Shown here: piece by piece, positions 1-64,000 of the stretch
Layout: every line of letters begins with the position of its first letter
Position numbering within the stretch: the stretch's first letter is position 1
Assembly: GCF_000969885.1 (NCBI RefSeq)
Contig: NZ_CP009501.1
Coordinates: forward strand, 1,302,001-1,366,000
Reading direction: 5' to 3'
Source: Methanosarcina thermophila TM-1
GTDB lineage: Archaea > Halobacteriota > Methanosarcinia > Methanosarcinales > Methanosarcinaceae
DNA: 64,000 bases
Notes under the pieces: generated by a model
The model's input: only the letters and a program-made list of their open reading frames with translations
What the model was told of the DNA's origin: nothing
Database searches by the model: none
Made by a program: the position numbers and the translations under genes

Positions 1-202
1 GAAAGACGTTTCTTTCAAGCTTACAACTGACAGCTTTTATGTGAGCAGTAAAAAAGAAGGAGTAACGTATCTGGACAGCTATCCAACCGACTGCCCTGTT
101 GTCCCAGAAAAAGCGACAGCCAAGTACTCAAACGGTATACTTAAAGTTACAGTACCTTATCAAAAGCCTTTAGAGAAATTAGTTGATGTGAAAATCGAGT
201 AA
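1..202 (+). CDS. Small heat shock protein (Hsp20/alpha-crystallin), 3' end only
   Basis: An open frame enters from the left edge and stops with TAA at 200-202, giving the last 66 residues of a protein. The ending, with an A-x-Y-x-NGILKVTVP motif followed by a short charged tail, is the hallmark C-terminal strand pair of the alpha-crystallin domain of Hsp20 chaperones. These cytoplasmic ATP-independent holdases bind unfolding proteins. The start, the N-terminal arm and the promoter lie outside the window. The tail lacks a clear I-x-I motif but ends in a hydrophobic-charged alternation. The partial length leaves some doubt, but the NGILKVTVP strand is distinctive. Confidence 0.75.
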   Translation, partial: KDVSFKLTTDSFYVSSKKEGVTYLDSYPTDCPVVPEKATAKYSNGILKVTVPYQKPLEKLVDVKIE

Positions 203-457
203 AACAGCTGTCGCATAGCAAACTTCTTTAGAGGAAAGACAGTTAAGAAAAATCGGGAGTCCAAAACCGGCAAAATTTTAAAAACCGTCACTTTTCTCAG
301 TTATAAAATTCCCGATTTTCACACTTTTTATAACTTATCAGGAATAACCTTATTCGCTGTCTCATGTCGTTCTTGTCACGCTCGACGCAGGAGAGCGGCT
401 ATTTCGAAATTTTAAGGAAATAACGAAAATAGCCACAAAAGAAAGATATTAGGTCTT
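203..457. other. Intergenic region between convergent genes with two inverted repeats
   Basis: This spacer separates the plus-strand Hsp20 gene from the minus-strand GIY-YIG gene. It contains a perfect 10-bp inverted repeat (AAAATCGGGA at 249-258, TCCCGATTTT at 310-319) and a second stem (GGCTATTT at 397-404, AAATAGCC at 427-434). Position between two converging genes suggests a bidirectional 3'-end or terminator function, which is inference. Confidence 0.4.
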
Positions 458-1120
458 TTACTCAATAAATCTGTTGATTCCAGCAGCGTTAGCTGTCAAA
501 TTCTTGATCAACTGCATATCCTCATCAGACAAAGGCTCTTTATTTAATTCATTTACCAACCAGAGCCCACTCGTGTTTATTTTTTCTCTGGGGGAAAACA
601 ACCCCAGCCAGCTAGGCGAAGGACTGCATTCCTTACATCGGGAAATTGTGGAGATAATTTTTGATTCAAGTTCAAGCCTTTTTTCCTTTTCTTCAACTTC
701 AATCACAACAAAATTAAAATTTGCCTGTATATATTGGCTTACGTTCTTTTCTACTTCTTTCTGTTTCTCAACGTCAATCAAAACAGAATATTCTTCTTTT
801 GCCCTCCTGCTGGTCAAATCTAATTCCCACTGATCCAGAAACGGATCTTTATCCCTGTTCAGTAAAGCTCTACCTATATTCTTCCTGAAAATGCTCCGAT
901 CCTTATTTTCTTTAATGAAATGCTGCTTTAGCCGCGATCTTAACTGGTTTTTACCTGTATGAGTCCCTATTCGAACAATTCTGTCCGTGTTGTGGGCAGT
1001 TTCTCCTTTTTCAAATAAAATGTAAATTCCATTATGAAGAATCTTCTTATCATCAAATGGAAAATTCATCTTTTCCAGATTATTGAACCATCGATGCAGT
1101 TGTTTACAATTTTCACTCAT
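458..1120 (-). CDS. GIY-YIG nuclease-like protein, partner of a DUF6884 protein
   Basis: The 220-residue protein has the GIY-YIG layout: a GIYILFE strand at residues 31-37, a V-R-I-G strand near 49-52 replacing YIG, a following R-S-R-L-K-Q-H helix near 61-67, and a Glu in LESKII near 152 in the place of the metal-binding glutamate. GIY-YIG domains cut DNA through one metal ion and an Arg/Tyr active site. The C-terminal part (NWLGLFSP-type segment, then a GLWLVNEL helix) is typical of a subgroup I remember beside DUF6884 genes. The ORF overlaps the upstream DUF6884 ORF by 8 bases, so the two are translated as a pair. The biological target is unknown; defence or DNA processing is possible but unproven. 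Confidence 0.65.
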   Translation of the reverse strand: MSENCKQLHRWFNNLEKMNFPFDDKKILHNGIYILFEKGETAHNTDRIVRIGTHTGKNQLRSRLKQHFIKENKDRSIFRKNIGRALLNRDKDPFLDQWELDLTSRRAKEEYSVLIDVEKQKEVEKNVSQYIQANFNFVVIEVEEKEKRLELESKIISTISRCKECSPSPSWLGLFSPREKINTSGLWLVNELNKEPLSDEDMQLIKNLTANAAGINRFIE

Positions 1121-1517
1121 TTTGACATCTCATTTTAAGATAATGGAGCTGCTTTCCAATTCCTAGTCCTTTTAGAGGAATCTGGTAATTTGAAATATGA
1201 GGCAGTAAATATTTCCTGTATCTTTCGCCCGCAAGGAAAATAAATTCATCTTCTTTCAGATCGGCTTCCTTTTTGATCTGGTCTATTACGCGATCTGCCC
1301 ATTCCTTTGTTTCCTTAAAAGACATATTGGTCAAACATTTATCATAAGGCTCAATTTCCGCCTCCGAATCTACCAGACCGTATTTTGCAGAAAAAATGAA
1401 GATCTTGTCAGGGTTCAAAGATTCAGCGTAATCAAGGCTATATTTGAAAAGTGTACTGATATACAGATCTCTTGCCTTTGCTTTATATGGCAGTTTCTTT
1501 TTCACGCAAGATACCAA
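1113..1517 (-). CDS. DUF6884 (YaaA-like) protein, apparently frameshifted at its start
   Basis: The 134-residue frame reads VSCVKKKLPYKAKARDLY, then S-A-K-Y-G-L-V and F-L-A-G-E-R-Y-R-K-Y-L-L-P, which match my memory of DUF6884 proteins. These are small single-domain proteins that I recall as resembling YaaA and archaeosine-related folds. The only start in this frame is TTG at 1517, with no upstream room: a stop lies 18 bases before it. In the neighbouring frame an ATG at 1533 reads MVKIV and then runs out of frame. Adding one T at about 1515-1518 would give MVKIVLVSCVKKK, the expected beginning. The gene therefore looks like it lost one base, or the read contains a homopolymer error. It overlaps the GIY-YIG gene by 8 bases. 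Confidence 0.6.
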   Translation of the reverse strand: MVSCVKKKLPYKAKARDLYISTLFKYSLDYAESLNPDKIFIFSAKYGLVDSEAEIEPYDKCLTNMSFKETKEWADRVIDQIKKEADLKEDEFIFLAGERYRKYLLPHISNYQIPLKGLGIGKQLHYLKMRCQNE

Positions 1518-1534
1518 ACAATCTTCACCATCTC

Positions 1535-2012
1535 AACATTCAACCCTGATTTTTCCTGACATGAGTTTTGGGAAAAGAGAGTCACGAATAGAACTAAAGT
1601 TTTGAGACTCTTCAAGATTAGATAATATTTTAGTCATTAAACTATAAATATTTTCAAAAGATTTGATAGCACTGGTTGGAGGTAAAATAGTTTAAATCGG
1701 TCTAAATGTTTTTGTTGAATCTAACTAAATGTTTTTGTTGTAATTGTATTAGAAACAGTATCATATGAATTTTGCTTCATATCTTGAATTAAATTCAGAA
1801 ATGTAAAGAATAAGAAAAAATCTCCATAATCAAACTTACTTTTCAATCCGTATCTTCCCTTAAAACAGATTTTACTAAGAATTTACTAAAAATAAACCAT
1901 GAATATGCTAAAAGTTTTACTAAGAACACGCTAAGAATTTTACTAAGAAAACGCTAAAAATTTACTAAAAATACCAGTTTTTAATCTTGGCGCCTTGCAG
2001 ATCTGAATCTGC
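1535..2012. other. AT-rich intergenic region with short direct repeats
   Basis: No convincing gene was found on either strand. Positions about 1865-1975 contain repeated TTTACTAAGAA and TTTACTAAAAA words, giving a degenerate tandem tract. An AAATGTTTTTGTTG word is also repeated at about 1703 and 1726. The region would hold the promoter of the DUF6884/GIY-YIG pair. Confidence 0.5.
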
Positions 2013-2441
2013 TCATCTTCCTTCCCATTCCATCAAAATCTGCACGCAGCCCGTATATTCATCGACCTCTTCGCCAGTTGCCGTAAACCCATGCTTCTTA
2101 TAAAAGCTGAAAGCTCTTTTGTTTTCCCTGTAGACTTTAAGGGAGAGCCTGCCTCTCAGGGTTTTTGCATGTTCGAGAAGAGCAGTGCCGATCCCTCTGC
2201 CCTGCATTTCGGGCGCAATAAAGAGGGCGCAGATTCTTTCTCCAACAAGGGAAATGAATCCTGCAAGCTTCCCATTCTCTTCTAAAACAAAATTTTCGGT
2301 AAGTGGAAGGTATGTCTCCTTCATTGCACTCTTCTGCAAAGCCCAGAAAGAAGCAGGGACGAAGGAATGGGCTGTAACAGAAGCCTCATACCAGATCCTC
2401 ACCATTTCTTCAAGATCGGTTTTTCTATAACTCCGAATCAA
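2013..2441 (-). CDS. GNAT-family N-acetyltransferase
   Basis: This is a 142-residue single-domain protein. It opens with MIRSYRKTDLEEMVRIW, as in many GNAT enzymes. It has the acetyl-CoA pyrophosphate loop M-Q-G-R-G-I-G-T-A-L-L near residues 79-89, followed by the N-K-R-A-F-S-F-Y-K-K-H-G-F segment, the motif B helix. Such enzymes move an acetyl group from acetyl-CoA to an amine. The overall pattern resembles the YjaB type, but the substrate cannot be read from sequence. The start is a TTG at 2441; no ATG precedes it in frame close by. The gene stands alone, with AT-rich spacers on both sides. Confidence 0.85.
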   Translation of the reverse strand: MIRSYRKTDLEEMVRIWYEASVTAHSFVPASFWALQKSAMKETYLPLTENFVLEENGKLAGFISLVGERICALFIAPEMQGRGIGTALLEHAKTLRGRLSLKVYRENKRAFSFYKKHGFTATGEEVDEYTGCVQILMEWEGR

Positions 2442-2769
2442 ATTATCGGTTTCCTTTTTTCAGGTTTTTTTAAGTTCTTTTGTTTGTCTATACTTAAAAT
2501 TACCCTCATAAATTCAGAATTGAATGCACTAGGTCTGGCTGAGACTAATTGAATGTTAAAGGTTTGGCTGAGACTAATTGAGCCTTATTTAGCATAAAAA
2601 TTCTGTTGCAAAAACTGTATATAAAAAGTTATGACAAGAGTAAGGTATATATAGAAAAAAAATAGTCTAAAAAACGCCAGACCGAAAAGCTTCGGTCTGA
2701 AAAGGGACTTCATCAAGATGGGTCCGAATTAAAAAAAATATCGGAAAAAATTTAAAAATTTTTATCTTT
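2442..2769. other. Intergenic region, no gene seen
   Basis: The stretch is AT-rich. It contains a near-direct repeat of GGCTGAGACTAATTGA at about 2536 and 2566, and an imperfect inverted repeat around 2680-2705 (CGAAAAGCTTCGG). The latter may be a 3' hairpin for the small gene that ends at 2770. No open frame is convincing. Confidence 0.4.
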
Positions 2770-2940
2770 TCACTCCATTGACTCGATCTGGCGGATCAGG
2801 TCAGTGGTGTATCTTTCAGAGAACTTCACATGTGGGCTGCATGGAACGATCTTTACCAGTTTCCCGTATCTGGACACGTAAATGTCAGTCCCATGTGAAG
2901 TTTTAACTTTTGTAAAAGCATATCCTTCTACAAAGGTCAT
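2770..2940 (-). CDS. Small conserved-looking hypothetical protein, 56 residues
   Basis: A 57-codon frame on the minus strand starts with ATG at 2940 and ends with TGA at 2770. It is preceded by a strong Shine-Dalgarno sequence (ACTGGAGGTT, read on the minus strand) seven to eight bases before the ATG. The protein begins MTFVEGYAFTKV and continues with alternating beta-like segments (DIYVSRYGKLVKIVP) and a final helix ending IESME. It has one Cys and a mixed charge pattern and no signal peptide or membrane segment. Codon use resembles the neighbouring genes. I do not recognise the family. The strong ribosome site and full-length reading frame make it more likely real than not. Confidence 0.65.
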   Translation of the reverse strand: MTFVEGYAFTKVKTSHGTDIYVSRYGKLVKIVPCSPHVKFSERYTTDLIRQIESME

Positions 2941-3533
2941 TATTTTAACCTCCAGTAGTTATTATGTCGGGCATTCTATATTAAAATTTTTTTACTAAAT
3001 AATCGTTATAAATTCAGGCTTCTGTTCCCGAATTGACCATCAAACTATCTCAATCGAGATATAATAATATAATTAGTAAAAAAAGAATTTTATAAAGAGT
3101 TTAAAAGCTGAGGTCATTTTTGAAACTCGTTAACAGAAACTGAACAACAGAAACTTTCGAGTGCATATCTTTTAAAAGAAACCAGTTGACATTTATCTCA
3201 ACCTTTTTCTTGTTTAAAAACTATCTTACTAAATATTACCTAATAGATCTGATCCAGAATTGCGTTCTGGTGAATTAAAGTGATGAATTTAAAAGCAATT
3301 CAGAGCCAAAAATTGAGGACAAAAATTGAGGATAAAAATTGAGAATAAAAATTGAAGATAATTGAGATAATAATTGAAGATAATTGAGAATAATTGAAGA
3401 CAATAATCGAGAATAATCGAGATAATAATTGAGAATAATTGAAGATAATAACCGAGAATAAAAATAACCCGGGTTAAAGATAGTTGAAACTAAAAGAATT
3501 CGAGGTATGAAATAACCAGGCAGCATTCAGAGG
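2941..3533. other. AT-rich intergenic region holding a degenerate tandem repeat
   Basis: Apart from the repeat described separately at 3312-3470, this stretch shows only AT-rich DNA, including likely promoter sequence for the minus-strand small gene that starts at 2940. An open frame across 3275-3526 reads as low-complexity repeat and is not a gene. Confidence 0.5.
3312..3470. repeat. Degenerate tandem repeat of AATTGAAGATA/AATTGAGAATA units
   Basis: The tract is built of 11-14 base units such as AAAAATTGAGGATA, AATTGAGATAAT and AATTGAAGATAATT, repeated more than ten times with substitutions (some units CGAGAATAAT). It is strongly purine-rich on the plus strand. It lies downstream of the NDT-like gene. 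No function is evident. Confidence 0.8.
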
Positions 3534-3956
3534 TTATCTAAACCTTTCCATTGTTTTTAATAGCTCATTCTCGTCCCTTGCAAGGGCGACTATAGCCATC
3601 TCTACCATCAGGTTAACAACCCCATCCGAGAGAGATCTGAAATCAGTTCGAAGCCCTATAACAGGTTTTTCCTTTGCGTAAGCATAACCGATCTCCCAGG
3701 CAGTTCCAGAATCTACATCTGCTCCATCAAGCACTGCTACTACAATATCGGAATTATCCAAACCTTCTACACATTTTCTGAAAATATGCTCCTGATTCTG
3801 TTTTTCGCGTTCTTCTGTGCAATCCTCTGCATCTTCCTGGGGCAAAAAAACTAAAAAACCTTTATTGAGCAGCAAATCCCTCAGTTTACGGTTATATTCT
3901 AATTCCGCATGGCTGAAAAGAGGGCCTGCAAGGTAGATTTTCTTTTTTCTGTCCAT
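3534..3956 (-). CDS. Nucleoside 2-deoxyribosyltransferase-like protein
   Basis: The 140-residue protein starts with KKKIYLAGPLF, the nucleotide-binding signature of the nucleoside deoxyribosyltransferase (NDT) family. It continues with S-D-I-V-V-A-V-L-D-G-A-D (69-80) and G-T-A-W-E-I-G-Y-A (84-92), where Glu88 matches the family's catalytic nucleophile. Members exchange bases between deoxyribonucleosides or hydrolyse deoxynucleoside monophosphates (DNPH1-like), so the role is nucleotide salvage or sanitation in the cytoplasm. Sequence alone does not separate transferase from hydrolase. Length is normal. The ATG at 3956 is the natural start. The gene is monocistronic. Confidence 0.8.
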   Translation of the reverse strand: MDRKKKIYLAGPLFSHAELEYNRKLRDLLLNKGFLVFLPQEDAEDCTEEREKQNQEHIFRKCVEGLDNSDIVVAVLDGADVDSGTAWEIGYAYAKEKPVIGLRTDFRSLSDGVVNLMVEMAIVALARDENELLKTMERFR

Positions 3957-4308
3957 GTCTTTTCTTCCTGCCGCTTCAGAAGGCGTCTAAACAGATTTTC
4001 TCATAGTATCAGAGCTTCTAAAGGTAAAAAGTTTATCTGTGACACCTTCTATTCCAGCGCGAAGAACCCCAGTTCCCCTTGTGGAATATACTTATATATT
4101 TAAAAATTTAAGTTTTACTGATTTAAAATTAAAAATATGACTCGCTTCCTGTAAAAATCGCAGGTAAAAGGATAAGTCGATTAGCCTTCTGAATAAATGG
4201 GGTCAGTTTGGTCAAAGAAATTTCCTGAGCGAGCAGAATTTCCTACCAGTTGCTTTCCAGGAACAAATTTAATTATCCTTTATTGACATTACACAGACAG
4301 TGACACTT
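3957..4308. other. Divergent promoter region between the NDT-like gene and argC
   Basis: About 350 bases with no gene. An AT-rich block with a TATA-like CTTATATATTTAAAAATTT lies at about 4090-4108. Promoters for both flanking genes should be here. Confidence 0.5.
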
Positions 4309-5322
4309 ATGATCAAGGCTGGAATAATAGGAGCATCGGGATACACAGGAGGAGAACTCCTTCGCTTGCTCGTCAACCACCCCAATGTAAAGCTGGAACT
4401 GGCAACTTCCCGAAGCCTTGCCGGGAAACCTGTAACAAGCACGCACAAGCACCTTGAAGGTTTCCTGAACCTGAAATACGAGAATCCTGATCCTGAAGAC
4501 ATCAGGAAGCGCTGTGATGTTGTATTTCTTGCAGTGCCTCATGGATCTGCCATGAATTATGTACCTGAGCTGCTTGACGGCGACACCAGGGTTATTGACC
4601 TTAGCGCGGACTACAGGCTTAAGACTTCGGAGTTTGAAAAAATCTACGGATTAAAACACACTGACCCGAGGAATGCCGTATACGGTCTCGTAGAACTTCA
4701 TCCAGAGGTTTCAGAAGAGAGTCTCGTTGCAAACCCAGGATGTTTTCCTACAGGTGCAATCCTTGCAGCAGCTCCTCTTGCGGCAGCCAAGCTTCTCGAT
4801 ATTGCAGTTTTTGATTCCAAGACAGGAATCTCAGGAGCTGGCATCTCACCAACCGAGACCTCACATTACCCGAACCTTGCAGAAAATATCATCCCATACA
4901 AACTTACATCTCACAGGCATAGAGCTGAGATCATCCAGGAACTGACGGCACTCGATGGAAAACTCCAGAGCATCAGTTTCACTCCCCACGTAATCCCTTC
5001 TATTAGAGGGATCTTAACAACGGCTCACCTCTTTACAAAGGAGCCTCTCTCCACGGATGACTTAAAGACAATCTATGAAGAATTCTACAGGGACAAGCCA
5101 TTTATCAGGTTCCCTTCAGGAGTTCCTTCCCTTACCGCAGTCAGAGGCTCTAACTTCTGTGATATAAGCTTTGAGGCGGATAAGGAAAATAACAGAGTTG
5201 TGGTGCTCTCGGCAATCGATAACCTTGTCAAAGGGGCTTCAGGTCAGGCTATCCAGAACATGAACCTCATGTTCGGGCTGGATGAAACATGTGGACTCTG
5301 GCTGCCTGCGGCGGCTCCATAA
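4309..5322 (+). CDS. argC: N-acetyl-gamma-glutamyl-phosphate reductase ArgC
   Basis: ArgC reduces N-acetylglutamyl phosphate with NADPH to the semialdehyde, the third step of arginine synthesis. The protein begins MIKAGIIGASGYTGGELLRLL, the dinucleotide-binding GxxGxxG turn. It carries the catalytic Cys in NPGCFPTG (residue about 145) and the PHG and SxHxHxxEI segments typical of the family. The chosen ATG at 4309 gives 337 residues; a GTG three codons upstream (4300) is possible. The next genes on the same strand are a CBS-domain gene and argJ, so this is an arginine biosynthesis cluster. No ARG-box-like operator was recognised upstream. Confidence 0.95.
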   Translation: MIKAGIIGASGYTGGELLRLLVNHPNVKLELATSRSLAGKPVTSTHKHLEGFLNLKYENPDPEDIRKRCDVVFLAVPHGSAMNYVPELLDGDTRVIDLSADYRLKTSEFEKIYGLKHTDPRNAVYGLVELHPEVSEESLVANPGCFPTGAILAAAPLAAAKLLDIAVFDSKTGISGAGISPTETSHYPNLAENIIPYKLTSHRHRAEIIQELTALDGKLQSISFTPHVIPSIRGILTTAHLFTKEPLSTDDLKTIYEEFYRDKPFIRFPSGVPSLTAVRGSNFCDISFEADKENNRVVVLSAIDNLVKGASGQAIQNMNLMFGLDETCGLWLPAAAP

Positions 5323-5397
5323 CAAGCCAAGGCAAGAGAATATAACTCTTGACGGATTAAAGTAAAAAATGGAATTTGTCTCAAGGGGTACAGTCAG

Positions 5398-5862
5398 ATG
5401 AAAGTAAAAGATGTCATGAACCCGAACGTTATTTTCTGCAAGCCTGACAATACAGTCCGGGAAGCGGCAAAAATCTTGAAGGAAAACAATATCAGTGGGG
5501 CTCCTATTCTTGAAGGGGAAAAGCTTGTGGGAATAATAAGCGAAGCGGATCTGCTGAGACTGCTCATTGTCCCCAAAAAAGGGGATCTCTGGCTTCCGAG
5601 CCCCTTTGAGGTTATAGAGATCCCTATCAGAGAACTCATTAGCTGGGAGGAAACAAAAAGAATGCTTTCTGATGTGGGTTCCACAAAGCTAGAAGAGATC
5701 ATGACAAAGGATGTACACACAATCTCTTCTAAGGCGTCCATAGAAGAAGCTTCTGAGCATATGATAAGGCACAGGATCAACAGGCTTCCTGTAACTGAGG
5801 ACAACCGTGTAGTTGGGATTGTTACACGCGGCGATATAATAAAAGGTCTTGCAAAGCTCTGA
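5398..5862 (+). CDS. Tandem CBS-domain protein within the arg cluster
   Basis: The 154-residue protein consists of two CBS domains and little else: the first at about 1-58 (MKVKDVMNPNVIFCKPDNTV then VGIISEADLL), the second at about 95-152 (EEIMTKDVHTIS then VVGIVTRGDIIKGL). CBS pairs bind adenosine nucleotides such as AMP, ATP or SAM and act as energy sensors or regulators. The gene lies 75 bases after argC and 18 bases before argJ on the same strand, so co-transcription with argJ is likely. A regulatory link to arginine synthesis is inference from position only. The linker at 60-92 contains a DLWLPSPFEVIEIP segment seen in other methanogen CBS proteins. Confidence 0.85.
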   Translation: MKVKDVMNPNVIFCKPDNTVREAAKILKENNISGAPILEGEKLVGIISEADLLRLLIVPKKGDLWLPSPFEVIEIPIRELISWEETKRMLSDVGSTKLEEIMTKDVHTISSKASIEEASEHMIRHRINRLPVTEDNRVVGIVTRGDIIKGLAKL

Positions 5863-5880
5863 GGAAATGGAGAGTCTCTC

Positions 5881-7068
5881 ATGAAGCAAATAGAAGGTGG
5901 AATCTGTGCAGTAAGGGGGGTATCCGCAAACGGGATTAAAACTGAAAAAATGGGGTTGGCTGTCATTGTTGCGGAAGGCCCTGCAGCTGGCGTCTTTACA
6001 AAGAATAAGGTGGTTGCAGCTCCGGTTACCCTGAGTAAAGGAATAATTGAGACCAAACACCATCTTTCAGCCTTAATTGTAAATAGCGGTAATGCCAACG
6101 CCTTTACAGGTGATGACGGCTTTCTGGATGCTGTGGAAATGGCAACAATGCTTGCCCGAGAACTTGACGTTAAACCTGAAACCGTTGCAGTTGCGTCAAC
6201 AGGTGTAATTGGCAGAAGGCTTGATGTTTCCCTGATAAGAGAACTCCTTCCTGAAGTCCTTAAAGGGCTGGGTAGTTCTCCTGAATGCAGCCGGGAAGCT
6301 GCAAAGGCGATCATGACCACGGATAAGGCTATAAAAGAAGTTGCTATTGAAATGGACTGCGGGATAAGAATTGGGGCGATTGCCAAAGGTTCGGGGATGA
6401 TTTGTCCCAATATGGGAACTATGCTCTGTTTTGCGTATACCGATGCAAAAGTGCCTGCTGACGTTCTGGATGCAGCTCTGAAAATAGCCGTGGATAAAAC
6501 TTTCAATATGGTCGTGGTGGACGGAGATACAAGCACTAACGATATGGTACTCCTTACCTCCACCTGCAAATCCGGGATCAAGCCCTGCATGGACTGCCTG
6601 GATGATTTTGAGGAAGGATTGATTTACGTATTTACAGAGCTTGCAAAGAAAATAGCAAAAGACGGAGAAGGCGCTACAAAACTCATTGAAGCCAGGGTAG
6701 TAGGCGCAAAAACACAGGAAGATGCTAAATGTGCTGCAAAAGCCATTGTACGTTCCCCATTGGTTAAATCCGCAATTTTCGGAGAGGATCCTAACTGGGG
6801 AAGGGTTGTAGCTGCTGCAGGATACTCTGGTGCGGAACTTGAACAGGAAAGGCTCTCTCTCTCTTTTTCTGGAGGAGGGTCAGAGGTCGAAATTATAAAG
6901 TCAGGTGAAATTTCCAGTTCTTACGATCTCGAACTTCTGAAAAGAATAATGGCAAATGATGAAATTGTCATTACTCTTGACCTCAGTATGGGAAATGAAC
7001 AGGCAACTGCCTGGGGCTGTGACCTGACTTATGACTATGTCAGAATCAATGCTGAATATACGACTTAA
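5881..7068 (+). CDS. argJ: Glutamate N-acetyltransferase / ornithine acetyltransferase ArgJ
   Basis: ArgJ moves the acetyl group from N-acetylornithine to glutamate, recycling it in arginine synthesis. Bifunctional forms also use acetyl-CoA. The 395-residue length is normal for the family. Hallmarks are STGVIGRRL near 106, MTTDK near 145, the KGSGMICPNMGTML self-cleavage region (169-182) with nucleophile Thr180, and DGDTSTNDM near 215. The residue before Thr180 is Gly, where many bacterial enzymes have Ala. Autoproteolysis there yields alpha and beta chains. It follows the CBS gene by 18 bases with GAGG upstream of the ATG. Confidence 0.95.
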   Translation: MKQIEGGICAVRGVSANGIKTEKMGLAVIVAEGPAAGVFTKNKVVAAPVTLSKGIIETKHHLSALIVNSGNANAFTGDDGFLDAVEMATMLARELDVKPETVAVASTGVIGRRLDVSLIRELLPEVLKGLGSSPECSREAAKAIMTTDKAIKEVAIEMDCGIRIGAIAKGSGMICPNMGTMLCFAYTDAKVPADVLDAALKIAVDKTFNMVVVDGDTSTNDMVLLTSTCKSGIKPCMDCLDDFEEGLIYVFTELAKKIAKDGEGATKLIEARVVGAKTQEDAKCAAKAIVRSPLVKSAIFGEDPNWGRVVAAAGYSGAELEQERLSLSFSGGGSEVEIIKSGEISSSYDLELLKRIMANDEIVITLDLSMGNEQATAWGCDLTYDYVRINAEYTT

Positions 7069-7225
7069 TCAGTGTAAATTTGGGAGGAAATAGAGGAAAA
7101 CAAGCGAGATCATTTACACCAAGATAACTTATAAGTAAAACCATATTAAGAAAATGGATACGGGTTTTTCCCTATTCCTGAAAATTATTTTTAAATCAGA
7201 TATGCATTTCCAGGGGGCATATTAA

Positions 7226-8698
7226 GTGGATATACAAGAATGGGAACAGCGCCACACCGACGCTTTTTACAATGTAAAAAGATCCCTTCCTTATCTGGAT
7301 GGTATGTTTGTGGCTTACAACAGTAATATCGATGTTATTAAACACCTTACAGATAAAGATCTGCGCAAGCTTACGGAACTCTTTGACGAAGCTGAGATTC
7401 AGAAAAGAGTTGAAACTTATCCGAGGGAAATAAAAGAGCCTCTGGATTTCATGGCTCGCCTGATTATTTCTATGCGAGAGGGAAAAGCCGCAGAGATCCC
7501 AACCCATACCTCGAGTACTCATGAGTGGTTGAAAGCTAACCTGGGTTTTGACTATGCGCGTATGGGAGGCCAGGCAGGAATTATTTCAAACCTTCTTGCC
7601 CGCCTTGGACTTAAGAAAGTGGTTGCATACATTCCCTGGCTTTCCGAAGAACAGACAGAGTATTTTGTAGCTTCTGACAATCTTCTGCACCCGAAGGTAG
7701 AAAACGGGAATGTCGTGCTCAAGCCCCCGAGGGAGGCATTCAAACCAGGGATAGAATCAAAAGTCAACTGGATCTTTGAATACTCAAAAGGTCTGGAAGT
7801 AACCTGTAATGGAAACTTCACAGTGCCAAGAGATAATCGCCTGATAATCTCCTCCCGTCCGAAATGGATTCGTCTGGATATGGACAGGGAAGTTTATGAG
7901 CACCTTGACACAATTTTCCCGATTGACGGTGCAATGCTTTCAGGTTACCAGATGATAAAAGAAGAGTATGAAGATGGATCTACGTATAAGGATTATGTCT
8001 TACATGCTGTTAAAGTTATTGACAAACTTAAGGCTTTAAATCCCCAACTGCGCATCCATGTAGAACTTACATCCATCCAGAATCGGGTTATAAGAAAGGC
8101 TATTCTTGCTGAAATCGTTGCCAACCATGTCCATTCCCTGGGTCTTGATACTGTGGAAGTGGCAAATGCCCTCAACGTCCTGGGACATGAAGAACTTTCT
8201 TATTCTGTCATAAGAAAAGAAGAATACGGGATAACCTCGCTTTATCACGGTGCTGTTCAGCTTTTAAAGGATCTATCGCTTGAGAGAGTCCATGTGCATT
8301 CTCTTGGGTATTATATCTGTGTCCTTGCAAAAGGTCACCCACTTACACTTAAAGAACATAGAGATGCCCTGCTCTTTTCCTCAACCCTTGCTGCCGCCAA
8401 GGCTCTCACAGGAGATATTGAAAGTTTTGAGTCGGCAGCCGCAGGGCTAGAAGTTCCGGTTTCAGACAAAGGCATTGAAGATCTGGAGAATTTCAAGGTT
8501 TATTGTGTAGGGAAGAAACTCTGTACTCCTGACGAGTTTGAATATGGATATATTTACGGGGCAGATCATAATGCAGTTATCATTCCTACCAAAGTGGTCG
8601 AGCAACCGCAATCGACAGTGGGAATAGGTGACACTATCTCGGCAGGAGCTTTTGCAGCTATGCTTGCAGAAATGAAGCAAAAGCAGGCAGGAAAATAA
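7226..8698 (+). CDS. pfkC: ADP-dependent phosphofructokinase/glucokinase
   Basis: This 490-residue protein is a full-length member of the ADP-dependent sugar kinase family, which phosphorylates fructose-6-phosphate (and sometimes glucose) with ADP in the modified archaeal glycolysis. Evidence is the N-terminal substrate region (VAYNSNIDVI), the RMGGQAGI segment, the HVELTS block and the C-terminal VGIGDTIS motif with catalytic Asp near 469. A GTG at 7226, placed eight bases after GGGGG (7213-7217), is the best start. A second family member follows 50 bases later, suggesting one transcription unit. In methanogens the enzyme mobilises glycogen. Whether this copy prefers fructose-6-phosphate or glucose cannot be read by eye. 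Confidence 0.9.
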   Translation: MDIQEWEQRHTDAFYNVKRSLPYLDGMFVAYNSNIDVIKHLTDKDLRKLTELFDEAEIQKRVETYPREIKEPLDFMARLIISMREGKAAEIPTHTSSTHEWLKANLGFDYARMGGQAGIISNLLARLGLKKVVAYIPWLSEEQTEYFVASDNLLHPKVENGNVVLKPPREAFKPGIESKVNWIFEYSKGLEVTCNGNFTVPRDNRLIISSRPKWIRLDMDREVYEHLDTIFPIDGAMLSGYQMIKEEYEDGSTYKDYVLHAVKVIDKLKALNPQLRIHVELTSIQNRVIRKAILAEIVANHVHSLGLDTVEVANALNVLGHEELSYSVIRKEEYGITSLYHGAVQLLKDLSLERVHVHSLGYYICVLAKGHPLTLKEHRDALLFSSTLAAAKALTGDIESFESAAAGLEVPVSDKGIEDLENFKVYCVGKKLCTPDEFEYGYIYGADHNAVIIPTKVVEQPQSTVGIGDTISAGAFAAMLAEMKQKQAGK

Positions 8699-8748
8699 AT
8701 ACTCCTTACTTAATCCGAAGCCTCCCCATTCTGTAAGGAACTGGTAAG

Positions 8749-10149
8749 ATGAATATACTCTGCGGATATAATGTCAACATAGACTCAGTATACAGGATCA
8801 CTGGGGCTGAGATTTCGGAACTGCTGAGTGCCTTCGAAGCTGCTGAAATCCTTGAGAAAATCGAAAACCCCCCTGGAAAAATAATTTCTGAATCGGATTT
8901 TGTAGCAGGGCTTGCCTATTGTATGAAAGAGGGATGTGGAGCTGAATGGCTTGTATATGAGGATTCTGTTTTCGAGTTTCTTAAAAACCGTTATTTTGAA
9001 AAATCCCTGATAAGAATGGGCGGAAACGCAGGAATAATGGCAAATGCCCTTTCCCAGCTGGGCGCTTCCAGAGTAATTCCAAATGTTGCAGTACCTTCAG
9101 AAACACAGCTTTCTCTTTTCTCAAAAAAAGCAATCTACCTGCCGGAGGCTTTCACACAGCAAGAGAAAAACGCAGGGATTTTGCCTGAGAAAAGCGAGGA
9201 AGATCTTTCCAGCAATCAGGAACCGATACATTTCGTGTTTGATTTTTCTGAAGGGGAGACTTTTTCCCTTTATGGGACAGAAGTTAGGGTTCCGAGGGAA
9301 AACCGCTTCATAGCGACCTGTGATCATCTTAATTTCAGGCTTTATACCAATCCTGCGTTTAAGCAGTATGCCCTTCAACATGCCTGTGAGCTTGATGGCA
9401 TACTCATATCGGGTTTTCATCTCCTGATTGAGAACTATCCCGATGGCACCACTTATAAAACAATTCTCGATAATTCTTTTTCCGAGCTCACAAGCTGGAA
9501 ATCCAGAAACGACAAACTCCAGATTCACCTGGAACTCGGGCATTTCGCGAGTAGAGAAATTGGAAATTCAGTTTTTCTTAAGTTCTCAGGGCTTTCTGAC
9601 AGCTTTGGAATGAACGAAGACGAGCTTTCAATGTTTTATAACCTGCATGGAGTGCCTGGAGAAAAACTCCTTCATATGGAAGCTAAAGCCGTAGCTGATG
9701 CGGCATGCAGGCTGGCTTCGAGGAACGAGCTTAAGAAGCTCTTTATTCACACAAGGGAATTTGTACTGAGTGTATTTAAGCCAGAATTTAATCCTAATTC
9801 TGAACAGGATTTGCAGAGGGTATCCGGAGAAAAACTTGAAGCCCTGGAATTTGGAGTTAAATGCGCAGGCGTGTATGCCGCTTCAGGCAAGCTTGATGGG
9901 CGGGAATTCGTGGAAGAGGAAGCATTGAAACTTCAGGAAAGTGAGTTTGGACGAAAACAGATCGAAGTTTTCCTTAAAGCCTTCAATGGAAAAGCTCTCC
10001 GGCAGGGCGCTTATGCTTTCAGGGGAGGTTATGTTATCTGCATGCTTCCCACAATGCTTTCCCAATCTCCCGTAACTATGGTCGGGCTTGGGGACACGTT
10101 AACCGCAGCGGTCTTCCTGAGGGGGCTTGAACTGGATGTACAGGCTTAA
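8749..10149 (+). CDS. Second ADP-dependent sugar kinase paralogue
   Basis: The 466-residue protein is a diverged paralogue of the preceding pfkC. It aligns over its whole length (NVNIDSV, RMGGNAGIMAN, RVPRENRFI, QIHLELGHFAS) and keeps the catalytic VGLGDTLTAAVF end with Asp near 449. The N-terminus is shorter, starting directly at the CGYNVNIDSV strand. It has an extra charged insert near 140-160 with no counterpart in pfkC. Substrate specificity is unknown; the intact GxGD motif argues it is catalytic. It is separated by 50 bases from pfkC and overlaps the start of the glycosylase gene, so all three are probably co-transcribed. Confidence 0.85.
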   Translation: MNILCGYNVNIDSVYRITGAEISELLSAFEAAEILEKIENPPGKIISESDFVAGLAYCMKEGCGAEWLVYEDSVFEFLKNRYFEKSLIRMGGNAGIMANALSQLGASRVIPNVAVPSETQLSLFSKKAIYLPEAFTQQEKNAGILPEKSEEDLSSNQEPIHFVFDFSEGETFSLYGTEVRVPRENRFIATCDHLNFRLYTNPAFKQYALQHACELDGILISGFHLLIENYPDGTTYKTILDNSFSELTSWKSRNDKLQIHLELGHFASREIGNSVFLKFSGLSDSFGMNEDELSMFYNLHGVPGEKLLHMEAKAVADAACRLASRNELKKLFIHTREFVLSVFKPEFNPNSEQDLQRVSGEKLEALEFGVKCAGVYAASGKLDGREFVEEEALKLQESEFGRKQIEVFLKAFNGKALRQGAYAFRGGYVICMLPTMLSQSPVTMVGLGDTLTAAVFLRGLELDVQA

Positions 10150-10978
10150 ACCCTATCTTTTTAACCTTAATTATACCCTCGACTGCGGACAGGTCTTCCG
10201 CTGGGAACGGGAAGGGAACTGGTGGACAGGAGTTGTCGGAGATCACGTTATCCGACTTTCTCAGGAAAACGGACAATTGATTATCGATTCAACCCTGACG
10301 CCTGAATTTTTTTCACATTATTTTCGCTTTGATGACGACCTGCCCTCGATCTATGAAAGTATAAACCGTGACCTGCTCATCGATCGGGCAATCCGCAAAT
10401 ACCAGGGTCTGCGCCTGATCCGGCAGGATCCCTGGGAATGCCTTATCTCCTATATGCTCGCAACCGCCTCAAGCATCCCCACAATCCAGAGACGGATCTA
10501 CCTTCTCAGCCGAACTTTCGGGCAGGAAATCGAACCCGGATATTTCACCTTCCCAGACCCTGAAACCCTTGCAAATGCCGATCCAGCCGCGCTTGAACGA
10601 TGTAAACTGGGCTTCAGAGCCCCGAGCATAAAAGCCGCAGCCGAAGAAGTGGCTTCTGGAGAACTGGACCTCAATGTTCTTTTCCGCCTGGAGTATAAAT
10701 ATGCGCGAGAACGTCTCATGAGGCTTCGCGGCATTGGGGAAAAGGTTGCCGACTGTGTTCTCCTGTTTGCCTTCGGGAAATTGGAAGCCTTCCCGGTAGA
10801 TACCCATATCAAGCAGATCATCCAGCATTATCACATAGATGACAATTACTTTGAAACCTGCACAAGCATGAGCTGTATGGGAGACTGGGGAAGGAAGTAT
10901 TTCGGGCAATATTGCGGGTATGCGCAGGAGTATTTGTATTATCAGAAAAGGGTTGAAGGACTTGTGAGTCTTTATTGA
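10136..10978 (+). CDS. ogg: 8-oxoguanine DNA glycosylase, OGG1 type
   Basis: OGG removes 8-oxoguanine from DNA and nicks the abasic strand. The protein has the OGG N-terminal domain (LDCGQVFRW near residues 15-25) and the HhH-GPD module LRGIGEKVADCVLLFAFGK, with catalytic Lys near 203, followed by FPVDTHIKQI with the catalytic Asp near 221. There is no C-terminal iron-sulfur cluster motif, as expected for OGG1. GAGGGGG at 10119-10125 sits ten bases before the ATG at 10136, which supports this start over the TTG at 10127. The start overlaps the sugar kinase stop by 14 bases. Why a repair enzyme is coupled to sugar kinases is not clear. Confidence 0.9.
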   Translation: MYRLKPYLFNLNYTLDCGQVFRWEREGNWWTGVVGDHVIRLSQENGQLIIDSTLTPEFFSHYFRFDDDLPSIYESINRDLLIDRAIRKYQGLRLIRQDPWECLISYMLATASSIPTIQRRIYLLSRTFGQEIEPGYFTFPDPETLANADPAALERCKLGFRAPSIKAAAEEVASGELDLNVLFRLEYKYARERLMRLRGIGEKVADCVLLFAFGKLEAFPVDTHIKQIIQHYHIDDNYFETCTSMSCMGDWGRKYFGQYCGYAQEYLYYQKRVEGLVSLY

Positions 10979-11095
10979 ACTCTATTCGCCAGTTCCTTTT
11001 AAAACGACTTTTGAGTTTGAATCTAAATCATATATCTCTTGATGAAAAGGAAGCTAAAAAGTGTATTAGGGGACGATTTATGTTTAATGGTAAAT

Positions 11096-12457
11096 TTACA
11101 TCCATCCCCTCAAAAAGACTCTGAAATCAGTATCCTTTAACCTGCAAATCCCTGCATCCTCTATAATTTCAAACCCTTCACTCACGCTCTTGCACACACT
11201 CTTCCCAAGCGAGCACGTCATAAGCCGCTCCTCTAGAAGCCCTTTTGCAGTCGGATATTTGCGCTGGATTTCAAAGACGTATTTTCCATTTTCGATATAG
11301 CCTCCGAAAACGCCGTCTGCCCCCTTGTATTTTTCCTTGAATTTCTCGGCGTGGGTTTTGACCCAGACGGGGGGACCGATGTGCTTTTTTATGTTGGGGA
11401 GGGTGCCGGAGATGAGTTCAAGCAGGACTGCGGTTTCGGATTTGCCTGACCAGACGCCGGTTTTCATAACAGTAAAATCATATTCTTTCAGAAGGGCAGC
11501 GACAGCTTGCTCCATTTTATAGAGCTGAGGGTAGAGAACGTCTTCTACCACATCAGGGGTTTTGAAGACGACTGCAAGCTGGGTGCTCTTTCGGGCTTCA
11601 AGTTTTTCAAGGATTTCGCTGTCCTTCAGGGGGAGGGGGGAGGCAGGGAAGAAGAATCTGAGTTCCGGGCTTTTTAAAAATTCCCGGCAGTGGTCTATGA
11701 ACATGCAGAATTTGTCAAGGGAAAGGGCTGCTGCCACATTCCGCCTGGGGTCGGTTGGGTCGACCACTACGAGAGGTTCGTCGTGTTCGATTTCTGAATG
11801 CTGCATAATATCGATTTTCTGACCGGGTTTCCAGGAGCAAGCTGCATGAACTGTGTTCTCGAAGGAACCGTAGTGAATTATCAGGAGTTCGGTAAGGTAG
11901 CCTGAAAAGCCCTGGGTTTTCAGTTCTGAACCGTAAACTCCACCCCCACGCATAAATTGTTTCAGGAGCAGGACTTCGTCTTCGAGTCCTTTTACGCGGG
12001 GTTTGACAAAATCGTTATGAAAAGGTGTCCTGTCAACTGCGGATTTGATTTGGGAAGCCGAGGCAACCCTGAAACAAGGGACAAGATCCACGTCAAAGCC
12101 TTTGTATATAATATTCAGGTAGGGATGCTCAGCATGGCGATCCTCGGCATGTTCGGCATGTTTTGCAACTTCCCTTGCAATTGCCATACCCATGGTTTCC
12201 AGTTTTTCTCTGGGTGTCTCTTCAGGAAAGCTTATGAAAACATCAATATCATGAGTACCTGAAAGCCAGGTGCCTCTGGCAGCTGAGCCCACCATTCTCA
12301 CAAGCACATCCGGGATGCCAAGCTTTTCAGCTGCTGTTTTTACCTTTGAGGCAAGCTCTTCCTGAATCGTCAGAAGTTTTTCTCTCTCAAGTTCAGTGGG
12401 TCTTATTTTCTCAAGGACTTCAAGCTTTAATTTTTCGGGAATGTCTGTATTTTCCAT
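11096..12457 (-). CDS. cca: CCA-adding tRNA nucleotidyltransferase, archaeal class I
   Basis: The enzyme adds or repairs the 3' CCA end of tRNAs without a nucleic acid template. The GSAARGTWLSGTHDIDVF block contains the nucleotidyltransferase Gly-Ser and the two metal-binding Asp of DxD. Farther on are the archaeal-specific tail regions, including HIGPPVWVKTHAEKF and an FGGYIENGKYVFEIQRKYP block. The frame is open to 12562, but the ATG at 12457 (MENTDIPEKLKLEVLEKI) gives a normal 453-residue protein, with GGAG on the coding strand about 12 bases before it. An ATG at 12481 is an alternative. The gene is convergent with ogg. Confidence 0.9.
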   Translation of the reverse strand: MENTDIPEKLKLEVLEKIRPTELEREKLLTIQEELASKVKTAAEKLGIPDVLVRMVGSAARGTWLSGTHDIDVFISFPEETPREKLETMGMAIAREVAKHAEHAEDRHAEHPYLNIIYKGFDVDLVPCFRVASASQIKSAVDRTPFHNDFVKPRVKGLEDEVLLLKQFMRGGGVYGSELKTQGFSGYLTELLIIHYGSFENTVHAACSWKPGQKIDIMQHSEIEHDEPLVVVDPTDPRRNVAAALSLDKFCMFIDHCREFLKSPELRFFFPASPLPLKDSEILEKLEARKSTQLAVVFKTPDVVEDVLYPQLYKMEQAVAALLKEYDFTVMKTGVWSGKSETAVLLELISGTLPNIKKHIGPPVWVKTHAEKFKEKYKGADGVFGGYIENGKYVFEIQRKYPTAKGLLEERLMTCSLGKSVCKSVSEGFEIIEDAGICRLKDTDFRVFLRGWM

Positions 12458-13363
12458 GCCAGAAACGGCTCCATATTCCATATTATACTCAGTTTTACCA
12501 TGTAGAATAAATCTGAGTTTATCTGATTTTCTGTTTATAAGTGTCAGAAATCGCCTCTTCAAACTTATAACTTGTGGATCACCCTAGTTTCACTTCAGGA
12601 AGAGGGTTCTAGTCCCGCTTTGGGATCACAGAAAATCGAAGATTTTCTGGGAGTTGCATTGCAAGTGCAACAATACAGTCCATTTCGTTCACCTCGTTTA
12701 TTCAAAAACCTTTTGAGAAGATGTTTTATCGCAAACTTTTTGAAAAAAAAGTTTGATCACAAGCCTTTTCAAAAAAGGCTTGAGCGAAAACCCCAAGCAA
12801 CGGTGGTCAAGCGGCTCAATGCTTGGTGATAAACACAAACTTTTTAAGAAAAAGTTTGATCAAAAACAGCATTTTCGGTCAAGCCCTTTAGTAAAAGGGT
12901 TACAGTGCAACGGTTTCGGTCAAGCCTTTTTGTAAAAGGGTTGCAGACCAATGGTTTTAGAGCAGTGCGAGTTTTTTCAAAGAGGCTGATCGAAAAGCCC
13001 TGGTAGCTTCTCTGGTTTTTCTTTGTTCTCATCCTGATAATTATTATTTCTTAATTTGTTACATTTTTTAAAAAAGTTGTTTATAAAGGATTCTAAGGCA
13101 TCCATGTCATAAAATTCTCTTTTAATCTTCATTTTCTTTCTTTAATTCTCCAAAAAAATTATCTAATATCCAAAAATTTTTTATTTGATGCCTGAGATAT
13201 TAGAAAATGTACATAGTTGAATACCTTAAGATAAAACTCAGATTGATGGGAGTATTCTTGTTGGGAACATAATCCGGACATTGAGGAAATTATTTTTTTC
13301 CCCTGTCTTTTTCGGAGACCTGAAAATTCTACTCCCACCTGACAACTATAGAGGAGGCCTTAT
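12458..13363. other. Long divergent intergenic region with hairpin repeats
   Basis: Between the cca start and the S-layer-like gene lie about 900 bases. The left half carries the repeat element at 12727-12985. The right half (13030-13360) is AT-rich and ends in GAGGAGG at 13351-13357, the ribosome site of the next gene. Open frames here are artefacts of the repeats. Confidence 0.5.
12727..12985 (+). repeat. Interspersed hairpin repeat, copy 1
   Basis: This copy is a chain of hairpins: AAACTTTTT/AAAAAGTTT at about 12733-12753, AAGCCTTTT/AAAAGGCTT at about 12761-12781, and AAACTTTTT-AAG-AAAAAGTTT at about 12837-12857. A core of about 60 bases at 12775-12834 (GAGCGAAAACCCCAAGC, then GTCAAGCGGC, then GCTTGGTGATAAAC) recurs at 33031 and 35617. 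CCAAGC and GCTTGG can pair across the core. A 43-base unit (CGGTCAAGCCCTTTA type) is also repeated in tandem at about 12875-12957. All three copies have the same orientation. Confidence 0.85.
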
Positions 13364-15967
13364 TTGGGGATTAAAACCTACACGAAGATTTTATGTTTGT
13401 TTCTGTTACTCGGGCTGCTGTCTGTAAATGTAGCTGCCCAGGTTTCAGATTCGGCAGGCAACCGTATCTGGGATGAGAATGCAAACCAGAACCTTACCTA
13501 TACCTGGACACCTCAGACATATTCGGGTTTTTACTATGACCTTGATACTGGAGAAGGTTCCGAGAATCTGACAGTTCAGCTCAGTGAGGGCAGTAGGACA
13601 ATTGGAGAAGGGAACCTGCGGTATGAAACCGTGCCCATACAAACGGCTTTTGAATACACCGATTGGGGTTCTTATGAGGTTATAGGATTTATGGCAGAGC
13701 GCTACTTTGCAGGGTACAATGCAAACTCAAGCTTTGCAGATGGTGAGATCAGCGTTATCTCTGATGGACAACTTTCAAAGATTCTGATCGATTCCGATGA
13801 TAGGAGATCGCTATACACAGGTTCTTCTCTCATTCTTGAGGAAGGATATTCCCTGAACATAGTTGAGGTTGATATAAACGGAGATACTGTATGGGTACAG
13901 CTTGAAAAGGACGGCAACATAATCGATAATGCTTTCCTGTCTTCCAATGACGATTATGTGTATACTACTGAACTAGGGGATGTAGAAGATGTGCCCATAA
14001 TTGCAGTCCATTTCGACCAGATTTTCAGCGGCAGAGAAACCAATGCGGTTTTCGTGGAAGGGATTTTCCAGATCTCTGACCAGTATGTGCAAATCCGGAA
14101 TGGAGATGAGTTCGGAAAAATGGAGGTAAGTTCCACCTCAAGCTCAGGCATAAGAATGAGAAACAGTGACTCTATCACACTTAGAAGGGGTGATACCATT
14201 GATATCATGGGTAAACTGAGCTTTGTTGTCGCTGATGCCGATGATCTTCGTTTTGCCCCAATTGTCGAAATCTCAGAGCCCGGAACCTATGAGTTAAGGG
14301 GAACAGTACACGATGACAGGTTTAACACTATGGCCTGGACGCCTTTTAACTTCGAAGGTTTCTACTATAATATCGACGAAAATGTCTCAACTGAAAGCCT
14401 TGTCATTGAAGAACTCGATGGCAGGACAATTGATGACGGAGCTCTCGTCTATTCTACAAGACCAGCACGCGTTGAGTTTGAATATGAAAACTGGGGGAGC
14501 TATGAAGTTATCGGCTTCATGGCAGAGAAGTATTTTGCAGGATATCCTGAAGACACTCTTGGTAACTCAAACAGCGTAAGTATACTTTCTGAAAATATCC
14601 TTTCAAAGGTTCTTATTGACGATGATGATAAAAGATCCCTGTTTACTGGTTCTTCTTTAGTCCTTGAAAACGGTTATTCCCTCGAAGCAGCTGAGGTTGA
14701 CGTTAACGGGAAAAGAGTACTCTTCAACCTTTATAAGGACGGAGAACTGCTGGACTCGGGAATAATTCCCTCAAACGGGGATTATATCTATGAAGCCGAT
14801 ATCGGAGGCGCTGAAAATGTCCCTATCATTGCAGCCCATGTAAGCACAGTCTTCCGTTCCCGTGAGACCGATGCCGTGTTTGTGGAAGGGATATTCCAGA
14901 TCTCGGACGATTATATCGAAATTTCCGAGGGTGACTCCTTCGGCGAAATGGAGATAAGCTCAATTTCCGATTCTGGCATTACAATGAGAAACGAGAACCC
15001 AATCTCCCTTTCAAGAGATAAGGTTGTTGATCTGATGGGCAATGTCAAATTCAGGGTCGCTGATGCTTCAGTCCTGCGCTTTTACCCCTTTGTTGAAGTC
15101 GAGATCGAGGAAGGAGATCAACTGAATATCGAAATGCCAGATGTCCTTGAGGTCGGGAGACAAGCTAATATCACGGTAACTGCGAGAAACGTGTCTGTCG
15201 GTGATGTTGAAGTCTTTGTCGGAAATGAAAGAATAGGCACTACCGGCGATGATGGCAATCTGACTTTTACGCCGAGCAGAGAAGGCAGCTTCACTGTGAC
15301 AGCAAATCGGGAAGGGTATGTTTCCGGGAGTAAGGATATTGATGTTGTCGCACAGGGAGTCCTGAAACTTCTGATTTCAGTCTCACCTGAAACTGTCCGG
15401 GAAGGAGATCAGATCAGCATAATGGTTACGGACTCCGTAGAAAACCAGCCTGTTGCAGGAGCGGATGTCTTCTTCGGCGGGCAAAGAATAGCTGAACAGA
15501 CAAATTCAAACGGTACCGTATCTTACTGGGTTACTGCTCCGGGCACGTACATGATAAATGCTACGAAAGAAGGGTATGAAGAAGGAGAGATTGTTATCGA
15601 GGTAATAGAAAATGCACCACAGTTTACCTTCTCGAATCTCACAGTAGAGCCGGCTTCGGTTGAGGCAGGTAATCCGGTAAATATCAGGGTGGATGTCACA
15701 AATACCGGAAATGTGGCAGGAGAAACTCAGGTGGATTTACTGGTTAATAACGAACCGGTTGACTCCGAAAACATAACCCTTAGCCCGAATGAGAGTACAG
15801 CAGTAGAATTCTCACACACCGAGGATGAACCAGGAACATATACCATTGAGGTAGGAGGGCAGACTGAAAGTTATGAGGTGACCGAAGAGGCTCCTTTCTT
15901 GAGTGGGATAGCTACGCTTGGAATACTTGCCACAGCATTTGTTGTCCTCAGGAAAAGAAGGAAGTAA
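13364..15967 (+). CDS. S-layer-related surface protein with two tandem S-layer domains
   Basis: The 867-residue protein has a signal peptide (KILCLFLLLGLLSVNVAA, about residues 8-25). It has two tandem copies of the Methanosarcina S-layer domain (formerly DUF1608) at about 38-300 and 310-582. Each copy has WTP then F-Y-Y, WGSYEVIGFMAE-YFAGY, SLYTGSS/SLFTGSS and VFVEGIFQISD. Two Ig-like regulatory domains follow (about 586-662 and 666-746), then a CARDB-like domain (about 753-840) and a C-terminal membrane helix ending RKRRK. It should be exported and anchored in the membrane, as part of or attached to the S-layer. It is longer than the typical 670-residue S-layer subunit, so it may be a minor or specialised paralogue. 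The start is TTG at 13364 after GAGGAGG. Monocistronic. Confidence 0.9.
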   Translation: MGIKTYTKILCLFLLLGLLSVNVAAQVSDSAGNRIWDENANQNLTYTWTPQTYSGFYYDLDTGEGSENLTVQLSEGSRTIGEGNLRYETVPIQTAFEYTDWGSYEVIGFMAERYFAGYNANSSFADGEISVISDGQLSKILIDSDDRRSLYTGSSLILEEGYSLNIVEVDINGDTVWVQLEKDGNIIDNAFLSSNDDYVYTTELGDVEDVPIIAVHFDQIFSGRETNAVFVEGIFQISDQYVQIRNGDEFGKMEVSSTSSSGIRMRNSDSITLRRGDTIDIMGKLSFVVADADDLRFAPIVEISEPGTYELRGTVHDDRFNTMAWTPFNFEGFYYNIDENVSTESLVIEELDGRTIDDGALVYSTRPARVEFEYENWGSYEVIGFMAEKYFAGYPEDTLGNSNSVSILSENILSKVLIDDDDKRSLFTGSSLVLENGYSLEAAEVDVNGKRVLFNLYKDGELLDSGIIPSNGDYIYEADIGGAENVPIIAAHVSTVFRSRETDAVFVEGIFQISDDYIEISEGDSFGEMEISSISDSGITMRNENPISLSRDKVVDLMGNVKFRVADASVLRFYPFVEVEIEEGDQLNIEMPDVLEVGRQANITVTARNVSVGDVEVFVGNERIGTTGDDGNLTFTPSREGSFTVTANREGYVSGSKDIDVVAQGVLKLLISVSPETVREGDQISIMVTDSVENQPVAGADVFFGGQRIAEQTNSNGTVSYWVTAPGTYMINATKEGYEEGEIVIEVIENAPQFTFSNLTVEPASVEAGNPVNIRVDVTNTGNVAGETQVDLLVNNEPVDSENITLSPNESTAVEFSHTEDEPGTYTIEVGGQTESYEVTEEAPFLSGIATLGILATAFVVLRKRRK

Positions 15968-16443
15968 TTAAGAACTGATGGGCACTTCTGGCTCTGTGTT
16001 AAAACTGCACAGACCGATGCAAAAATATGGAAATGAACTTCTCGGGATTAAAAATTAAGCAGCAGAAACTGGACATCAGATTCATGATTTCCAGCTTTCT
16101 GTTTTTTTTCTACGATTCTTATTATTTTCTATAATTTACTGTTATTCTTCTATCACTTTTTTGTCACCTTATTTTGTTAGTATTTTTATCATCTTTTATA
16201 ATTTTTTATCATTTTTATAATTATTATACCATTTTTACAATTTTTACCATCTTTCACAATTTTTACCATCTTTTACAATTTTATATCATTTTTATTGTTT
16301 TTCTTTCCTTATCCAGACTGACTTCCTTTCACTCTTACCAGATCCCATTCCAGGAGTTCCCACGAAAATCTCATTCCCAAAGTTCCCACGAATTAATGTT
16401 TGAGACGACAGCTTAAAATAGTGAACTACGATTGTTGATTATA
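15968..16443. other. Intergenic region with AT-rich tandem repeats
   Basis: No gene is supported. Positions about 16180-16300 contain a T-rich tandem tract, including 19-base units ACCATCTTTCACAATTTTT (16246-16264) and ACCATCTTTTACAATTTTA (16265-16283). A short direct repeat, TTCCCACGAA, lies at 16357 and 16384. The open frame across the tract encodes only Phe/Ile/Tyr-rich low complexity. Confidence 0.6.
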
Positions 16444-16899
16444 ATGCTTGAAGCCTTGACTTCCTTTCTTGCCGATTACGGTTATCTCAATCTCTTTGTG
16501 CTGAGCTTTCTGGCTTCCACAATTTTGCCTTTAGGGTCGGAAGCGCTCATAATAGCTCTCATTTATCAGGGCTTCAATCCTTTCGCTGTCGTTATGGTAG
16601 CGACTTCAGGCAATTTCCTCGGATCCTGTACGACTTACTATCTCGGATTAAAAGGACGTCCAGTACTTGAGAAATACCTATCTCCTCCCCCTGAGAAGCT
16701 TGAGAAAAGTGAAAAATTTTTTAAAAAATATGGTCTTTATACCCTGCTTTTCACCTGGGTGCCGGGTATAGGAGATGTAATTACAATGGTTGCCGGGCTT
16801 ATGAAGCTCCCTTTCCGGTACTTTTCTGTCATGGTTTTTCTTGGTAAATTTGGGCGTTATTTTGCAGTTGCATATCTAACAGCTTTTTTTAGCAACTGA
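16444..16899 (+). CDS. DedA/YqaA-family (SNARE-associated) membrane protein
   Basis: The protein of about 151 residues is hydrophobic, with roughly four membrane segments. It has the YqaA-type hallmarks: SFLASTILPLGSEALIIAL near the start, GNFLGSCTTYYLGLKGR in the middle, then KYGLYTLLFTWVPGIGDVITMVAGLMKLPF. The F-x-R/P-G-x-G-D-type turn matches the DedA superfamily, whose members are implicated in lipid transport across membranes. The ATG at 16444 is preferred; a TTG at 16432 would add four residues, and neither has a strong ribosome site. Physiological substrate unknown. Confidence 0.8.
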   Translation: MLEALTSFLADYGYLNLFVLSFLASTILPLGSEALIIALIYQGFNPFAVVMVATSGNFLGSCTTYYLGLKGRPVLEKYLSPPPEKLEKSEKFFKKYGLYTLLFTWVPGIGDVITMVAGLMKLPFRYFSVMVFLGKFGRYFAVAYLTAFFSN

Positions 16900-17610
16900 T
16901 TTGCGGTTTTCTAGATAAGTTCAGGTAATTTGTTTAATTTTATAAATTTAAATAATTCTTTTAAATTCATCTTCTCAAGTAAATTCCTTAAAATTCATTT
17001 ATTCTATCGAATTTTTCATGAAACTTTATCTTTTTCCTAATTTTAGAGACAATCTTTCACATATTTCAAAAATTATTTCAAACAGGAAAAAACAGATATG
17101 TTTATGTAGTACGAGGTACAATACTAATTCGTTAAAGCAAATTTAGTTGATATCCATTGCTTTAATTTGTTCTTTCTTGCCCATCTTCCAGGGATTTAAA
17201 ACGGAACCCGTATTTGATTATAACCTCCATTTTTTCTATTTTTTTCCATTTCTTTTTCTATTATTTTTCTGTTCTTTACTCAACCTAGCTTTTCATATCC
17301 AGGACTATCCTGTCTTTTGAACTAACAAATCTAATTTTTCACTTTTGTTCTCTCCCCAACCTCATATAATATCCTTAAATATTATTAAAAATTGGGCATA
17401 ATTATCTACCTTGTTTATATCGAATAATGATTCAAGTTTACTTGTTCTACTCTACACTTTCCAAATTTCAAGAGTATTATTTACCTTTAGATTAATTTAG
17501 TAAGCTCTCATGCACTTGCTTCTGCCTCACCGTAACCTTTATCTATAAACGAACTCAATTTAACTTGCCTTAAGTCCAATAATGTTTACTTGATATCACA
17601 CGGTGATCCT
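16900..17610. other. Long AT-rich intergenic region upstream of cbiM
   Basis: About 700 bases without a convincing gene. A perfect 7-bp inverted repeat, AAAGCAA/TTGCTTT, spans about 17136-17165. A TATA-like stretch (TTTATCTATAAAC) lies near 17538-17550 and may drive cbiM. I looked for a cobalamin-type riboswitch and saw no recognisable B12-box. Confidence 0.4.
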
Positions 17611-18318
17611 ATGCATATAATGGAAGGTTTTTTAGACGCCCCGTGGTGGCAGTTATGGTTTATAGTATCCGTACCGGTGATACTGTACGGGATTTATAAA
17701 ATGAACAGGCTTGTAAATGAAAAACGAGAGATATTGCCTCTTCTGGCTGTTGCAGGTGCGTTTATTTTCGTGTTATCCTCTCTTAAACTGCCGTCTGTGA
17801 CCGGAAGCTGCTCTCACCCCACAGGAACCGGGATTGCAGCTATCATGTTCGGACCGGCGATTTCTGCAGTGCTTGGGACCATCGTGCTTCTTTACCAGGC
17901 TCTATTCCTTGCCCATGGCGGATTGACAACTCTTGGAGCAAATGTATTCTCTATGGGAATAGCAGGTCCTCTGGCAGCATATATTGTTTATAAGGCAGGA
18001 ATGAAAGCCAAAATTAATTTTTATTTCGTAGTCTTCCTTGCTACAGCTATTGGAGATTGGGCAACTTATGGCGTAACTTCTGTACAGCTTGCGCTTGCCT
18101 ATCCAGAAGGAAATGTCCTTACCTTAGGAGGATTTCTGACCCAACTTAAGATGTTTGGGGCTATCTTTGGACTTACTCAGGTGCCTCTGGCAATTATAGA
18201 AGGTGCAGTCAGTGCTCTGCTCTTCAAGTACGTGGTCAACGTAAAAAGTGATATCCTTGTGGAAATGAAAGTAATTGAAGCTGCAGTTGTTCGAAAACTT
18301 AGAGGGAGCTCAGCATGA
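17611..18318 (+). CDS. cbiM: Cobalt ECF transporter substrate-binding membrane subunit CbiM
   Basis: CbiM is the cobalt-binding membrane component of the CbiMNQO uptake system. The mature protein must begin MHIMEG, because the N-terminal amine and His2 bind the metal. This fixes the start at the ATG at 17611, preceded by GGTGATC (17602-17608, a match to the 16S 3' end), rather than the TTG at 17590. The SCSHPTGTG loop contributes the other metal-binding His. Five to six membrane helices follow. In this organism cobalt supply matters for the corrinoid proteins of methylotrophic methanogenesis. cbiN starts inside the stop codon (ATGA overlap). Confidence 0.95.
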   Translation: MHIMEGFLDAPWWQLWFIVSVPVILYGIYKMNRLVNEKREILPLLAVAGAFIFVLSSLKLPSVTGSCSHPTGTGIAAIMFGPAISAVLGTIVLLYQALFLAHGGLTTLGANVFSMGIAGPLAAYIVYKAGMKAKINFYFVVFLATAIGDWATYGVTSVQLALAYPEGNVLTLGGFLTQLKMFGAIFGLTQVPLAIIEGAVSALLFKYVVNVKSDILVEMKVIEAAVVRKLRGSSA

Positions 18319-18656
18319 GCAAAAAACTGGAAATTATTGTGCTTGCCATCATCCTGATTTTTGCTATTCAGTTTGTCTATATGTCTATGACAACAGATGC
18401 CGAATATACAGGAGCCGACGGGCAGGCTGAAGACGCAATAATGGAAGTCACTGGCGGAACCTATGAGCCTATAGCAGAACCCTTCTGGGAACCTCCTAGC
18501 AGTGAGATCGAAAGCCTGCTCTTTGGGCTTCAGGCTGCTATAGGTGCAGGCATCCTCGGATATTTCTTCGGATATTACAGAGCCAAAAAGAGATATGAAA
18601 GCGACCTTGCCTACGGAGAAAAAAGTAAGTCCGAAGGGGATAGCCAGTCCGTGTAA
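18315..18656 (+). CDS. cbiN: Cobalt transporter accessory subunit CbiN
   Basis: The 113-residue protein has two membrane helices (about 5-25 and 70-88) separated by an acidic extracytoplasmic loop containing ADGQAEDAI and EPFWEPPSSEIESLLFGLQAA. That layout and the F-x-E-x-L-F-x-Q-A pattern are typical of CbiN, which activates metal entry into CbiM. The C-terminal tail is charged and slightly longer than in bacteria. It overlaps cbiM by four bases and is followed by a probable terminator before cbiQ. Confidence 0.9.
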   Translation: MSKKLEIIVLAIILIFAIQFVYMSMTTDAEYTGADGQAEDAIMEVTGGTYEPIAEPFWEPPSSEIESLLFGLQAAIGAGILGYFFGYYRAKKRYESDLAYGEKSKSEGDSQSV

Positions 18657-18683
18657 TCTATTCATTTATTTTTCTCCATGTTT

Positions 18684-18709
18684 CCTTCCTCTCAGGTAGG
18701 AAGGTTTTT
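18684..18709 (+). terminator. Intrinsic terminator or attenuator between cbiN and cbiQ
   Basis: A CCTTCCT/AGGAAGG stem (18684-18690 and 18698-18704) with a 7-base loop is followed directly by TTTTT. It sits inside what would otherwise be one cbiMNQO operon, so it may set the MN to QO ratio or separate the two transcripts. Confidence 0.6.
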
Positions 18710-18774
18710 ATCTTTTGTCTTTTATTTTTAACCTTTAATTTTCAGGTTTCATCTACCTATCTCCAGGTTTTAAT

Positions 18775-19557
18775 ATGACAAATATCCTTGATGACTATGC
18801 CCTTATTAGCCCTCTAAGGCACCGAAATAACTGGCTAAAACTGGCAATAGTGCTATTCGGTTTGCTTGCAGGAGTTTCTTCCAGGTCTCCTATCCCTCCC
18901 TTTTTCATAGCTTTGTGCATGAGCTTTGCAACAGTTACCTTTGGCAAAGCACCCCTCTCTCTGTATGTAAAACTTCTGCTGGCTCCTATGGGCTTTGCAG
19001 TTATCGGAGTTTTTATTATAGCCTTTTTTTCAGGTACAGGACCTGAACTTCTGTCTTTTGAACTCCTGGGTTATCCCCTCTCTGTAAGGGCAGATGGGTT
19101 TGAGCTTGCCCTGCTTGTACTTGCAAGATCAATAAGCGGGATGTGCTGCCTTTACTTTCTGGCACTGACAACTCCCATGATCGAGCTCTTTGCAGTGCTT
19201 AAAGCCTCCAGGCTCCCAGAGTCCTTTATAGAACTCTCCATGTTGATTTATCGTTATATATTTGTCTTCCTTGATATTGCACTCTCTATCAAGTACGCCC
19301 AAACCGTGAGACTGGGATACTCAAGTTTCAGGCGGTCTATTCGTTCCCTGGGCATGCTTGGGAGCACACTTTTCGTCCGTTCCTGGGAACAGGGGGATAA
19401 ACTCTTCCTAGCCATGAACTCAAGATGTTATGATGGAAAAATGGCACTTTTCGAAGTGCACAGACCTGTAAGAGCACCTGAAATGCTCCTTACTTCAGCC
19501 TATTTTCTCCTGACTCTCGCACTTCTTTATCTAACAAAAAACGCATCTATTGTCTGA
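18775..19557 (+). CDS. cbiQ: Cobalt ECF transporter transmembrane subunit CbiQ
   Basis: CbiQ is the T-component that couples the ATPase to CbiM. The 260-residue protein has about five to six hydrophobic helices. It contains the two short cytoplasmic coupling segments of the A-x-R-G type, here ASRLPE near 144 and NSRCYDG near 218, which dock in the ATPase groove. Its N-terminus (DDYALISPLRHRNNWLK) matches the family's usual beginning. It starts at ATG 18775, 118 bases after cbiN, and is followed 11 bases later by cbiO. Confidence 0.93.
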   Translation: MTNILDDYALISPLRHRNNWLKLAIVLFGLLAGVSSRSPIPPFFIALCMSFATVTFGKAPLSLYVKLLLAPMGFAVIGVFIIAFFSGTGPELLSFELLGYPLSVRADGFELALLVLARSISGMCCLYFLALTTPMIELFAVLKASRLPESFIELSMLIYRYIFVFLDIALSIKYAQTVRLGYSSFRRSIRSLGMLGSTLFVRSWEQGDKLFLAMNSRCYDGKMALFEVHRPVRAPEMLLTSAYFLLTLALLYLTKNASIV

Positions 19558-19568
19558 GGTAAAAACTT

Positions 19569-20930
19569 ATGATAATTCTTGAGACCAGGAACCTTAAGTA
19601 TACTTACCCTGATGGAACCGTGGCTATTCAGGATCTGAATATTGAAATTATGAAAGGAAAGAAAATTGCCTTTGTAGGGCAGAACGGCTCCGGTAAGTCC
19701 ACCCTTTTCCTGCTCCTTAATGGTACCCTTAAGCCGAGCCAGGGTGAAATCCTGTTCCGCGGTGTTCCTTTCAAGTATGATTCAAAATCTCTCCGGGAAA
19801 TTCGGAAATCCATAGGGATAGTCTTTCAGAATTCCGATGACCAGATTTTTGCTCCCACGGTATTTCAGGATGTAGCTTTTGGACCTTCAAACCTCGGTTA
19901 TTCGAAAGAAAAGATCAATACCTGCGTTCAGCTTGCCCTTGAGCAGGTGGGTCTTTCCCGGTTTAAAGACAAACCCCCTCATCATCTAAGCGGAGGACAG
20001 AAGAAAAGGGTCGCAATTGCCGGTGTAATGGCAATGGAACCCGAAGTGATTATCCTCGATGAACCTCTCTCAAATCTTGACCCAGTCAGCGCAGATGAAA
20101 TCATGGACTTAATTAACGAGTTTAACCACTTTGGGAGCACTATTATTATTTCAACGCATGATGTGGATCTTGCATACCGCTGGGCTGATTATGTATTCCT
20201 CATGTCAAATAGCAGAATAATAGGACAGGGTACTCCGGTAGAGGTTTTTAAAGATTCCGAGCTGCTCAAGAAAGCTGGGCTAAAGCAGCCAACAACCCTT
20301 GAGATCTATCATGAGATAGAAAGAAGAGGACTTGCATACGGCAGGCACTCCCCGAAAACCATACCCGAGCTTGTCAATACCTTAAAACCCCTTGAACTAA
20401 TGTGGGTCGAGGTTCCTCCTGGTGTAAAAGAAGGGGATAACCTGAACCTTGGGGTGATGTATGGGGAATATGCAACCCAGTCGCCTTACGAAGCCATTAA
20501 TGCTACTGTGCTGCATATTCATTCAGATGGAAGAGCTGTTGTTGAGTTAAAGCGCAAAGGGATTAAAGCGGGCGGAATTCTGCTTTACGATACTGAAAAC
20601 TATTCCCTGCCTGAAATAAAGCAGATTCTCAAGAAAGGAGAGATTACCTTCGTAGGAGCTATGGGCAAGAAAAGTAAAATCCTTGCTGAGCAGGACGGAA
20701 TCCAGCTGGATGTTACCTCAGGCGTTATAGACAAATCTATCCTTATGGCGCTTTGTGGAAAACGCTGTCTTATTCTTACAGCCGGCGGGATGGTTGACCA
20801 TGCCCTTAAAAGAATAAAAGAATACGTGGAAAAAAGTGGGATAGAATTTACGGTTGGAGTTGTTAACAGGGAAGAAGACTGTCAGTGGCTTAAAGAGAGC
20901 AGGAGCAGCCCTGAGACTCTAAAGATATAA
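19569..20930 (+). CDS. cbiO: Cobalt ECF transporter ATPase CbiO with C-terminal extension
   Basis: The first 275 residues are a standard ABC ATPase: Walker A GQNGSGKS near 38-45, Q-loop [10 protein letters not shown], signature HLSGGQKKR, Walker B VIILDEP and a switch His in ISTHD. CbiO energises cobalt uptake with CbiQ and CbiM. Beyond about residue 290 the protein runs on for 160 residues not needed for an ABC ATPase, including [18 protein letters not shown] and [18 protein letters not shown]. That tail looks like a small alpha/beta domain. Normal CbiO is about 270-290 residues. Its role is unknown; it could be regulatory or bind a corrinoid-related ligand, but that is speculation. The start is ATG 19569. 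Confidence 0.92.
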
Positions 20931-21203
20931 TTTCCTTTCTTTTCTTCTTCTCTTCAGATCTCACTATACTTAGCCCTTCTATATACATTGAAATTAATAA
21001 TCTGGAAAGTAATTAATATTCTGGAAATTTATCTCATTTTACGCCAGGTTGCAATGTTGAGGAATAGTTTCATAATATCTTAGCTACAACACTGTTTACT
21101 ATAACAAATGATAAGACCATCCGAAAACCTGGAGTTTTTCCACTCCGGGAAAAGGGATCTGTCATTTGTGAATGCTCTGTCTTTGTGGGGAGGTATGAGA
21201 AAG

Positions 21204-21491
21204 ATGCATGAAATGCATAATAAGGATAGTCTGTATATTCCGTTTAAAGTGCTAACAATAATAGGTGCAATTAACTGGGGATTTGTAGGTCTCCTGAACT
21301 TCGATCTGGTAGCGGCTATATTTGGAAAGAAGTCCTTTATCACGCGGCTAATCTACACCCTTGTGGGCCTGGCTGGAGTCTTCCTGATAATGAAACACAG
21401 GGAAAAGTTAGCTATGAGAATTCGCGAGAAGGAAATAAAGGGCGAGAAACGTTACAGTGGTAAGCAGTACAGCTGGAGTGGAATCCAATAA
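21204..21491 (+). CDS. DUF378 small membrane protein
   Basis: The core I-P-F-K-V-L-T-I-I-G-A-I-N-W-G-F-V-G-L-L-N-F-D-L-V-A-A-I-F-G is the signature of DUF378. It is followed by a second helix (LIYTLVGLAGVFLIM) and a basic tail. Two membrane helices are expected; function is unknown. Several in-frame Mets exist (21108, 21195, 21204, 21213). GGGGAGGT at 21187-21193 best serves the ATG at 21204, ten bases away, giving 95 residues. The basic tail after the helices is longer than in many DUF378 proteins. Confidence 0.75.
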   Translation: MHEMHNKDSLYIPFKVLTIIGAINWGFVGLLNFDLVAAIFGKKSFITRLIYTLVGLAGVFLIMKHREKLAMRIREKEIKGEKRYSGKQYSWSGIQ

Positions 21492-21540
21492 AATTAGGAA
21501 ATTGGATTCTCATGGGATTTGCTTAGAGCCTGTTTTTGAA

Positions 21541-21590
21541 TAGCTTGACAACAGCTAGACAATAACTAGACAATAGCTAGACGATAGCCT
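21541..21590. repeat. Short tandem repeat, AGCTAGACAATA type
   Basis: Four imperfect units of about 11-12 bases (AGCTAGACAATA, ACTAGACAAT, AGCTAGACGAT and flanks) follow the DUF378 gene. The rest of the 280-base spacer to 21772 is AT-rich without a gene. Confidence 0.7.
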
Positions 21591-21772
21591 GAATATATGT
21601 GCTTGTTATGGCAAGTACATATTAACCTTTTTTAATTTTATTAATCTTTTATTTTTAGTAAGCTATTTATAAAAAGCTTCAGCAAAAAACAAGATATAAG
21701 TTTTTACCTGATTATGAATAGCTAATTTATGGGCAGCCAATGTATGTTTAAAACGAAATTATAAAATTAAAA

Positions 21773-22606
21773 TCATATCTCATTGTAAAGTTGCTTCAAC
21801 ATAAGTGCGTCCTGCTCAAGAATAGGGCTCTCAATTATTACCCGCCCTCTGGTTTTGAATTCTTTCAAAGTTTTCATAAGTATGGGGTAATTAAAGTCTG
21901 ATTCTTTAAGGTTCAGATGCTTCTTTTCCCCATTCTTGCCGTATTCCACGCCTGAGATATGCATGTGCATATTTGAAAGCCCTTCTTTTCCGAGGCATTC
22001 CTCGACTCGGGAGAGAATTTTCGTAAACTCCTGGTAGGAGTTCTCCTTTCCTTCCCTTGCGTGCAAATGGCAAAAATCAATGCAGGGCATAACTCCTTCG
22101 ATTTCTGCACTTAGCTCAAGCACTTCTTCGAGTGTTCCAAATTGGGTACGCTTGCCCATAGTTTCAGGGCGCAGGACTGCAGGAATTCCTTCATCCTGAA
22201 GCTGCCTGGTAAGTATTCTCAGGGCTTTTGAGACGCTCTCAAAGGTTTGTTTTTTGCTGCTTTTCTGATAGAAACCTGCGTGCAACACAATGGATTCTGC
22301 CCCGCATAGGCTGCCTATCCTTGCAGCCTGGTAGATCCTCTCAAGGCTTGCTTTTAATTTTTCTTCTTCGTAAGAGTTCAGGTTGATATAGTAAGGGGCA
22401 TGGACACTCAAGGCTACTTCTTCTTTTATTGCCGCTTCCAGAACATTTTTTGCCCCATTTTCGCTCATGCGCACGCCCTGAACGAATTCAAGCTCCATAC
22501 AGTCAAGATCAAGTTCTCTTATCCGTTTAATTCCCAAGACGCTGCTTGTTCCTTTTGTGCTTCTTGGAATCCCTCCGGTACCGAAAAGTAGCTGTTTTGA
22601 GGACAT
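21773..22606 (-). CDS. Endonuclease IV-like TIM-barrel protein
   Basis: The 277-residue protein follows the endonuclease IV (Nfo) fold: SVHAPYYINL (metal His near 69), VLHAGFYQ (His near 109), RPETMGK (Glu near 145), CIDFCHLHAREG (Asp/His near 178-183), MHMHISGVEYG (His near 215) and VIIESP near the end (Glu). These are the metal ligands of the AP endonuclease, which cuts DNA at abasic sites. The family also contains sugar isomerases, but the intact metal set and the GTGGIP start favour a nuclease. The gene lies 14 bases after a small hypothetical gene in the same direction, so the two probably share a transcript. Confidence 0.85.
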   Translation of the reverse strand: MSSKQLLFGTGGIPRSTKGTSSVLGIKRIRELDLDCMELEFVQGVRMSENGAKNVLEAAIKEEVALSVHAPYYINLNSYEEEKLKASLERIYQAARIGSLCGAESIVLHAGFYQKSSKKQTFESVSKALRILTRQLQDEGIPAVLRPETMGKRTQFGTLEEVLELSAEIEGVMPCIDFCHLHAREGKENSYQEFTKILSRVEECLGKEGLSNMHMHISGVEYGKNGEKKHLNLKESDFNYPILMKTLKEFKTRGRVIIESPILEQDALMLKQLYNEI

Positions 22607-22620
22607 TTTCAGCTATCCTT

Positions 22621-22953
22621 TTAGAAGACTCCTACGAAGTCCTTTAGCTTCTTTGCCCTTTCAGGAGACAGCTTTTCTGCAACTACTGCAGCCAGCTCTT
22701 CAAAGTCTTCGCCCAGGGACTGGACGTCTTCCTTTCCCTCCAGCGCAAGCCCTACAAGGTAATCAAGTTCATCGGGACTCAACCTCTCCAGCCTTTCTCT
22801 GAAATCTTCAGGCGACTCGGCAAACTTATGTGAGACCGGACGCAAGATAAAAGGATACTTGTGTCCTGCTTCCCTGGAAGTCAATGTGCCCCCGGCTTCA
22901 GGGGCAAGTTTGTTAAAAATCTCAATATCTTTTCGTGTAAATTCTCTGAGCAT
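22621..22953 (-). CDS. Hypothetical 110-residue helical protein upstream of the endonuclease IV-like gene
   Basis: I do not recognise this family. The protein is acidic and looks mostly helical, with a motif-like middle (SPEDFRERLERLSPDELDYLVGLALEG) and a C-terminal helix (SPERAKKLKDFVGVF). There are no cysteines, signal peptide or membrane segment. It begins at ATG 22953, and its stop is 14 bases before the endonuclease gene's ATG. The tight spacing suggests co-transcription and possibly a repair-related role, which is inference from position only. Codon use matches the neighbours. Confidence 0.75.
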   Translation of the reverse strand: MLREFTRKDIEIFNKLAPEAGGTLTSREAGHKYPFILRPVSHKFAESPEDFRERLERLSPDELDYLVGLALEGKEDVQSLGEDFEELAAVVAEKLSPERAKKLKDFVGVF

Positions 22954-23019
22954 ACTATCACTTTAGTTTCTGTCCTGATTTATATCTGTTTGGATATAAA
23001 TAATGCCGAGTGGGTTTAT

Positions 23020-23490
23020 TCAGTGCTTTATGTCTTTTTTCAGCCTGCCGTGCCTGTCAATCTCCCCTTCTGCAATCCGTGTTGAGGAGATCGGGATTCC
23101 ATCCTCAGCCAGTACATATTCAACGTATACAATTTCCAGAGGCTTCTTTCCTTTTTCCTCCCTGATGCGATTGATTTTAAGAGCGACCGGATAGGTTTCA
23201 GGAGAGACAATTATATAGTCGAAATCTTCCTCCAGTGTAGGACCATAAGGATCATTTAGCTTTGTAATCTCATACCTGTCGTCCGGAAACCCCATTTCTT
23301 TTATAAATTGAAGCAACTGGTTTCTTCTTTTTTTATAACTATCGATGCTGTGGCTTTTACTCACCATCTCGTCCGATGTAAGTCCTATGTAGACTTTTCC
23401 ATCTCCCGCAATCTCAAATGCTTTTTCAATCAGTTTGGCATGGCCGTCATGAAAATACTGAAACGTACCGCCTACTGCGACCTTTGGCAT
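23020..23490 (-). CDS. coaD: Phosphopantetheine adenylyltransferase, archaeal type
   Basis: The 156-residue protein has GTFQYFHDGHAKL at residues 8-20, the T-x-x-H-x-G-H nucleotidyltransferase motif. It also has the late ISSTRI motif near 138-143, both typical of cytidylyltransferase-like enzymes. Length and the VGGTFQYFHDGH pattern fit the archaeal PPAT group (COG1019), which makes dephospho-CoA from phosphopantetheine and ATP. This is the penultimate step of CoA synthesis. It starts at ATG 23490 and is divergent from radA. Confidence 0.88.
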   Translation of the reverse strand: MPKVAVGGTFQYFHDGHAKLIEKAFEIAGDGKVYIGLTSDEMVSKSHSIDSYKKRRNQLLQFIKEMGFPDDRYEITKLNDPYGPTLEEDFDYIIVSPETYPVALKINRIREEKGKKPLEIVYVEYVLAEDGIPISSTRIAEGEIDRHGRLKKDIKH

Positions 23491-23811
23491 GATGGGTGAT
23501 AATCTACCAAGTAAAAAGAAGTTTTGGTTTTTCCCCAGATTTCAGGGAATCTCACGTTTTTTCTCTTCTATTTTTTCCACGCTCTTTTCACTTTCTTTTA
23601 GCTTTCTTCTCTGCTTTTTTTAAATGTAAGTGTCAGAAAAAAACTTCTCGGTTTTTGCCTGATTTGCCATATCCCCTGGCTATACTTCCGTGTTTACAGC
23701 CACTTCAGAATACTTTCACCGAGCCTCCTCTAGTTATATATACTCGCAAAACTATTGTGGAGCAACTGTTATGCACCTTATACAAACATGTGCATCTTAG
23801 GAGAATTAGTA
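23491..23811. other. Divergent region between coaD and radA
   Basis: About 320 bases of T-rich sequence with no gene. It carries the radA promoter and leader described below and, on the other strand, the coaD promoter. Confidence 0.5.
23734..23742 (+). promoter_or_regulatory. Likely TATA box of radA
   Basis: TTATATATA lies 78 bases before the radA ATG, so the transcript would begin near 23764 and have a leader of about 48 bases. That leader contains ATGCAC/GTGCAT, a perfect 6-bp stem (about 23771-23795), immediately before the GGAG at 23800-23803. Confidence 0.55.
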
Positions 23812-24789
23812 ATGAGCGAAATAGCACTCGAAGAGTTGCCCGGAGTTGGCCCTGCAACCGCAGAAAAACTCAAAGAAGCCGGATTTAATACCATTGAAGC
23901 AGTGGCTGTAGCCTCTCCTTCTGAACTTGCAACAACAGCTGAAATCGGGGAATCGACGGCTGCAAAGATTATCAATGCTGCAAGACAAGCTGCTGATATT
24001 GGAGGCTTTGAGACTGGAGACGTCGTGCTTGAAAGGCGGAAACTTGTAGGCAAGCTGACGACCGGTTGTACGGAATTTGATGAGATTATGGGTGGGGGCA
24101 TAGAAACCCAGGCAATTACCGAACTGTACGGAGAATTCGGTTCAGGAAAGACTCAACTTGCCCACCAGCTTGCAGTCAATGTCCAGATGGACAGGGAACA
24201 CGGAGGGCTTAATGGTTCGGTTATTATTATAGACACTGAGAACACTTTCAGACCTGAAAGAATTGCTCAGATGGTAAAAGGGCTTTCCGAGAAATATGGC
24301 ATGGATCTTGATCCACAAGAGTTCCTCCAGAATATCCATGTCGCCAGAGCATATAACTCCAATCACCAGATGCTCCTTGTTGAATCTGCAACAGACCTGG
24401 CAAATGAGCTCAAGGAAATGGGCAAACCCGTTCGCCTGCTGATCGTTGACTCACTTCTGGCTCACTTCAGGGCTGAATACGTAGGAAGGGGAACCCTTGC
24501 CGACAGGCAGCAGAAGCTCAACAAGCACATGCACAGCCTGCTCCGTTTCGGAGACCTGTTCAATGCCTGTGTGGTCGTAACAAACCAGGTTATGGCAAAA
24601 CCCGATGCCTTCTTTGGCGACCCCACAAGACCTGTCGGAGGGCACGTTGTAGGGCACACAGCAACCTTCAGGCTCTACCTGCGAAAATCCAAGGGTGATA
24701 AAAGGATCGTCCGTCTTGTAGACTCACCTAATCTGCCCGAAGGAGAAGCTGTTATCGCAGTTACAACTGCCGGGCTTACAGACGGTTAA
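23812..24789 (+). CDS. radA: DNA repair and recombination protein RadA
   Basis: RadA is the archaeal RecA/Rad51 recombinase that forms filaments on single-stranded DNA and performs strand exchange. The first 60 residues are the helix-hairpin-helix domain ([20 protein letters not shown]). The ATPase core follows, with Walker [10 protein letters not shown] near residue 107 and Walker [16 protein letters not shown]. The conserved loops include [13 protein letters not shown] and PVGGHVVGH. The open frame extends to 23755, but ATG 23812 ([11 protein letters not shown]), with TAGGAG upstream, gives the standard 325 residues. Confidence 0.97.
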
Positions 24790-24946
24790 AAAGCCGCAGG
24801 CAAGTGAACTTGAGAAACTGCAAATTGTTAAATCAAGAGACAAACAACGTTGTGATAAATTTACCAGAAGTAACAGATATAAACGGTAAATAAATTCAAA
24901 GCTGGGTAGGGAAATGTTTTATCTACCCATCTCCAATCTTTTTTTA

Positions 24947-25627
24947 ATGAAATTCAAAGCCATTGTTGCCGATATTGACGGGACAATCACCTGCGAGAAA
25001 AGGGAACTTCATCTGGAGGCTGTCAAAAAGATCCGCACTCTTAAACTTCCTTTCGTGCTTGCCACAGGGAATATTCTCTGTTACGCAAGGACGGCATCAA
25101 GGCTTATAGGCCTTGAGGGTGCTGTGATCGCGGAAAACGGTGGAGCTGTAGCTGTTCGCTTCGATTTGCAGGGTACATATGAGGAAAGCATGGAAGAATG
25201 CGAGAAAGCCTATTCATTTCTTTCCCAATATTTTAACCTCACCAAACTCGACCCTCACTACCGAAAAACCGAAATTGCCCTCAGGCGAGACTTTGACCTT
25301 GAAAAAGCCCGATCTCTTCTTAAAACCCTGAATCTGGACGTCGAAATGGTTGATACTAAATATGCTATACATATCAAAAGCAAGAAAGTCAACAAAGGTG
25401 TCGGTCTTAAGAAACTTGCAAACATGATGGGGCTAAAAGCCAGAGATTTTGTAGCCATAGGGGACTCTGCAAACGACGTAGAGATGTTTGAGGTTTCAGG
25501 TTTCGGAATCGCTGTCGGGAACGGGGACGAAATAATAAAGGAAGCCGCAGATTATGTAACAGAAGCCACCTATGGCGATGGAGCCATAGAAGCCATCGAA
25601 TTTCTTGAGGAGAAAGGCTGGATTTAA
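24947..25627 (+). CDS. HAD-family phosphoglycolate phosphatase, archaeal type
   Basis: The protein begins MKFKAIVADIDGTIT, which contains HAD motif I with both Asp. Motif II is in VLATGN, Lys lies in KKVNKGVGLKKL, and motif III/IV is GDSANDVEMF. Length (226 residues) and the C2-type cap (residues about 75-150) match the archaeal phosphoglycolate phosphatase group, which hydrolyses 2-phosphoglycolate, though close relatives act on sugar or mannosyl phosphates. ATG 24947 is chosen because motif I directly follows it, as in relatives. The frame reaches back to 24914, but those extra residues are hydrophobic and unusual. No Shine-Dalgarno precedes the ATG, so it may be leaderless. Confidence 0.85.
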   Translation: MKFKAIVADIDGTITCEKRELHLEAVKKIRTLKLPFVLATGNILCYARTASRLIGLEGAVIAENGGAVAVRFDLQGTYEESMEECEKAYSFLSQYFNLTKLDPHYRKTEIALRRDFDLEKARSLLKTLNLDVEMVDTKYAIHIKSKKVNKGVGLKKLANMMGLKARDFVAIGDSANDVEMFEVSGFGIAVGNGDEIIKEAADYVTEATYGDGAIEAIEFLEEKGWI

Positions 25628-25684
25628 AAACCTCAAATTAAAAACAGAGCAACAGCGGCTTCCCTAACGCTCCCCAATTAATTT

Positions 25685-26308
25685 TTAATCTTGAAATAAA
25701 TCTCTCAGCCCGAGTTCCCATTGCATCCATAATTCTTCCATGTTATTACTTTTCTTTAATATTTCAACAACAGTAGGATTAGGGTCTGCAAATATTATGT
25801 GGCTATCTTCTTCCCCAAACTCTTTGCGGGCTGGTTTTGCAATCTTTTCTTCGAGTATGGAAAACTGAGCGTCTATGCCTGGCTTGTTACCTCTTGCATC
25901 CAATCTTATCCATTTATCCAGATCTTTCAAATATACAGCGTTTAAGCCGTGCAGGAACTTCCTGTTAACATCGCGACTTGAGGAAAGTTTCTGATAGCAG
26001 AATCCGACTGGAACCCCGAAAAATCTCAGCATGGCTGCAAGCAAGTGAGCTTTAGCACAGCATATCCCGTGACCCGCCTCCAGAACCTCTGATGCTGTAC
26101 AGTTAACTTCCTGTGCCCCTATATCGCCGGAGTGATGAATCTCATCCCGAACGAATTCATAAACCTTTTTAATCAGGCTGATCTCGTCGCCTGTGCCTTT
26201 CTGCAGTTCAAGGCACTTCTCAACAATCAGCCTGTGGTCATAGTTTATGACTTCACTCTTTTTGAGGTAGTCCTGAAGGTTATCGCTTTCAGTGTACATC
26301 TTATTCAT
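25685..26308 (-). CDS. Transglutaminase-like domain protein
   Basis: The 207-residue protein carries a papain-like transglutaminase core: Cys in GHGICCAKAHLLAAMLRFFG (near 98-99), His in FLHGLNAVYL (near 138) and Asp in WIRLDARGN (near 153), in the right order and spacing. Archaeal and bacterial members are usually peptidases or amidases rather than cross-linking enzymes. There is no signal peptide or membrane helix, so it acts in the cytoplasm. The substrate is unknown. It converges on the HAD phosphatase gene with a 57-base gap. Confidence 0.8.
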   Translation of the reverse strand: MNKMYTESDNLQDYLKKSEVINYDHRLIVEKCLELQKGTGDEISLIKKVYEFVRDEIHHSGDIGAQEVNCTASEVLEAGHGICCAKAHLLAAMLRFFGVPVGFCYQKLSSSRDVNRKFLHGLNAVYLKDLDKWIRLDARGNKPGIDAQFSILEEKIAKPARKEFGEEDSHIIFADPNPTVVEILKKSNNMEELWMQWELGLRDLFQD

Positions 26309-26627
26309 CTGCCAGCAAACCCTACAAAGCTTATTAAATTTAAGTTTAATACGGATTTCTTTTTATTGACTCACTTTATTGACTCACATATATAAATATG
26401 GATAAACGGTAATTTGAAAGATTTATTGAATTCAAAAGACATACTTTAAAAGATTTGTTAAATTCAAAAAATTTACTTTAAAAGACTTATTATATTGAAA
26501 AGATTTGCTGAAGTGAGGATTTTTTATTAGTTTTATCTTAAAAATTTACTAATCTATAACTTATTTTGTTACTAAACTTAAAAATTATGTTAATATTTAA
26601 TACATTTTAATACAATAATGCTAAGTC
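26309..26627. other. AT-rich intergenic region with about 32-base direct repeats
   Basis: Three imperfect units of about 32 bases (AAAGATTTATTGAATTCAA type) run from about 26416 to 26510. The remainder is AT-rich and leads into the promoter at 26628. No gene is seen. Confidence 0.6.
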
Positions 26628-26634
26628 TTATATA
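26628..26634 (+). promoter_or_regulatory. Likely TATA box and palindromic operator for the structured leader
   Basis: TTATATA is followed at once by the 13-base odd palindrome TATTAT-C-ATAATA (26636-26648), which sits where a repressor would block initiation. Transcription would begin near 26655-26660, just before the first hairpin. The regulator is unknown. Confidence 0.5.
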
Positions 26635-26660
26635 GTATTATCATAATATTCATACTGACA

Positions 26661-26800
26661 AAAGAAGTACAGCTTCTTTCAAGAGGCTTTAATCAGCATT
26701 AATTTCCTGCAAAGCAGGAAGGTTCTGTTAAGCGTTAAGGAGGAGAGAACGCTAGAAACAACATTTTGCTGGCAGAGCCTTGTAATTCAGCAAAAGGAGT
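26661..26800 (+). ncRNA. Structured leader or small RNA with four consecutive hairpins
   Basis: Four perfect stems follow one another. They are AAAGAAG/CTTCTTT (26661-26667, 26673-26679), TTCCTGC/GCAGGAA (26704-26710, 26714-26720), AGCGTT/AACGCT (26731-26736, 26748-26753) and TTTTGCTG/CAGCAAAA (26764-26771, 26788-26795). The third loop displays GGAGGAG, a Shine-Dalgarno sequence with no start codon behind it. GTTCT (26722-26726) can instead pair with AGAAC (26746-26750), so two folds are mutually exclusive. A GGAG at 26796-26799 follows the fourth stem. This may be a cis-regulatory leader of the DUF2795 gene or an independent sRNA. Confidence 0.6.
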
Positions 26801-26806
26801 ATGTAA

Positions 26807-26854
26807 ATGCCTCAAATGCTTTCAGGGAATTTAATAGAAATTAAACAAGAGTAA
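26807..26854 (+). CDS. Possible 15-residue leader peptide
   Basis: ATG at 26807 begins a 15-codon frame (MPQMLSGNLIEIKQE, then TAA) seven bases after the GGAG at 26796-26799. It lies between the structured leader and the DUF2795 gene, which starts 12 bases after its stop. An overlapping start-stop ATGTAA sits at 26802. The placement suggests either translational coupling or a sensing upstream ORF. There is no enrichment of a single amino acid, so a classic attenuation peptide is not indicated. Confidence 0.4.
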   Translation: MPQMLSGNLIEIKQE

Positions 26855-26866
26855 AGGGGAAATACT

Positions 26867-27100
26867 ATGGGAAAAGAGACTAAAAGCGAATTTATTGTAG
26901 AACTTCCTATGGGAGCTCAGAAGATATTACAGAGTATGGATTTTCCTGTAAAAAGGAACGAGATTATTGCCCAGGCAAAGAAGAGTGGAGCACTCCCGGA
27001 CATTCTTCGGGAACTCGGCCTGCTACCGGACAAGCAATATAATAGCGCTGAGGAAGTCGCCGAAGAGCTTCATATGATTTATATGGGGGTTCCTTCCTGA
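26867..27100 (+). CDS. DUF2795 small protein
   Basis: The 77-residue protein has the DUF2795 pattern: a short helix, L-Q-S-M-D-F-P-V-K-R-N-E-I-I, then A-K-K-S-G-A, then L-P-D-K-Q-Y-N-S-A-E-E-V near the end. This family is small, soluble and uncharacterised, and occurs widely in bacteria and archaea. It begins at ATG 26867 after GGGGA and follows the structured leader and the 15-codon ORF. A strong terminator follows at 27134. The elaborate leader suggests tight control of this gene. Confidence 0.75.
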   Translation: MGKETKSEFIVELPMGAQKILQSMDFPVKRNEIIAQAKKSGALPDILRELGLLPDKQYNSAEEVAEELHMIYMGVPS

Positions 27101-27133
27101 AAACGTAATTTACTCTTTTTCATTCAGCCCAAT

Positions 27134-27157
27134 ACCCCCGCAGCAAGCTGCCGGGGT
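27134..27157 (+). terminator. Strong hairpin terminator of the DUF2795 gene
   Basis: ACCCC-C-GCAGC pairs with GCTGC-C-GGGGT around a tiny loop, with one C-C mismatch. It is followed by a pyrimidine-rich tract (TCTTCTTTTCTCTTCCTT). It lies 34 bases after the DUF2795 stop. Confidence 0.75.
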
Positions 27158-27226
27158 GAAAATCTTCTTTTCTCTTCCTTATGCCACCCTACAAGATAAA
27201 CTATTCAGTTATCCTTAATACTCCAC

Positions 27227-27261
27227 AGGAAATTGATTGTCTATAATTCAATCAATTTCCT
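27227..27261. terminator. 13-bp perfect inverted repeat, probable terminator
   Basis: AGGAAATTGATTG (27227-27239) pairs perfectly with CAATCAATTTCCT (27249-27261) around a 9-base loop, and TAATTTTT follows on the plus strand. It lies downstream of the minus-strand membrane gene that ends at 27308 and could serve either direction. Confidence 0.6.
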
Positions 27262-27307
27262 TAATTTTTCATTAATAGACCTTTTACCTGGATTCGGTTG
27301 GTAAGAA

Positions 27308-27676
27308 TCAAGCTATCTGTTTTGACTTCCACGCATACCAGATAATCAATGCCGAAGCCGCGACTGCTGAAAACGTCATTAGTGCCCCGCCCCAATATGC
27401 AGATTGTACTGCATCAACTACGCCAACTAACCAGATGACAGCAAATATTGCGCCCACGATAATGTTTAGGCGGCGGTTTATCGAATCTTTCAAGGTCAGG
27501 GATAGGAAAGCCATCAACATCGGAATTAGCATTAAGATTGCAAATAACAGTATCAACTCAGGCACTATTTTCTGACCTTCTGCTTCTCCCGCCATTAGAT
27601 TTGCTATTATACCCGGCTCCATAAGCAACAGTATCTGATGAGCCAGAAAGGCAATTGACGCAAAGAGCCAGAGCAC
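27308..27676 (-). CDS. DUF6326-like four-helix membrane protein with unclear start
   Basis: The 122 residues listed here form about four membrane helices. Landmarks are LLLMEPGII, ILMLIPMLMAFLSLTLKDSINRRLNIIVG and a KSK tail, which I associate with the DUF6326 family. Function is unknown. The GTG at 27676 is a poor start: the reading frame continues upstream with EVLEDWKIKVS, which resembles the usual family beginning, but no ATG, GTG or TTG precedes it before a stop at 27740-27742. An ATG in a neighbouring frame at 27740 reads MVWFIYTLGG up to a run of six G (on the minus strand). Removing one G there would join it to the main frame. So the gene may be frameshifted or start at CTG. Confidence 0.55.
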   Translation of the reverse strand: MLWLFASIAFLAHQILLLMEPGIIANLMAGEAEGQKIVPELILLFAILMLIPMLMAFLSLTLKDSINRRLNIIVGAIFAVIWLVGVVDAVQSAYWGGALMTFSAVAASALIIWYAWKSKQIA

Positions 27677-27740
27677 AGAAACCTTTATTTTCCAATCTTC
27701 CAGAACTTCTGCCCCCCAGGGTGTATATAAACCATACCAT

Positions 27741-28001
27741 TAATTGGATAGCTGGGAATGTTAAATCTAATAATTAGATTACTATCCTAATTGTGTGACT
27801 ATCTTATTTTAAGACAAGCTCTTAGAGTTGGAGAATGTCGGGTATTTCCAATTGATGAAACAGAAGAGGAAATTACTGCCACTGACACAAATTATGTATT
27901 CGTCAAATTGCTGATCTGATTCCATTTATTCTTCATAAATTCAGGAAAATCTCCGTGTCCAGAAAAATCCGAAAAAATAAAAATTAAGTCTCAAAGCTTC
28001 T
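27741..28001. other. Intergenic region, no gene seen
   Basis: AT-rich DNA between two minus-strand genes. The stretch around 27840-27920 has codon-like composition but no complete frame with a start and ribosome site, so it may be a gene remnant or chance. Confidence 0.35.
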
Positions 28002-28730
28002 TCACAGCTTAGTAGCTATTATTGAGACAAGATTAAAGTAATTCCCACCTTCGGCTTCCATCATTCCAATATCCCTGCGGGCGTAGTCATTGTCACATGA
28101 AAGCCAATCCTGCCAGGCTTCCTCAAAACAATTTAGCTCCTTGCACTCCTGAATGCTTACTGAATCGGATTTTTTCCATAAATTGTACCACCAGTCGAGT
28201 GAGTGGAGAGTTAAATCCATATCTTCACACCAGTATGGCTGTAATTCTTCCGGAACCCCGTCTGTAAATTCCTTTTTCAGCCCGGGGACTGCAACTGCAA
28301 TTTGCCCTCCTTTCTTTACAAGCGGGGCAAGATGCTCTGTCAGGTAATTTTCCTCAATCCCGAAATAGTGATAGGCATCCACACATACGGCAAGGTCAAA
28401 AAATTCATTGGCAAACGGCAGGTCGTGCGCCTCGGCATGTATTGGGATTATTTTATCTTCCAGCCCCATTGACCTTATTCTCTCATAATTATCCGTTGCA
28501 CTGATCCAGAGGTCGGTTGCAAAAACAGTAACGTCATATTCTTTTGCCAGGAAGATTGAGGTCAGTGCCCGCCCGCAGCCAAGATCAAGTACTCGCATGC
28601 CTTTCTCAAACTTTAAAGACTCTGCCATTTCTTCAAGCATTTTCATCGAGTTTGGACCCATCATATTTTCTTTAACAAAATCAGTATCATACTTGCTGCT
28701 TTTCTTAAAAGTCAACCGACCACCTTTCAT
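28002..28730 (-). CDS. Class I SAM-dependent methyltransferase
   Basis: The 242-residue protein has the Rossmann methyltransferase signature MRVLDLGCGRALTSIFLA (motif I near residues 45-62), an acidic residue after beta-2 in VFATDLW, and motif IV-like FDLAVCVDAYHYFG (near 110-123). The C-terminal part is Trp-rich (SLDWWYNLWKKS and FEEAWQDWL). It uses S-adenosylmethionine, but the acceptor cannot be inferred. The pattern resembles small-molecule methyltransferases of the UbiE-like kind. The ATG at 28730 is the first Met. Monocistronic. Confidence 0.85.
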   Translation of the reverse strand: MKGGRLTFKKSSKYDTDFVKENMMGPNSMKMLEEMAESLKFEKGMRVLDLGCGRALTSIFLAKEYDVTVFATDLWISATDNYERIRSMGLEDKIIPIHAEAHDLPFANEFFDLAVCVDAYHYFGIEENYLTEHLAPLVKKGGQIAVAVPGLKKEFTDGVPEELQPYWCEDMDLTLHSLDWWYNLWKKSDSVSIQECKELNCFEEAWQDWLSCDNDYARRDIGMMEAEGGNYFNLVSIIATKL

Positions 28731-28948
28731 CAGTTTGTTTATTTTCCTATTGCTCTATACTGTCTGACTTTATAAACTAATCGAATTATCCTCAGAAGCA
28801 ATTCGAGAAGAAAATATAAATTAAAACAGGTCCACCTGTGTGAGCGAAGCAAGCGAAACTGAATCTCCACTCTCAAAGCAGAGCTAGGGAATATAGGAAG
28901 AGATCCTCTACTCTGAAATAAACACAGAATAAAAAAACAAAATATGAG

Positions 28949-28970
28949 AAGAGAGGGAACTTCCTCTCTT
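28949..28970 (-). terminator. Terminator of the PRC-barrel gene
   Basis: AAGAGAGG (28949-28956) and CCTCTCTT (28963-28970) form a perfect 8-bp stem with a 6-base loop. On the minus strand this is followed by a TTTTTTT run (near 28931-28937). It lies 10 bases beyond the stop of the PRC gene. Confidence 0.7.
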
Positions 28971-28979
28971 TGTTTTAAT

Positions 28980-29231
28980 TTACGCTTTTGCTTTCATCTT
29001 GTCGATTATTATGTAGTCTTTTATTGCACTAACGGAATCGAAAGGAATCAGGATAAAATTATCCTCCTTCCTGTATCTCGTTGTGTCAAAATTGGGATTA
29101 GGGGTAACCATCATGTCAATAATGTTTCCTCCCCTGATCTCAACTACGATATTGCTCAGTACTCCTATCTCGGTTCCGTCGGTAGCCATTACCTGTTTAT
29201 TAAAGAGGTTTTTTGCAAATTCCTTTGACAT
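28980..29231 (-). CDS. PRC-barrel domain protein
   Basis: The 83-residue protein is a single PRC-barrel: FAKNLFNKQVMATDGTEIGVLSNIVVEI, then DMMVTPNPNF and FILIPFDSVSAIKDYIIID. Such domains occur in RNA processing (RimM), photosynthetic reaction centres and many small archaeal proteins that bind partners. Archaeal PRC-barrel proteins have been linked to cell division, but this copy's role is not known. It lies 149 bases downstream of the Cdc48 gene on the same strand, with its own terminator. Confidence 0.85.
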   Translation of the reverse strand: MSKEFAKNLFNKQVMATDGTEIGVLSNIVVEIRGGNIIDMMVTPNPNFDTTRYRKEDNFILIPFDSVSAIKDYIIIDKMKAKA

Positions 29232-29380
29232 TTTTTATCGTATCTCCGTAGCAGCGTGTTATGAGGGTCTGGGTAAAGCTTGCTTTTTCACTTTAAACAT
29301 TTTATTTCATTTGAAACCAGGTTCTTTAAAACTTTTTCCTTTTAAAAGTTGTTCATTTAAAGTATTACACGTTCAAACTC

Positions 29381-31705
29381 TTACCTGTACCCGATATAAC
29401 TAGCTGGCTCCGTAAGTTTCTGGCCACCTTTGAACTGTGCCTCGATCTTCTCATAGAACTGAGCAATGTTCTCTGTAATGGTGGGTTTCACCTTCTTGAG
29501 AGCTTCTCTAAAGTGCCGCATTTCCACATATTCCGTGTCAAAATTTTCTCTAAGGGCAATCATTACGGCTTCCCTGCACACAGATTCTATATCGGCACCC
29601 ACGTAACCCTCGGTTATATCGGCAAGGGTTTCAAGGTCCACGTCGTCAGCAAGAGGTGTTTTACTTGTGTGGATTTTGAAGATCTTGAGCCTGCCTTTCC
29701 GATCAGGGGGACCAATATAGACCAGCCGGTCAAAGCGCCCTGGACGCAGGATTGCAGGGTCCAGCAGGTTAGGGCGGTTAGTTGCGGCAATTACTACAAC
29801 ATCCCTGAGGGATTCAAGCCCATCCATTTCGGTCAGGAGCTGGTTCAATACCCTTTCAGAGGTTCGGCTGTCCGTGGATTCCATGCCTGGCATCGCAGCA
29901 ACCGAATCAATCTCGTCAAAGAAAATCACACAGGGAGCAACCTGCCTGGCTTTTCTGAAGGTTTCCCGAATGGCTTTTTCCGATTCACCAAGCCATTTTG
30001 AGAACATTTCAGGTCCTTTGACGCTTATGAAGTTGGCATTAGACTCCCTGGAAACCGCCTGGGCTATCAGGGTTTTTCCGGTACCTGGCGGACCGTAAAG
30101 CAGGATCCCCTTTGGAGCTTTTATCCCCATCCTAGCGAACTTTTCCGGATTTTTAATAGGCCACTCCACTGCCTCGATAATGGCTTGCTTTGCTTCCTCC
30201 AGTCCACCCACATCATCCCAGGTAACTGTAGGCATTTCTACATAAATCTCTCTGAGAGCTGAGGGTTCAGCCTCCATCAGGGCATCTTCAAAGTGTTTTC
30301 TGGTTACAACGATCTTCTCCAGTCTTTCAGGCGGAATCGCATCTTTTTCCAGATCTAGGTCAGGTAGATTTTCTCTGAGGCACCGCATGGCTGCTTCCTG
30401 AACCAGAGCCAGCAGGTCTGCGCCCACGAAGCCCTGAGTCCTTTCAGCCAGATACATCAGAAATTTATCTACCTTTTCTTTTCTTTCTCTTTCCGAAGCC
30501 TCACCAGCTCCAATTTCAGCTTCACCAGCCTCCTCAGTCTCTTCATATCCCTCTATTGGCATGCCTCTTGTATGGATCTGCAGGATTTCGTACCTATCCT
30601 TTGTATCAGGTACACCTATATGGATTTCCCTGTCAAAGCGGCCTGGTCTCCTGAGTGCTGGATCAATTGCATCTACACGGTTGGTAGCACCTATAACAAC
30701 AACCTGTCCCCTCTCTACCATCCCGTCAAGCAGGGTAAGAAGCTGGGCAACCACACGCCTTTCCACTTCCCCTGTCACGTTTTCCCGTTTCGGGGCGATG
30801 GAATCTATTTCATCAATGAAAATGACTGATGGCGCATCCTGGGTTGCCTCTTCAAAGATTTTCCTGAGCCTCTCTTCACTTTCTCCGTAGAACTTCCCTA
30901 CAATTTCAGGACCGGCAATGTAATGGAAACTTGCCCCAGACTCATTGGCTACGGCTTTTGCAATCAGAGTTTTTCCGGTTCCTGGTGGACCGTAGAGAAT
31001 AACTCCTTTCGGTGGCTCGATATTGAGGTGAGCGAAAAGCTCAGGATGCTTCATGGGCAGCTCTATCATTTCCCGGACACGCATAATCTCTTCCCCGAGA
31101 CCTCCTATGTCCTCATAGGTAGTTACGCCCCGGGTTGCTTTTTCGTACCCTTGTACCGGCTTTTTGCGAAGCTCGATAAGCGTGGCCTCCGTGATGAGAA
31201 CAATTGTGTTTGAAGGTTCGGTCTCAACCGCGACCAGAGGAATTACCTGGCTTGTTGTCAGGGACTCAGTCATTGGCTGCGACATCGAATTTATTATAGG
31301 AATAATGTCTCCCCTGAAGACTGGCCTTTTGAGGATATGCCTCTTTATAATTTCATTTGCATGTTCCCCAAACTGAAGTTCAGGCCCCCCCTGCGTCATG
31401 CTTTCCGGAAGTGCCAGAACAAGTTTCTTTGCCTCCGGAGCTTCAACCTTTCTAATAGTAACTTTCTCCCCTATGGAGACGCCTGCATTTTGCCGGATGA
31501 AGTTATCAATTCTCACGAGTCCCTGATCCCAGTCCTGCCTGTCAGCTCTCCATACTTTTGCTGTGGTCTTTTTCTTTCCCCTTATTTCAACAATATCGCC
31601 TGGCGAGAGCTGGAGTTTCAGTAAGGTTGTAGGGTCAAGTCGTATAATTCCTCTTCCAAGGTCGATAGGATATGCCTTTTCAACCTTCAACTGTATTTCT
31701 TCCAT
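29381..31705 (-). CDS. Cdc48/VAT-type AAA ATPase
   Basis: The 774-residue protein has the Cdc48 layout: a double-psi/VAT N-domain (about 1-180), then D1 with Walker A GPPGTGKTLIAKAV and Walker B VIFIDEID, then D2 with GPPGTGKTLIAQAV and VIFFDEID, each with its arginine finger region. It unfolds proteins as a hexamer and feeds proteases or disassembles complexes. D1 has an acidic insert (EETEEAGEAEIGAGEA) near residue 385. The last residues are YIGYR, so the penultimate Tyr could act as an HbYX-like proteasome docking tail, though the residue before it is Gly. The ATG at 31705 is a natural start. Confidence 0.95.
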   Translation of the reverse strand: MEEIQLKVEKAYPIDLGRGIIRLDPTTLLKLQLSPGDIVEIRGKKKTTAKVWRADRQDWDQGLVRIDNFIRQNAGVSIGEKVTIRKVEAPEAKKLVLALPESMTQGGPELQFGEHANEIIKRHILKRPVFRGDIIPIINSMSQPMTESLTTSQVIPLVAVETEPSNTIVLITEATLIELRKKPVQGYEKATRGVTTYEDIGGLGEEIMRVREMIELPMKHPELFAHLNIEPPKGVILYGPPGTGKTLIAKAVANESGASFHYIAGPEIVGKFYGESEERLRKIFEEATQDAPSVIFIDEIDSIAPKRENVTGEVERRVVAQLLTLLDGMVERGQVVVIGATNRVDAIDPALRRPGRFDREIHIGVPDTKDRYEILQIHTRGMPIEGYEETEEAGEAEIGAGEASERERKEKVDKFLMYLAERTQGFVGADLLALVQEAAMRCLRENLPDLDLEKDAIPPERLEKIVVTRKHFEDALMEAEPSALREIYVEMPTVTWDDVGGLEEAKQAIIEAVEWPIKNPEKFARMGIKAPKGILLYGPPGTGKTLIAQAVSRESNANFISVKGPEMFSKWLGESEKAIRETFRKARQVAPCVIFFDEIDSVAAMPGMESTDSRTSERVLNQLLTEMDGLESLRDVVVIAATNRPNLLDPAILRPGRFDRLVYIGPPDRKGRLKIFKIHTSKTPLADDVDLETLADITEGYVGADIESVCREAVMIALRENFDTEYVEMRHFREALKKVKPTITENIAQFYEKIEAQFKGGQKLTEPASYIGYR

Positions 31706-32256
31706 AGATCATCCCGAAAATAGTTGTGTCTTTTTGATTGTAACTTCTATTCAATAATTATAAAATGAACAGATTTTTCCGGACTGCGTATTACGGAACT
31801 ACCTGTTTTCTATATTAGTTGTCTTTTTATTTCAATGCCTTTGATAAGGGAAGCTTTTATCCCGGAGGGTTTGTTGCGGAACATTCTGGGCTTTGAATTT
31901 TCTGTCCAGGCTTCCTATTTTTAATACACCCCCTTTTTTAGCCTGTACCCTGTCAGGACAATAATTTTATCGGTTAGAGGTACATTTGGTAATTAATTAT
32001 TTATATTATATTGCCTGGGATATATTACTCCCTATCTCTTCCATTTATTAAATAAGTTTACCCTATATCCGTTTTTCTCTGAGAATTTTTATATCTGAAG
32101 CTTCTGTGTATAAAATTATTTAATTACCAGATCAGTTCTTAAACCTGATAGCTTTCGAATCTGCTTCTGTTATGTCCTAAATTCTCAGGAGCTTGAATTA
32201 TCAGGAGATCTAGATTGTCTCGAATCTAATCTTATGAATACCACGGAATTGACAGC
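31706..32256. other. Divergent intergenic region between cdc48 and nadE
   Basis: About 550 bases, AT-rich (blocks of TAATTAATTATTTATATTATATTG near 31990-32015), with no gene. It should contain promoters for both neighbours. Confidence 0.5.
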
Positions 32257-33027
32257 ATGAACCTCGAAATCGCGCAGAACAGAATTATTGACTTTATTCT
32301 CAACGAAACTCGTAAAGCAGGAGTAGATGGAGCTGTTATAGGCATAAGTGGAGGAATAGATTCAGCCCTCGCCGTAACACTCGCCGTAAGAGCTCTGGGA
32401 AAAGATCATGTACTCGGAATCCATATGCCCGAGTCTGGTCTTACCCCTGCTGAAGACAGCAAAGATGCAAAAGCCCTTGCAGACTGGCTGGGAATCGAAT
32501 TTCAGGTAATTGATATTTCAGGCATTATTTCAGCTTTCATGGCTGCAGTCCCTGAGAGTAAATCTGCGGACCGACTCTCCATGGGAAACCTGAAAGCAAG
32601 GATCAGGATGTCCCTCCTCTATTTCCACGCAAACCGGCTGAACCGTATGGTAATAGGCACAGGCAATAAAACTGAGATCTTGCTTGGATATTTCACGAAA
32701 TATGGAGATGGGGGCGTTGATCTCGAACCTATAGGTGGACTTTACAAAACTGAAGTATGGGAGCTTTCTCGCAGACTTGGGATTCCAGATTCTCTTATCA
32801 CCAAAAAGCCTTCTGCAGGGCTCTGGGCAGGTCAGACTGATGAAGCCGAACTCGGGATTTCCTACATAAAATTGGATGAAGTGCTCAGAAAACTTGAGCA
32901 AAACGAAGATCCTGAAACCATCCTGAATACGCTCGGAATTTCCGAAGAACAGCTGAACTCAGTTATGAGCCGCATCGAGAGAAGCGAGCATAAAAGAAAT
33001 CCCCCTCCTGTGCCCCAAATCTTTTGA
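32257..33027 (+). CDS. nadE: NH3-dependent NAD synthetase
   Basis: NadE converts nicotinic acid adenine dinucleotide to NAD with ammonia and ATP. The 256-residue protein contains the P-loop ISGGIDSALAV near residues 29-39, VIGTGNKTEILLGYFTKYGDGGVD (NAD and ATP site) and KPSAGLWAGQTDE near 189-201. Length is that of the ammonia-dependent form, without a glutaminase domain. The stop codon lies only a few bases before repeat copy 2, so the 3' end of the transcript runs into that element. Confidence 0.93.
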   Translation: MNLEIAQNRIIDFILNETRKAGVDGAVIGISGGIDSALAVTLAVRALGKDHVLGIHMPESGLTPAEDSKDAKALADWLGIEFQVIDISGIISAFMAAVPESKSADRLSMGNLKARIRMSLLYFHANRLNRMVIGTGNKTEILLGYFTKYGDGGVDLEPIGGLYKTEVWELSRRLGIPDSLITKKPSAGLWAGQTDEAELGISYIKLDEVLRKLEQNEDPETILNTLGISEEQLNSVMSRIERSEHKRNPPPVPQIF

Positions 33028-33119
33028 AAAAAGGCTTGAGCGAAAACCCCAAGCAACGGCGTGGTCAAGCGGCACAACGCTTGGTGATAAACCGGCGCAA
33101 CGGTTTCAGCACAATGGTT
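33026..33119 (+). repeat. Interspersed hairpin repeat, copy 2
   Basis: The element starts at the nadE stop codon with AAAAAAGGCTTGAGCGAAAA. It includes the shared core (about 33031-33092) and ends with AAACCG-GCGCAA-CGGTTT, a 6-bp hairpin at about 33090-33107. CCAAGC and GCTTGG pair across the core. It lies between the convergent genes nadE and tiaS. Confidence 0.85.
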
Positions 33120-33124
33120 TCTTC

Positions 33125-34411
33125 TTAGCGGGCAGGGAAGATGTTTACGTTAGATTTTTGTTCCCTTACCAGGGGCTTTGCAAGATGTCTGCGGGCGCAG
33201 GGCGGGACTTCATATAGTCCTGCGACAAGGTCTCTTTTTATCTCACAGGTGATTTTTGAGACGGCATGGGTTCCACATTTTTTACAGCGGAAACCCTGAG
33301 CCCTGCCTGAAGATTTCATGTGTTTTCCGCAGTTCGGACATATAGGATTTTCTTCTTTGTAAAGAGGAGTGAGTGTTTTTATTTCAATTTTTTCGATATT
33401 AAGGGTTCTGGAACTGACACTTCCTGACAGTTCAACCTTATCTCCGGGCCTGAGTTTCCTTATAAGCAACCGGAAGTTCTTTGTGGGCTCGAAGGCTGCA
33501 CAGTCGATTTCATTTCCTTCCTCATCCCTGATTGGAAATATAACATGTCCCCCAGTAATTGTCCTCGGAATTGCCTGGACTGTGCCCTCAAGCCTATAAG
33601 AATGCATATCCTGGATTTCAGCGAAACTTGTTACAGAAAGCAGATGCATATCCGTACCCTGATTTGTCCTGTATACGGCAAAACGTTCGATAGGTTCGGC
33701 TCTGATCAGGGATGCAGCTTCAGCAACTATGGCAGGATTTTCTCCTCTTATTCCGAAAAGCACGGGATCACCCGAGTGGGGTACGCAGACAACTTGCCTG
33801 CTTTTAAGGTCCACAGTGTCCCAGGTGCCAGGGTACGTCTTCCTGTCAGCCTCAAAGAAACTTTCCTTCTCGACCTCACGTGGGGTCCCCCAGCTTTCCT
33901 TTTGCCTGTATGCAAGGTACTCAAAGGTGTGATCCCATGCTTCAAGGTTCAGCATAGCCCCGCATGCTGCAAGAGATCCTATCAATCCTCTCCCGTTCTT
34001 AAAACCCTTTGAGGGAATCCCAAGTTCCGAGATGAGCGTTTTTGCCTCCTGTATTTCGATAACATCCTTTACAGCTTTCTCAAAAAAGTTTCCGAGAACA
34101 GGTTTGAGCCTATCATAATCATTTTCCGGAATAAAAACTACTCCAGGATTGGTTTTCTCGCATTCCATGTGCGCGAGTTCTTCTATTCTGGACACAACAT
34201 GGGCAGTTACCTTTTCCGGGCAGTCAGTCCTGATCTTCAGGGCTACTGCAGCATTTCCTCTTGTTTTGTAAGGGATGGTAGGATTCAGGCGTATTAGGAG
34301 TGGAAGAGTCTCCAGAGTACCATAAGCCTGAAGTTCGTCCAGCAGCAAAGCTCCCAGATAAGTTGTGCACATTCCATCGTTTGAGTCAGTATCATCAATT
34401 CCGATAATCAT
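33125..34411 (-). CDS. tiaS: tRNA(Ile2) 2-agmatinylcytidine synthetase TiaS
   Basis: TiaS attaches agmatine to C34 of tRNA-Ile2 using ATP, which lets the anticodon CAU read AUA. The protein starts MIIGIDDTDSNDGMCTTYLG, the Asp-rich catalytic beginning of the family. In the C-terminal region it has an OB-like RNA-binding part and a zinc ribbon, CPNCGKHMKSSGRAQGFRCKKCG (four Cys near 382-402). Length (428) is normal. It is essential in archaea with AUA codons. It starts at ATG 34411, divergent from the COG1395-type regulator. Confidence 0.93.
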   Translation of the reverse strand: MIIGIDDTDSNDGMCTTYLGALLLDELQAYGTLETLPLLIRLNPTIPYKTRGNAAVALKIRTDCPEKVTAHVVSRIEELAHMECEKTNPGVVFIPENDYDRLKPVLGNFFEKAVKDVIEIQEAKTLISELGIPSKGFKNGRGLIGSLAACGAMLNLEAWDHTFEYLAYRQKESWGTPREVEKESFFEADRKTYPGTWDTVDLKSRQVVCVPHSGDPVLFGIRGENPAIVAEAASLIRAEPIERFAVYRTNQGTDMHLLSVTSFAEIQDMHSYRLEGTVQAIPRTITGGHVIFPIRDEEGNEIDCAAFEPTKNFRLLIRKLRPGDKVELSGSVSSRTLNIEKIEIKTLTPLYKEENPICPNCGKHMKSSGRAQGFRCKKCGTHAVSKITCEIKRDLVAGLYEVPPCARRHLAKPLVREQKSNVNIFPAR

Positions 34412-34521
34412 TTTTAGATTCCAGTTTTTACCTTTATTTTCCCAGATGCACTACCATTAAATACATTTTTCGCTACTCTCCGACGTATTTTCATACTGTC
34501 AGGATTATCAGAAGTAAAGAA

Positions 34522-34532
34522 AAATATATATA
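34522..34532 (+). promoter_or_regulatory. TATA box of the COG1395-type regulator
   Basis: AAATATATATA lies about 33 bases before the ATG at 34560, so transcription would start only a few bases upstream of the codon. The mRNA is probably leaderless or nearly so. Confidence 0.6.
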
Positions 34533-34559
34533 GATGATTAAACAGAGATTGGTATCGGA

Positions 34560-35543
34560 ATGGCAAAAGAAGTACTCATACATCAAATAATTGATGTATT
34601 GACACGTGCAGGTTTTGTAATTTCCGATCGATGCAATATACGTCCAAGAAGTTTTGATATTGCCGCACGGAAAGGCGAGATACTATTACTTTGCAAGGTT
34701 TTATTTAATATTGACGGTCTGAATGAAGAGACCGCCAGAGAGATGAAGTACCTGGCCGAATATCTTGGAGGTTCTGCTATTGTTGTGGGGGCAAAGACAA
34801 GAGATCAGATGCTTGAGGATAGCGTTGTTTACATGCGCTACGACATCATTGCCCTAAATGTGCAAACACTCCACGATTACTTTATTGAAAATGTTCCTCC
34901 TCTGGTTGCAGCAGCACCTGGCGGGCTGTATGTCTCCATAGAAGGGGATATCCTCAAAAAAGCCAGGATGAGTCAGTCAATGTCTCTTGGGACCCTTGCT
35001 GCCATGGTAGGTGTCTCAAGGAGGACAATTAGTAAGTACGAAGAAGAGGGCATGGACGCATCGATAGACGTCGTGCTCCAGCTGGAAGAAATTTTAGGGG
35101 TTGAACTCGCTAAGCCCATTGATATCCTGAAATCCTGCAGAAGCAGAAAGCCCAGGAAGAAGGTAGAACCCAGAATTGAAGAGAAGAAAAAGCCTTCCGC
35201 CCTTTTGCCCGAAGATCTTGTCCTTAATACACTTTCAATGCTAGGATATGACGTTCTTCCTACCTCACAGGCTCCTTTCAAGGCAATTTCACGGGACAAA
35301 TCTTCAGTTATCCTTACTGGAGTCAGCGAATTCAATACTACCGTAATCAAAAGGGCTCATCTTATGAGCAGTATTTCCTGCGTTACTGAAACTCAATCCG
35401 TATTCATTATCAACGGACGTACCAAGGTAAAATCCGTAGAAAACACGGTAATGGTCGAGAAAAATGAGCTTGACAGGATGAGTGATTCTCAGGAATTCCT
35501 TAACCTCATAGAAGAACGTAAGGAAAATCATAGCAGGGTGTAA
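34560..35543 (+). CDS. Archaeal HTH-type transcriptional regulator, COG1395 type
   Basis: The 327-residue protein has an N-terminal restriction-endonuclease-like half (residues about 1-120; RSFDIAARKGEILLLCKVLFNIDGL). Next is an XRE-type helix-turn-helix near 135-195 (MSLGTLAAMVGVSRRTISKYEEEGMDASIDVVLQLEEILG), then a basic linker and a C-terminal repeat of the first domain. This matches a family of predicted DNA-binding regulators conserved across euryarchaea. Targets are unknown. ATG 34560, near-leaderless. It ends just before repeat copy 3. Confidence 0.85.
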   Translation: MAKEVLIHQIIDVLTRAGFVISDRCNIRPRSFDIAARKGEILLLCKVLFNIDGLNEETAREMKYLAEYLGGSAIVVGAKTRDQMLEDSVVYMRYDIIALNVQTLHDYFIENVPPLVAAAPGGLYVSIEGDILKKARMSQSMSLGTLAAMVGVSRRTISKYEEEGMDASIDVVLQLEEILGVELAKPIDILKSCRSRKPRKKVEPRIEEKKKPSALLPEDLVLNTLSMLGYDVLPTSQAPFKAISRDKSSVILTGVSEFNTTVIKRAHLMSSISCVTETQSVFIINGRTKVKSVENTVMVEKNELDRMSDSQEFLNLIEERKENHSRV

Positions 35544-35544
35544 C

Positions 35545-35700
35545 TCAAGCTTTTTAGAAAAAATTTGGATCACAAGCCTTTTCAAAAAGCTGCTTGAGCG
35601 CAAGCCTTTTTTCAAAAGGCTTGAGCGAAAACCCCAATCAACGGCGTGGTCAAGCGGCGCAACTCTTGGTGATAAACCGGCACAAGGGTTTCTTCGGTAA
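35545..35700 (+). repeat. Interspersed hairpin repeat, copy 3
   Basis: This copy starts two bases after a stop codon and contains CAAGCCTTTT/AAAAGGCTTG-type hairpins at about 35574-35623. It includes the core at 35617-35679 with the variant AATC and TCTTGG in place of AAGC and GCTTGG, so that stem is weakened here, and ends in AAACC-GGTTT pairing. It is in the same orientation as the other two. Confidence 0.85.
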
Positions 35701-35813
35701 ATACGTTTAGCAAGCTTTTGATTTTAGTTTATGGAATTGGGCAAAAATTAGGTGGTTAGTTAGGGCATAATTCCAAAAAACTAATATAACACTGTTTCAA
35801 TCTAGAAGCTTCG

Positions 35814-36422
35814 ATGACGGTAAAGATTGCAGTGCTGGTTTCTGGAAGGGGCTCAAATCTCCAGGCGATTATAGACAGCATTGAAAAGGGTTACATAAAG
35901 AATGCGGAAATTAATGTGGTTATCTCAAATAAGGCAAATGCCTATGCACTCGAACGTGCAAGAATTCATGGAATAAGCACAGTTTTCCTTGACCCCGAAA
36001 AATATGACCGGGATGAATACGATAAGGCGATTCTGAATATTCTGAACCAGTACGATACGGATCTTCTTCTGCTTGCAGGTTATTTCCGGATTTTAGGAAA
36101 TGAGATAATTGAAGCCTACAGGAACAGGATTATGAATATTCATCCTTCTCTTCTTCCGGCATTTAAAGGACTTCACGCCCAGAGGCAAGCATTTGAATAT
36201 GGGGTGAAGGTCGCAGGCTGTACAGTGCATTTTGTAGATGAAGGGCTGGATTCAGGACCAATAATTCTCCAGAAGTGCGTGCCTGTGATTCCAGGGGATA
36301 CGGAAGAGACGCTTACTAATAGAATTCTGGAACAGGAACATATAATCTACCCTGAAGCAGTCAAGCTCTTTACCGAAGGTAAACTTAAAATTGAGGGTAG
36401 AAATGTAGTAATCCTGGATTGA
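35814..36422 (+). CDS. purN: Phosphoribosylglycinamide formyltransferase PurN
   Basis: PurN transfers a formyl group from 10-formyl-tetrahydrofolate to GAR in purine synthesis. The 202-residue protein has VLVSGRGSNLQAI near the start (phosphate loop), the catalytic NIHPSLLPAFKG with Asn and His near 106-108, and HFVDEGLDSGPII with catalytic Asp near 145. It is folate-dependent, unlike the formate-dependent PurP that many archaea use, so it fits the THF cluster just downstream. ATG 35814 gives the normal start. Confidence 0.93.
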   Translation: MTVKIAVLVSGRGSNLQAIIDSIEKGYIKNAEINVVISNKANAYALERARIHGISTVFLDPEKYDRDEYDKAILNILNQYDTDLLLLAGYFRILGNEIIEAYRNRIMNIHPSLLPAFKGLHAQRQAFEYGVKVAGCTVHFVDEGLDSGPIILQKCVPVIPGDTEETLTNRILEQEHIIYPEAVKLFTEGKLKIEGRNVVILD

Positions 36423-36832
36423 GCAAGCACTTAGAAAATACTTAAAATTATGCAAAACCGGAATAAATTCTACCGAGTAACAACTAATTAACCCCTGATA
36501 ATTATAAATAACCCTAAATTATAGGTATTCACCACGAAATCTTACAGGCTATAAGGGCTTTTAAGGTTTCGAAATTTCCTATCTTCAAAATATTCAGGAG
36601 TCTTTTGCCGAGAGTTCTGAAATTTCAATATGAAAATCCCCCATCAGGAAGGTATATAGCCTGAATTATGTTCCCATTTATCCGGTGATTCTTACCGTTA
36701 AATGCCCCTGCGTCTTGAGATTTTCCAGGCTGTCAGGCAACTCCTGCATACATGCACATGTTAGCTTTAATGATACACAACCCAATCCATAAAAAACCTT
36801 GATTTTGAATTTTAAATGAACAGGTGACAGTA
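36423..36832. other. Intergenic region upstream of glyA
   Basis: About 400 bases without a gene. No glycine riboswitch or other known RNA was recognised. ACATGCACATGT at about 36753-36764 is a short palindrome in the likely glyA promoter. Confidence 0.4.
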
Positions 36833-38071
36833 ATGTCTTATATTGAAAAAATTGATCCGGAACTGTCCGAGGCTATCAATAAAGAAGCCGAGCGCCAAGA
36901 ATACAAATTGAATCTTATCGCATCCGAAAACTACGCGAGCAAAGCTGTTATGGAAGCTCAGGGCTCGATCCTGACCAATAAATATGCCGAAGGATATTCA
37001 GGTAAACGTTACTATGGCGGCTGCGATTTCGTAGACGTTGCTGAAGACCTTGCAATTGCCAGGGCAAAGGAGATTTTTAACGCAAAATACGTTAACGTCC
37101 AACCTCACTCGGGTTCAGGAGCAAATATGGCTGTCTATTTTTCAGTCTTGCAGCCCGGAGACACTATTATGTCAATGGATCTGTCCCACGGCGGGCATCT
37201 TTCCCACGGCAGCCCGGTGAGCTTTTCCGGAAAGCTCTATAATGTTGTGCCGTATGGGGTCAGTAAAGAGACTGAAATGCTGGATTATTCCGAGCTTCTG
37301 GAAAAAGCAAAGAAATGTAAGCCACAATTGATTGTTTGCGGAGCCTCAGCTTATCCTCGTGAGATTGATTTCAAGCAGTTCCGTGAAATCGCTGATGAAG
37401 TTGGAGCGTACTTGCTTGCAGATATTGCCCACATTGCAGGGCTTGTAGTTGCAGGTGTGCACCAGAGCCCTGTACCTTATGCGGACTTTGTTACCAGCAC
37501 AACCCATAAAACCTTGCGAGGCCCGAGAGGCGGAATGATTATCTCCAGAACAGAGGAACTTGCAGCCAAAGTCGACAAAGCGGTTTTCCCAGGCATCCAG
37601 GGCGGTCCCCTCATGCACATTATAGCTGGAAAGGCTGTGGCTTTTAAGGAGGCTATGAGTGATCAGTTCAAACGTGATCAGGTGCAAACCGTGAAGAATG
37701 CAAAAACCCTCTGTAAATGCCTAAAAGAGAAGGGCTTTAATATCGTTTCTGGCGGTACGGACAACCATCTTATGCTTGTAAACCTAAACAATATGAATAT
37801 AACAGGCAAGGACGCAGAAGCCGCCCTGAGCAAAGCCGGGATTATTGCAAACAAAAACACGGTGCCCTTCGAGACCCGCAGCCCATTTGTCACGAGCGGA
37901 GTAAGGTTCGGAACCCCTGCCTGTACCACAAGGGGCATGAAGGAAAAAGAAATGGAAATAATTGCCGACTATATCGAGATTGCGATCAAAAATGCAGAAA
38001 ACGATAATCTCCTGTCGGAAATAAGCGGTAAGGTCAGGGAACTTTGCTCAAAATTCCCAGTTTATCGCTAA
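36833..38071 (+). CDS. glyA: Serine hydroxymethyltransferase GlyA
   Basis: GlyA makes glycine and methylene-tetrahydrofolate from serine with PLP. The 412-residue protein has the bacterial type layout: [12 protein letters not shown] near 30, GSGANMAVY near 94, and [14 protein letters not shown] with the PLP Lys near 225. The ATG at 36833 ([14 protein letters not shown]) is preferred; a GTG at 36824 would add three residues. GGTG at 36823-36826 serves as ribosome site. It is followed 26 bases later by folD, and purN lies upstream in the same direction. Confidence 0.96.
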
Positions 38072-38097
38072 TCTAAGAGGTTGGGGTGCTTTTATCA

Positions 38098-38961
38098 ATG
38101 TCAGTTGAAGGCTACGAATCACGAATTATAGATGGTAAAGCTCTTGCAAGGCAGATTGAAGATGAAGTAAAGTCAGAACTTGAAGCTCTGGAAAGCGGCC
38201 GAGGCATTACTCCTGGACTTGCCACAATCCTCGTAGGCGACGACCCTGCATCTAGAATGTATGTCCGAATTAAGCATAGAGCCTGCGAACGTGTGGGCAT
38301 CCGGGCAGAAGACCATATTCTTCCGGCAGAAACCAGTCAGGAGGAACTTATCTCTCTGATCGATAGCCTTAACAAAAACAGGGATGTGCACGCAATTTTG
38401 CTCCAGCTTCCGCTTCCGAAACATCTTTCCCCTCAGGAAGCAATGGAAGCCATTGCGCCTGAGAAAGATGCAGATGGCTTTCATCCCTACAATATGGGAA
38501 AACTGATGATCGGGGACGAAGGGCTTGTTCCCTGCACTCCACATGGGATCATCCGGGCGCTTGAAGAGTACAATGTGCCTGTCAAAGGCAAAAACGTGGT
38601 TGTTGTAGGGCACAGCAATGTTGTTGGAAAACCTATGGCAGCAATGTTCCTTAACCGGAACGCAACCATTTCGGTTTGCCACGTGTTCACCGACGACCTT
38701 AAGAGATATACTCTTGGTGCGGATATCCTTGTAGTTGCAGCTGGAGTGAAACACCTTATCAAAGCCGACATGATAAAGGAAGAGGCAGTGATCTTTGACG
38801 TTGGAATTACGCAGGAAAAAGACGGCGTATATGGAGACGTTGATTTTGAGAATGTAATCAAGAAAGCATCCCTCATCACACCTGTCCCTGGCGGCGTAGG
38901 TCCTGTCACCGTTGCCATGCTGATGAAGCATGTACTTAAATGTGCAGAAAAAAACTTTTAA
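38098..38961 (+). CDS. folD: Methylene-THF dehydrogenase/cyclohydrolase FolD
   Basis: FolD oxidises methylene-THF with NADP and hydrolyses methenyl-THF to formyl-THF. It has the signature [21 protein letters not shown] (cyclohydrolase Tyr and Lys near 54-58), [14 protein letters not shown] and the Rossmann region [17 protein letters not shown]. The C-terminal [14 protein letters not shown] is typical. The open frame starts at 38086, but ATG 38098 ([13 protein letters not shown]) with GGGGTG upstream gives 287 residues. It follows glyA by 26 bases, consistent with one transcript. Confidence 0.96.
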
Positions 38962-39844
38962 AGCTACTTTATTAAGGCTTTTTTACCGGGTCTGTTAATC
39001 TTCTTTTTTATTTTTTCAGAAAAAAATAAATGCGGTATGAATGTTCAAGTTAAAGCAATGAGTTATTATAAAGCATCGAGTACAGACTAAGGGCTGGATT
39101 ATAAGGCTGAGGCACGGATTGTAAAGCTAAGGCGGCAGGTTGCGGATTTGAGGCATTGTTTCCTGTCTTACTCAATTCACACTAAAACAAGAAAAGTTGT
39201 TTTTCCCAATTGTGTCATATTTGAAAAATCCAGCATTATCTCTCCTATCTTGCCAGCCTACATTAATAATAGCTGGTTTTCATAGCCGATTTCTTAATTA
39301 ATGCACAATATTGCTATCCCAATTGTGCCAGACTGTTTCTACACATCAATATTTTTATGTATTATTGAAGCCTATTTTATTACAATAAAGTTTACCACCA
39401 GTAAAATTCGAAATAATTATTGGGTCCAATTTTATAGGTTTGATGCTATAAAATAATCGGCTGGTAGAGTAAGTTCCACTGTAAGTCTTAGTGCCCGTTT
39501 AAACATGCCTTCAGCATGTCTTAATCAAATCTACCTGATAAATCAAGCTGATATGAATTAATTAATATATCATTACAGTGATTATTCAATTATCCTGATA
39601 ATAATCATCAATAAATTCCCCCTGCCCGGAAGCTTCTGGTAATGGAATAAAAGGTTCTTTTTTCACAGGATTTCCTGGAAACGAAATAAAATGTATCTCC
39701 CGATTCAAGAGCATGTCCTTGAAATCTTCCATGGCTGAAAAAAGCCTTTATGAACCTGGCTTCCGCCAATGCCTGTTTACCAGTGTTTATTAAGCGCCGG
39801 CTGACGTTAAATCGTTTAAAACCCATATAGTCTGGTTGTCAAAA
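38962..39844. other. Long intergenic region between folD and the folP-type gene
   Basis: About 880 bases without a convincing gene. A 20-base imperfect tandem repeat (GGATTATAAGGCTGAGGCAC then GGATTGTAAAGCTAAGGCGG) occupies 39096-39135. A CCCAATTGTG direct repeat lies at about 39205 and 39318, and an ACATGC-CTTCA-GCATGT hairpin at about 39503-39519. A minus-strand frame at 39608-39826 is open for 72 codons but lacks a ribosome site and overlaps the folP promoter. Confidence 0.5.
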
Positions 39845-41071
39845 ATGGTTGTTGATACTGATATCTGCGGTATGAAAGTAGGAGACCAGTACCCTTCACA
39901 TGTAATGGGTATAATTAACCTGAGTCCAGAATCATTTTACGAAAACTCGGTCGTAAACCCGGACTCTGCGCTCGAGATAGCTCAGAAAATGGTTAAGGAT
40001 GGAGCAACCTTCATTGATATTGGAGCACGTTCAACCTGGCGCTTCTCCGAACCTATAAGTAGGAAAGAAGAACTCAAACGGCTTCTGCCAGTGCTTGAAA
40101 CTCTGGAGGGTAATGTGGATGCTGTGATCTCAGTAGACACAATGTTTTCCGAAATCGCAGAAGAAGCTCTCAAAAAAGGAGCTCAGGTAATTAATGATGT
40201 CTCCGGGTTCACCGCAGACCCCAGAATGGTTAAAGTAGTAGCGGATTACGGATGCCCCGCTATTGTTATGGCATCAAATAAAGTTCCGGGTGACCCTCTC
40301 GGAATGGATTCTATTATTGAATCGCTTGATTCCATTATACAAACTGCAGAAACAGGAGGCATAGATCCGAAAAATCTTATACTTGACCCTGCAATAGGTA
40401 GGTGGACCGAAGAAAAGCTTACTATTTATGACCTAGAGACCCTTGATAATTTTGACCGCCTTAAGATTTTTGAGAAACCTTTACTGGCAGCCCTCTCAAG
40501 AAAATCTTTCATAGGAGATGTACTGGGAAAACCTGCTACTGAAAGATTCTACGGCAGCCTGGCAGCAGCAGCTATTGCAGTCTACAAAGGTGCTCATATT
40601 ATCCGTACACATGATGTGCCTGAGACTTTCGATGTTGTAAAGCTCTCAAGGGCTGTAAGGAGCCGACCAAGTGTAGTAAAAGAGGGCAGGTATGAGGCTT
40701 CTGTGGTTGAGGTAAAAGTCCCGCAGGACGCAGCCATTGTAATGCGGAGACTTGGGGTAACCAGGACAGGCTCACAGATAATGCAGGACAAAAGCGTTCA
40801 TCTTGTGCTGAAAATTCGCAATCTTACGACTACAGAGGCTTTGATAATAAAGCAGGAAATGCTTGCCCGAGGAGGGGATGCAGCCCTGGCAAGAGATGCG
40901 GTTTCCCATGAAACAGAAATGACTGATGTGCTTGTAATGGGCACTCTGCTTCAGCTTGGTCGCCTTGCCAAGAAACTTGAAGGGCAGGTGCGTTCTCTAC
41001 CACTTATTGCCGAAATGATCCGCGAATGTATTGCAAACCGGAGCGATCTGGAATATCGATATTTGAGGTAA
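39845..41071 (+). CDS. folP: Dihydropteroate synthase-like FolP with C-terminal domain
   Basis: The first 260 residues are a dihydropteroate synthase TIM barrel: MGIINLSPESFY, FIDIGARSTWRFS, VISVDTMFSEIAEEALKKGAQVINDVSGF and a LDPAIGR block. DHPS joins the pterin pyrophosphate to p-aminobenzoate (or, in methanogens, possibly its ribosyl derivative). The remaining 140 residues (from about 265) form an extra domain not in bacterial FolP, of unknown function; it contains RLGVTRTGSQIMQ. ATG 39845 is chosen; a TTG nine bases upstream is possible. The MetV-like gene begins two bases after its stop. Confidence 0.85.
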   Translation: MVVDTDICGMKVGDQYPSHVMGIINLSPESFYENSVVNPDSALEIAQKMVKDGATFIDIGARSTWRFSEPISRKEELKRLLPVLETLEGNVDAVISVDTMFSEIAEEALKKGAQVINDVSGFTADPRMVKVVADYGCPAIVMASNKVPGDPLGMDSIIESLDSIIQTAETGGIDPKNLILDPAIGRWTEEKLTIYDLETLDNFDRLKIFEKPLLAALSRKSFIGDVLGKPATERFYGSLAAAAIAVYKGAHIIRTHDVPETFDVVKLSRAVRSRPSVVKEGRYEASVVEVKVPQDAAIVMRRLGVTRTGSQIMQDKSVHLVLKIRNLTTTEALIIKQEMLARGGDAALARDAVSHETEMTDVLVMGTLLQLGRLAKKLEGQVRSLPLIAEMIRECIANRSDLEYRYLR

Positions 41072-41073
41072 TT

Positions 41074-41688
41074 ATGATCATAACTTCAGCAAAACCCCTT
41101 GAAGAAATCCTGGCTCTGTTAAAAGACGAAGACTATATCTTCATTATCGGATGCAATGTCTGTGCTGCAAAATTGAAGACAGGTGGAGAACCAGAAGTGC
41201 TTGAGATGTGCAGACAGCTTGAGAAAAGCGGAAAGCATGTAGTAGGCTGGGCTCTCCCCACTGCAGCCTGCAGCGTCCGGTCTTTTGATTCTCTGGTCCA
41301 GAAAAACGAAAAAATAACCGAGGCACGCTGCATCCTGGTAATGGGATGCGGTAGTGGAGTCTCAACGGTTGCCAGTGTAACGGAAGTGCCTGTATTTGGC
41401 TCAAATGACACTCTCTCTTTGGGCGGTGCGAGTCAAGGAAAGCTGCTCTCTGACCAGTGTATAATGTGCGGGAAATGCACAATTGGTGAATTCGGGGGGC
41501 TCTGCCCTAAAGCGCAGTGTCCCAAAGGACTTCTGAATGGACCCTGCGGAGGGGTTGTTGACGGGATGTGTGAAGTCAATAGAGAGAATGAGTGTGTTTG
41601 GACCCTAATTTATAATAGGCTGAAAAAAATCAACAGGCTTGAACTCCTTTATACAATTCATGCTCCTCAGGAGCATGGAGTTAAATAA
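41074..41688 (+). CDS. MetV-like methylene-THF reductase C-terminal (zinc/FeS) protein
   Basis: The 204-residue protein resembles the MetV subunit family that accompanies MetF in acetogens. It has an N-terminal alpha/beta region with FIIGCNVCAAKLKTGGEPEV, and a C-terminal Cys-rich block CIMCGKCTIGEFGGLCPKAQCPKG, then LNGPCGGVVDGMCEV. That block probably binds an iron-sulfur cluster and zinc. Such proteins support electron transfer to MetF. The gene lies two bases after folP (its GAGG ribosome site is inside the folP end), and metF follows after 187 bases. The open frame starts earlier at 41026, but ATG 41074 fits relatives. Confidence 0.8.
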   Translation: MIITSAKPLEEILALLKDEDYIFIIGCNVCAAKLKTGGEPEVLEMCRQLEKSGKHVVGWALPTAACSVRSFDSLVQKNEKITEARCILVMGCGSGVSTVASVTEVPVFGSNDTLSLGGASQGKLLSDQCIMCGKCTIGEFGGLCPKAQCPKGLLNGPCGGVVDGMCEVNRENECVWTLIYNRLKKINRLELLYTIHAPQEHGVK

Positions 41689-41875
41689 TTTCTTTTTAAC
41701 CTTTTATTTAATAAATCATATTTTTGTTTTATCTTATTTGATTTTCATCCACAAAAAGCAACTGCATTATCTTTTATCTTAGTGTTTGAGATTAGTCAAG
41801 AGATCTGGTCTTCCTTGTGTTGTTATATCTCACAGGAGCATGGTTTAAATAATTTCATTCCTAATATTCTTACCA

Positions 41876-42757
41876 ATGCTTACTAATTTTCGCGAAAAAC
41901 TGAATTCCGGCAAATTTCTGGTTACTGCTGAAGTTTCCCCCCCTAAGGGCACAAGATTTTCAGGCTCCCTGGAAGATGCTCGCTATCTCAAAGGCATTGC
42001 AGATGCTTTAAATGTTACGGATAACCAGTGCTCGATTATGCACATGAGTTCCCTGGCTTTTAGCAAGCTTCTGCTTGATGAAGGGCATGAGCCTATTATG
42101 CAGCTCACCTGCAGGGACAGGAACAGGATCGGACTTCAGTCAGATCTTCTGGGAGCGTATGCTCTGGGTATCCGAAATGTCTGCTTGATGACAGGGGATT
42201 ATCCTTCGTGCGGAGATCACCCTGGTTCAAAGCCTGTATACGACCTCGATTCCGTACAGCTTCTTCAACTTGTCCGGAAGCTAGATTCAGGCATAGACTT
42301 TGCAGGGAACAAGCTGGACGGGGGAACTTCCTTCTGTGCAGGTGCTGTAACTGGAATAGACCCCGGAAAAACAATCCAGCTCATAAAGCTTGAAAAGAAA
42401 GTCAGGTGCGGAGCTGAATTTATTCAGACTCAGGCTGTCTATGATGTGGGCATGTTTGAGGAGTTTATGGAGGTTACAAGCCACCTTGAAGTACCTATTA
42501 TTGCCGGGCTGATCCCACTCAAGTCCTTTAGTATGGCGCAATTCATGAATAAGTATATTTCAGGAATCAGTGTGCCTGAGGAAATTATGTCCCGAATAAA
42601 AGATGCACCTGACCCGGTTGAAGAAGGACTTTCCATAGCTTCGGAGACCATAAAAGAGCTTATGAAACTATCAAGAGGAGTCCACATTATGCCTGTAGGC
42701 TCTCATAAAAATACTCCGAGACTGCTTTCTATGGCTGGGATTCTGGGAAATGATTAA
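41876..42757 (+). CDS. metF: Methylene-tetrahydrofolate reductase MetF
   Basis: MetF reduces methylene-THF to methyl-THF using FAD. The 293-residue protein has VTAEVSPPKGTRF near residue 18 (catalytic Glu), ADALNVTDNQCS, VCLMTGDYPSCGDHPGSKPV, the KKVRCGAEFIQTQAVYD strand (Q-T-Q) and a C-terminal HIMPVG. The MTGD region corresponds to the substrate-binding Asp of the family. It is typical of the acetogen-like short form that works with MetV rather than of the NADH-dependent E. coli form. It is the last gene of the THF group. Confidence 0.93.
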   Translation: MLTNFREKLNSGKFLVTAEVSPPKGTRFSGSLEDARYLKGIADALNVTDNQCSIMHMSSLAFSKLLLDEGHEPIMQLTCRDRNRIGLQSDLLGAYALGIRNVCLMTGDYPSCGDHPGSKPVYDLDSVQLLQLVRKLDSGIDFAGNKLDGGTSFCAGAVTGIDPGKTIQLIKLEKKVRCGAEFIQTQAVYDVGMFEEFMEVTSHLEVPIIAGLIPLKSFSMAQFMNKYISGISVPEEIMSRIKDAPDPVEEGLSIASETIKELMKLSRGVHIMPVGSHKNTPRLLSMAGILGND

Positions 42758-42766
42758 GATGAGAGT

Positions 42767-42943
42767 TTAAAAATATGCCTGTACTGTAAAAACCTCTTTT
42801 TCCACCTTTTCGGCGGCAAGGTTCTGTATCTCCTCGTTTTCCACATAGAATCTTTTATTCTCCGCAGAACCTTTTGTTCTCCTGTTCTTCTTGAGCACTC
42901 TGTTTACATATTCCTTGCTCTTCTCTGCAACCATTGGATACAT
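42767..42943 (-). CDS. Possible 58-residue small protein
   Basis: A minus-strand frame runs from ATG 42943 (MYPMVAEKSKEYVNRVL) to TAA at 42767. An alternative Met lies three codons in (42934). The product is charged, Lys/Glu-rich, lacks Cys and would form helices. The ribosome site is weak (AGGAT). It sits between the ends of metF and the start of cofE, on the opposite strand. I do not recognise it. Codon usage is plausible, so it may be a real small gene, but evidence is limited to one open frame. Confidence 0.4.
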   Translation of the reverse strand: MYPMVAEKSKEYVNRVLKKNRRTKGSAENKRFYVENEEIQNLAAEKVEKEVFTVQAYF

Positions 42944-43035
42944 TTATCAATATCCTGCAGTATTTTACGCTTTGGTTTACATCTATTTTTGATTCAGCAA
43001 AACAGGCTAATCATTAATTCTAAAGGCAACAAAAT

Positions 43036-43899
43036 ATGAGTTCAGAAAACGTTTCCATCCAGATGTTCGGGATTAAGACCCCTATTATCCGCGAAGGGGA
43101 TGATATAGTACAGATTCTAGAAAAGGCTCTGGAGGAATCAGGAATTGTTCCTGTTGACGGGGATATTTTCGTGATTGCCGAATCCGCGGTTGGCACTGCA
43201 GAAAGAAGAGTCGTCAAGCTTGCAGATATCACTCCATGTAAAAGAGCAAAGGAGCTTGGGGAAAAATACGGTATCGACCCCAGGGAAATGGAACTTGTGC
43301 TTCAGGAATGCGATGAGATTTTTGGGGGCGTGCCAGGCGCTGCTCTTACAATTACAAAAGGTGTCCTGGCTCCTAATGCAGGTATTGATTCTTCCAATTC
43401 CCCTGAAGGCTATGTAACTCTGCTTCCCAAAGACCCGCGGAAAAGTTCCGAAAACATCAGGCATAGGCTTGAACAGCATTACTCCTGCAGGCTTGGAGTA
43501 ATCATAGGGGATAGCAGAACCCAACCTCTCAGGCTTGGTTGCTCGGGAATCGCGCTTGGAGTCTCAGGTTTTGTGCCTGTAGAGGACGTTCGTGGAACCC
43601 ATGACATTTATGGGAAACCTCTCCGCCTTACTTATAAGGCTGTAGCAGATAACCTTGTCTCAGCTGCAGAACTTATTATGGGAGAAGCCGGAGAAAGAGT
43701 GCCCTGCGTGCTTATTAGGGGTGCTCCTGTGATTATGGTAAATGAGTCTCCGGAAATGCCAACTATCCCTATGGAAGGCTGCATGTATTTCGGTAACGTT
43801 ATTAGATGCAAAGCCGAGAATAAATGTACTAGTGACAAAGCCGACAATAAATGTACTAGTGGTAAAGCCGATAATAAATGTACTGGAAAAAACGACTGA
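43036..43899 (+). CDS. cofE: Coenzyme F420-0:L-glutamate ligase CofE with Cys-repeat tail
   Basis: CofE adds glutamates to F420-0 with GTP to give coenzyme F420. The first 255 residues match the family: GIKTPIIREGDDIV, VIAESAVGTAE, GAALTITKGVLAPNAGID, VIIGDSRTQPLRLG and GFVPVEDVRGTHDIYGKPL. The last 30 residues are unusual: three tandem units of about nine residues (KAENKCTSD, KADNKCTSG, KADNKCTGK), each with one Cys. A 27-base DNA repeat at 43810-43890 encodes them. This tail may be a recent slippage expansion. ATG 43036 is the natural start. Confidence 0.9.
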   Translation: MSSENVSIQMFGIKTPIIREGDDIVQILEKALEESGIVPVDGDIFVIAESAVGTAERRVVKLADITPCKRAKELGEKYGIDPREMELVLQECDEIFGGVPGAALTITKGVLAPNAGIDSSNSPEGYVTLLPKDPRKSSENIRHRLEQHYSCRLGVIIGDSRTQPLRLGCSGIALGVSGFVPVEDVRGTHDIYGKPLRLTYKAVADNLVSAAELIMGEAGERVPCVLIRGAPVIMVNESPEMPTIPMEGCMYFGNVIRCKAENKCTSDKADNKCTSGKADNKCTGKND

Positions 43900-44193
43900 T
43901 TTCTCAACCTGTTCAGGCCTATTGAGGCTTTCTCTTACGAATATATTTACAGTAAAACCATAAGCTTGAGATAAGCGTTATATATTCTCGAAGATAATAC
44001 ATACAATTATTAAGTCCCGACCCTGTATTTGGTAAATCCAGCTATCAGGTCGCCTATCATCAGGATTGGGTCTCCGGCAGCTTTGTCGTATATGCCTTTA
44101 TAGGCAGTATACGGTTCTTCCATGCGCTTTCCGGAGTGAATTAAATTAAAAACAGAGAAGGTTTCAGACGTTTCAAGATATTCAGGTGATTTT

Positions 44194-44460
44194 ATGAAGC
44201 CGATATTATTGGACTTTTCAGCAACATGGTGTGGACCTTGCAGGATGCAAAAACCGATTCTTGAAGAGCTCGAGAAAAAGTACGGGGATAAGGTTGAGTT
44301 CAAGATTATCGATGTAGACGAAAACCAGGAACTGGCCTCCAAATATGGCATACATGCCGTCCCAACTCTAATCATTCAGAAAGACGGAACCGAAGTAAAA
44401 CGCTTTATGGGGGTAACCCAGGGCAGCGTTATTGCGTCAGAGCTAGATAAGCTCCTCTGA
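44194..44460 (+). CDS. Thioredoxin
   Basis: The 88-residue protein is a minimal thioredoxin: MKPILLDFSATWCGPCRMQKPILEE, with active-site Cys13-Gly-Pro-Cys16, FKIIDVDENQELASKYGI and VPTLIIQKDG with cis-Pro near 57. It would reduce protein disulfides, probably with a ferredoxin- or F420-linked reductase. It is shorter than bacterial thioredoxins by about 15-20 residues at the N-terminus, as in other methanogen thioredoxins. ATG 44194 follows GGTGA at 44186-44190. Confidence 0.92.
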   Translation: MKPILLDFSATWCGPCRMQKPILEELEKKYGDKVEFKIIDVDENQELASKYGIHAVPTLIIQKDGTEVKRFMGVTQGSVIASELDKLL

Positions 44461-45073
44461 CCCTAAATTCTTCTGATAAAGATCGTCCGGGGTTCAAGAA
44501 ACCTGGGGCTAGTTTTTTTCCATACGGTCTTTGAGCTTTTTCTATACTTGTTAAGCCAAAAATCGGACTGCAAATATTAGCTACGTCTATTTTTGCACAA
44601 CCCTTCACTTTTTTTGGAGATGTGTTTTATTTCTTTTGAAAGTGAATTTAATTTCTTTTAAACGTAAATATTTGATGTCATTTCATATGTTCTTTATATT
44701 AAACCACTAATAATTCTCTAAAATCATTCGCCTTTAATCGAATTTTTTCTGCTCAGGGAGTATAAGTTTTATTGGAATTACCCACTAAAGAGATATTAGA
44801 GGTTTCATAATTTCATAATAATTATATCAGTTTTTATAAAAAAATTAAATAAGTGGGGATGAAAAAAATCGAATCCAAATAGAAGACAATTTGCAATAAT
44901 AGTGGTCGTTTATTTTTCCTTGCCTTCACCTGCATATCTAAGAAATATTTTGTGAATCAAGAATCGAGAATACTATCTAAATAATGTTAGTTGAATAGGA
45001 TAAATATTTATAGTCAGTATATCCTAATATATCAATGTAAAATTTAAAAAATTTGCAGTGGGATGAGAAAAAC
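44461..45073. other. AT-rich intergenic region after thioredoxin
   Basis: About 600 bases. Near 44488-44519 a weak GGTT/AACC stem is followed by TTTTTTT, a possible terminator of the thioredoxin gene. The rest is AT-rich, with the promoter of the next gene (AATATTTATAG, about 45004-45014). Confidence 0.4.
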
Positions 45074-45481
45074 ATGAGAATCCGAGTGGTTAGTTCAAGA
45101 GAAGAAATCTTTACACTTAATCCTAATGAGCGTGTTGTTCACCTGGCTTTCAGGCCGTCGAACAAGGATATTTTGGGACTGGTTGAAACTTGCCCGAAGC
45201 TTGAGGTAATTCAATTACCTAAATCCTATATGGCTACAGTTTCAAAATCTATAGAAATGTTTCTTGAGATGCAGAGAATCCAGCTCATCGAAGGTGATGT
45301 ATGGGGTCACAGAAAGGATATAAACGAATACTACACCATTCCATCCTCAGTTACTGAGAAAATAAGAGAGATGAGAATAGAAGGTAAATCCAAGGAGGAT
45401 ATTGAAGCAAGGATTTCAAGGGAAAATAAGCTTAATCCCGAACTGGTCGCTTATATTATTGCTAAAGAAGCTTCTATCTGA
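45074..45481 (+). CDS. DUF1699 protein, copy 1
   Basis: The 135-residue protein begins MRIRVVSSREEIFTLNPNE. It has the conserved core V-V-H-L-A-F-R-P-S-N-K-D-I, CPKLEVIQLPKSY, S-I-E-M-F-L-E-M-Q and the EGDVWGHRKDINEYY motif, then a C-terminal helical part (KEDIEARISRENKLNPELV). I recognise it as DUF1699, an archaeal family of unknown function with unusually strong conservation. There is no signal peptide or membrane segment. Two paralogues lie at 54086 and 55213. ATG 45074 is preferred over TTG 45053, with GGGATGA upstream. Confidence 0.85.
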   Translation: MRIRVVSSREEIFTLNPNERVVHLAFRPSNKDILGLVETCPKLEVIQLPKSYMATVSKSIEMFLEMQRIQLIEGDVWGHRKDINEYYTIPSSVTEKIREMRIEGKSKEDIEARISRENKLNPELVAYIIAKEASI

Positions 45482-46009
45482 TCAGGGCAGAGTAAGGTAT
45501 GCTGTCAGAGGTTTTACTGGAGATTGAATCGTAAGGTCCGAATCTTTCGAGCTCTGCAGATCCGATCTCCGGCTTGAATCTCTTTTTTAGAAGCTTATGT
45601 AAAGAGGAAGTAGAAAACTGTAAAATATAATTGAGGTGTACTTTTCAAGATAACAAAAAGATTCTTTATTTCTTAAGTTAATTTATTGTACTTCTCAAAA
45701 GATTTATAATCTGAGAAGGTTCCGAGATCCAGGGAGTTGATATCGAAGTTACTATCAAAACTAATTAGAAAACAAACTTTACGATCTCTTTGGCTGGGAT
45801 AATCTTATTTTTAACTTCTTTTCCAATGGATTTTTCAGGATGCTAAAACTTCGTCAGTATTGATTCTTCCTTTCAAAATACTGTTTTTTTAAAAATGAAC
45901 CTAATTGGGCTTCAATGCCAATTGTTTTTATATAAAACTACTATATTACGAATCTACAGCTTTTCCCTAAGCTTAAATATTTTAAGTATTATTTTCCTCA
46001 AGGATTTAC
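45482..46009. other. Intergenic region between DUF1699 copy 1 and the MBL-fold gene
   Basis: About 530 bases without a gene. GGAGAT/ATCTCC pairing around 45518-45572, followed by TTTTTT at 45582-45587, could end the DUF1699 transcript. The rest is AT-rich. Confidence 0.4.
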
Positions 46010-47023
46010 GTGATTTCTAAAAAACTGATTGATCTTGGTGTGCTGGTGCTCAGGCAACGTAATTCGCGCGGAACTTTTAAACCGCATCTTTCTCTCCGGT
46101 TCAGGGATAATGCCGGAGATTTGCGCACCTTTTCTATTGACACTACTCGCACACCTGGAAAACATCTCCAGCCCGATGCCTATCTTATTACTCATGCCCA
46201 CTCTGACCATCATGGAAAATCAGCTATGCTCTCCCCCAATGCTGTATGTTCGGAAAAGACCGCAATGGCGCTTGAAATCAGGCATGACAGGAGATTTGCG
46301 GGCAGTATGTTCAAGCTCGGGAGTGAAATCGATATAATGGGTACAAAAGTAAAGACCTTCCCTACGGAGCATACAGCAGGTGCAACGGCTTTTTACTGGG
46401 AAAACGAAGTAGGGACAAGGATTCTGGTTACAGGGGATGTGAAAGATGCAAGCAGGCTTCCTCCCTGTGACGTCCTTATTACTGAGGCTAACTATGGTGA
46501 CCCTGCCGATCCTGCCTGCCATTTTGCAGATGACCTCGAAGGCATGAAATCTGCACTTTTTGAAAATGGTTCGGTTGCCTTTGGAGCATATGAATTTGGA
46601 AAAGCCCAGCGCGCAGTCAGACTCATAAGAAGCTTCGGATATGACGGTGCAATCCGCATGGAGGCAAGGACAAGGGCTCTTACCCGCAGCATGCTTGAGA
46701 ATGCTGGGGAACTTGCAGGACTTGATTCCAAAGATGGGGTTTTTATTGTTCCTCCCTGGGATCTTGACAAACTTCCCTGGAACATGAAAAAATATGTACT
46801 CAGCTGCCGCATGGACTACCCATATCCAATAATCCGGATAAGCGATCATCTTGACGCCTGCGGACTTGAGAACATGGTCAGGAGACTTTCGCCTGAGGTC
46901 ACACTTGTCTATCATCCGGGAGGGCACAGGCCCTCAAAATTTTCAAAACATTTAAATTCAATAGGAATGGATTCGATATCCATAGATCAGATCGGTAATG
47001 TTTTAAACGATGGATTTATTTAA
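46010..47023 (+). CDS. MBL-fold exonuclease-like protein (YSH1/CPSF-related)
   Basis: The 337-residue protein has the metallo-beta-lactamase metal motif THAHSDHHG near residues 61-69. Later metal ligands lie in FPTEHTAGA (His near 115), VTGDVKDAS (Asp near 139) and the YHPGG His near the C-terminus. The order and length suit archaeal mRNA 3'-end processing exonuclease-like proteins without KH domains, or related DNA-type nucleases. It is probably a zinc-dependent nuclease; the substrate is not established. It starts at GTG 46010 with AAGGA nearby (46000-46004). Confidence 0.8.
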   Translation: MISKKLIDLGVLVLRQRNSRGTFKPHLSLRFRDNAGDLRTFSIDTTRTPGKHLQPDAYLITHAHSDHHGKSAMLSPNAVCSEKTAMALEIRHDRRFAGSMFKLGSEIDIMGTKVKTFPTEHTAGATAFYWENEVGTRILVTGDVKDASRLPPCDVLITEANYGDPADPACHFADDLEGMKSALFENGSVAFGAYEFGKAQRAVRLIRSFGYDGAIRMEARTRALTRSMLENAGELAGLDSKDGVFIVPPWDLDKLPWNMKKYVLSCRMDYPYPIIRISDHLDACGLENMVRRLSPEVTLVYHPGGHRPSKFSKHLNSIGMDSISIDQIGNVLNDGFI

Positions 47024-47258
47024 TTATCTCTTCCAGCAACTGGATTTCATTATCCAGCTCAATAACCCATAAAACAGTTTAGTACCAGAGTCTTATTTCA
47101 ATAATTTAATTCTAATAATTTAAATACAATGATCTTAATCTGATAGCTCAGATCTGCGAGTTCAGATCATAATATTCAGGTCTAATTCTAACTGAGATTA
47201 GATCCTGACCACTATCGCATCCCGGGAATGTTAATTGCCGTTCAGGAGAGTATACAGT

Positions 47259-47672
47259 TTGAGTAAGCAAAACCCTAAGTCAAAGTACAGAAAGGAACCC
47301 GCAAAAACTACAGGACGTGCTGCAGAAAAGCCCGTAGCTAAGGTTGAAACTCCGGAGAAGAAGAGCTTTATTAAGGAAAGGACGCCTGAAGAAAAGAGAA
47401 AGGAACACAGGGACGGAATTATAAAAACGGTAGTAGCCGCAGTACTTGGTATAATCGCAGGAGTTATATGTTTCAGCCTTTATGGGACCGGGGAAGATAG
47501 GCAATGGTATGCAATACTTATGATTGTTATCGGGCTTACATATTTCATACAGAAGCTCATCTATCCCCCAATCAAGATCGACATAAAAGAGTTCAAATTC
47601 AAGGACTGGTTCTACGTAGAGTTTGTAATTATTGATTTCTTCCTTGTTACCTGGACTCTACTCCTGAATTAA
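47259..47672 (+). CDS. EMC6-like archaeal membrane protein
   Basis: The 137-residue protein has a charged, Lys-rich N-terminal half (about 1-50) and three hydrophobic helices (about 56-75, 84-102 and 116-134). This pattern resembles archaeal EMC6-like proteins related to eukaryotic ER membrane complex subunit 6. In eukaryotes that complex inserts membrane proteins; function here is only suggested. The start is TTG 47259 (SKQNPKSKYRK follows), eleven bases after GGAG (47244-47247), rather than the longer frame from 47235. A terminator follows at 47705. Confidence 0.6.
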   Translation: MSKQNPKSKYRKEPAKTTGRAAEKPVAKVETPEKKSFIKERTPEEKRKEHRDGIIKTVVAAVLGIIAGVICFSLYGTGEDRQWYAILMIVIGLTYFIQKLIYPPIKIDIKEFKFKDWFYVEFVIIDFFLVTWTLLLN

Positions 47673-47704
47673 AATCTTCTTTAAATCGTCTTTCCTGAAC
47701 TGCA

Positions 47705-47733
47705 AAAAGGCTTTCAATTTATGAAAGCCTTTT
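47705..47733 (+). terminator. Perfect 12-bp hairpin terminator
   Basis: AAAAGGCTTTCA (47705-47716) pairs perfectly with TGAAAGCCTTTT (47722-47733) around ATTTA, and AT-rich sequence follows. It lies 33 bases after the EMC6-like gene stop. Confidence 0.75.
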
Positions 47734-48146
47734 ATATATGTTTGCTGCTACAGGTATCTAATTTCAGGATTTACAGGATTTTTATTACGGGATTTTCTGG
47801 TTTGATTTGCCGGATTCCTGTAAGATTGATTTTTTTCAGCAAGATTAATTTATCCGTTTATTTATGAAATTCGCTCTTTATCCTGTTAGATTCCTGGGCG
47901 GTTCTTACGCCCGTGTTCGTCCAACGATTCATATACTAGAGAAGGCATTTCATAACCGATACTGCTGTATATGTACAATAAATTCTCAGTAGAGCGCCCT
48001 TATATTGTCATATTGCTCTGCTATATTAATTGGTTTTTACTATAGCAAGCCAATACTTTATGTGCCTTGCCTGAGAAATTAAGACAGACATGCCATTCCA
48101 TTTTAACTGATAAATCAATAAAAAAACGTAATTTTCGGGGACTATC
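47734..48146. other. Intergenic region upstream of the ABCE1 gene
   Basis: About 410 bases with no gene. Repeated TTTTTATTACGGGATTTTCTGG-like words occur near 47776-47835. Promoter for the ABCE1 gene is expected near its 3' end. Confidence 0.4.
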
Positions 48147-49913
48147 ATGAGAATAGCTATACTTGATAAAGATAGATGTCAGCCCAGACGGTGCAGCAAG
48201 GAGTGCGAGAAATATTGCCCGAGGGTCCGGACAGGGGATGAGACAATTGTTTTTGAGGAAGGCGGAAAACCCGTCATTTCCGAAGAACTCTGTGTAGGTT
48301 GTGGGATTTGTGTAAATAAATGTCCTTTTAAGGCTATTATGATTATAGGGCTTCCTGAAGCTCTGAAAGAGCCAACTCACAGGTATGGACCGAATGGATT
48401 TGTCCTCTTTGGGCTGCCTGTACCCAGGGTAGGAAAAGTAACAGGAATTCTAGGACCTAATGGTATAGGGAAAAGTACATCCGTACAGATTCTCTCAGGA
48501 GCTTTGATCCCTAACTTCGGAGAAGAGAAAGGCGACTGGGATACCGTGCTTGAACATTATGCCGGAACTGCGCTTTACGACTATTTCAAAGCTGTTATAG
48601 ATGGGAAGGTCCGGGTTTCCCAAAAGCCCCAGTATGTGGATCTTATCCCTAAAGCCTTCAAAGGAAAAACCTCAGAACTGCTTGGAAAAACTGATGAGAG
48701 AGGCATACTTGATGAACTTATAGACTATCTTGACTTAAAAAATGTAGTCGACAGGAAGATTTCAGAACTGAGCGGTGGAGAACTGCAGCGCGTGGCAATT
48801 GCAGCCTGTGCGGCAAAGGATGCTCAATTCTATTTCTTTGACGAGATCAGCCCTTACCTTGACATCTACCAGAGGATTAACGTTGCACGCCTTATCCAGA
48901 AAATCTCAAAGGATAGGTCAGTACTTGTGGTAGAGCACGATCTTGCAATCCTGGATATGCTTACCGATGTAATTCACATTGCTTATGGAGAACCAGCAGC
49001 CTTCGGTGTAATCACTCTCCCAAAGAGTGTACGTGTGGGGATTAACCAGTACCTTAAAGGATACCTCCCTGAAGAAAACATACGAATCCGACCTGAAGCC
49101 ATTAAATTTGAGGTTCATCCCCCGAGAGAAGATTACCAGTTAAGGTCAATGGTCACGTTTGGCAGTTTTTCAAAGAAATTCGGTGACGGCTTCACCCTGA
49201 AAGCTGCAGGCGGCAGCCTTAGGGAAGGTGAAGTGCTTGGAATAGTTGGTCCGAATGGTATAGGTAAGTCCACCTTTGTAAAAATCTTAGCAGGCGAAAT
49301 CAAACCTGATGAAGGCGACCCCGGCATAGATGTCAAGATCTCTTACAAGCCGCAGTACATTAAAGCCGATATCCCTGTGCGTGTACAGGACTTCCTGCGC
49401 GGGATCACAAGGCAGTTCGGAACCAGTTACTATGATGTAGAGATAGCGAACCCTCTCCAGCTTGATAGGATCTATGACAGCTTGCTTACGGATCTCAGCG
49501 GCGGAGAGCTGCAAAGGGTTGCAATTGCAGCCTGTCTTTCTCAGGAAGCCGACCTCTATATTCTGGATGAACCCAGTGCCCATCTGGACGTGGAACAACG
49601 TTCCATGGTTACTAAGGTCATTAGCCGTTTTGCCGAGAACAACCAGAAGACAGCTCTTGTTGTAGACCACGATATCTACATGATAGACATGTTGAGCCAG
49701 CGCCTCATGGTTTTTGAAGGCAAGCCGTCTGTGTACGGTGAGGCGCACGGTCCGTTCAGCATGAAAGAAGGTATGAACAGATTCCTGAAAAATCTGGGGA
49801 TAACCTTCCGCCGGGATGAGGAAACAAAACGCCCGCGTGTAAATAATCTAGGCTCAAGGCTTGACCGGGAACAGAAGGAAAGTGGAAATTACTACTACTC
49901 GGCTAGTAGTTAA
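48147..49913 (+). CDS. ABCE1/Rli1 ribosome recycling ATPase
   Basis: The 588-residue protein has the full ABCE1 layout. It starts with an N-terminal iron-sulfur domain (Cys at RCQPRRCSKECEKYC near 11-25 and CVGCGICVNKCP near 49-60). Then come two ABC ATPase halves with Walker A GPNGIGKST in each, signature LSGGELQRV in each, and the hinge region. It splits the ribosome after termination with aRF1 and is essential in archaea. The Cys set for the two 4Fe-4S clusters appears complete. ATG 48147 follows GGGGACTATC. Confidence 0.96.
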   Translation: MRIAILDKDRCQPRRCSKECEKYCPRVRTGDETIVFEEGGKPVISEELCVGCGICVNKCPFKAIMIIGLPEALKEPTHRYGPNGFVLFGLPVPRVGKVTGILGPNGIGKSTSVQILSGALIPNFGEEKGDWDTVLEHYAGTALYDYFKAVIDGKVRVSQKPQYVDLIPKAFKGKTSELLGKTDERGILDELIDYLDLKNVVDRKISELSGGELQRVAIAACAAKDAQFYFFDEISPYLDIYQRINVARLIQKISKDRSVLVVEHDLAILDMLTDVIHIAYGEPAAFGVITLPKSVRVGINQYLKGYLPEENIRIRPEAIKFEVHPPREDYQLRSMVTFGSFSKKFGDGFTLKAAGGSLREGEVLGIVGPNGIGKSTFVKILAGEIKPDEGDPGIDVKISYKPQYIKADIPVRVQDFLRGITRQFGTSYYDVEIANPLQLDRIYDSLLTDLSGGELQRVAIAACLSQEADLYILDEPSAHLDVEQRSMVTKVISRFAENNQKTALVVDHDIYMIDMLSQRLMVFEGKPSVYGEAHGPFSMKEGMNRFLKNLGITFRRDEETKRPRVNNLGSRLDREQKESGNYYYSASS

Positions 49914-50125
49914 ATTCGCCAGACCAACCGTTGATTCAATTAGAGATATAATAGATTAAGAATCAGTTCGGAAAATCTTAGAATTGGGTTCCATTAACCG
50001 GGAACCCGGATTTTTGCAGAGCTTTTGAATAAGTTTTTGGGAAGCTCTGTGAATAAAAAATTTTTTGACACTGCTGTGAAGTTTCAAAATAGTTATTTAT
50101 CCAATGTGTGAGTTTCTGATTTTCA

Positions 50126-52315
50126 ATGAAGATAGAAAGTCTCGATCTGCCCGATGAAGTAAAACAGTTTTATCTTGACTCTGGGATTCTCGAACTTTAT
50201 CCCCCTCAGGCTGAAGCTGTGGAAAAAGGGCTGCTTGAAGGAAGAAACCTGCTTGCTGCGATCCCTACAGCTTCAGGGAAGACTCTCCTTGCAGAGCTTG
50301 CAATGTTGAAATCCATTCTTAATGGAGGAAAGGCTCTCTACATTGTGCCTCTTAGAGCTCTGGCTTCCGAGAAATTCAAAAGGTTTCGGGAATTTTCGAA
50401 ACTTGGAATCAGAGTAGGGATCTCTACAGGGGACTATGACCTGCGGGATGAAGGGCTCGGGGTAAATGACATTATAGTTGCGACCTCTGAGAAAACCGAT
50501 TCATTGCTCAGGAATGAGACTGTCTGGATGCAAGAAATTTCCGTGGTCGTAGCCGATGAAGTACATCTCATCGATTCTCCGGATAGGGGTCCCACGCTTG
50601 AGATCACCCTTGCAAAACTTCGGAAAATGAACCCTTCCTGTCAAATCCTAGCGCTATCTGCAACTATCGGAAATGCTGACGAACTTGCAGCCTGGCTGGA
50701 AGCCGGGCTTGTATTAAGCGAATGGAGACCTACCGAACTTCGGGAAGGGGTATTCTTTAACGGGACTTTTTATTGCAAAGATAGGGAAAAGTCTATTGAA
50801 CAGTCTACAAAAGACGAAGCCGTTAATCTTGTGCTGGATACTCTCAGAGAAGATGGGCAGTGTCTCGTTTTCGAAAACAGCAGAAAAAACTGCATGGCTT
50901 TCGCAAAAAAGGCGTCTTCAGCTGTTAAAAAAATCCTCTCTGCAGAAGACAAGGAAGCTCTAGCAGAAATTGCAGACGAAGTTCTGGAAAACAGTGAAAC
51001 CGATACCTCGGCAGCTCTTGCAGCCTGTATCCGCTCAGGCACGGCTTTTCACCATGCGGGGCTTACCACTCCTTTAAGGGAACTTGTTGAGGATGGCTTC
51101 AGGGCTGGAAAGATAAAACTGATTTCAAGTACTCCTACTCTAGCAGCTGGGCTCAACCTGCCTGCACGGCGTGTAGTTATCCGGAGTTACCGACGCTATT
51201 CTTCTGAAGACGGAATGCAGCCTATTCCTGTAATTGAGTACAAACAGATGGCAGGCAGGGCAGGCAGGCCGAGGCTTGACCCCTATGGAGAAGCCGTGCT
51301 TGTTGCAAAATCATATGAGGAATTTGTTTTCCTCTTTAGGAACTATATCGAAGCCGATGCCGAAGATATCTGGTCCAAGTTGGGGACCGAAAATGCCCTT
51401 AGGACACATGTACTCTCCACAATTTCCAATGGTTTTGCGCGGACAAAAGAAGAGCTCATGGAATTTCTGGAGGCGACCTTTTTCGCTTTCCAGTACTCGA
51501 ATTTCGGGCTTTCTACGGTTGTGGATGAATGCCTGAACTTTTTGCGCCAGGAAGAGATGCTTGAGAAAACCGACACCCTTATTTCTACAAGTTTCGGGAA
51601 ACTTGTCTCAAAGCTCTATATTGACCCTCTCTCAGCTGCCCGAATTGTAAAGGGGCTTAAAGAAGCAAAGATCCTTACCGAGCTTACCCTGCTTCATCTA
51701 GTGTGCAGCACGCCTGATATGCGCCTGCTTTATATGCGGAACCAAGACTATCAGGACATCAATGATTATGTAATTGCTCATGCAGATGAGTTCGTAAGAG
51801 TGCCCAGCCCCTTTAATTATACAGAATATGAGTGGTTCCTGGGAGAAGTCAAGACTTCCCTTCTTCTGGTTGACTGGATACATGAAAAATCCGAAAATGA
51901 AATCTGTTTAAAGTTTGGCATAGGGGAAGGAGACATCCATGCAATTGCAGATATTGCAGAATGGTTAATGCATGTCACTGCCCAGCTTGCAAGGCTCCTT
52001 GAGCTCAAAGGGGCAAAAGAGGCTGCAGAACTGGAGAAAAGAATCCACTATGGAGCATCTCCCGAACTTATGGATCTGCTTGATATAAGAGGCATAGGAC
52101 GCATGAGGGCAAGGAAACTTTACGAGTCAGGTTTCAGGTCTTCAGCAGAGCTTGCTGGGGCTGACCCTGTGAAAGTGGCTGCACTTTTAGGACCGAAAAT
52201 TGCAGACAGGATTTTTAAGCAGATCGGCAGAAGAGAGGTGCTCCCCGAAATTGCTGAGCCCACACTTCCTGAGAAAAGTCCTTCTTCGGGACAAAAAACG
52301 ATCAACGATTATTGA
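50126..52315 (+). CDS. hel308: Hel308 (Hjm) DNA helicase
   Basis: The 729-residue protein is a superfamily 2 helicase. It has Walker [15 protein letters not shown] near residues 47-60, DEVH near 145, LSATIGN motif III near 182, the C-terminal helicase domain with [21 protein letters not shown], and motif [16 protein letters not shown]. It then has the Hel308 winged-helix, ratchet and a helix-hairpin-helix at the end ([17 protein letters not shown]). Hel308 unwinds lagging-strand forks with 3'-5' polarity and acts in replication restart. ATG 50126. It ends with a short QKTINDY tail, consistent with a possible PCNA-binding PIP-like motif (KTINDY), which is inference. Confidence 0.95.
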
Positions 52316-52680
52316 TTCTATCTGTTCCATTCTTTTTATCTTCTGCCATTTCACGTCTATTATAATTTTTTCTACTGATGGACTCAGTAAGGGATGTAAG
52401 GGATAAAATATTAAATGAGAGCAGGGATTTAATGGGATTGGAGTATCAAGTTAACAATTTATCCCATTAACCAGTTATTCAATTATCAGGTTAACCGGCT
52501 CTCTGGTTGTCTGAGGATCAGATTATCTATTATCTATTCTCAGATTAATTGATTATCTGATTCTCAGATTAACTGATTATCTGATTCTCAGATTAACCTA
52601 TTATTGATTTATATCAAACTTGCCAGTCTATATAAAATTCCCAGATTCCAGGCTTATCAATCTGTCATATTCTTTCAGAG
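52316..52680. other. Intergenic region with 24-base tandem repeat
   Basis: No gene. The 3' half contains repeated TTCTCAGATTAA..GATTATCTGA units described separately. The last part before hisD holds its promoter. Confidence 0.5.
52537..52607. repeat. 24-base tandem repeat, three units
   Basis: Three near-identical units (TTCTCAGATTAATTGATTATCTGA, then AACTG and AACCT variants) run at 52537-52560, 52561-52584 and 52585-52607. TCAGATTA and TAATCTGA words also give inverted symmetry. Confidence 0.8.
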
Positions 52681-53982
52681 ATGGTCATGATGTTATTAAA
52701 AAAATTGTCTGATGTTTCGAAAACTGAAATGCAGAAATTGCTCTCCCGGGGGTCCGGGCTTGAGGATGTAGAGAAAATGGTTTCAGCCGTGCTTCTGGAT
52801 GTGCGCACTAAAGGAGATGCCGCGCTCAGGGAATATACGGCTAAATTCGACAAGGTCGAGCTTGAAAACTTTGAGGTGAGCGAAGAAGAATTTGAAAAGG
52901 CTCTTTCCAGCATAAGTCCCGAACTCCTGAATCACCTTAAGTCCGCAGCCGAAAATATAAGGGCTTTCCATGAGGCTCAGCTTCCGGAGACTACCTGGTT
53001 TATGGAGCTAAAACCAGGTATTGTGCTGGGTCAAAAGGCAACGCCGCTGGAAAGTGTGGGTGCGTATGCTCCTGGAGGGCGAGCCTCCTATCCTTCAACC
53101 GTCCTTATGACTGTAATCCCTGCCAGGGTTGCAGGCGTTGAACAGGTCATAGTTTGTACGCCACCTAGACAGGATGGCTCAATACACCCGCTTACGCTTA
53201 CTGCTGCAAAGATTGCAGGAGCAGATAAAGTTTTCAAACTCGGCGGCGTACAGGCTATTGGGGCAATGGCTTATGGGACTGAAACGGTTCCGAAGGTGGA
53301 TAAAATTGTAGGACCTGGAAATGTTTTTGTCACATCTGCCAAAATGCAGATAAGGGGTGTTGCAGAGATCGACTTCCCGGCAGGTCCAAGCGAGGTTCTC
53401 ATTATTGCAGACGAGTCGGCAGATGCCGTTATGGTCGCATCGGATATTATAGCTCAGGCTGAACATGATCCAAGTGCGGTCTCGATACTTATCACATGTT
53501 CGGATACTCTGGCAGAAGGTGTAAAAAGAGAAGTGCTTGCTCAGGCTGAACAGGCTGCAAGAAGCAGTATTGTAAAGGCTTCTCTTGAAAATGCTGCAAT
53601 TCTCACGGCTGATTCCCTGGAACAATGTATTGACTTCAGCAATAGGTTTGCTCCCGAACACCTTGAGATTATGGTTTCGGAGCCGGATTTCGTGCTTGAC
53701 AAAATTAAAAATGCAGGATCAATTTTTATAGGAAACTATGCTCCGGTTCCTGTAGGGGATTATGCCTCAGGGACAAATCACGTGCTCCCCACCTCTGGAT
53801 ACGCAAAACTTTACTCAGGTCTGAATATTAATCACTTCATTAAGTACTCGAGTATTCAGAAGATCAGCAAGAGTGGGCTTGAAAGTCTGAAAGAAACTAT
53901 AATCGCATTAGCCGAGGAAGAGGGTCTACAGGCACATGCTGATGCTATTAGAACTCGCTTTGGGTACAAACCTTGTAAATAA
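52681..53982 (+). CDS. hisD: Histidinol dehydrogenase HisD
   Basis: HisD oxidises histidinol to histidine in two NAD-dependent steps with zinc. The 433-residue protein has [21 protein letters not shown] near residue 121, [33 protein letters not shown] and the [11 protein letters not shown] metal and catalytic region (Glu-His near 258-259). C-terminal catalytic His are in APEHLEIM and NHVLPT. Three Mets (52681, 52687, 52690) compete; 52690 (MLLKKLSDV) may be the true start. It is not beside other his genes here. Confidence 0.95.
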
Positions 53983-54085
53983 TATTTCTGCTAATCGATA
54001 TGTATATAAAATGTAAATGCGTAAACAAAATTTGACTTTTAAATAAATGAAAAATTAATTCTCAAATAAAGAGTGGGGGATGCAT

Positions 54086-54493
54086 ATGAAAATCAGAGTA
54101 GTTAGTTCACGGGAGGAAATTCCTACCCTAAATCCGAACGAGAAGGTTATCCATCTTGCTTTTAGACCATCTAACAAAGATGTATTTATGCTTGCAGAGA
54201 CATGTCCAAAAATTGAAGCGATACAGCTTCCTAAATCCTACAGAAGGACTGTTTCCAAGTCAATTGAGATGTTCCTGGAGATGCAAAAGATAAATCTTCT
54301 GGAAGGAGATGTTTGGGGGCACAGAAAAGACATAAATGAATATTATAATGTCTCTCAGAATGTTCTGGAGAGAATTCAGGAATTAAAAGCCGAACGCTTC
54401 TCCAATGAGGCTATTGCCGAAAAGCTCTCAAGGGAAAGCAAACTGAACTCAGACATGATTCTTTATATCCTGAGCAAGAAAGTTGTGGATTAA
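54086..54493 (+). CDS. DUF1699 protein, copy 2
   Basis: The 135-residue product begins MKIRVVSSREEIPTLNPNE and shares the DUF1699 core with the two other copies: LAFRPSNKDVFML, CPKIEAIQLPKSYRRTVSKSIEMFLEMQKI and EGDVWGHRKDINEYY. It is closest to copy 3, with the RRT substitution after KSY. GGGGGATG precedes it. ATG 54086 gives six-base spacing to that site, while ATG 54080 would be too close. Function unknown; probably soluble. Confidence 0.85.
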   Translation: MKIRVVSSREEIPTLNPNEKVIHLAFRPSNKDVFMLAETCPKIEAIQLPKSYRRTVSKSIEMFLEMQKINLLEGDVWGHRKDINEYYNVSQNVLERIQELKAERFSNEAIAEKLSRESKLNSDMILYILSKKVVD

Positions 54494-55212
54494 TCAGTCA
54501 ATTCTTCAGGCATCTCCCGGACATACCTGAGTATAAGCCTTATTTCAGGCGATGTCTACGGGGAATGACGGCGAACAGGGATAAACAGACAAATAGAACA
54601 GAATAAATGGATATCTCTTCAAACAGGGAAAATCGAAATAGTATCTTTAAAGGAATCCTGGAAGTTTTCCAAAAGCTTTTCCCTAAAATACAAATCCTTA
54701 TTTTCAGGATGGAACTCCATCCTGGAACTTCCATCTAATGTATACTTTTCTTAAGCTTCTTGGGTTTTACATTTCTATTTTATATTTCTCGTATCTTTTT
54801 ATTCTTCAGGTCATTCTATTCTTTCTCGCAGTATACTTCTATCTATTTTTTCTCTGAACACACTTCTACTCGATCAATATACTTCTACCCGATCAGCAAA
54901 CATCTACCCACAACTCACTTCTACTCGATCAACACACTTTTACCCGAGCATACACTATAAAATTTCCTGCAAAACTTTCTTTTTATATTTATTAAGAAAA
55001 ATCTAATTAATTTAAAAATTTTTAAAAAGTATTATTCCAGTTTTTTCTTGGTTATTTTATTTCTGCTATTTCATATGCCTTTTTTTTACCTTTTTTTCAG
55101 GTATCTAAAATTACAGGGGATAAAACTGGCAGGTATACTAGTAAATTATTTAAATAAAGTCGTGTAACTTACTTTATTAATTGTTTAATTAATTTTTGGG
55201 TCGGGGGATCTT
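54494..55212. other. Intergenic region between DUF1699 copies 2 and 3
   Basis: About 720 bases without a real gene. The tandem repeat at 54858-54951 dominates. Upstream of copy 3 the sequence is strongly T- and AT-rich, with TTATTAATTGTTTAATTAA near 55173-55191, partly palindromic, as a likely promoter. Confidence 0.5.
54858..54951. repeat. Degenerate 19-base tandem repeat
   Basis: About five units of the ACACTTCTACTCGATCAAT type, such as ATACTTCTACCCGATCAGC and ACACTTTTACCCGAGCAT, lie between DUF1699 copies 2 and 3. The open frame through it is Ser/Tyr/Phe-rich low complexity. Confidence 0.75.
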
Positions 55213-55620
55213 ATGAAAATAAGAGTTGTTAGTACAAGAAATGAAATTCTATCACTGAATCCTAATGAGAAAGTTGTTCACCTTGCATTCAGGCCATCAA
55301 ATAAAGATGTTTTTCTGCTTGTCGAAACCTGTCCAAAACTGGAGGTGATCCAGCTTCCAAAATCATATAGAAGGACAGTCTCGAGAGCTATAGAGATGTT
55401 TTTGGAAATACAAAAAGTTGAACTCCTTGAAGGGGATGTATGGGGGCACAGGAAAGATATTAACGAGTACTTTATTATTCCTTCTTCCGTAATTTCAAAA
55501 ATAAGAAGCATGAAGGCTCAAGGCACTCCCGCTGAAAGGATTGTCGAGAAGATAGCACAGGAGAGCAAGCTTGATCCTAAAATGGTTTCTTACATAATGA
55601 GCAGGAAGGATTTAGAATAA
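55213..55620 (+). CDS. DUF1699 protein, copy 3
   Basis: The 135-residue protein begins MKIRVVSTRNEILSLNPNE and carries LAFRPSNKDVFLL, CPKLEVIQLPKSYRRTVSRAIEMFLEIQKVELLEGDVWGHRKDINEYF. It is most similar to copy 2 and ends IMSRKDLE. GGGGGATC is directly upstream. The three copies share the N-terminal half almost exactly but diverge after about residue 95, suggesting a common fold with a variable C-terminal helix. Function unknown. Confidence 0.85.
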   Translation: MKIRVVSTRNEILSLNPNEKVVHLAFRPSNKDVFLLVETCPKLEVIQLPKSYRRTVSRAIEMFLEIQKVELLEGDVWGHRKDINEYFIIPSSVISKIRSMKAQGTPAERIVEKIAQESKLDPKMVSYIMSRKDLE

Positions 55621-55786
55621 ATTAGAGTAGAACTGCCCGAGTCCTCTCTTAGAGGGCGTCCGAATTGTGATCTAAGACTATGCAACACGAATTCCTTCTC
55701 GCCAGAATCCCGTTTCGCCCTAATCCCGTCTCGGAAGGACAGCCCGAATTGCGCCTCAGGAGGATAGTCCTGACTTCGAAATTTGA

Positions 55787-55805
55787 GGATGCTTTAAAGG
55801 CATCC
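55787..55805 (-). terminator. Bidirectional-looking terminator between DUF1699 copy 3 and trpB2
   Basis: GGATGC and GCATCC form a 6-bp stem at 55787-55805. It sits between two converging genes, with T-rich sequence (TTTTTACTCTTTTTT) close behind on the plus strand. It could end both transcripts. Confidence 0.55.
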
Positions 55806-55843
55806 CCAAAATTCTGAATTGATTTTTACTCTTTTTTCAGGGT

Positions 55844-57142
55844 TCAGGAGAGTTCTTTGTTGAAGTATTTATCATAGGATGTCATGTCGAAATGTCCGTG
55901 CCCGCTGAGGTTGAAGAGGATTGTTTTTTCTTCCCCGGTTTTTCTGCATTTGAGGGCTTCATCGATTGCACATCGGATAGCATGAGAGGACTCCGGGGCA
56001 GGGACTATGCCTTCAGTCCGTGCGAACTGCACACCGGCATCAAATACTGGGTACTGATCGTATGAAACGGCTTCAATAAGCCTTTCAGCGTAGAGTTTAC
56101 TTATGATTGGGGAGTCCCCATGATAGCGTAGACCGCCTGCATGGATGGCAGGAGGCACATGCTTGTGTCCCAGGGTATACATTTTCAGAAGCGGAGTCAT
56201 CTCTGCTGTGTCTCCGTAGTCGTACCTGTACTCACCTTTGGTCAGGGTAGGACATGCCGAAGGTTCGACTGCGATTACTCTTGCATTGCCCTTTCCTTCA
56301 AGCCTGTCTTTAATAAATTCAAGGGAAATTCCAGCAAGGTTACTTCCTCCTCCGCAGCAGCCTATGACTATATCAGGATAGGTCTCAACTTTCTCAAGCT
56401 GCTTTTTGCATTCAGACCCGATTATTGTCTGGTGAAGTATAACATGGTTAAGCACGCTTCCAAGAGAGTATTTGGTGTTATCGTGCGCGATTGCGTCTTC
56501 TACGGCTTCACTGATCGCGATTCCCAGGCTCCCCGGGGTATCTGGCTGCTCTTCAAGAATTTTTCTCCCAAATTCCGTATCCGGGCTGGGTGAGGGCACA
56601 ACATTACCTCCCCACACTGTCATCATGGATTTCCTATAGGGCTTCTGGTAATAGCTGGAACGGACCATATACACTTTGCACTCGAGCTCAAAGTAATTGC
56701 AGGCAAGAGCTAATGCACTTCCCCACTGCCCTGCCCCGGTCTCGGTTGTCATTCTCTCAGTTCCTTCTTTCATGTTATAGTAGGCCTGGGCAATTGAGGT
56801 ATTTGTTTTGTGGCTGCCGGCAGGACTCACCCCTTCATATTTATAGTATATTTTTGCAGGAGTTTTTAGAGCTTTTTCCAGCCTGTGAGCCCTGTAAAGA
56901 GGGCTGGGTCTCCAGAGTTTGTAGATCTCGTGAACCTCCTTAGGGATGTCGATAAACCTTTCATCGCTCATTTCCTGCTTGATAAGGGCTTTTGCAAAGA
57001 TCAGCTCAAGAGCTTCTGGACTTACAGGCTCCCAGGTTCTGGGATCAAGAGGTGGCTCAATAGGAGAAGATAAATCTGAAAGGACATTATACCATTGTCT
57101 GGGCATCTCATTCTCGTCAAGGGTTATCTTGGTCTGTTCCAT
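55844..57142 (-). CDS. trpB2: Tryptophan synthase beta chain, TrpB2 type
   Basis: The 432-residue protein is a PLP enzyme with the PLP Lys in [11 protein letters not shown] near residue 113, [12 protein letters not shown] near 138, and the phosphate-binding GCCGGGSNL (near 246-254). The longer N-terminus (about 50 residues before the core) and lack of nearby trpA mark it as TrpB2, which makes tryptophan from indole and serine without TrpA, possibly as an indole salvage enzyme. It starts at ATG 57142 and ends 39 bases beyond a hairpin. Confidence 0.9.
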
Positions 57143-57482
57143 AGGTTTACTCCCTCATTCTTTTATGCACAAAATTGTGCTTTGATGTATTTAAGTGTTA
57201 CTTAATTTACATTTGAGGTATCCATATTCCATCTATGTACTTTAGTGAAAAATCAGAAAGTCCGGAGGGGAACTGTCTCTCAAATCCATGAAGCAAAAAG
57301 AAAAACAGTTCAGTGGAGAAACTGGGGAAAAATAAAGCGACTAAAAACAGAAATTGGAAAAAAAATGGACAGAACCAGAGCCTGACTTTAAGAAACTCCA
57401 CTCAATTCCGGGAGTCCTATTGGATTCTGGAACGATCGTACAGATACATGAAGTACCCGGTTTTAGCGGGATGTACCCGGTT
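57143..57482. other. Intergenic region upstream of trpB2 with a 20-base direct repeat
   Basis: Two copies of GTACCCGGTTTTAGCGGGAT-type sequence (with one change) lie at about 57452-57491 and overlap the thiDN stop. Each copy can form a CCCG/CGGG hairpin. The rest is AT-rich, and the minus-strand frame at 57207-57401 is low complexity. Confidence 0.5.
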
Positions 57483-58841
57483 TTAACGGGATTTTTGCCG
57501 TATCCTTTCAGCAAGCTTCACAGCAAGTTCTGCCACTTCAGTTGCACCTGTACCGAGCAGGCGTATCATTGGTTCTTTTCCTGGGCCGCCTTTATCATAG
57601 ATGACTTTCGGCACACCGCCATATTTTTTGATTGCTTCAGCTGTGCCCCAGTCCATAGTTCGGGTGTTTTTCGGTTCTTCAGCCCTGTCAAATGAGGAAA
57701 TTCCAAGCTTCATTTCTCTGCAGGCTTCAAGGGCTTCTTCTGAATATTTTATATTGATTGCTGCCCTTATTTGAGAATTATAGCGAAGGGAAGCAAGGAT
57801 AATTCTTGCTACATGTCTGCTGGCTCCGAAATCCACACAGCCTACCGCAACTGCCCGCCCGCGACATCTCACGATTCGACCTTCAACTGCTGCAACATCC
57901 TCGTAACTGTCAGCTTCTGGAATAGCCATTCCTATATTACAGCCTACCTCAGGAATAAGATCTGGAAAATTAGGATTGCTTTCAAGGATTAAAACAGCTT
58001 CTTTTAGCTCCCTTAAAACCAAATAGCGCTCTTTTTCTTCAAGGATCGCACCAAGCTGGTTTACAGGGTGGACTCCCTTTCCTGCAGGAAGGCTCCTAAG
58101 GATTGCCTGCTCAACAAACTTCTTTGCTTTCCTTGCAGCTCCTTCAAGACTCTCTCCTGAGGCTAAAAAGGCTGTCAATGAGGCAGAATAGGTGCATCCT
58201 GAACCGTGTGTTCCCCCTTTAACGAAAGTGCCCGGAACGAGAGTAAAAGTCTCAGAGGCAGCCTCATAAATCAAGTCCGTGGCATCCAGGTGCCCTCCAG
58301 TGATAATGACAGCTTCGGCACCCAGGTCCGCGATTTTTCTGGCTGCGATCTTTGCATCTTCAGGGGTTTTGACTTCCATGCCGGCAAGTGCGCCTGCTTC
58401 TGACGCATTGGGTGTTGTAACCTTGCAGGTGGGCAGCAGATCCTCAATAAGGACAGAGAGAGCTTCTTTTCGCAGCAAGTCGCCTCCTGCTTCCGCAGCC
58501 ATAACAGGATCCAGCACAAGGAAAAGTTTCTGTTTCCTTACTTCTTTTGCAACCTCTCTTATGATTTCCGATGAGGAAAGCATGCCAGTTTTTGCCCATT
58601 TGACTTCCATATCGGAACAGACAGCCTCTATCTGGCTGGCTATGGTTTCAGGAGCGAGATCAAATGTTTCTAGGACGCCTGTAGTATTCTGGGCAGTAAC
58701 CGACGTGATGGCGCAGGTTCCGTGCACTCCAAGGGCGGCAAAGGTTTTCAAATCCGCAGCAATCCCGGCTCCTCCTCCGGAGTCCGAGCCTGCAATAGTC
58801 ATAACAATGGGAGTTCTTATTTTAGAGGGTTTTTCTGTCAT
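57483..58841 (-). CDS. thiDN: Bifunctional HMP-P kinase/thiamine-phosphate synthase ThiDN
   Basis: The first 265 residues are Thi[43 protein letters not shown] and the [17 protein letters not shown] anion-hole and catalytic Cys region. The rest (about 270-452) is ThiN, with [42 protein letters not shown] and TMDWGTAE. The fusion phosphorylates HMP-P and then joins it to the thiazole phosphate, replacing ThiE in archaea. The open frame begins at ATG 58841. No TPP riboswitch is seen upstream. Confidence 0.93.
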
Positions 58842-59494
<653 letters not shown>

Positions 59495-59684
59495 TCTATA
59501 TCAAGCACTTCACCTATTATCGTTCAAACCTCGGTGAGCAACAGGGCTATATTGTAGCTGGCCGCAGGAAGTAAATCCAGAAAAACAGAACCGCTTGAGA
59601 TTATAGAATATTTTAGATTATAGAATACTGTTTAGATTATAGAATATTTCTCTAATAATTGATTTTTTAGCAGGAGATTTATAA

Positions 59685-59855
<171 letters not shown>

Positions 59856-59905
59856 AACCTGTCTGTTCCACTTTACCTATTTTTTACCTGCACCGGAGGT
59901 CAAAA

Positions 59906-61357
59906 TTGAAAGAAGAATGCGGTGTTGCAGGCTTAATTCTACCAGAAGACAGGTCTCTATCCAATACCGTTGCATTCAAATTGTATTACGCCCTGTATGC
60001 TCTCCAGCATAGAGGACAGGAATCCACCGGAATAATGGTATATGACGGTACAGCCCCTCATTCCATCAAAGGCATGGGTCTTGTTCCTGATGTGTATAGC
60101 AAAGAATCTTTGGGACGTTTAATCGGGAACGTAGGAGTAGGGCACGTCCGCTACTCAACATCCGGAGGATCAAAAATCGAAAACTGTCAGCCCTTTATTC
60201 TGAACTTCAAAGGCGGAACAGTTGCAATATCCCATAATGGGAATCTGGTTAATGCCAAAGCCCTCAAGGACGAGCTGGAGTGCGAAGGTCGTATCTTTAT
60301 CAGCGATTCCGATACTGAGGTTATTGGTCATCTTCTCGTAAAGGAGCTGATAAGGCACAAGCCTGTAGAATCAATCCGTAACGTCATGCGCAAACTTGTA
60401 GGCTCTTATTCCCTGGTAATCCATATCAATGGGATTCTCTATGCTGTGCGGGATCCTTTCGGATTCAAGCCGCTCTGTTTCGGAGAAGTCGATGGTGGAT
60501 ATGGAGTTTTCTCTGAAAGTGTAGCCATTGATACTCTCAATGGTACGCTTATCAGAGATGTGCATCCAGGCGAGGTGATAGTCTTTACTGGTGACGGCTT
60601 TGAGAGCCACCAGATAGGATGTGAGCCTCATCCTGCGCATTGCGTGTTTGAGTTTATTTACTTTGCAAGGCCCGATTCCGTGATTGACGGCAAACTTGTC
60701 TATAAAGTTCGGGAAAATATTGGGCGCGAACTTGCCAGAGAACATCCGGTAGACGCTGATATTGTTTCTCCAGTTCCGGACTCTGGGATTACATCGGCAA
60801 TCGGCTATGCCAGGGAATCAGGTACCAAATACCTTGAATGCCTGATGAAAAACCGTTACATTGGACGCACGTTTATCCTGCCTGGTCAGGAATTGCGTGA
60901 AACCGCAGTCCGGCTAAAAATGAACGCTATCCACGATAACATTAAAGGCAAACGTGTGGTTCTGGTTGACGATAGCATTGTCCGGGGTACAACCTCAAGG
61001 CGGATTATAGATATGGTCCGCAGATCAGGAGCATCAGAAGTTCATGCGCGGGTAGGAAGTCCTGCAATTATTGCTCCCTGCTACCTGGGTATAGATATGG
61101 CTACCAGACAGGAACTTATCGCATCATATAAGACTATAAAAGAGGTCGAAAGTCTAATTAATGCAGATTCTCTTGGATATCTGAGTATTGACGGGCTCAT
61201 GCGTGCTCTGGAATGCGATAAGAACGACATGTGCATTGGCTGCCTCACGGGTGAGTACCCAGTAGAAATCCCTGGAGAAAATTGCAGAAGGAAGCAAATG
61301 CGTCTGGATGATTTCAATAATATGGAAGATTCAAGAATAGCTTCAAGCAATTCGTAA
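59906..61357 (+). CDS. purF: Amidophosphoribosyltransferase PurF
   Basis: PurF starts purine synthesis by converting PRPP and glutamine to phosphoribosylamine. The start is TTG 59906, five bases after GGAGGT, because the encoded MKEECGVAG places Cys after a four-residue propeptide that is removed to expose the N-terminal nucleophile. The glutaminase half includes YALYALQHRGQESTGI and GVGHVRYST. The PRTase half has RVVLVDDSIVRGTT, and four C-terminal Cys could bind an iron-sulfur cluster. The longer open frame to 59852 would disrupt that processing. Length is 483 residues. Confidence 0.96.
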   Translation: MKEECGVAGLILPEDRSLSNTVAFKLYYALYALQHRGQESTGIMVYDGTAPHSIKGMGLVPDVYSKESLGRLIGNVGVGHVRYSTSGGSKIENCQPFILNFKGGTVAISHNGNLVNAKALKDELECEGRIFISDSDTEVIGHLLVKELIRHKPVESIRNVMRKLVGSYSLVIHINGILYAVRDPFGFKPLCFGEVDGGYGVFSESVAIDTLNGTLIRDVHPGEVIVFTGDGFESHQIGCEPHPAHCVFEFIYFARPDSVIDGKLVYKVRENIGRELAREHPVDADIVSPVPDSGITSAIGYARESGTKYLECLMKNRYIGRTFILPGQELRETAVRLKMNAIHDNIKGKRVVLVDDSIVRGTTSRRIIDMVRRSGASEVHARVGSPAIIAPCYLGIDMATRQELIASYKTIKEVESLINADSLGYLSIDGLMRALECDKNDMCIGCLTGEYPVEIPGENCRRKQMRLDDFNNMEDSRIASSNS

Positions 61358-61399
61358 GAATCTTCTACTCTTTTTGATTACTGCTTGTTCTTTAAGGCA

Positions 61400-61795
61400 T
61401 TAAGCCCTTAGAAGCGTAATATTTACAGTTCTGGTTCTTGGTCCGTCCATTTCGGCAAAGAAAATTCTCTGCCAGGTGCCCAGCTTAAGCTTTCCTTCTG
61501 AAATAGGCAGAGACTCGCTTGCACCAAGCAGTACTGCCCTGAGATGGGAATCGGCATTGTTATCTATACGATCGTGCTTGTATCCTGCGCAAGGAGGCAC
61601 CAGCTTATTTAGGAGATCCAGGATATCTTCTTTTAGCCCAGTTTCATTTTCGTTTACTATTATGCCTGCGGTAGTGTGCTGTGTACTGATAAGGCAGATG
61701 CCTTCAGGTATTTCGCTTTTTCTTACTTCTTCCTGAACTTCTGAAGTGATATCTACAAGCTCAACACGTTTGGAAGTCTTGATTTTGAGTTGCAA
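61400..61795 (-). CDS. yjbQ: YjbQ/UPF0047 family protein
   Basis: The 131-residue protein has the family features ICLISTQHTTAGIIVNENE (with His and Asn), KHDRIDNNADSHLRAVLLGASESLPI and GTWQRIFFAEMDGPRTRTV. YjbQ proteins have been reported to have a weak secondary thiamine-phosphate synthase activity and are widespread; the in vivo role is uncertain. The gene runs opposite to purF, and its stop is 42 bases from the purF stop. Its presence not far from thiDN is suggestive but could be chance. Confidence 0.85.
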   Translation of the reverse strand: MQLKIKTSKRVELVDITSEVQEEVRKSEIPEGICLISTQHTTAGIIVNENETGLKEDILDLLNKLVPPCAGYKHDRIDNNADSHLRAVLLGASESLPISEGKLKLGTWQRIFFAEMDGPRTRTVNITLLRA

Positions 61796-61956
61796 GGTTA
61801 TCCCTCTAAAGCTCTCAGGTTTTATTCTCAGGCTTTTCTCCTTTGTTTAGTAGTATATACAGGCTTCTTCATCCTGTGTGTGATAAATAGTTATTTAAAG
61901 AAGATAAAAATGTCACAAACTAATTATGAATATTAGATATTAGTCCTCAAATAATT

Positions 61957-62595
61957 TTAAAGAGGGGACCAAGACTCGTCTTCCTGAAAAAGTTCGGAAA
62001 ATAGCATTGAGCAGTCCGGGATTTCTTCAATATTTAGCATAATCAAATTGATGTAATAAGGTCCTCCACGTTTAATGTCTACATGAGAAGGATCAACGAA
62101 TTCCCAGGTATCTACAGGATTATTGAGGTAAACAGTCTCAAGCTCAGGGTTGTTCGAATACTTTCTGGAAGGGAAGCCTATTGCATGGATTCTGGAGTCT
62201 AAAAGGGATTCTGTTTCCATATCCAGGACAAATGCAAAAAAGTAGTATTCCCCGTGAGGAAGATCAAGCATGAACTTGATGTCCGTACGAAGTTGGGATA
62301 ATAGAAGGTTCTGCATACCTTTCCTGTATACCATAAGAAGCAGTGCCCTGTCTTTAAAAAGGAGTTCCTGAACCGTATCCGGCAGGAAGAGATCCCCGAA
62401 GACCAGCTCAAATTGCTCATAATTCGGAGCCTTAAAATCATTTCTTATGAACAGCAGACCATCCTGGCTCAAAAGTGAATAACCAAGATTACCTTCGTAA
62501 TCGATTATAGGATAATTTCCTCTAGAGACTTCTCCCCAGAACCTGTTAAGAGCCTCATTATCCATTCTGGACAACAGGCGTACACATGTTCCCAC
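61957..62595 (-). CDS. Unrecognised 212-residue soluble protein
   Basis: I do not recognise this protein. It looks alpha/beta and soluble: MGTCVRLLSRMDNEALNRFWGEV at the start, then LFIRNDFKAPNYEQFELVFGD, MLDLPHGEYYFFAFVLDMETESLLD and a late GGPYYINLIMLNIEEIPDC. There is no signal peptide, membrane helix or metal motif, and only two Cys. It is monocistronic with AT-rich flanks. A catalytic family cannot be assigned. The N-terminal 30 residues might belong to a longer or alternative start; ATG 62562 (MDNEALNRFWGEV) is a second candidate. Confidence 0.7.
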   Translation of the reverse strand: MGTCVRLLSRMDNEALNRFWGEVSRGNYPIIDYEGNLGYSLLSQDGLLFIRNDFKAPNYEQFELVFGDLFLPDTVQELLFKDRALLLMVYRKGMQNLLLSQLRTDIKFMLDLPHGEYYFFAFVLDMETESLLDSRIHAIGFPSRKYSNNPELETVYLNNPVDTWEFVDPSHVDIKRGGPYYINLIMLNIEEIPDCSMLFSELFQEDESWSPL

Positions 62596-63048
62596 AGCAA
62601 TATCTTTCAGAGTCTAAACCCCCTCAAATGCAATAGCAGCTTTACATCAAAGAAACACAGGCAAGAAATCTTTTAGCAAAGCTGCAATACAGGTCATATT
62701 CCGGATTCAAATGACCTGTCATTTTATGCAAATTCACAGACCATTATTCCGGATTCACAGGTTACTTTACTCAAATTGCACGTTATTATTATCTAAAGTT
62801 TAGATACAAAGGATATTATATAAATGATAACCTGCGAAAAAAGAATATGAAACTCCAAATCTGATACTTTTTATCTCAAAAAATAAAAAATCTAAGGCTG
62901 AAATAACATACAGCTGAAAAAAGTTAAATACAGATGTCTGGTTGATAAATTTTCCAGAAGAATAATAGATTTTGCAGGAATTACTTACCAGCTCAGCGTA
63001 TTGATCGAATGTCCGTGGGAAATATCACCAGGATCTCAGAATAATGAA
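62596..63048. other. Intergenic region with direct repeat
   Basis: About 450 bases, mostly AT-rich. ATTCCGGATTCAAATGACCTG and ATTCCGGATTCACAGG-like words repeat near 62699 and 62746. No gene is supported on either strand. Confidence 0.5.
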
Positions 63049-64000
63049 TTAATGTTCAGATTTTACCGAAAGTTTATATTTCCTCATTTCAAGGGGTGTA
63101 ATCGCCTCCTGTTTACTCTGAAGATCCACAAGTGTCTCTTCTACCTTAGCCCAGATTTTCCTTATCTGGTTTGCAAACTCACTTACATTTGCGTACTCAT
63201 TTGCATACTCATTATTTTTAGTATATTCAATTATGGTTTGCTTATGAAGCATAGCCTTTGTTGCAATGTCATTATATGGAAGCCTGCCAAGCACTTGAAT
63301 GCCAGTCTTGGTACAGAATTCTTCGATCAGGCGGGTATTCTCTTCATTTATATCGTATTTATTAATGCAGACAAAAGCCGGGATCGTGAAATGTGCAACA
63401 AGTTCAAGGACTCTTTTCATATCATGGATTCCGGAAACTGTTGGTTCGACTATCACCATAACTAGGTCTGTCCCTGTAATAGCTGCAATAGCTGAGCAGC
63501 CTGTTCCGGGAGGTCCATCAATAATAATCAAATTCTTATGGTACTTCTCCGCAAGTTTCTTTGCGTTGCTTCGAACTACACTTACAAGTTTTCCGCTTGT
63601 CTCTTCCCCTATATCGAGCCTTGCGTGAGCCATTGGTCCAAGACAGGTTTCGGAATAAAAAGCCTGACCTGAGATTCTCTTTTCCATGGAAATTGCTCTT
63701 TCAGGACAAACAATACTGCAGACCGCGCAGCCTTCACATCTGTAATGGTCGATTCCAAAGTCTTTATTTATAGCCCCATACCTGCAAGATTCTCTGCATA
63801 CTCCGCATTTAGTACAGAGTTCCGGATTAATCATAGAAACCTCAAGACCGCAGTAGTCTTCTTTTTCAAGAATCCTGGGCTCCAGAATAAGATGCATATC
63901 AGCTGCATCCACATCGCAATCAGCAATAACGGCACTTCCTGCAAGTGAGGCAAAGGCTGCCGTAAGGGTTGTCTTTCCAGTCCCCCCCTTTCCGCTTATC
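63049..64000 (-). CDS. MinD-superfamily ATPase with inserted ferredoxin domain, partial
   Basis: The frame runs off the right edge; the visible part is about 317 residues, including the P-loop (GKGGTGKTT, near the edge) just before ADCDVDAADMH. An inserted two-cluster ferredoxin domain lies in the middle (CTKCGVCRESC and CEGCAVCSIVC), and the later Walker B-like IIIDGPPGTG is present. This matches COG1149-type proteins, P-loop ATPases of the MinD/NBP35 kind with a ferredoxin insert, which often occur as adjacent paralogue pairs in methanogens and are thought to act in iron-sulfur cluster or electron transfer work. The start is outside the window. Confidence 0.9.
   Translation of the reverse strand, partial: ISGKGGTGKTTLTAAFASLAGSAVIADCDVDAADMHLILEPRILEKEDYCGLEVSMINPELCTKCGVCRESCRYGAINKDFGIDHYRCEGCAVCSIVCPERAISMEKRISGQAFYSETCLGPMAHARLDIGEETSGKLVSVVRSNAKKLAEKYHKNLIIIDGPPGTGCSAIAAITGTDLVMVIVEPTVSGIHDMKRVLELVAHFTIPAFVCINKYDINEENTRLIEEFCTKTGIQVLGRLPYNDIATKAMLHKQTIIEYTKNNEYANEYANVSEFANQIRKIWAKVEETLVDLQSKQEAITPLEMRKYKLSVKSEH

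Follow-up and report, generated by a model that had tools for sequence, protein, structure and literature searches.

The leader and the DUF2795 gene

The window, i.e. the whole 64-kb stretch of DNA analysed here, lies in the genome of Methanosarcina thermophila TM-1 (3,127,379 bp) and contains an intact DUF2795 gene preceded by a leader and its promoter:

26629-26634, + strand: TATA-like box (TATATA) of the leader/DUF2795 promoter
26633-26656, + strand: operator-like imperfect palindrome TAGTATTATCATAATATTCATACT (TAGTAT...ATACT), between the TATA box and the presumed transcription start
26867-27100, + strand: intact DUF2795 gene, 77 aa (PF11387, E 3.8e-15)

A TATA box and a palindromic operator had been named in the original prediction for this locus, and a TATA-like box and an operator-like palindrome are indeed present. 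The promoter block is kept throughout the genus in our alignments, and transcription from it would start at about position 26657. The palindrome (G000:C1:1328633-1328656) is conserved at this locus and follows a pattern found in six of 31 genomes, in one copy each; as the pattern is confined to the DUF2795-leader locus, the palindrome was rejected as a regulon marker.

The DUF2795 gene possesses its own Shine-Dalgarno sequence (AGGGGA) and starts with the ATG at 26867. Orthologues are present in 30 of the 186 genomes of the order, spanning three genera. AlphaFold predicts a small helical domain (pLDDT 82.5); a PDB search with this predicted fold returned nothing with E below 0.9, and the sequence matches of the protein were designed toroids and a mitoribosomal protein, leaving the fold without a clear solved relative. 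A literature search found no paper pairing Methanosarcina with DUF2795. Directly after the gene, at 27134-27160, lies a C-rich/G-rich inverted repeat (CCCCCGCAGCAAGCTGCCGGGG), possibly the transcript end.

Hairpins, GGAGGAG and the short ORF in M. thermophila

The leader of the window's species contains four perfect stems and a short ORF:

26661-26679, + strand: hairpin 1, 7 bp; confined to this subclade in the alignment
26704-26720, + strand: hairpin 2, 7 bp; matches the FPxK codons of DUF2795
26731-26753, + strand: hairpin 3, 6 bp; loop carries GGAGGAG (26739-26745)
26764-26795, + strand: hairpin 4, 8 bp; specific to the window's species, competing with the long-range helix P3 (see below)
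26807-26854, + strand: 15-codon ORF MPQMLSGNLIEIKQE, with GGAG upstream; out of the ancestral frame

Four perfect stems, a loop exposing GGAGGAG with no start codon behind it and a 15-codon ORF with its own GGAG ahead of the DUF2795 gene had all been predicted, and all are found. The stems measure 6-8 bp and lie within 144 nt, a count reached by 0 of 2000 dinucleotide shuffles (mean 0.7) and by none of 319 sampled 144-nt pieces of the window. The fold of the whole 213-nt leader is unremarkable (z = -1.4; 17 of 200 shuffles equally good). Its MFE fold contains a GUUCU/AGAAC pairing in place of hairpin 3, and the alternative pairing said to destroy the GGAGGAG hairpin is thus real on paper.

Between species, hairpin 2 is mostly kept, the stem of hairpin 3 is weakly supported and hairpin 4 is disrupted in the alignment with the sister species (G006). 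GGAGGAG occurs eight times in the window against 8.7 expected, i.e. at chance frequency; in the alignments the motif of the loop is restricted to the window's species; the sister species has AAGGAGAG in its place, and AAGGATA-like sequences stand there elsewhere. The 15-codon ORF is a chance ORF: its counterpart in the sister species has only 8 codons, and in most other species an ACG-like triplet replaces its ATG. Of the structured leader or RNA switch originally proposed there remain a conserved leader and one covarying helix, while the features from which it had been deduced are not conserved.

Homology of the leader to DUF2795 coding sequence

Nearly the whole leader matches the DNA profile of the array-type subfamily, i.e. 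of the short DUF2795 paralogues that form tandem arrays at the loci L067 and L068:

26665-26842, + strand: relic (pseudogene) of an array-type DUF2795 coding sequence (nhmmer with the array-type CDS profile, E 1.6e-6)

Over the 64-kb window this profile yields two significant matches only, the intact gene (E 7.6e-21) and the leader (E 1.6e-6). The relic spans positions 9-187 of about 189 in the profile, and its ancestral stop codon would be at 26842-26844. Against the same profile, orthologous leaders reach as much as 90.7 bits at nearly full length, and nhmmer with the profile of the orthologue coding sequences finds the leaders with E values down to 6e-13. In a scan of 112 genomes of the family with two covariance models, R1 and R2, one per leader half, the hits were the orthologous leaders and, apart from these, mainly DUF2795 paralogues, within their coding sequences and with strand and register agreeing. 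In the leaders, tblastn with the consensus of the intact protein recovers pieces of the relic in differing frames, among them SIDFPAKKEDVVKR and PEKEYTNAADVAREL. Judged by similarity, the closer relative of the relic is the array-type subfamily and not the gene behind it. Most of the leader is accounted for by its origin in a DUF2795 coding sequence, an origin that the original prediction had missed.

DUF2795 has nine matches in total in the window's genome. At L067, L068 and L026 several short DUF2795 paralogues stand in tandem arrays. Additional copies of DUF2795 survive as decayed 3' halves in L063:475-587 (G007:C1:2945774) and L064:468-582 (G024:C68:29267); both have a downstream-type C-terminus (HRIFVGISS and QIIYMGIPA, respectively) and lie away from any intact partner, and L063 is a very good match to the model R2 (E 3e-15).

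Lesions and loss of coding constraint

The relic has no start codon in register, and stop codons interrupt its pieced tblastn translations. A 2-base deletion near position 80 of the array-type profile is common to nearly all copies and a 1-base deletion around position 132 to many; the remaining insertions and deletions are lineage-specific. Change at the first, second and third codon positions amounts to 0.263, 0.227 and 0.256 in the relic, without third-position excess (p 0.37), and to 0.154, 0.139 and 0.291 in the intact gene, with a strong excess (p 4e-9). The relic evolves near the neutral rate, its mean distance being 0.249 vs 0.287 at the fourfold-degenerate sites of the intact gene. 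Both disabling lesions and a loss of codon-position constraint, as expected of a pseudogene, are present.

Distribution and two-gene arrangement

By DNA similarity the leader is detected in 23 of the 31 genomes of the genus, with the DUF2795 gene after it, and in two neighbouring genera. The relic is retained ahead of the DUF2795 gene in about thirty related species and about 26 of its 28 copies in the three genera are close to complete. The surrounding genes are not the same in some of the species, so that leader and gene travel as a pair.

In G007 (L070) an intact array-type gene lies directly upstream of an intact downstream-type gene, so that intact copies in the same arrangement do exist elsewhere. 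The upstream member is frameshifted in G002 and G013 (L065, L066), with a different lesion pattern, and reduced to a fragment in G004 (L071). With intact, frameshifted and fragmentary stages all represented, descent from a two-gene unit is hard to doubt.

The M. acetivorans-like genome G001 possesses two tandem leader-gene units, the second with a shortened relic (L016b). Large deletions of the relic are tolerated in this copy and in L018. The second unit of G001, L016:2401-2542 (G001:C1:3862177), carries a relic without the P3 region. Two copies of the unit in G012 (L020 and L024, contigs C189 and C58) have unrelated sequence instead of the promoter and the 5' half of the relic.

The long-range helix P3

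One helix of the leader, P3, forms in most species between CGACAUUCUGC and GCAGAUGUCG. In the window its strands are:

26762-26768, + strand: 5' strand of P3 (R2 match 26748-26825, E 5.3e-7; covariation), shortened here
26813-26818, + strand: 3' strand of P3 (same R2 match, 26748-26825, E 5.3e-7; covariation)

Only about six pairs of P3 remain in the window's species. The original prediction had called for covariation of its stems; covariation is found in P3, which is another, longer-range stem, none is seen in hairpin 2, and hairpin 4, as described above, is not intact in the sister species. P3, the sole well-supported helix, was picked on the same alignment on which it was tested, and there both sides are altered in 7 of its 10 pairs, a value equalled by 0 of 500 shuffles. 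In an alignment-free test, pairing within species was better than pairing across species, with a single exception among 5000 permutations. Divergence-matched simulations of neutral evolution along the tree give a mean of about 80% pairing against 90.7% observed, and a mean of 1.8 double-change pairs against 7 observed, a number reached by 0 of 400 simulations. The pairwise covariation G-test with tree-based shuffles is powerless here since two deep clades dominate. The mean energy of P3 is -11.8 kcal/mol in the relics, which are not independent of each other, -4.2 kcal/mol in intact array genes and -8.0 kcal/mol in downstream genes.

P3 is missing from L018 and from L016b, and is thus not indispensable. 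A further helix, P2 (GCUUUAACAGGCAUC with GAUGCUGUUAAGC), and an anti-Shine-Dalgarno switch were both rejected, being conserved yet without covariation.

Origin and possible role of the leader

The leader is best explained as a decayed tandem DUF2795 paralogue that likely serves as an untranslated mRNA leader, its helix P3 being retained or strengthened and probably acting in cis; we put the probability of this reading at roughly 0.8. The comparison of sequences establishes the identity of the relic, its lost coding constraint, the cis linkage and the covariation of P3. A second DUF2795 gene formerly stood head-to-tail upstream of the present gene and then decayed. From the promoter at 26629 the relic would be transcribed as the untranslated 5' part, about 210 nt long, of the DUF2795 mRNA, and translation would start only at the Shine-Dalgarno site of the intact gene. 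After coding had ceased, P3 would have been kept or strengthened; its probable role is a cis effect on the stability of the DUF2795 mRNA or on ribosome access. A more far-reaching proposal is tentative and has, in our estimate, somewhat less than an even chance: before Methanosarcina and the two neighbouring genera radiated, a coding gene may have become a functional non-coding RNA that regulates its tandem sister in cis, its helix having gained strength and having been held by selection ever since coding ended.

The relic might instead be a plain neutral pseudogene, inert ballast between promoter and gene, with P3 as a coincidence or a residue of ancestry. A substitution rate near that of fourfold sites, the absent coding signal and the large deletions tolerated in L018 and L016b all agree with such an origin, but the pairing of P3 is kept and its compensatory changes exceed the neutral simulation. 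Prokaryotic pseudogenes are, moreover, usually removed quickly (PMC2916853), which makes it notable that about 26 of the 28 copies, from three genera, have stayed nearly complete, and on balance we regard mere ballast as unlikely, if still a serious contender.

A leader resembling a riboswitch or thermometer, in which the 5' UUCCUU tract either sequesters the Shine-Dalgarno site of the gene or pairs with the downstream GAAGGAAG, is improbable. RNAalifold does pair the tract with the Shine-Dalgarno region, and both UUCCUU and GAAGGAAG are well conserved; neither pairing covaries, however (permutation 3356/5000 and 3091/5000), and purine and pyrimidine tracts are prone to chance pairing. A search of Rfam at gathering score yields nothing; with the search confined to the region, the sole hit is STnc490, non-significant at E 0.76 and well short of the gathering score of that family. 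Neither a known family nor supported alternative pairings of a riboswitch or RNA thermometer were found.

A small RNA acting in trans on targets through its exposed GGAGGAG, as originally suggested, is very improbable, given that the heptamer sits in a hairpin loop in the window's species but is kept as a seed in no other, has the frequency of chance and is not accompanied by an NrpR operator of the sRNA154 kind. Equally slim are the prospects of a conserved regulatory peptide, encoded by the 15-codon ORF or by a 35-codon ORF starting within the relic, as such ORFs are present in some species but differ in start codon and length among them and lack the third-position excess of coding constraint.

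The decayed tandem paralogue points to a possible route to archaeal leader RNAs, in which a gene is duplicated in tandem, the copy next to the promoter dies and its transcript is reused as an untranslated leader. Since the genus contains intact, half-decayed and fully decayed two-gene units, these steps are directly comparable. For RNA discovery it suggests caution, as hairpins, Shine-Dalgarno-like loops and short ORFs of a leader may be leftovers of coding sequence.

Comparison with known systems

Riboswitches and RNA thermometers share with this leader a structured 5' region ahead of a gene and possible alternative pairings; unlike them, it belongs to no Rfam family, has no conserved core of the ligand type and its switch pairings do not covary. 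Among the intergenic RNAs of the genus the one studied best is Methanosarcina mazei sRNA154, which is located between MM3337 and MM3338 and has an NrpR operator (PMC3177094, PMC5867862). It is likewise an intergenic structured RNA with unpaired loops and genus-wide conservation (PMC5867862, PMC3177094). The leader described here differs in preceding a DUF2795 gene, and kinship was rejected, the GGTA-N6-TACC operator of sRNA154 being absent from the window.

Transcribed bacterial pseudogenes are similar in that a dead coding sequence stands under a live promoter, and transcription without protein would apply here as well. In contrast to them, this relic is old, its lesion being common to three genera, and lies in cis before an intact relative, with a covarying helix.

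Non-coding RNAs can descend from protein genes, e.g. exons of Xist from Lnx3. The DUF2795 leader differs from RNAs of this type in being an archaeal mRNA 5' leader of about 180 nt with no known trans role, and resembles them in the loss of a coding function followed by probable constraint at the RNA level.
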